Below the pieces are notes generated by a model that was given only the letters and a program-made list of their open reading frames with translations, was not told the origin of the DNA and did not search any database. Both the position numbers and the translations under genes were made by a program. Shown piece after piece: positions 1 to 15,720 of a DNA stretch of 15,720 bases. Positions within the stretch are counted from its first letter, which is position 1. Every line of letters begins with the position of its first letter. The DNA is taken from contig JAQVAO010000004.1 of assembly GCA_028690755.1 (NCBI GenBank), positions 1-15,720 on the forward strand, in the 5' to 3' direction. The DNA is from Patescibacteria group bacterium (GTDB lineage Bacteria > Patescibacteriota > UBA1384 > XYA2-FULL-43-10 > CAINNR01).

Positions 1-22
1 TGGTTGGAAAAGAAAACATCTC

Positions 23-51
23 TTGACAAATAGCATTTTTTGTACTATTGT
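23..51 (+). promoter_or_regulatory. Promoter of the acquired hydrolase gene
   Basis: A perfect TTGACA (23-28) is followed after 17 bases by TATTGT (46-51), a good sigma-70 type arrangement. Transcription would begin near 58, giving a leader of about 125 bases before the hydrolase gene. It is called from motif and spacing only. Confidence 0.55.
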
Positions 52-116
52 AAACCTCCGGATCAAAGAAAAGAGGGGTGTTTGCATTGCGAACACTGGA
101 AATAATTGGCAGTGGT

Positions 117-140
117 ACAGATCGCAACAAAGCGATCTGT
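117..140 (+). promoter_or_regulatory. Perfect hairpin in the 5' leader of the hydrolase gene
   Basis: The arms ACAGATCGC (117-125) and GCGATCTGT (132-140) are perfectly complementary around the loop AACAAA. No T-tract follows, so it is not a simple terminator. It sits about 40 bases before the start codon and could be an operator, an RNA stability element or part of a cis-regulatory RNA. Confidence 0.5.
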
Positions 141-181
141 GGTCATGGTAGGATCAGACGATTCGTAAGCTGCACAGAGAG

Positions 182-1111
182 ATGATGGGAGCCATTCCGG
201 CCTCAAGCCACAGATGGTTGATGCGAACAACAGAGAGGCTGATGGCCCGCACCCCCGACCACATAACGAAGGAATTCGAGGATCTGGCCGAGGTGACGGG
301 ATGCCCGATGATCGGTATCGCCGCCCTGAACTTTCTCGACGAATTGGCTAGACTAGCTGACCTCGGGCGCTACGTCAACCCGATGGCCTGCAGCAGCCTG
401 GGCGTCTTCCACCCATCCGAACAGCTCGCCATTGTCGGGCGTAATCTCGACTATGGGCTGCTGCTTCCGGAGCTACGAGCCGAGAGCTACCGATACCATC
501 ACCGAAACCATGGCCATGGTTATGACTACATCTCTTGGTCCTGGCCAGGGTTCGTCGGTGTAGTCACTGGCCTCAACTCCCAGGGTCTGTGGCTGGCAAC
601 CCACACCGCAAGGTCGCTACATCAGTCCGATCAAGGAGTGCCCAACGGCATTCTATATCGGATGATCATGGAGAACGCATGTGGTATAGAAGAAGCTCGG
701 GATATCATCTTCGAGAACCTACCGACCTGCGCCTCCAACTTGATGCTTGCCGACTTCCGAAGCGGCCAGGTTTCAGTCGTGGAGATTGACAACTGCTGTG
801 CTATCTTCCGCGACGACCAGATGTGCAAAGGCCGCGGCACCTATTCCGTCGCCTGCGCAAACCACTTCATCCGGCTGGAAGGTGCTATGACGCCTAACAG
901 CTACCTCCGACAGTACTACCTCGACTCGGAGGCAGCTAAGATGACCGGGGCAAAGATTGATCCGGTCGTCAGGGCGATGGCTAGCCCCGGCATCCTGAAT
1001 GATATCACTGTCTACTCGCTCGTCACCGACGGCATGACGGTGCTTGAACAGATCGGTGACGGCATCGAGTCCGACGAAACTCGCTACGAAGACTCGTCGC
1101 TAGAGATCTAG
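182..1111 (+). CDS. C45-family / acyl-CoA:6-APA acyltransferase-like Ntn hydrolase
   Basis: Predicted amide-bond hydrolase or acyltransferase of the N-terminal-nucleophile superfamily (C45, choloylglycine hydrolase, NAAA relatives). Cys70 in ACSSLG is the likely nucleophile, freed by self-cleavage after residue 69. It is followed by GRNLDY (86-91) with the usual Arg and Asp, GLNSQGLWLATHT (130-142), NLP..ASNLMLAD (179-191) and ANHF (226-229), matching the family order. At 309 residues it is a usual size. No signal peptide is evident, so it is probably cytoplasmic. ATG at 182 or 185 can serve; only a weak AGAGAG precedes them. Its GC content and CGC/CTC/GCC-rich codons stand out sharply from every neighbour, and it has its own promoter and terminator, which suggests recent horizontal gain. 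The substrate (penicillin, acyl-homoserine lactone, bile-salt or lipid amide) cannot be read from sequence. Confidence 0.8.
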   Translation: MMGAIPASSHRWLMRTTERLMARTPDHITKEFEDLAEVTGCPMIGIAALNFLDELARLADLGRYVNPMACSSLGVFHPSEQLAIVGRNLDYGLLLPELRAESYRYHHRNHGHGYDYISWSWPGFVGVVTGLNSQGLWLATHTARSLHQSDQGVPNGILYRMIMENACGIEEARDIIFENLPTCASNLMLADFRSGQVSVVEIDNCCAIFRDDQMCKGRGTYSVACANHFIRLEGAMTPNSYLRQYYLDSEAAKMTGAKIDPVVRAMASPGILNDITVYSLVTDGMTVLEQIGDGIESDETRYEDSSLEI

Positions 1112-1116
1112 CCCCC

Positions 1117-1143
1117 ATCCCTGACTACGGTCGGGGATTTTTT
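1117..1143 (+). terminator. Intrinsic terminator of the hydrolase gene
   Basis: ATCCCTGAC (1117-1125) pairs with GTCGGGGAT (1130-1138) around TACG, with one G-T wobble, and runs directly into six T residues (1138-1143). It begins only five bases after the stop codon, closing the cassette. Confidence 0.85.
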
Positions 1144-1161
1144 CATTTAAAATTTTTGTTA

Positions 1162-1180
1162 TATAATCAGTCAAAAGGAG
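1162..1180 (+). promoter_or_regulatory. -10 box and ribosome binding site of the tandem-domain gene
   Basis: TATAAT at 1162-1167 is a perfect -10; no good -35 is seen. The expected start of transcription (about 1174) falls on AAGGAG (1175-1180), four bases before the ATG, so the leader would be only about ten bases, nearly all of it the ribosome binding site. Confidence 0.5.
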
Positions 1181-1184
1181 TAAT

Positions 1185-2171
1185 ATGGGTTTTGAAACCG
1201 AGTCTTATATACCAAAAATTGAATTACCAGATGTTAAAGACGAGCGCCTAAAAATAAAAAACTATGGCCTTTTAGGTGTTTTTACTACTTCACTCGAAAG
1301 AGCAAGAGTCAGCGATGAACCAGATGAAAATGATTTCATTGCGGCAATGAAATCAGATGATGAGCCCAATCTCGTTGACGGTCAGGTCATCACCCAGAGT
1401 GATAATTTATTGCTTCATCTGGATGTTCCCCCTAGAAAAGTAGAGAGCCCGAGAGAGTTTATGTCAGATGTTTCTCGTTCAATTGATATGATTGCCGGCT
1501 ACTGTCAGGCGTTCCCGGAATTACGCTACATTTATGGCACAAGCTATCTGTCAAAATATGCCGAAAGATATGGTTTTGAGACCGAAGATTTACCACCTGA
1601 TTCACTCAAAGCCCAAGTTAGTCTGGAATTGTATCGTGAAGCCAAAGGCGAAGAGAAAGCAAAAGAAGCACCAGCACCAAAGTTAGCCTATATCACACCG
1701 GAATCTCTTCTGGAGCACACCGAGTCTGTTCGTTCGGTAGAAGATGAGACAAGTAGATCTTTGGGAATATTCACAGTCACACATCAAAGGCTGTCCAAAA
1801 AAGAAAAAACCCTGGAGCAGACAACACCAGAAGAGATGAAAAATTACTGTGTAGGCAACGCTCTACGAATTGAGATTGGTGATGGCGATGAAAAATCTTT
1901 GAAACGATCGCTTGATATGTTAGTCGGCTATATTAAAGCTTTTCCCTCAATACAGGATGTTTATATAATAAACCCTGGTGAATTTACAGCGTTTTTTGAA
2001 GAAATCGGCTTCGGCAGACTTGATTCAGAGGACTGCCCGGTCTTTGACGGTCGGACGCAAATGCTCGAACAAGGTGGGGAAATTGGGGCTTCAAAATTCG
2101 AACTGCTAGACTTTGGAGTAAAATCCAGTGACACTATTAGACCGATTGACCGAAGGAAAATGGTCGCATAA
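1185..2171 (+). CDS. Protein of unknown function with two diverged copies of one domain
   Basis: Family not recognised. The 328-residue soluble protein contains an internal duplication. Residues about 28-135 and 192-280 align: LGVFTTS with LGIFTVT, LLLHLDV with LRIEIGD, SIDMIAGYCQAFPELRYIYG with SLDMLVGYIKAFPSIQDVYI, and AERYGF with FEEIGF. A charged, Ala/Pro/Lys-rich linker (about 150-165) separates them. The end of each copy (helix, FP, strand, then aromatic-x-x-x-GF) resembles the last part of a GNAT acyltransferase fold, but no acetyl-CoA loop is evident, so that is a weak hint. AAGGAG precedes the ATG. It lies between an acquired gene and a convergent membrane gene only four bases away. 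Confidence 0.75.
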   Translation: MGFETESYIPKIELPDVKDERLKIKNYGLLGVFTTSLERARVSDEPDENDFIAAMKSDDEPNLVDGQVITQSDNLLLHLDVPPRKVESPREFMSDVSRSIDMIAGYCQAFPELRYIYGTSYLSKYAERYGFETEDLPPDSLKAQVSLELYREAKGEEKAKEAPAPKLAYITPESLLEHTESVRSVEDETSRSLGIFTVTHQRLSKKEKTLEQTTPEEMKNYCVGNALRIEIGDGDEKSLKRSLDMLVGYIKAFPSIQDVYIINPGEFTAFFEEIGFGRLDSEDCPVFDGRTQMLEQGGEIGASKFELLDFGVKSSDTIRPIDRRKMVA

Positions 2172-2175
2172 AGAA

Positions 2176-2667
2176 CTATTTGGTGCTGATATTTTTTGTA
2201 ATCTCTTGCTGAATACTATAGGGGTCAGGAATGTTTCTGATTGTTAGCTGACTTTCCTTGCCGGCAGTCAAAATATTTATCTCCCCAATATTAAAAGTCG
2301 TGCCAATCATTCCAGAGGTTGAATTTGTCACCTCCTGGATTTTGGCGTAATCCGTTTCAGTAATTACCCGATTAAAAAACCCTCTCTGATCAACATTTAT
2401 CACCCGCTGATTAGTGACCAAACAAAAACTGTTGGAATAGATAAAAGAGATTTTGAAAATCAGAGAGAAAATAATCAGAATTAGCACTGTGACGACTATA
2501 TAAAAAATGTCGCTGAGACCCCAAAATATCAAAGCTAAAACAATAAAGGCCAGGGCAATTGTCGATTGAAGAAGTGGCCAGAAAAAAACTATTGGGTGGC
2601 GGCGGACAACAAGTCGTACCTCTTCATCAGGTCGCTGGCCACGAAATGTAAAATTCGAATCATTCAT
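2176..2667 (-). CDS. Membrane protein with bacterial PH-like (bPH2) domain
   Basis: A short cytoplasmic N-terminus is followed by two transmembrane helices (about 27-49 and 53-73). A PH-like domain of the YdbS/bPH2 type occupies about 80-155: TNQRVI, IQEVTNS, FNIGEINILTAG and a final helix beginning IPDPYSIQQEI. Such proteins are common in CPR genomes, but their ligand and role are unknown; membrane association and lipid or protein binding are inferred. No Shine-Dalgarno sequence precedes the ATG. Instead an extended -10 ends six bases upstream, so the mRNA is probably leaderless. The gene follows the wecA/tagO-type operon but appears to have its own promoter. Confidence 0.8.
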   Translation of the reverse strand: MNDSNFTFRGQRPDEEVRLVVRRHPIVFFWPLLQSTIALAFIVLALIFWGLSDIFYIVVTVLILIIFSLIFKISFIYSNSFCLVTNQRVINVDQRGFFNRVITETDYAKIQEVTNSTSGMIGTTFNIGEINILTAGKESQLTIRNIPDPYSIQQEITKNISTK

Positions 2668-2673
2668 GAATTT

Positions 2674-2682
2674 ATTATATCA
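2674..2682 (-). promoter_or_regulatory. Extended -10 giving a leaderless PH-domain gene
   Basis: Read on the minus strand this is TGATATAAT, a perfect extended -10 (TGnTATAAT), with six bases to the ATG at 2667. Transcription should start at or next to the start codon. Confidence 0.55.
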
Positions 2683-2686
2683 ATAA

Positions 2687-2791
2687 CTAGCTCATGAGTC
2701 CCATCATCGGCATCACGGTGAAAAGTAGCATCAAAGCTAAAAGAATCCAAAAAACGATTTTAATCCATTTTTTGTCTTTATCGCCGTACAC
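2687..2791 (-). CDS. 34-residue single-pass membrane peptide, unknown function
   Basis: A small uncalled gene with GTG start at 2791 and TAG at 2689-2687. The product begins MYGDKDKKWIKI and continues into one hydrophobic helix (about residues 12-27, VFWILLALMLLFTV), ending MPMMGLMS. AAGGAG lies five bases before the GTG. The reading frame overlaps the end of the preceding phosphoglycosyl transferase by 14 bases, which is typical of translational coupling. An in-frame ATG at 2815 would add eight residues (MRLKKGEI) but has no close ribosome binding site. The charge pattern suggests a cytoplasmic N-terminus with the C-terminus outside. It may be an accessory subunit of the enzyme encoded just upstream; this is inference from position. 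Confidence 0.55.
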   Translation of the reverse strand: MYGDKDKKWIKIVFWILLALMLLFTVMPMMGLMS

Positions 2792-3872
2792 GATTTCTCC
2801 TTTTTTTAATCTCATTTAGAACAATGATCAAAGCTCCGACAAAAAGTACAAGAAGGGTCGAGGCAATGATTTTATTTAATGTCGTCGAACGCAGAGCAAC
2901 CCAGCCAAAAAGTGCAGCAATTAAATACATCGAAATCACCGCTTGACGGACAGAGAAGCCGGCAGCTAAAAAACGGTGGTGAAGATGGGTTTTGTCTGGT
3001 GTAGTCAGTGGATTTTTACCTCGAAGGACCCGAGCAGCAGCGACAATCAGGCCGTCAACGATTGCAAACCCTAGGACCAGGAAAGCTGTTGCTAATTTTC
3101 CGCCCGATATCAGAGGAAGAACTCCGAGCATCAGGCCCAGAAACATACTGCCCGAGTCCCCCATAAAAATCTTTGCTGGATGGAAATTCCAGACCAGAAA
3201 TCCAAAAACTGAGCCAGCAAGAATTATGGCTATCATTGCGACGGCACCTTGACCAACGATAAGACTGAGCAAAAAAAGCGTAATCGCGGCGATACCAGAA
3301 ACCCCAGCCGCCAAACCATCAACACCATCGATAAAATTCACAACATTCATCATACCCACGAGCCAAACAAGGGTCAAAATATCGGACCATAGCGAGAAAT
3401 GATAAACAGTACCAAAAATATTTAGTGGCACATAAACACTATTTAGATTGATCGCTGCCCCAAAAGGATTGGGAAAATGATCGATACCAATCCCCGAGGC
3501 AACAATAATTGCGACGGCGATAATTTGAGCCAGAAGCTTTGTTGGCGCCGAAAGACCACGAAGATCATCGACAAGCATTACGCTGACAATTATCAATGAT
3601 GCCAGCCAAATGCTAACAATTTTTTTGTCAATTCCAAACCAATACCCATCGGAAATATTGGCGCTCGGATTCATCAGAATAAAATAAGTTGTAGTCACGA
3701 TCAAAAAGGCAGCAAAAATCGCTAGCCCTCCAATTCTTGGTAGGGGTTTTTTATGAGAATCTCGGGATCTGGGAGCGACAACCAATCCGCGCCTTAGAGC
3801 AAAAACACGGATTGCTCCGGTCAAACCAACTGCAAGCAGTAGCGATAAGACGAACAAACTAACATAGATCAT
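2778..3872 (-). CDS. WecA/TagO-type polyprenyl-phosphate sugar-1-phosphate transferase (glycosyltransferase family 4)
   Basis: Integral membrane enzyme that moves a sugar-1-phosphate from a UDP-sugar onto undecaprenyl phosphate, the first lipid-linked step of envelope glycan synthesis. Ordered family motifs are present: SHKKPLPRIGGLAIF (39-53), VDDLRGLSAPTK (101-112) with the Asp pair, NFIDGVDGLAAG (179-190), FHPAKIFMGDSGS (230-242) and THLHHRF (295-301). The HxHH motif followed by GFS points to the WecA/TagO branch rather than MraY. About ten hydrophobic helices are spread over 364 residues, a normal length. AGAGG lies five bases before the ATG. The gene follows ndk by 24 bases and overlaps the small membrane peptide, so they are probably co-transcribed. 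The sugar is unknown. Confidence 0.88.
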   Translation of the reverse strand: MIYVSLFVLSLLLAVGLTGAIRVFALRRGLVVAPRSRDSHKKPLPRIGGLAIFAAFLIVTTTYFILMNPSANISDGYWFGIDKKIVSIWLASLIIVSVMLVDDLRGLSAPTKLLAQIIAVAIIVASGIGIDHFPNPFGAAINLNSVYVPLNIFGTVYHFSLWSDILTLVWLVGMMNVVNFIDGVDGLAAGVSGIAAITLFLLSLIVGQGAVAMIAIILAGSVFGFLVWNFHPAKIFMGDSGSMFLGLMLGVLPLISGGKLATAFLVLGFAIVDGLIVAAARVLRGKNPLTTPDKTHLHHRFLAAGFSVRQAVISMYLIAALFGWVALRSTTLNKIIASTLLVLFVGALIIVLNEIKKRRNRVRR

Positions 3873-3896
3873 GTTGCCTCTTTAATAATCAAAAAA

Positions 3897-4505
3897 CTAA
3901 CTCTTTTTGACCTTGCCCCAATCTTTCATGTAAAAAACGCTCTCCAAAACTAGATCGTAGCCAAGAATCTCCTCCGGTTTAAACCAGATTGAAATTTCTC
4001 TTTCCGCCTCTTCAACAGAACCAGAAGCATGAACCAGAGATTGAATCGCTCTTCCGGTTTCATCGGACATCTCATAAGAATCAGAGCTGTAATCGCCACG
4101 GATCGAACCAATATCAGCCGTCAAGGGATTAGTCGAGCCGGCAGTTTTCCTGCCAAGGGCAACGGCGTGAGGACCTTCCCAAATCATCGCCAAAACCGGT
4201 CGGTCACAAAGACTATCCATCAAAAGCTCTCTGGTTCTTTTCCCATATTCAATTGGTGTCAAGAGATCTTTGACACCCTTATCTTTGTAGTTGTTGTAGG
4301 TGTTGGTGCCCGAAGAGATGTACCAAGCCTCATCGTCAGCGTAGTGTTCACCTATTAGTTTGGCATCAGGAGCAAGCATTTTACAAGCTATCATCTTTAA
4401 GCCCCGCCTCTCAAACTTGTTAATCAATTCGCCCATCAAGTGACGCTGGATTGATTCCGGCTTAATGATAATTAAGGTTCTCTCTGGTTTGAATTTTCTT
4501 TCCAT
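3897..4505 (-). CDS. ndk: Nucleoside diphosphate kinase with a large internal insertion
   Basis: Transfers the gamma-phosphate of a nucleoside triphosphate to a nucleoside diphosphate through a phospho-histidine. IIIKPESIQR (12-21) is the opening strand and Lys. RPVLAMIWEG (102-111), GRKTAGSTNP (118-127) and IGSIRGDY (132-139) are the nucleotide site, and LVHASGSVEEAE (157-168) carries the catalytic His159. The product is 202 residues against about 140-150 for usual bacterial enzymes; the excess lies at about 58-100 and in the C-terminal tail. Two conserved positions next to the active His differ from the usual N-x-x-H-(G/A)-S-D: Ser156 and Gly162. GGAG precedes the ATG. It sits 14 bases after the M16 peptidase gene. 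Confidence 0.9.
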   Translation of the reverse strand: MERKFKPERTLIIIKPESIQRHLMGELINKFERRGLKMIACKMLAPDAKLIGEHYADDEAWYISSGTNTYNNYKDKGVKDLLTPIEYGKRTRELLMDSLCDRPVLAMIWEGPHAVALGRKTAGSTNPLTADIGSIRGDYSSDSYEMSDETGRAIQSLVHASGSVEEAEREISIWFKPEEILGYDLVLESVFYMKDWGKVKKS

Positions 4506-4519
4506 CTATCTCCTTCAAT

Positions 4520-5788
4520 TTAATTATTAAGTAATTTTTCAATTTTGGGACGCATTTTTTCCTTTGCGATCACTCCGACTGACATATTATCAAAATCAAA
4601 ATATTTATCTGCAACCGCCAGAACATCTACCAATTTTATTTTAGCAATTTTTTCCATCGTCTCGGAGATCAGCTCTATTTTTTTCTGATAGAAAAATCTA
4701 GTTAAATAATAGTCACCAAGCTCATAAGAATCTTCAAAAGAAAGTTTCATCTGACCGAGAAGAAAAGTTTTAGCCTTCTTGAGCTCATCTTCAGTAATAT
4801 CAATCCGCGCTCTTTTATATTCACCGATTATCGCTTCGAGGGCCTGAGTGGCTTTTTCATCGGCAACACCAGCCACAGTCATTAGAGATCCTGAGTCAGA
4901 ACCAGAGGACTGAAAACTCCGGACATCATAGGCCAATCCTTTTTTTTCACGAATTTCTGTAAACATTCTTGAGCTCATATTGCCACCCAATATAACCATA
5001 AGAAGCTTGACGACCAATCGATCAGAACTTGAGTAATCCGGACCCAAAAAACCAACCGCTAAATTTGTTTGCTGGCTATCTTTCGCAAAAAATTCCAGTC
5101 TTTTGGGTTTATATTTGAACTGCTCAACAGCGCTAGATCTGGCGTTTTTAAAAATAAATTTGTCCTCGATTAATTTGACTAAACCCTCCTCCGATCGACC
5201 GGAGAAATTTCCGGCAAGACAGATGTAGGAATTTTCAGCAAAATAATGTTTATTATAAAAATCCAGCACATCTTGTCGCTTAATACCTGATATTGTCTTA
5301 ACCGTCCCGCCGGTATAGCGAGCGAGCGGGGTCCCAGAAAACAGAGCTTGGTCGAAAACCTGAAAAATGTAGCTCGAAGGTATATCGGAGCGCATTTTTA
5401 TCTCCTCGATTACCACCTTTTTCTCTTTTTCGATCTCCGATTCAGCAAACAAACTTTCGGTCAGCATGTCAGAAAAAATATCAACAACCTTGTCCAAATG
5501 CTCCGAAGCAGCTTTGATATGATAATTTGTATATTCTTCAGTTGGGTGGGCATTGACGTCAGCACCTATGGCATCAATCTCTTTCGCAATATCTAGCGAG
5601 CTAGGGCGGCGCTTTGTCCCATCAAAAATTAGATGTTCCAAAAAATGAGTCATGCCTATTTGGCTCTCGTCTTCATAGCGAGAACCAGCACCGACATTAA
5701 CAATCAGGCTCACCGTCTCTGTTCCTTCGACAGGTACAAGAATCAATTTCAGACCATTTTTTATTTTTTTAACAACCGGATTATGCAT
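4520..5788 (-). CDS. M16-family zinc metallopeptidase (processing-peptidase/PqqL-like)
   Basis: Zinc endopeptidase of the pitrilysin family. The inverted zinc motif HFLEH is at 48-52 (His48, Glu51, His52), and the third ligand is Glu128 in VVIEEI, at the expected 76-residue distance. The second domain carries the usual inactive-half features, including GGNMSSRMFTEIREKKGLAYDV. The length of 422 residues matches single-chain bacterial M16B proteins, which usually dimerise. No signal peptide is present, so it is probably cytoplasmic; the substrate is unknown. It heads the run M16-ndk-glycosyltransferase. No Shine-Dalgarno sequence is seen; on the minus strand TAGAAT ends seven bases before the ATG, so the message may be leaderless. 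Confidence 0.88.
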   Translation of the reverse strand: MHNPVVKKIKNGLKLILVPVEGTETVSLIVNVGAGSRYEDESQIGMTHFLEHLIFDGTKRRPSSLDIAKEIDAIGADVNAHPTEEYTNYHIKAASEHLDKVVDIFSDMLTESLFAESEIEKEKKVVIEEIKMRSDIPSSYIFQVFDQALFSGTPLARYTGGTVKTISGIKRQDVLDFYNKHYFAENSYICLAGNFSGRSEEGLVKLIEDKFIFKNARSSAVEQFKYKPKRLEFFAKDSQQTNLAVGFLGPDYSSSDRLVVKLLMVILGGNMSSRMFTEIREKKGLAYDVRSFQSSGSDSGSLMTVAGVADEKATQALEAIIGEYKRARIDITEDELKKAKTFLLGQMKLSFEDSYELGDYYLTRFFYQKKIELISETMEKIAKIKLVDVLAVADKYFDFDNMSVGVIAKEKMRPKIEKLLNN

Positions 5789-5835
5789 TTTATAAATTCT
5801 AAATTTATTTAGCTTGACTCGAGAAATTAGTAATG

Positions 5836-5911
5836 TGGTACCCTCGGCAGGAATTGAACCTGCGACCTTCTGGACCGCAACCAGACGCTCTATCCACTGA
5901 GCTACGAGGGC
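5836..5911 (-). tRNA. tRNA-Arg, anticodon GCG
   Basis: A complete cloverleaf on the minus strand. The acceptor GCCCTCG pairs with CGAGGGT (first pair G-U), the D arm begins GCTCAGTGGATAGAGC, the anticodon stem TCTGG/CCAGA encloses TTGCGGT, and the T arm GCAGG-TTCAATT-CCTGC is regular. Discriminator A and an encoded CCA follow. The anticodon GCG reads CGC and CGU. Most bacteria use ACG (inosine-modified) for this box, so the G34 form is notable. Confidence 0.95.
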
Positions 5912-5943
5912 AAAACTAGAAACTTAAATCTTCTATAGATTGT

Positions 5944-6441
5944 TCAGAACTTGATCCAGCGATTAATCGTATCGGTGATATCCTCTCCCCGCTCCTCTTC
6001 TTCTGGCAAATGTTTAGATAAAAAAAGTTTTATCTGCTCAACATTTTCCTCTTCAACTGGCATTTCAACTGGCAGGCTGAAGCGCTTTGCCTGTTCAAAT
6101 CGGAGCATAATTCTCTGCTCATACGGGAAAATCCAAAATGATTTAAATTGATCGAAAGTATAAACTCGGCTATCTATTGTCACGCCTTGATCATAAATAG
6201 CGTAATTCTTTTTGCTGCCCTGTGATCTTGATTGGCTATACATAGCAAATGCGGCAGCGACGACCACGGCAGCGGCCAGCCACAGCTTCATCCAAATAAA
6301 CGCTCCGACCAGAATAACTGCGATTAATATTAAATAAGTAAACCAGCTACTATTCTTTTTGCCACTCTGAAAATCAGTCGCTTGCCAGTAAAACACCGGC
6401 TTGTCAGCAGGAGTAATTTTTGCTTCGTCTTTCTTAGCCAT
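5944..6441 (-). CDS. Two-helix membrane protein of unknown function
   Basis: No named family is recognised. The 165-residue protein has a Lys-rich cytoplasmic N-terminus. A conserved-looking FYWQATDF (17-24) precedes two transmembrane helices (about 33-51 and 53-68). A soluble domain of about 95 residues follows, with alternating strands (YAIYDQGVTID, YTFDQFKSFWIF, RIMLRF) and a final acidic helix ending DTINRWIKF. The topology (helical hairpin followed by a beta domain) resembles membrane PH-like/DUF proteins common in CPR genomes. GGAGGG lies about four bases before the ATG. It lies between tRNA genes on the same strand. Confidence 0.7.
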   Translation of the reverse strand: MAKKDEAKITPADKPVFYWQATDFQSGKKNSSWFTYLILIAVILVGAFIWMKLWLAAAVVVAAAFAMYSQSRSQGSKKNYAIYDQGVTIDSRVYTFDQFKSFWIFPYEQRIMLRFEQAKRFSLPVEMPVEEENVEQIKLFLSKHLPEEEERGEDITDTINRWIKF

Positions 6442-6488
6442 TTCCCTCCTTAAATTATTGTGGACCGCGTAATAATTAACTTAAACAA

Positions 6489-6593
6489 TGGCGGAAGGTG
6501 TGAGATTCGGTCACATATATTCGCCTGCTGGCGAATTTCGCGACCCCGCCTCGCCCCCAGCCGGGGCTGCGACTTTCGAATCCGCTATCTTCC
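6489..6593 (-). other. tRNA-Ser-like palindromic element (decayed tRNA copy or tRNA mimic)
   Basis: Read on the minus strand, the element ends in a near copy of the 3' end of the adjacent tRNA-Ser(GCU): the last 21 bases including GCCA differ at one position. Its 5' end GGAAGAT pairs with ACCTTCC at six of seven positions, like an acceptor stem. TGTGA-CCGAATC-TCACA forms a five-pair T-arm-like hairpin, but the loop lacks the usual TTC. The middle is not a normal tRNA: a perfect ATTCGCC/GGCGAAT hairpin (6518-6535) and a GC-rich stem with CCCCG/CGGGG pairs (about 6536-6576). No regular D arm or anticodon arm is seen. It may be a degenerate gene, a dispersed palindromic repeat inserted into a tRNA copy, or a structured RNA using tRNA-like ends. 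Open reading frames here are spurious. Confidence 0.5.
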
Positions 6594-6630
6594 AGAAATC
6601 ACCAGCCAATTCTTGGCTGCTGGTTTCTGG
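6592..6630. repeat. 18-bp near-perfect inverted repeat joining tRNA-Ser to the tRNA-like element
   Basis: CCAGAAATCACCAGCCAA (6592-6609) and TTGGCTGCTGGTTTCTGG (6613-6630) pair with only two mismatches across a three-base loop. The right arm includes the CCA end of tRNA-Ser(GCU) and the left arm touches the first bases of the tRNA-like element. It could be a processing site or a terminator-like hairpin without T-tract. Confidence 0.6.
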
Positions 6631-6720
6631 CGGAAGGTGTGGGATTCGAACCCACGTGGCGGCTTTTAAACCACCGACGGTTTAGCAAACCGTTCCCTTA
6701 AGCCACTCGGGCAACCTTCC
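6628..6720 (-). tRNA. tRNA-Ser, anticodon GCT
   Basis: A class II tRNA on the minus strand. The acceptor GGAAGGT pairs with ACCTTCC, the anticodon stem ACGGT/ACCGT encloses TTGCTAA, and a long variable arm follows (from CGGTGGTTT to AAAGCCGCC). The T arm is GTGGG-TTCGAAT-CCCAC, with discriminator G and an encoded CCA. It reads AGC and AGU. It lies 10 bases after tRNA-Ser(TGA) on the same transcript. Confidence 0.95.
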
Positions 6721-6730
6721 AAAAAATGTC

Positions 6731-6820
6731 TGGCGGAGAGGGCGAGATTCGAACTCGCGAGACCATTGCTGGCCTTCCGGTTTTCAAGACCGGTGCACTC
6801 AACCACTATGCGACCTCTCC
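6731..6820 (-). tRNA. tRNA-Ser, anticodon TGA
   Basis: A class II tRNA on the minus strand. The acceptor GGAGAGG pairs with CCTCTCC, the anticodon stem CCGGT/ACCGG encloses CTTGAAA, a long variable arm follows, the T arm is GCGAG-TTCGAAT-CTCGC, and discriminator G is followed by an encoded CCA. It reads UCA and other UCN codons. It is the first gene after the promoter at 6857-6885. Confidence 0.95.
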
Positions 6821-6856
6821 AAACAACAAAACTTGGACTTCATAAATCCTAATCGA

Positions 6857-6885
6857 ATATTACCACTTAAAGCTTGTTTTTTCAA
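6857..6885 (-). promoter_or_regulatory. Promoter of the tRNA-Ser pair
   Basis: On the minus strand TTGAAA (6885-6880) is followed after 17 bases by TAATAT (6862-6857). Transcription would begin near 6850, about 30 bases before tRNA-Ser(TGA). It is divergent from the FkbM promoter, and both fit in about 100 bases. Confidence 0.6.
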
Positions 6886-6906
6886 TTAAATTATCGTTAA
6901 CTCATA

Positions 6907-6915
6907 TGCTACAAT
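6907..6915 (+). promoter_or_regulatory. Extended -10 giving a leaderless FkbM gene
   Basis: TGCTACAAT is an extended -10 (TGn plus TACAAT at 6910-6915). Only six bases separate it from the ATG at 6922, so the transcript should start at the start codon. No ribosome binding site is present. Confidence 0.6.
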
Positions 6916-6921
6916 CTAATC

Positions 6922-7869
6922 ATGAATCAAGGCAACTCATTGTTTTTATTTTTCAATCTAGTAAAAAAAGGAGATTTAAGCTCAGCTTTTTTAGTTCTTC
7001 AAATTTTTTTCCTCTATAAATATGCTCTAGTGAGAAAAGAAATTATAATAGATAATTATCTGCTGAAAGTTGATAGATTTGACAAAGGCATATCCAAGGA
7101 TCTCTTGGTTTGTAAAAAACGGGAACATCTATCGTTTGAATTCGTAAAAAATAGCCTGGATAACAACGAGATTGTTATCGATATCGGAGCAAATATCGGA
7201 TATTACGCGATACTGGAGTCGAAAACAGCAAAAAAGGGAGAAGTTTATGCTATCGAGCCGGTAAGTGAAAATTTTAAACTTCTAAAAGAAAACATTATCG
7301 CTAATCACCTGAAAAATTGTCATCCGAAGCGGCTAGCAATTGGAAAAAAAGCAGGAAATTCCCAAATTAATATCTACAAGAAAAAGAATTGGTCTTCGTT
7401 TAACTCAACCCTACCATCAGAAATAGTCAAAAAAGAAAAAGTCCCGGTAGAGACTTTGGATGGTTTCGTCCAAAAATATCTTAAAAAGTCTCCGACTTTT
7501 ATTAGGATGGATGTTGAAGGACATGAGCTGCCGATACTATTAGGAGCAAAGAAAATTTTGAAAACAGCTGAGAAATTGCGAATAATGATCGAGATCCACC
7601 CACATTTTCTTAAAGATAACGGGATAAAGAAATTCCTAACAATACTTGAGACAAATAATTTTAAAATAACGAAAATTAATTTGGAAGCTCCGCCGATCAT
7701 TTGGCAATATCGTAGTCTCTACAATAAGTATCGAAAAATATTTGCTCTTCTCCCATACGGAACTATTAAGAAAGAAAATTACAACTATAAATTTTTGGAA
7801 AGATTACTGACCAAAAAAGATCAAAATCGACAATACATTTACCACCCTCATGTGGTTTTTGAAAAGTGA
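6922..7869 (+). CDS. FkbM-family SAM-dependent methyltransferase
   Basis: Predicted methyltransferase (Methyltransf_21/FkbM) that methylates hydroxyl groups, often on glycans. The SAM-binding core is clear: EIVIDIGANIGYYAI (83-97) is motif I, VYAIEP (108-113) is the acidic strand, TFIRMDVEGHE (192-202) is the family signature, and IMIEIHPHF (221-229) is a later strand. A hydrophobic N-terminal stretch (about 7-35) may bind the membrane. A Lys/Tyr-rich C-terminal tail ends the 315-residue product. It overlaps the start of comF by 20 bases and is apparently leaderless. A role in glycan decoration fits with the glycosyltransferase and GalU in the window, but the substrate is not known. Confidence 0.85.
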   Translation: MNQGNSLFLFFNLVKKGDLSSAFLVLQIFFLYKYALVRKEIIIDNYLLKVDRFDKGISKDLLVCKKREHLSFEFVKNSLDNNEIVIDIGANIGYYAILESKTAKKGEVYAIEPVSENFKLLKENIIANHLKNCHPKRLAIGKKAGNSQINIYKKKNWSSFNSTLPSEIVKKEKVPVETLDGFVQKYLKKSPTFIRMDVEGHELPILLGAKKILKTAEKLRIMIEIHPHFLKDNGIKKFLTILETNNFKITKINLEAPPIIWQYRSLYNKYRKIFALLPYGTIKKENYNYKFLERLLTKKDQNRQYIYHPHVVFEK

Positions 7870-8572
7870 AAACCAAATATTTAATTTTTTGTCGACAACA
7901 AAAGATTTTTTAATTGGACTAATTTTCCCTAAAATCTGTTTGTCATGTGGGGTAAGCGGCTTCTCGCTTTGTCCGAAATGTCAGGGTAAAATAAAAATTT
8001 TGAAAACGGATATCTGCATATATTGCGGCAAAATTTCTCCCAGAGGGAAAATTTGCCAAAATTGCAGAAGAAAAAGCTCACTAACCGGGGTGATCGTTGC
8101 GGCAAAATATTCAGGGATCATCAAAAAATCAATTCATCAACTCAAATACGACGGGAATACAGAACTGCTACAACCACTTGGCAAAATTCTAATAAAAAAG
8201 TTTTCTGATAGTAGAATTTCTGGACAAATCATAGCCACCTCGGTACCACTTCATCTGACAAGAAAAAACACTCGCGGCTTCAATCAGTCTGAACTATTGG
8301 GAAAATATATGGCAAAAGAAGTAGGAGTGCGATACGAGGAGCTACTAAAAAGGATAAAATCCACCGAATCACAAATAAAATTTCATAGATATGAAAGAAT
8401 CGATAACTTGAAAGGTGCTTTTAAAGCCGAGACAAAGAATTTGTCCGGCAAAAAAATAATTTTAGTCGATGACGTCTGCACATCTGGCGCCACTTTGGAA
8501 GCCTGCGCCAAAGAGCTTCGGCGCGCCGGTGCACGAGAGGTCTGGGGATTAGTTTTAGCTCACGGTAATTAG
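7850..8572 (+). CDS. comF: ComF-family phosphoribosyltransferase-like protein
   Basis: ComF proteins are needed for natural transformation in several bacteria and combine a zinc ribbon with a type I phosphoribosyltransferase domain. Cys30/Cys33 with Cys41/Cys44 and Cys56/Cys59 with Cys69/Cys72 form a double zinc ribbon. ILVDDVCTSGAT (204-215) is the PRPP-binding loop, VPLHLTRKNTRGFNQSELL (132-150) is the ComF signature, and QIKFHRYERIDNLKGAF (175-191) is also typical. At 240 residues it is full length. The ATG at 7850 lies inside the FkbM gene with no clear ribosome binding site; coupling to the upstream gene is likely, and a slightly later start is possible. Confidence 0.9.
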   Translation: MWFLKSENQIFNFLSTTKDFLIGLIFPKICLSCGVSGFSLCPKCQGKIKILKTDICIYCGKISPRGKICQNCRRKSSLTGVIVAAKYSGIIKKSIHQLKYDGNTELLQPLGKILIKKFSDSRISGQIIATSVPLHLTRKNTRGFNQSELLGKYMAKEVGVRYEELLKRIKSTESQIKFHRYERIDNLKGAFKAETKNLSGKKIILVDDVCTSGATLEACAKELRRAGAREVWGLVLAHGN

Positions 8573-8610
8573 AATTTCACCGTTGTTGACGACAACATCT
8601 AAATTCTAAT
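8568..8610. promoter_or_regulatory. Nested palindrome over the hsp20 promoter (candidate operator)
   Basis: The outer arms ATTAGAATTT (8568-8577) and AAATTCTAAT (8601-8610) are perfect inverted repeats. The inner arms GTTGT (8582-8586) and ACAAC (8592-8596) pair as well. The right outer arm fills the space between -35 and -10 and abuts TATAAT. It differs from the CIRCE consensus. Being upstream of the expected transcription start, it should act as a DNA operator; it also follows the comF stop and could form a hairpin in that message. Confidence 0.5.
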
Positions 8611-8615
8611 ATAAT
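8586..8615 (+). promoter_or_regulatory. hsp20 promoter
   Basis: TTGACG (8586-8591), an 18-base spacer and a perfect TATAAT (8610-8615). Transcription should begin near 8622, followed by a strong AGGAGG ribosome binding site at 8641-8646. Confidence 0.65.
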
Positions 8616-8650
8616 GAATTAAGTATGAGATCTAGAAACAAGGAGGGATG

Positions 8651-9019
8651 ATGGCCGAGGGAAATATTGCTATTGGGGAAGAAGAAACTGAGGGTCAGTT
8701 AGCTATTGATGTTTATCAGGACGAAGAAAATATCTATATTCTTGCACCGATCGCTGGTACTGCCAGCGCTGATGTAAATGTTTCTATTACTGATGAAATT
8801 GTTAGTATTCGCGGTGAACGCAAAAGCGGGCACAAAGCCTCCGACGAAGAACATTTTGTTCAAGAATGCTACTGGGGGCCATTCTCTCGAACATTTGTTC
8901 TGCCAATTGCCGTTAGCTCCGACAAAGCCAAAGCAACACTAAAAGACGGCCTGTTGCAAATCACAATTCCTAAAGATTCCCGATCAAAAACCAAATCTTT
9001 GAAGATTGAGATGGGATAA
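8651..9019 (+). CDS. Hsp20 / alpha-crystallin small heat-shock protein
   Basis: ATP-independent holdase chaperone that keeps unfolding proteins soluble. The alpha-crystallin domain spans nearly the whole product: QLAIDVYQDEENIYILAPI near the start, VSITDEIVSIRGER in the middle, and the signature ATLKDGLLQITIPK (96-109 from the first ATG). The N-terminal arm is short (about 15 residues). The C-terminal tail holds LKI in place of the usual I-x-I. Two adjacent ATGs exist at 8648 and 8651. AGGAGG ends at 8646, so the second start has the better, four-base spacing and is chosen; the first would add one Met. A palindrome across the promoter suggests stress-responsive repression. Confidence 0.93.
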   Translation: MAEGNIAIGEEETEGQLAIDVYQDEENIYILAPIAGTASADVNVSITDEIVSIRGERKSGHKASDEEHFVQECYWGPFSRTFVLPIAVSSDKAKATLKDGLLQITIPKDSRSKTKSLKIEMG

Positions 9020-9066
9020 TTTAGTCAAAAGCCCATAAAATTCATAAAATCGAAAGTAAAAGGAAC

Positions 9067-9936
9067 ATGAAAAGAATTCGCAAGGCTGTTATTCCGGCTG
9101 CGGGTTACGGAACTCGTTTTTTGCCAGTGGTTAAATCAATCCCCAAGGAGATGTTGCCGGTAGTCGACAAGCCAGCAATTCAATACATTGTTGAGGAAGC
9201 AGTCGCTTCCGGTATCGAGGATATCATTATTGTTACTAGCGCTAGCAAAAGAGCGATTGAAGATTACTTTGACAACAATCTAGAGCTAGAAGCTTATTTA
9301 GAAAAAAACAGCAAGCTAGAGCAATTGGAGCAAGTACAAAAGATTTCAAAAATGGCCAATTTCATTTATGTCAGGCAGAAAGGTCCATACGGCAACGGCA
9401 CCCCGGTGCTAAACTCCGAGAGAATCATCGGTGACGAACCGTTTGCTGTCCTCTGGGGAGATCAATTTACCACTAGTCCGGAACCAAGATTGAAACAATT
9501 AATCGATGTTTATAAAAAGTTTGAACGCCCGATCTTCTCAGCGGTGAAAGTACCAAAAGAGGATCTTGTCCGCTACGGTGTACCAAAAATTGAAGAGGTA
9601 GAAAAATTTGTCTATATTGCCCACGAATTAATCGAGAAACCAAAAATCGAAGATGCTCCCTCTGATCTTGCCTGTGACGGAGCCTACATCCTCACCCCAG
9701 ATATTTTTGATGCGCTTCGAGATCAACCACCAGGAAAAGGAAACGAGGTCTGGCTGGTGGACGGCATCAATAAACTCAGGTCAAAAGGGCCGATCTATTG
9801 CCGACAAGTTGAGGGTGGTAAATATCATGACTGCGGCAATGTTTTTGAATATATAAAATCTAACGTTGAGATGGCATTGCAACGAGAGGACATCGGTGCA
9901 GATTTTCGAAAATATCTCGAAAAATTGGATATCTAG
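9067..9936 (+). CDS. galU: UTP-glucose-1-phosphate uridylyltransferase
   Basis: Makes UDP-glucose from UTP and glucose-1-phosphate for envelope polysaccharides and glycolipids. The nucleotidyltransferase signature AAGYGTRFLP (11-20) with the catalytic-site KEMLPVVDKP (27-36), QYIVEEAVASGI (39-50), GTPVLNSERIIGDEPFAVLWGDQ and the late EVWLVDGIN, GKYHDCGN and GYIKS-like EYIKSN are all in the GalU order. The length of 289 residues is standard. The ribosome binding site AAAAGGA is close to the ATG (two bases). It follows hsp20 by 47 bases with no terminator between, so read-through from the hsp20 promoter is possible. It is the only enzyme here of soluble sugar-nucleotide supply. Confidence 0.93.
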   Translation: MKRIRKAVIPAAGYGTRFLPVVKSIPKEMLPVVDKPAIQYIVEEAVASGIEDIIIVTSASKRAIEDYFDNNLELEAYLEKNSKLEQLEQVQKISKMANFIYVRQKGPYGNGTPVLNSERIIGDEPFAVLWGDQFTTSPEPRLKQLIDVYKKFERPIFSAVKVPKEDLVRYGVPKIEEVEKFVYIAHELIEKPKIEDAPSDLACDGAYILTPDIFDALRDQPPGKGNEVWLVDGINKLRSKGPIYCRQVEGGKYHDCGNVFEYIKSNVEMALQREDIGADFRKYLEKLDI

Positions 9937-9950
9937 AATTGGACAGGGAG

Positions 9951-10089
9951 CCAGGTAGTGAAAATTTGACAGCTTTCCAAAAATTTCTCCGTCAAATATC
10001 ACCCTGACACCAACCATAATTAATAAAGCATTAACATCAGATAGGTAGAAAGCTAAAAAATTCGGTCAAATTTCTACTACCTGGGAGGG
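9951..10089 (+). promoter_or_regulatory. Switch-like structured leader before the binding-protein gene
   Basis: The segment 9951-9970 (CCAGGTAGTG then AAAATTTGAC) can pair with 10065-10084 (GTCAAATTTC then TACTACCTGG) at 18 of 20 positions. Its bases from 9952 can instead pair with the nearby GTCAAATATCACCCTG (9991-10006). The two pairings exclude each other. The distal pairing ends in the first bases of the ribosome binding site GGGAGGG (10083-10089). This is the arrangement of a translational switch, but no known riboswitch consensus was recognised, and no clear promoter is seen in the gap. Confidence 0.45.
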
Positions 10090-10092
10090 CAT

Positions 10093-11460
10093 ATGTTCAA
10101 AAAATATTTGAAAGTCGCAGGAACTAGCTTACTGGCAATTGTCATGGCTTTGACTCTCACTGGCTGTGGCGAAAAACAAACTCCAGAAGCAAAAGAGATG
10201 ATTGTTTGGGGCTTTGTTGACGAGGATGTTTTTAAGCCAATAATTAAGGACTTCAACAAAAAAAACAAAATTAAGGTCACATATGTAAAGAAAAAACTGG
10301 ATTCAAATTATGAAAACGACGCGCTGAATTCGATAATGTCTGGGCAGGGGCCAGATGTTTGGGCGATACCGAATGATTGGGTTTACAGACACAAAGAAAA
10401 ACTCACACCCCTTCCAGACGCTGTGGCAAAATCAAATAAATTGAATGTTTCCGAAACCTTTGCTGATTTCGTCCAAAAAGATAACATCTTTGATGGAAAA
10501 GTCTATGGTCTTACCCCAGGCGTTGATATGTTGCAAATTTATTACAACCCCAACCTGTTTAATGAAGCAACACAAAGAGCCTCGACAGCCCTGAAATCGC
10601 AGACCGATGCCAGAAAAGAGATAACCGGAATTTTAGGTCAGTTTCCTATTACGTGGGGCGAGTTTAACAAAATATTGCCATGGTTGACGGTAAAAAATGG
10701 CAACTTCATCACAACCAGTGCTGTCGCCATGGGAACCAGTAATAATATATCTTACCCTGAGGATATACTTTCACTTCTGATGCTTCAAAACCAAACGAAA
10801 ATGGTTTCTGATGACCTAGCACAGACAAGTTTTAATTTACCAGTTAAAAATTCCGCCGGCGAAGAGATATATTCTGGAACAAATGCACTTGATTTTTATG
10901 CCAGTTATGCCAATCCAGCGAGCCCTAATTATACTTGGAATCAGTCAATGCCAAATGATGTACAGGCTTTTATCGAGGGTAAGGTAGCAATGATATTTAA
11001 TTATGGCGATCTGGCCGGATATCTTAACCAGGCATATCCAAATTTTAAATACACACGGGCACTTATTCCTCAAATCGGAGACTTTAATCCAATCACTGAT
11101 TATGCTAGCTATACCACCTATGTCGTTCCTGAGATATCACCAACCCAGTCAGATGCTTGGAATTTTATTGCCCAGATGTCGATAAAAAGTTATGGCACCT
11201 ATAATTCTGCGACGATGACACTTGCTCCAAACAAGAACACCGAAGAGAAAGTTCTCGCTAACCGCCGCAGCAGGAAAGGACCAACAAAAACCGAGATAGT
11301 CTCCGGCACTACTTGGAACAAAGGGCGATACCCCGTTGAGCTTGATAATTTATTCAAAGACGCTATTTCTCGTGTCAACACCGGCTCACAAAGCCCACAG
11401 GCCTCACTCGACACTGCCGCAACCAAATTAACCGAACTTTTGAGAAAAGAGGGCTGGTAA
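10093..11460 (+). CDS. ABC-type sugar-binding lipoprotein (extracellular solute-binding family 1)
   Basis: Exported lipoprotein that would bind a solute at the outer face of the membrane. Lys3 and Lys4, a hydrophobic stretch (8-21) and the lipobox LTGC give lipid attachment at Cys25. The mature part follows the family-1 pattern: IVWGFVDEDVFKPIIKDFNK (37-56), GQGPDVWAIPNDW (84-96), a GKVYGL segment, and later AFIEGKVAMIFNYGDLAGYL followed by APNKN. The length of 455 residues is usual. GGAGG lies four bases before the ATG. No ABC permease or ATPase gene is adjacent; an exported protease and pilin genes follow instead. Either the transporter is elsewhere or the protein serves the surface assembly. 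The ligand is unknown. Confidence 0.85.
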   Translation: MFKKYLKVAGTSLLAIVMALTLTGCGEKQTPEAKEMIVWGFVDEDVFKPIIKDFNKKNKIKVTYVKKKLDSNYENDALNSIMSGQGPDVWAIPNDWVYRHKEKLTPLPDAVAKSNKLNVSETFADFVQKDNIFDGKVYGLTPGVDMLQIYYNPNLFNEATQRASTALKSQTDARKEITGILGQFPITWGEFNKILPWLTVKNGNFITTSAVAMGTSNNISYPEDILSLLMLQNQTKMVSDDLAQTSFNLPVKNSAGEEIYSGTNALDFYASYANPASPNYTWNQSMPNDVQAFIEGKVAMIFNYGDLAGYLNQAYPNFKYTRALIPQIGDFNPITDYASYTTYVVPEISPTQSDAWNFIAQMSIKSYGTYNSATMTLAPNKNTEEKVLANRRSRKGPTKTEIVSGTTWNKGRYPVELDNLFKDAISRVNTGSQSPQASLDTAATKLTELLRKEGW

Positions 11461-11468
11461 ATTATATA
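11440..11468 (+). promoter_or_regulatory. Possible promoter of the C39-like protease gene
   Basis: TTGAGA (11440-11445), 17 bases, then TATATA (11463-11468), inside and just after the end of the lipoprotein gene. The ATG follows at 11479 with no Shine-Dalgarno sequence, so the leader would be only a few bases. Confidence 0.35.
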
Positions 11469-11478
11469 TATCTGACAA

Positions 11479-12177
11479 ATGCAAATCGTAAAAAGATTCT
11501 TGAAAAACAAAAAACTAGTTGTTGTAGTTGTGATTATCGCGCCGTTAGTTCTGGCCGCAGCCACAATGCTACTGTCTAGCAGTTTCAGATACTCAGCTGA
11601 TGCTGGCTGCACCACAGAAGTGCCACTTTATAAGCAGACCGCCTCTCCCTGGGGTGATGACGCTTACGGATACAAAGATGAGGCCCAAAGAGAACCGGCA
11701 ACTATTGCCAGCTCCGGCTGTGGTCCAACTTCCCTAGCGATGGTTTTAGCATACTTAATGAAAAATCCTGCCATGAAGCCAGATGCAGCGGCAAGATATT
11801 GCCTTCAAAATAATTATCGTCCCCCGGGCGGAGGCACTGATCCAGCATGTTTTAATGCTTACGCCAGAGAAAAAGGCTTCAGGGCCGAGCAGATAGACGC
11901 CAACAGGGCGAAACAGCTACTTAGACAGAGTATACCAATAATTATGGTGGTGAAAAATTGCCAAATCGGAGCTGATGGAAGGGGCAGATACACTGGTTCA
12001 AGAGACGATGTTGGCGGGCACTATATAGTTTTAAAAAAGATACGTCAAGCAATGGTAAATGGCCAGGAAAAAACTATTGTAGAAATAAACGATCCAAATA
12101 AAAATAATCTCTGGGATTATCCTGAAAATATTTTCGGATCATGTGCAAAAAGAGGCTATTGGTACATACATAGATAA
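11479..12177 (+). CDS. Membrane-anchored C39-like (papain-fold) cysteine protease
   Basis: Predicted extracytoplasmic cysteine peptidase of the Peptidase_C39_2 type. An N-terminal Lys/Arg-rich start and one hydrophobic helix (13-32) make a signal anchor. The mature domain starts with VPLYKQTASPWGDDAYG (48-64); SSGCGPTSLAMVLAYL (78-93) holds the likely catalytic Cys81, GGHYIVLKKI (179-188) the His181, and VEINDPN (201-207) the third residue, Asp205. Further Cys residues at 44, 108, 124, 161 and 222 suggest disulfides outside the cell. Unlike C39 domains of bacteriocin exporters it is not fused to an ABC transporter. It sits directly before pilin genes, so processing of surface or pilin proteins, or cell-wall cleavage, is possible but unproven. 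Confidence 0.8.
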   Translation: MQIVKRFLKNKKLVVVVVIIAPLVLAAATMLLSSSFRYSADAGCTTEVPLYKQTASPWGDDAYGYKDEAQREPATIASSGCGPTSLAMVLAYLMKNPAMKPDAAARYCLQNNYRPPGGGTDPACFNAYAREKGFRAEQIDANRAKQLLRQSIPIIMVVKNCQIGADGRGRYTGSRDDVGGHYIVLKKIRQAMVNGQEKTIVEINDPNKNNLWDYPENIFGSCAKRGYWYIHR

Positions 12178-12201
12178 AAGCAAATGCAGGAGAAACACAA
12201 A

Positions 12202-12747
12202 ATGTTGGTCAGGTTTGCAATTGGTATATTTGCGATTTTACCGATTCTTGTTTTGATTAATGTAGTGGAAACGAGTGCCTCAAGCATTGATGATATTGGT
12301 ACCTGTGTAAATTATGACACCGGCATAGACACTGCTTCCGACCAAGACAGAGCAGCTATCGCCGCAGCTGATGAAAATCAGGGAGGCGATGGCGAAGGGG
12401 CTGACGACGAAGGTGGTGGCGATGATGAAGCAACCAGCCAGTCTGAAATCGGGGTTGGTGTAACAATACCCAGCACCGACCCAAATTACCACATCGAATC
12501 AGGCAGAAACTATTCCTATGATAGGTATATAAAGGGCATATATGCTTTTTCGATAAAAGTCGCTGTTGCTCTTTGCACTCTAATGGTGATATATGCTGGC
12601 TATAAGTATCTAACTAGCAAAGGTGAAACCAGCATGATAAACGAGGCAAAAGATATTCTTTTCAGCACCTTGATGGGCGCGGCTTTACTAATGCTAGTTT
12701 TACTAATTGGGAACATCTCCGGATTTAATACTGGAGGCTGGCTATAA
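12202..12747 (+). CDS. VirB2/TrbC-like pilin with acidic Gly-rich extracellular segment
   Basis: A signal peptide (FAIGIFAILPILVLINVV, cleavage near ETSAS) precedes an acidic, Gly/Asp/Glu-rich low-complexity region (about residues 58-78). After it comes the paired-helix core of VirB2/TrbC pilins: helix about 115-132, the YAGYKYLTSKGETS turn (131-144), NEAKDI, then helix 153-170. GGAG at 12189-12192 lies nine bases before the ATG at 12202, so that start is preferred; an earlier ATG at 12184 would add six residues but has no ribosome binding site. The stop overlaps the next start by one base (TAATG). It probably sits in the cytoplasmic membrane with the acidic part outside. Confidence 0.75.
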   Translation: MLVRFAIGIFAILPILVLINVVETSASSIDDIGTCVNYDTGIDTASDQDRAAIAAADENQGGDGEGADDEGGGDDEATSQSEIGVGVTIPSTDPNYHIESGRNYSYDRYIKGIYAFSIKVAVALCTLMVIYAGYKYLTSKGETSMINEAKDILFSTLMGAALLMLVLLIGNISGFNTGGWL

Positions 12748-13982
12748 TGAGAAAAATATCAAGCAGATTTATTACTGACTCTATAATCGTGACACTTGGA
12801 CTACTGGTTTTATTCATTACCAGTCTTATCTCCTATCGAGTTTGGTTTGTCGGTGCAGACACTGTGAATATTCCCTTACTTAATATCAGCTATCTATCGC
12901 CACAATTTCAGAGCGAAGACGACGTCCCGGATTGGAGAATCGTCTCAAATCGATACACAAACTACCAATTTTTGGAGGTTTATAATGCCAGTGACATTGA
13001 GGAGGCGTTAGGCAATAGCACCAGTGATTATCCGGCTTATTTGGTCGGCTATTATATCTCTGATCTCGGAGAAAAGGGACAGAGAAGAATGGCCATTGTA
13101 CCTCTACCGGATTTCGATTATCTTATCAGTTCGTCGGCAAAATATGGAGATATATACAGTTATACAGCAAACCATGAAAATGCCGCTTATAAGTTGCTGA
13201 AGAAAGTTCAACAAAGAGCAAAAGGAAGCAATTATGAAAATCAACTAAATCAAGCAGTAAAAAGTTACGAGCGGGCGATTGCCTTCTCACAGTCAAGTGT
13301 TCGCTGCCCCGATGATCACACGATTTATTATAAGGATGCCGATTTGTTAGGTATTGAAATCGAAGATCCTGACGTCAGTCTGTCAAATGCGTTTCCACCA
13401 AATCCAGATGTGAGATCGCTTGCTATTTCAATTAATAAAGATCATGTCTATGAAAAACCAGCAAGCAACTCCCTGGCATTATCAATCTTGATCGCCGCTA
13501 AGGGAGAGGCAAATTATATTGGTAACTCGAGTTGTGCCAGCAAAATCAGTGAGGCAATTATTAATTATCAAAATCAAATCCAACCCAAAACTGGAAAAGA
13601 GCCACTGACGCTTGAGGCTCCGACAGAAATCGTGAATGGTTCATCGGTAGAAGTTAATTTTTCGCTTGATAAAATAAGACTACCAATTTCCAAACCCGAC
13701 TTTGTAGAAACCCTTCAGTTGACTTTCAATGATTCCTTAGTCTGTGAAATTTCTTTTTCCGACTCTGATTCTGGAGGCGCATTGCAACAAGGGAGCTGCT
13801 CTTGGGACACAAACAACTTAGCAGGAACATTTTACTGGGATAAAAATACCGGTTCCGAAAATCAAAAAAACAGTACAACTAAAAATGGCTTTAAGGTTAT
13901 TAAGCTCAAAGCTTTCTCTAGCGATTCAAATAATTCAAAAGCAACTGTTTCTGAACAAATGGTTTCTGTTATAAAAGACTAA
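12747..13982 (+). CDS. Membrane-anchored surface protein of unknown function
   Basis: No family is recognised. Residues 1-10 are basic, 12-30 form one transmembrane helix, and the remaining 380 or so residues should lie outside. A mixed domain (about 40-140) is followed by a helical stretch (about 142-182) and a segment of about 190-275. The C-terminal part (about 287-410) is rich in Ser, Asn and alternating hydrophobics (LTLEAPTEIVNGSSVEVNF, LQLTFNDSLVCEISF, FKVIKLKAF), suggesting an Ig-like beta sandwich. Cys333 and Cys351 could bond, as could Cys187 and Cys263. Its ATG overlaps the stop of the upstream pilin, so the two are translationally coupled and likely act together. Confidence 0.65.
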   Translation: MRKISSRFITDSIIVTLGLLVLFITSLISYRVWFVGADTVNIPLLNISYLSPQFQSEDDVPDWRIVSNRYTNYQFLEVYNASDIEEALGNSTSDYPAYLVGYYISDLGEKGQRRMAIVPLPDFDYLISSSAKYGDIYSYTANHENAAYKLLKKVQQRAKGSNYENQLNQAVKSYERAIAFSQSSVRCPDDHTIYYKDADLLGIEIEDPDVSLSNAFPPNPDVRSLAISINKDHVYEKPASNSLALSILIAAKGEANYIGNSSCASKISEAIINYQNQIQPKTGKEPLTLEAPTEIVNGSSVEVNFSLDKIRLPISKPDFVETLQLTFNDSLVCEISFSDSDSGGALQQGSCSWDTNNLAGTFYWDKNTGSENQKNSTTKNGFKVIKLKAFSSDSNNSKATVSEQMVSVIKD

Positions 13983-14002
13983 TTTCTGGATAATTGGATA
14001 TT

Positions 14003-15244
14003 ATGGCTAAAAAGACAACTACAAAAAATTTCTTGTCACTTATAACTTTGCTATCATTTATATTTCTATTGTTTTGTTTTCTTAGCCAAATTGTATTCAA
14101 ACCACACAGAGCAATAGCAGCTGAGCTATTATCAAATGGCACACATTTAGACATTTGGTATCCGGATAGAGTTAATCTTAATAGCCAATACTCAATCAGA
14201 GCAAAAACTTCCGGTATTGTCGCAAACAGGGTATCGATCTATTTAATTGTTCGAGGCGCCGAAGAAGGACAGTACGCTAACATTTCAAAAACAAATTTCT
14301 GTGCGGCAGTAGCAGCAAATAATCCCGACTACGAACTTCACGGCCAAGTCACTTGTAATGCTGAGGGAGTATGCGACGGTAGAATTTCGAATACAATTTC
14401 TCAAGCAGGACATCATCGCGTTATTGCCGCCGCAATGAGAGGGACTGAACAATGCGCTTCTGGTGGGGCTAACGCAAATGATGTTGTTATTACCCTGAAT
14501 TATAATGGCATTATTCAGGGTGTCGCTTCTGGTGGAGGTGACGACGGAGGGGGCGGTGGTGGAACTGGTGGAGGTGACGACGGAGGGGGCGGTGGTGGAA
14601 CTGGTGGAGGCAGTGATACCGGCGGAAGTGTCGACCCACCAGCAGGTTTTGGTATAGCAAATTTCCAACATTCTACAATCGCAACATTGAGAGCACTGGT
14701 TGGAAGAATCGGCTCATTTTCACTTATGCTTTTGGGGTTCCTGGCAGTTGTCGGAATAGTTATCGCCGGGATGAAATATATCTCATCTGGAGGAGATGAG
14801 AAAAAAGCGGAGACAGCTAAAAAGGCCTTGCTTTTCACGGTCTATGGAATAATAATTACTGTAGTTTCAGTAACATTAATCAATACAACGATAGCCGAGG
14901 TTGGCAGACTGATAACCGCCAGAACCCCAACCGCAACAGAAGACGACAATGTCGACACTGTTTTAGAAAGAATCAACACCTGGGGCGGACCAGACGCGAC
15001 AATATTAAATGTAATCGGCCAGGAAAACGGCATGGTTTGGCGCTTTATCCGACTCGCTGCCTTATACGCAGAGCTTATAGCGTTTTTTTACATCCTATAC
15101 GCCAGTTTTATTTATATGACTTCTTATGGCGATGAAAGTAAGGCGGAAACAGCGAAAAAAACACTGATCTGGGCTTTGGTCGGACTGGCGGTAATTATCT
15201 CGGCAACAACGATATTAAATATGTTTGGTGAAGTGCTTGCTTAA
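14003..15244 (+). CDS. Exported protein with two VirB2/TrbC-like pilin domains
   Basis: Numbering is from the ATG at 14003; a TTG at 13994 would add three residues and neither start has a strong ribosome binding site. A signal peptide (about 9-40, ending near AIAAE) leads to an exported beta-rich domain (about 45-170, with Cys residues at 100, 118, 124 and 151). A Gly/Asp linker (about 177-210) follows. Then come two related paired-helix units: one at about 236-296 with IAGMKYISSGGDEKKAETAKK, one at about 347-407 with YASFIYMTSYGDESKAETAKK. The shared (S/T)SxGDExKAETAKK turn shows that the halves arose by duplication. The result would be a four-helix membrane anchor carrying a surface domain, perhaps a minor pilin or scaffold. 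Confidence 0.75.
   Translation: MAKKTTTKNFLSLITLLSFIFLLFCFLSQIVFKPHRAIAAELLSNGTHLDIWYPDRVNLNSQYSIRAKTSGIVANRVSIYLIVRGAEEGQYANISKTNFCAAVAANNPDYELHGQVTCNAEGVCDGRISNTISQAGHHRVIAAAMRGTEQCASGGANANDVVITLNYNGIIQGVASGGGDDGGGGGGTGGGDDGGGGGGTGGGSDTGGSVDPPAGFGIANFQHSTIATLRALVGRIGSFSLMLLGFLAVVGIVIAGMKYISSGGDEKKAETAKKALLFTVYGIIITVVSVTLINTTIAEVGRLITARTPTATEDDNVDTVLERINTWGGPDATILNVIGQENGMVWRFIRLAALYAELIAFFYILYASFIYMTSYGDESKAETAKKTLIWALVGLAVIISATTILNMFGEVLA
14531..14610 (+). repeat. 36-bp tandem repeat encoding the Gly/Asp linker
   Basis: Two identical 36-base units (14531-14566 and 14567-14602) and a partial third (to 14610) encode GGGDDGGGGGGT repeats. Because the unit is a multiple of three, copy changes would alter linker length without a frameshift. 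Confidence 0.85.
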
Positions 15245-15276
15245 TTTTTGATCGCTTGTGGTCGATCGATCAAAAA
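15245..15276. repeat. 10-bp perfect inverted repeat just before the pilin promoter
   Basis: TTTTTGATCG (15245-15254) and CGATCAAAAA (15267-15276) pair perfectly around 12 bases. It begins right after the stop codon of the double-pilin gene and ends three bases before the next -35. No T-tract follows, so it may be an operator or a weak terminator. Confidence 0.5.
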
Positions 15277-15279
15277 CAC

Positions 15280-15309
15280 TTGACAAGTCCAAGACACAAA
15301 AACTATGAT
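15280..15309 (+). promoter_or_regulatory. Strong promoter of the short pilin gene
   Basis: A perfect TTGACA (15280-15285), 18 bases, then TATGAT (15304-15309). With the consensus ribosome binding site AAGGAGG (15342-15348) four bases before the ATG, this is the best expression signal in the pilin region and points to abundant product. Confidence 0.65.
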
Positions 15310-15352
15310 ATGTTTAGAAACAATAAAAAATAAATTTTGTTAAGGAGGATTA

Positions 15353-15676
15353 ATGAATTGGACAGAAAAAGCCTATGCGGTAACCCAAGGTGCATGGAGT
15401 GACATTTTTACCATCAACGACTCAACCCCAACTGATACGTCGTGGCAAGCAATAGCGAACACGATTTTGACTTGGCTGTTGGCCCTAGCAGGTCTGCTCG
15501 CCGTAGCCTATTTGATATATTCTGGCATTCTTTATATCACAGCTGCCGGAAACCCAGATCAAGCTAAAAAAGGCCAACAAGGAGTGATAAACGCTATTAT
15601 CGGCATCGTCATTATCTCTGCAGTCTGGCTAATAATCGGTTTGGCTTTCAACTTAGGAGAAACACTCGGCACCTAA
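15353..15676 (+). CDS. Short VirB2/TrbC-like pilin, likely major subunit
   Basis: A 107-residue protein consisting almost only of the paired-helix pilin core. It has an N-terminal polar part (1-30), helix about 34-60, a loop YITAAGNPDQAKKGQQG (61-77) typical of the pilin turn, and helix about 78-100, ending in NLGETLGT. No classical signal peptide is present, unlike the two larger pilin-domain proteins nearby; the first helix may itself direct insertion. A near-consensus promoter and ribosome binding site of its own suggest high expression, as expected of a filament's main subunit. A membrane role other than a pilus cannot be excluded. Confidence 0.75.
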   Translation: MNWTEKAYAVTQGAWSDIFTINDSTPTDTSWQAIANTILTWLLALAGLLAVAYLIYSGILYITAAGNPDQAKKGQQGVINAIIGIVIISAVWLIIGLAFNLGETLGT

Positions 15677-15720
15677 TCCTTTGTCACTCTCCAGACCTCG
15701 GCCGTAGTAGTTGTACCTTG

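Follow-up and report, generated by a model that had tools for sequence, protein, structure and literature searches.

We identify with strong confidence a Patescibacterial T4SS module in the last third of the window, which is the whole contig of 15,720 nucleotides. With moderate confidence, we assign its six plus-strand genes to three T4SS pilins, a sugar-binding-type surface protein, a C39-type peptidase and an exported protein without a known family, which together would likely serve a host-contact pilus. The sugar-binding-type solute-binding protein (SBP) at the head of the array has probably been overlooked as a component of the T4SS pilus machinery, because it heads pilin genes in most relatives checked and no importer gene lies on the contig.

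The intergenic gaps along the array are 18, 6, -1, 20 and 108 bp, and each product carries a hydrophobic stretch at its N-terminus or else is a membrane protein of two helices, in agreement with an initial annotation that described six tightly spaced genes for exported or membrane proteins. The six genes are real: the array is conserved in relatives, which excludes chance. As that annotation also stated, neither a permease nor an ATPase nor a channel gene of the secretion kind is found in the window, where the genes at 2778, 4520 and 7850 and the tRNAs in the 5836-6820 region are named by eye only.

The constant head gene (10093-11460) encodes an SBP_bac_8 (MalE-type) protein (PF13416, 63.9 bits) with a lipobox-like LTGC motif. 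An SBP gene followed by pilin genes on the same strand occurs in 51 of 56 loci of relatives and in 72 of 80 loci from ten named lineages, two sets that have at least 16 contigs in common. By comparison, the relatives' loci contain 608 other non-pilin genes of 100 residues or more; a pilin follows 11 of these, and two of the 11 are the window's own peptidase gene and the gene at 12747. The proposed association of a sugar-binding-type protein with pilins therefore holds, and the order is conserved among relatives. Exceptions occur: in two loci (L195 and L223) the SBP has no pilin on its own strand within 9 kb, the SBP of one genome (G059) is unlinked to pilins, and 27 of 127 genomes of the phylum have no SBP match. 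Full-length SBPs of the two sets carry a lipobox-like pattern in 26 of 54 and 22 of 78 cases, and either this pattern or a hydrophobic anchor in 53 of 54 and 75 of 78. A 28-row SBP alignment gave no usable pattern, so a 10-row alignment was used.

The SBP shares its family, its fold as judged by sequence and its membrane tether with the binding proteins of sugar ABC importers (SBP_bac_8, MalE-type), which are among its closest solved structures. It differs from them in having no permease (PF00528) on its contig and a linkage to T4SS pilins instead. PF00528 permeases are found neither in this assembly nor on the SBP array contigs of 61 genomes; 50 of these genomes have none, and the other 11 carry them on other contigs. 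Array-linked SBPs account for 36 of 37 PF13416 matches, although this profile fails to detect the SBP in 21 genomes that carry one and could therefore overlook other binding proteins too; the sole non-array protein found adjoins two permeases of its own. Given the contig without PF00528 and this distribution of PF13416, ordinary sugar uptake has been dropped from first-choice reading to rival. It would make the SBP, a member of a transport family, the nutrient-binding subunit of an importer encoded elsewhere, and would attribute its place ahead of the pilins to a gene order that is frozen close to the replication origin. Some of this order may indeed be frozen, since HSP20, nucleotidyl transferase and PilB neighbours are also kept, and the permease search covers the PF00528 family only. 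We nevertheless consider this explanation unlikely, as the SBP keeps to the pilins even where the surrounding genes differ: it sits between VirB4 and the pilins in five genomes and precedes PrgI-VirB4 in another (G057).

Three proteins of the array contain the paired-helix pilin core that had been noticed earlier, here recognized as T4SS_pilin (PF18895; cut-off 26.6 bits) hairpins. The first (12184-12747) has an N-terminal hydrophobic stretch and an acidic linker before its hairpin and scores 25.6 bits, just under the cut-off; in a genome search it reaches 28.7 bits, and all four hairpins of the array exceed the cut-off there (28.7 to 50.2 bits). The acidic linker had been described correctly, but the start given for this gene, 12202, is an internal Met. 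The second pilin (14003-15244; longest start TTG 13994) comprises a hydrophobic N-terminus, a predicted Ig-like region, a Gly-rich linker and two pilin hairpins, which match PF18895 in two stretches (58.3 bits). In other families of the order, the second hairpin has a gene of its own; the double form is a fusion of two pilin genes specific to the lineage, and the Ig-like domain in front of them is a weak prediction. The third (15353-15676; 49.8 bits) is a bare hairpin and a candidate major subunit. A promoter-like site lies at 15280-15309 in the 108-bp gap before it, the total number of such sites being near the shuffle mean. Long pilins are also found in relatives: in 24 of 54 and 22 of 73 loci of the two sets, at least 100 residues precede the hairpin, and some pilins carry extra domains such as Big_2 (P0047) and C39 (P0013).

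Matches to TrbC/VirB2 (PF04956) are mostly under the cut-off (16.9 against 27.9 bits for the double pilin, none listed for the other two), and the pilin profile, searched against solved structures, retrieved a single chance-level match and no solved VirB2 pilin by sequence. These results would suit a reading in which the paired helices merely anchor surface proteins in the membrane and are unrelated to pilins, to which we give very little weight: besides passing the PF18895 cut-off, the hairpins obtain an NCBIfam conjugal pilin-like match, bare hairpin genes stand in tandem in nearly every array of relatives, and the pilin of one relative (L117) passes the PF18895 and TrbC/VirB2 cut-offs alike.

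The end of the window overlaps contig C86 of the same assembly by 168 bases, 163 of them identical, and C86 carries a whole PilB-type (T2SSE) ATPase gene, the 3' end of which probably occupies 15673-15720 on the minus strand, convergent with the array. PilB is the usual neighbour of the SBP loci: of the 32 in which it was seen, 30 have it on the opposite strand. It is highly improbable, however, that this ATPase drives the pilins as parts of a type IV pilus with no T4SS involved. PilB is transcribed in the opposite direction in those 30 loci, VirB4 operons join the pilin array in several families, and the array pilins, which match T4SS_pilin, have no match to type IV prepilin Pfam families at E up to 1; type IV pilus pilins were rejected on this last result.

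A T4SS ATPase, which the initial annotation had proposed to seek beyond the window, is present on another contig of the assembly (C81), where VirB4 (PF19044, 109.3 bits) adjoins PrgI (PrgI/VirB3) and a TrsD-like gene is also found. The VirB4 family PF03135 has no match in this genome, though VirB4 is present under PF19044, which matches in 58 of 61 genomes. The search for a VirB6-like channel protein yields nothing in this assembly, which is 82% complete, and gives matches in all five other genomes tried. The array and VirB4 are on separate contigs here, with contig ends between them. Elsewhere, VirB4 shares strand and stretch with the SBP array in 12 loci, six out of the 56 and six out of the 80, and 35 of the 94 genomes having both SBP and VirB4 carry them on one contig, within 50 kb in 28; six genomes have the SBP and no VirB4 match. 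Given the T4SS pilins, PrgI and VirB4 in the assembly, we reject the undescribed apparatus that had been suggested, and Patescibacterial VirB4 and VirB2-like pilin arrays are already in print (PMC12102498, PMC10633639).

Between the first two pilin genes lies a gene (12747-13982) whose exported product is anchored at its N-terminus, belongs to no Pfam family and, in a weak model, has an Ig-like C-terminal region. The counterpart of this product in same-family relatives is the N-terminal part of a long pilin, so that this protein and the double pilin are one polypeptide there. Models of both give Ig-like Foldseek matches; both models are weak and were used for fold class only. A homologue search with the 779-aa fusion found only itself. 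The remaining gene (11479-12177) encodes a membrane-anchored C39-type cysteine peptidase (PF13529, 38 bits). Its homologues occur in 7 of 60 relatives, four of them within 9 kb of VirB4, so that peptidases of this type do turn up repeatedly in the VirB4 neighbourhood. No C39 label occurs in the protease slot of the other loci examined in the relatives' and named sets, however, and we therefore reject the associated protease proposed earlier as a constant part of the array.

As described in the available sections of PMC12102498 and, for S. epibionticum, PMC10633639, the Patescibacterial T4SS shares with our array PF18895 pilins in tandem or one gene apart, VirB4 and PrgI in the genome, and peptidases near VirB4. 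Our array differs in its contig without VirB4, its double-hairpin pilin, its pilins fused to long exported regions and its constant SBP-type head gene, which those sections do not mention. We found no mention of an SBP at the head of a pilin array in the literature searched (open papers without supplements), and an earlier mention is possible. The Gram-negative VirB2/VirB5 pilus has in common with the array a two-helix pilin core, to which the TrbC match here is weak, and a proposed surface or tip part, VirB5 being reported at the pilus tip (PMC12857230, in part); in our array, an exported domain is instead fused to the pilin. PrgB-type cell-wall adhesins of Gram-positive conjugation are likewise surface proteins proposed for cell contact in a monoderm T4SS, according to the same part of PMC12857230. 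PrgB is reported absent from Patescibacteria in the available text of PMC12102498, and the array has an SBP-type protein and pilin-borne domains instead.

In known pili, the two termini of VirB2-type pilins both point to the outside. The long pilins may therefore be minor or tip subunits that display their N-terminal regions outward, and the bare last pilin would form the major subunit. VirB4 would extract the pilins from the membrane. The tethered SBP could act at the pilus base, and we infer that it is a permease-less, glycan-binding-type receptor or docking protein; together with the exported domains, it is predicted to bind cell-surface glycans. The C39 peptidase may trim the cell wall or the pilins. 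Tentatively, we consider it possible that, in much of Patescibacteria, the T4SS has recruited a sugar-importer binding protein as a core receptor of an epibiosis pilus. It would recognize a host-surface glycan and dock the pilus or feed uptake, while interchangeable Ig-like, peptidase and other pilin-fused domains would tune the choice of host.

According to the available portions of these papers, the T4SS genes proved essential in the one Patescibacterium tested for this (PMC12102498, PMC10633639), and the T4SS of Saccharibacteria has been described as completely unknown in its role (PMC11665869). A widespread permease-less binding protein heading a pilin array would be a machine part with a directly assayable ligand, so that the question of what the T4SS touches or carries becomes testable, and pilins with built-in exported domains would offer a simple route to varied host contact.

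The six plus-strand genes at 10093-15676, noted in the initial annotation for their tight spacing, are real, with gaps of 18, 6, -1, 20 and 108 bp. By Pfam they encode a solute-binding protein (SBP; SBP_bac_8, from 10093), a C39 peptidase (Peptidase_C39_2, 11479), a pilin slightly below the T4SS_pilin cut-off (12184), a protein with no family above cut-off (12747), a double pilin with two T4SS_pilin stretches (14003) and a bare pilin (T4SS_pilin, 15353). When the whole genome is searched, all four pilin hairpins exceed the T4SS_pilin cut-off. Against the NCBIfam Mbov_0395 pilin-like conjugal transfer family (cut-off 40) the double pilin scores 40.7 bits and the bare pilin 32.7 bits, under the cut-off. 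Among the best 80 of 110 matches, the closest named relatives of the SBP come from an unclassified bacterium, at 60%, and from Berkelbacteria, at 55-56%, which makes the source organism probably a Berkelbacterium. The window is one entire contig (C20) of an assembly that totals 568 kb in 95 contigs and is 82% complete. Its first kilobase, with an AAT-family (PF03417) gene (182-1111) that is possibly foreign, has a G+C content of 54.7%, against 33-46% in the remaining kilobases. A 202-aa nucleoside diphosphate kinase (3897-4505) matches PF00334 in two stretches and therefore contains an insertion.

The order of SBP and pilins is conserved among relatives, as the initial annotation had proposed to check. 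The SBP matches 57 of 61 genomes (the window's and 60 relatives), 54 of them once; genes around it were labelled by phmmer and with a pilin profile made for this analysis. A same-strand pilin gene lies downstream of 51 of 56 SBP genes, within 700 bp in 48 of the 56 loci; the distance is 724 bp in the window, where the C39 gene lies in between, 736 bp in G037 and 1397 bp in G053. In G006, G009 and G026 146-405 bases of contig remain downstream, in G057 the SBP is followed not by a pilin but by PrgI-x-VirB4 (x, one other gene), and in G059 it is unlinked to pilins. G027, with only an SBP fragment, was left out of the count; pilins follow there as well. The control was the 608 other non-pilin genes of at least 100 aa in these loci: a pilin follows 11 of them within 700 bp, two of the 11 being the window's C39 and 12747 genes. 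Named loci (the best 80 of 110, sharing at least 16 contigs with the relatives' set) show SBP then pilin in 72 of 80, the pilin being at most 700 bp away in 69 and at most 3 kb away in 3. The contig runs out in five, and the misfits are L147 (contig ends 405 bases on), L195 from Uhrbacteria (whose pilins lie on the opposite strand) and L223 from Falkowbacteria (no pilin within 9 kb). The linkage occurs under the names Berkelbacteria, Nealsonbacteria, Doudnabacteria, Portnoybacteria, Moranbacteria, Buchananbacteria, Kerfeldbacteria, Falkowbacteria, Uhrbacteria and Kuenenbacteria. HSP20, a GalU-like nucleotidyl transferase and a comF-like gene (the last named by eye) are often kept upstream. PilB, downstream of the array, was seen in 32 SBP loci and runs on the opposite strand in 30 of them. 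Two loci carry 15 (L197) and 11 (L199) pilin genes behind the SBP; PMC12102498 gives 2-11 for Patescibacterial pilin arrays.

The protease, initially counted as part of the apparatus, is not a conserved array member: its slot bears no C39 label in any other examined locus (relatives' and best 80 of 110 named). C39 homologues occur in 7 of 60 relatives. Four lie within 9 kb of VirB4 on its contig (G007, where it is the second gene past VirB4, G020, G042 and, only at E 4e-4, G046); those of G047, G054 and G055 do not. G001 and G002 have an M23 peptidase in the VirB4 operon instead, and essential peptidase and lysozyme homologues lie downstream of virB4 in S. epibionticum (PMC12102498). We infer a role of the C39 peptidase in cell-wall or pilus processing.

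In four relatives (L144, L145, L146 and L148) a single polypeptide of 694-785 aa comprises both the 12747 protein and the double pilin, and elsewhere in the order, in other families, a gene of its own encodes the second hairpin; the window therefore shows two neighbouring pilin genes fused and the exported part split off. An assembly slip is ruled out as the source of the split, since it recurs in P0040 (source not shown) and in P0041-P0045, five database homologues 394-428 aa long. Some pilin carries at least 100 residues ahead of its hairpin in 24 of 54 relatives' pilin loci and 22 of 73 named ones. Structure models of these window proteins, the 12747 protein and the double pilin, have low confidence (mean pLDDT of the two models 51.6 and 65.6), with Foldseek matches mostly to Ig-like sandwiches at E about 1e-4 to 2e-3. 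By sequence, two pilins combine T4SS_pilin with another domain, Big_2 in P0047 and Peptidase_C39_2 in P0013.

The window's last 168 bases (15553-15720) overlap contig C86 of the same assembly (L008, 1-168) with 163 identities and five mismatches. The mismatches probably reflect two strains mixed in the assembly, C86 being the same locus from a variant strain. On C86 a pilus ATPase of the kind sought past 15720 is present: the gene after the bare pilin is a convergent PilB-type ATPase (T2SSE), its 3' end overlapping that of the pilin. The T4SS motor sits on contig C81, where PrgI, a TrsD-like gene weakly matching TraC, and a VirB4 of 708 aa (PF19044) are found; a relative's VirB6-like protein finds no match in the 82%-complete assembly. 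That query has no Pfam match of its own, matches 5 of 5 other genomes tried and corresponds to a gene in G005 that matches TrbL/VirB6. On C81 (L009) the TrsD-like frame beside VirB4 (1706-2659), a single open frame in relatives, is broken by an in-frame stop codon, which may be a strain variant, an error or decay, and 23S_rRNA_IVP (four-helix) genes (855-1202 and 4837-5187) flank PrgI-VirB4 on both sides.

In relatives the two gene sets can adjoin. The order PrgI-x-VirB4-x-SBP-pilins is found in G020, G040 and G045, with slight variants in G048 and G051, SBP-PrgI-x-VirB4 in G057, and SBP-pilin-double pilin-PrgI-x-VirB4 in 6 of the best 80 of 110 named loci. Across the phylum, an even sample of 127 genomes, scored only for the positions of SBP (E-value at most 1e-10) and of VirB4 (E-value at most 1e-100), has SBP in 100, VirB4 in 116 and both in 94; these share a contig in 35 of the 94, within 20 kb in 20 and within 50 kb in 28. 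With 100 of 127 genomes matching, the SBP is widespread yet not universal. A second VirB4, with about 39-41% identity, is present in some relatives (G002:C18, G003:C13, G007:C53, G016:C18, G022:C39 and C42); close to it a reading frame of some 425-445 aa holds a T4SS-pilin hairpin, and the two may represent a second T4SS type. In five stretches a very long exported-looking protein (about 1300-1820 aa; three of them are truncated where the stretch stops) comes after a VirB4 operon (L230 1-5473; L231 12224-16123; L232 7671-12086; L236 1-4866; L142 1-4486).

Importers were searched for across the 61 genomes by the permease family PF00528 only. It matches in 11 genomes, is absent from the window's assembly and is not found on the contig of any array-linked SBP, some of these contigs being short. 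PF13416, which missed the array SBP in 21 genomes, matches 37 proteins from 36 genomes, and 36 of these proteins are the array-linked SBP. The remaining one (G017:C12) adjoins two PF00528 genes and resembles an ordinary sugar importer; it is an internal control for the look of a transport SBP in these genomes. A lipobox pattern is present in 26 of 54 full-length relatives' SBPs and 22 of 78 named ones, and a lipobox or hydrophobic anchor in 53 of 54 and 75 of 78, so the predicted tether is not always a lipobox.

In the mechanism we propose, VirB4 would extract the pilins, the exported regions of the long pilins would face outward, and the tethered SBP-type protein would bind glycan close to the base. 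The bare last pilin would be the major subunit because the gap before it is longer in relatives (median 82 bp, n = 29, versus 3 bp, n = 70) and the window's 108-bp gap holds an 11-of-12 promoter-like site, although shuffled sequence gives a mean of 16.0 such sites (sd 3.3), close to the 19 counted in total.

Contrary to the initial suggestion, the apparatus is not undescribed: VirB4, PrgI and VirB2-like arrays are already known in Patescibacteria (PMC12102498), where the T4SS genes are essential in S. epibionticum (PMC10633639) and T4SS function is an open question (PMC11665869, PMC12857230). The main text of PMC12102498 does not mention a solute-binding protein, PMC10633639 does not mention an extracellular solute- or substrate-binding protein or lipoprotein, and no paper in the literature searched ties a solute-binding protein to the Patescibacterial T4SS. 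We regard the array as a known T4SS module whose pilins bear cargo and whose SBP-type partner has apparently gone unremarked.
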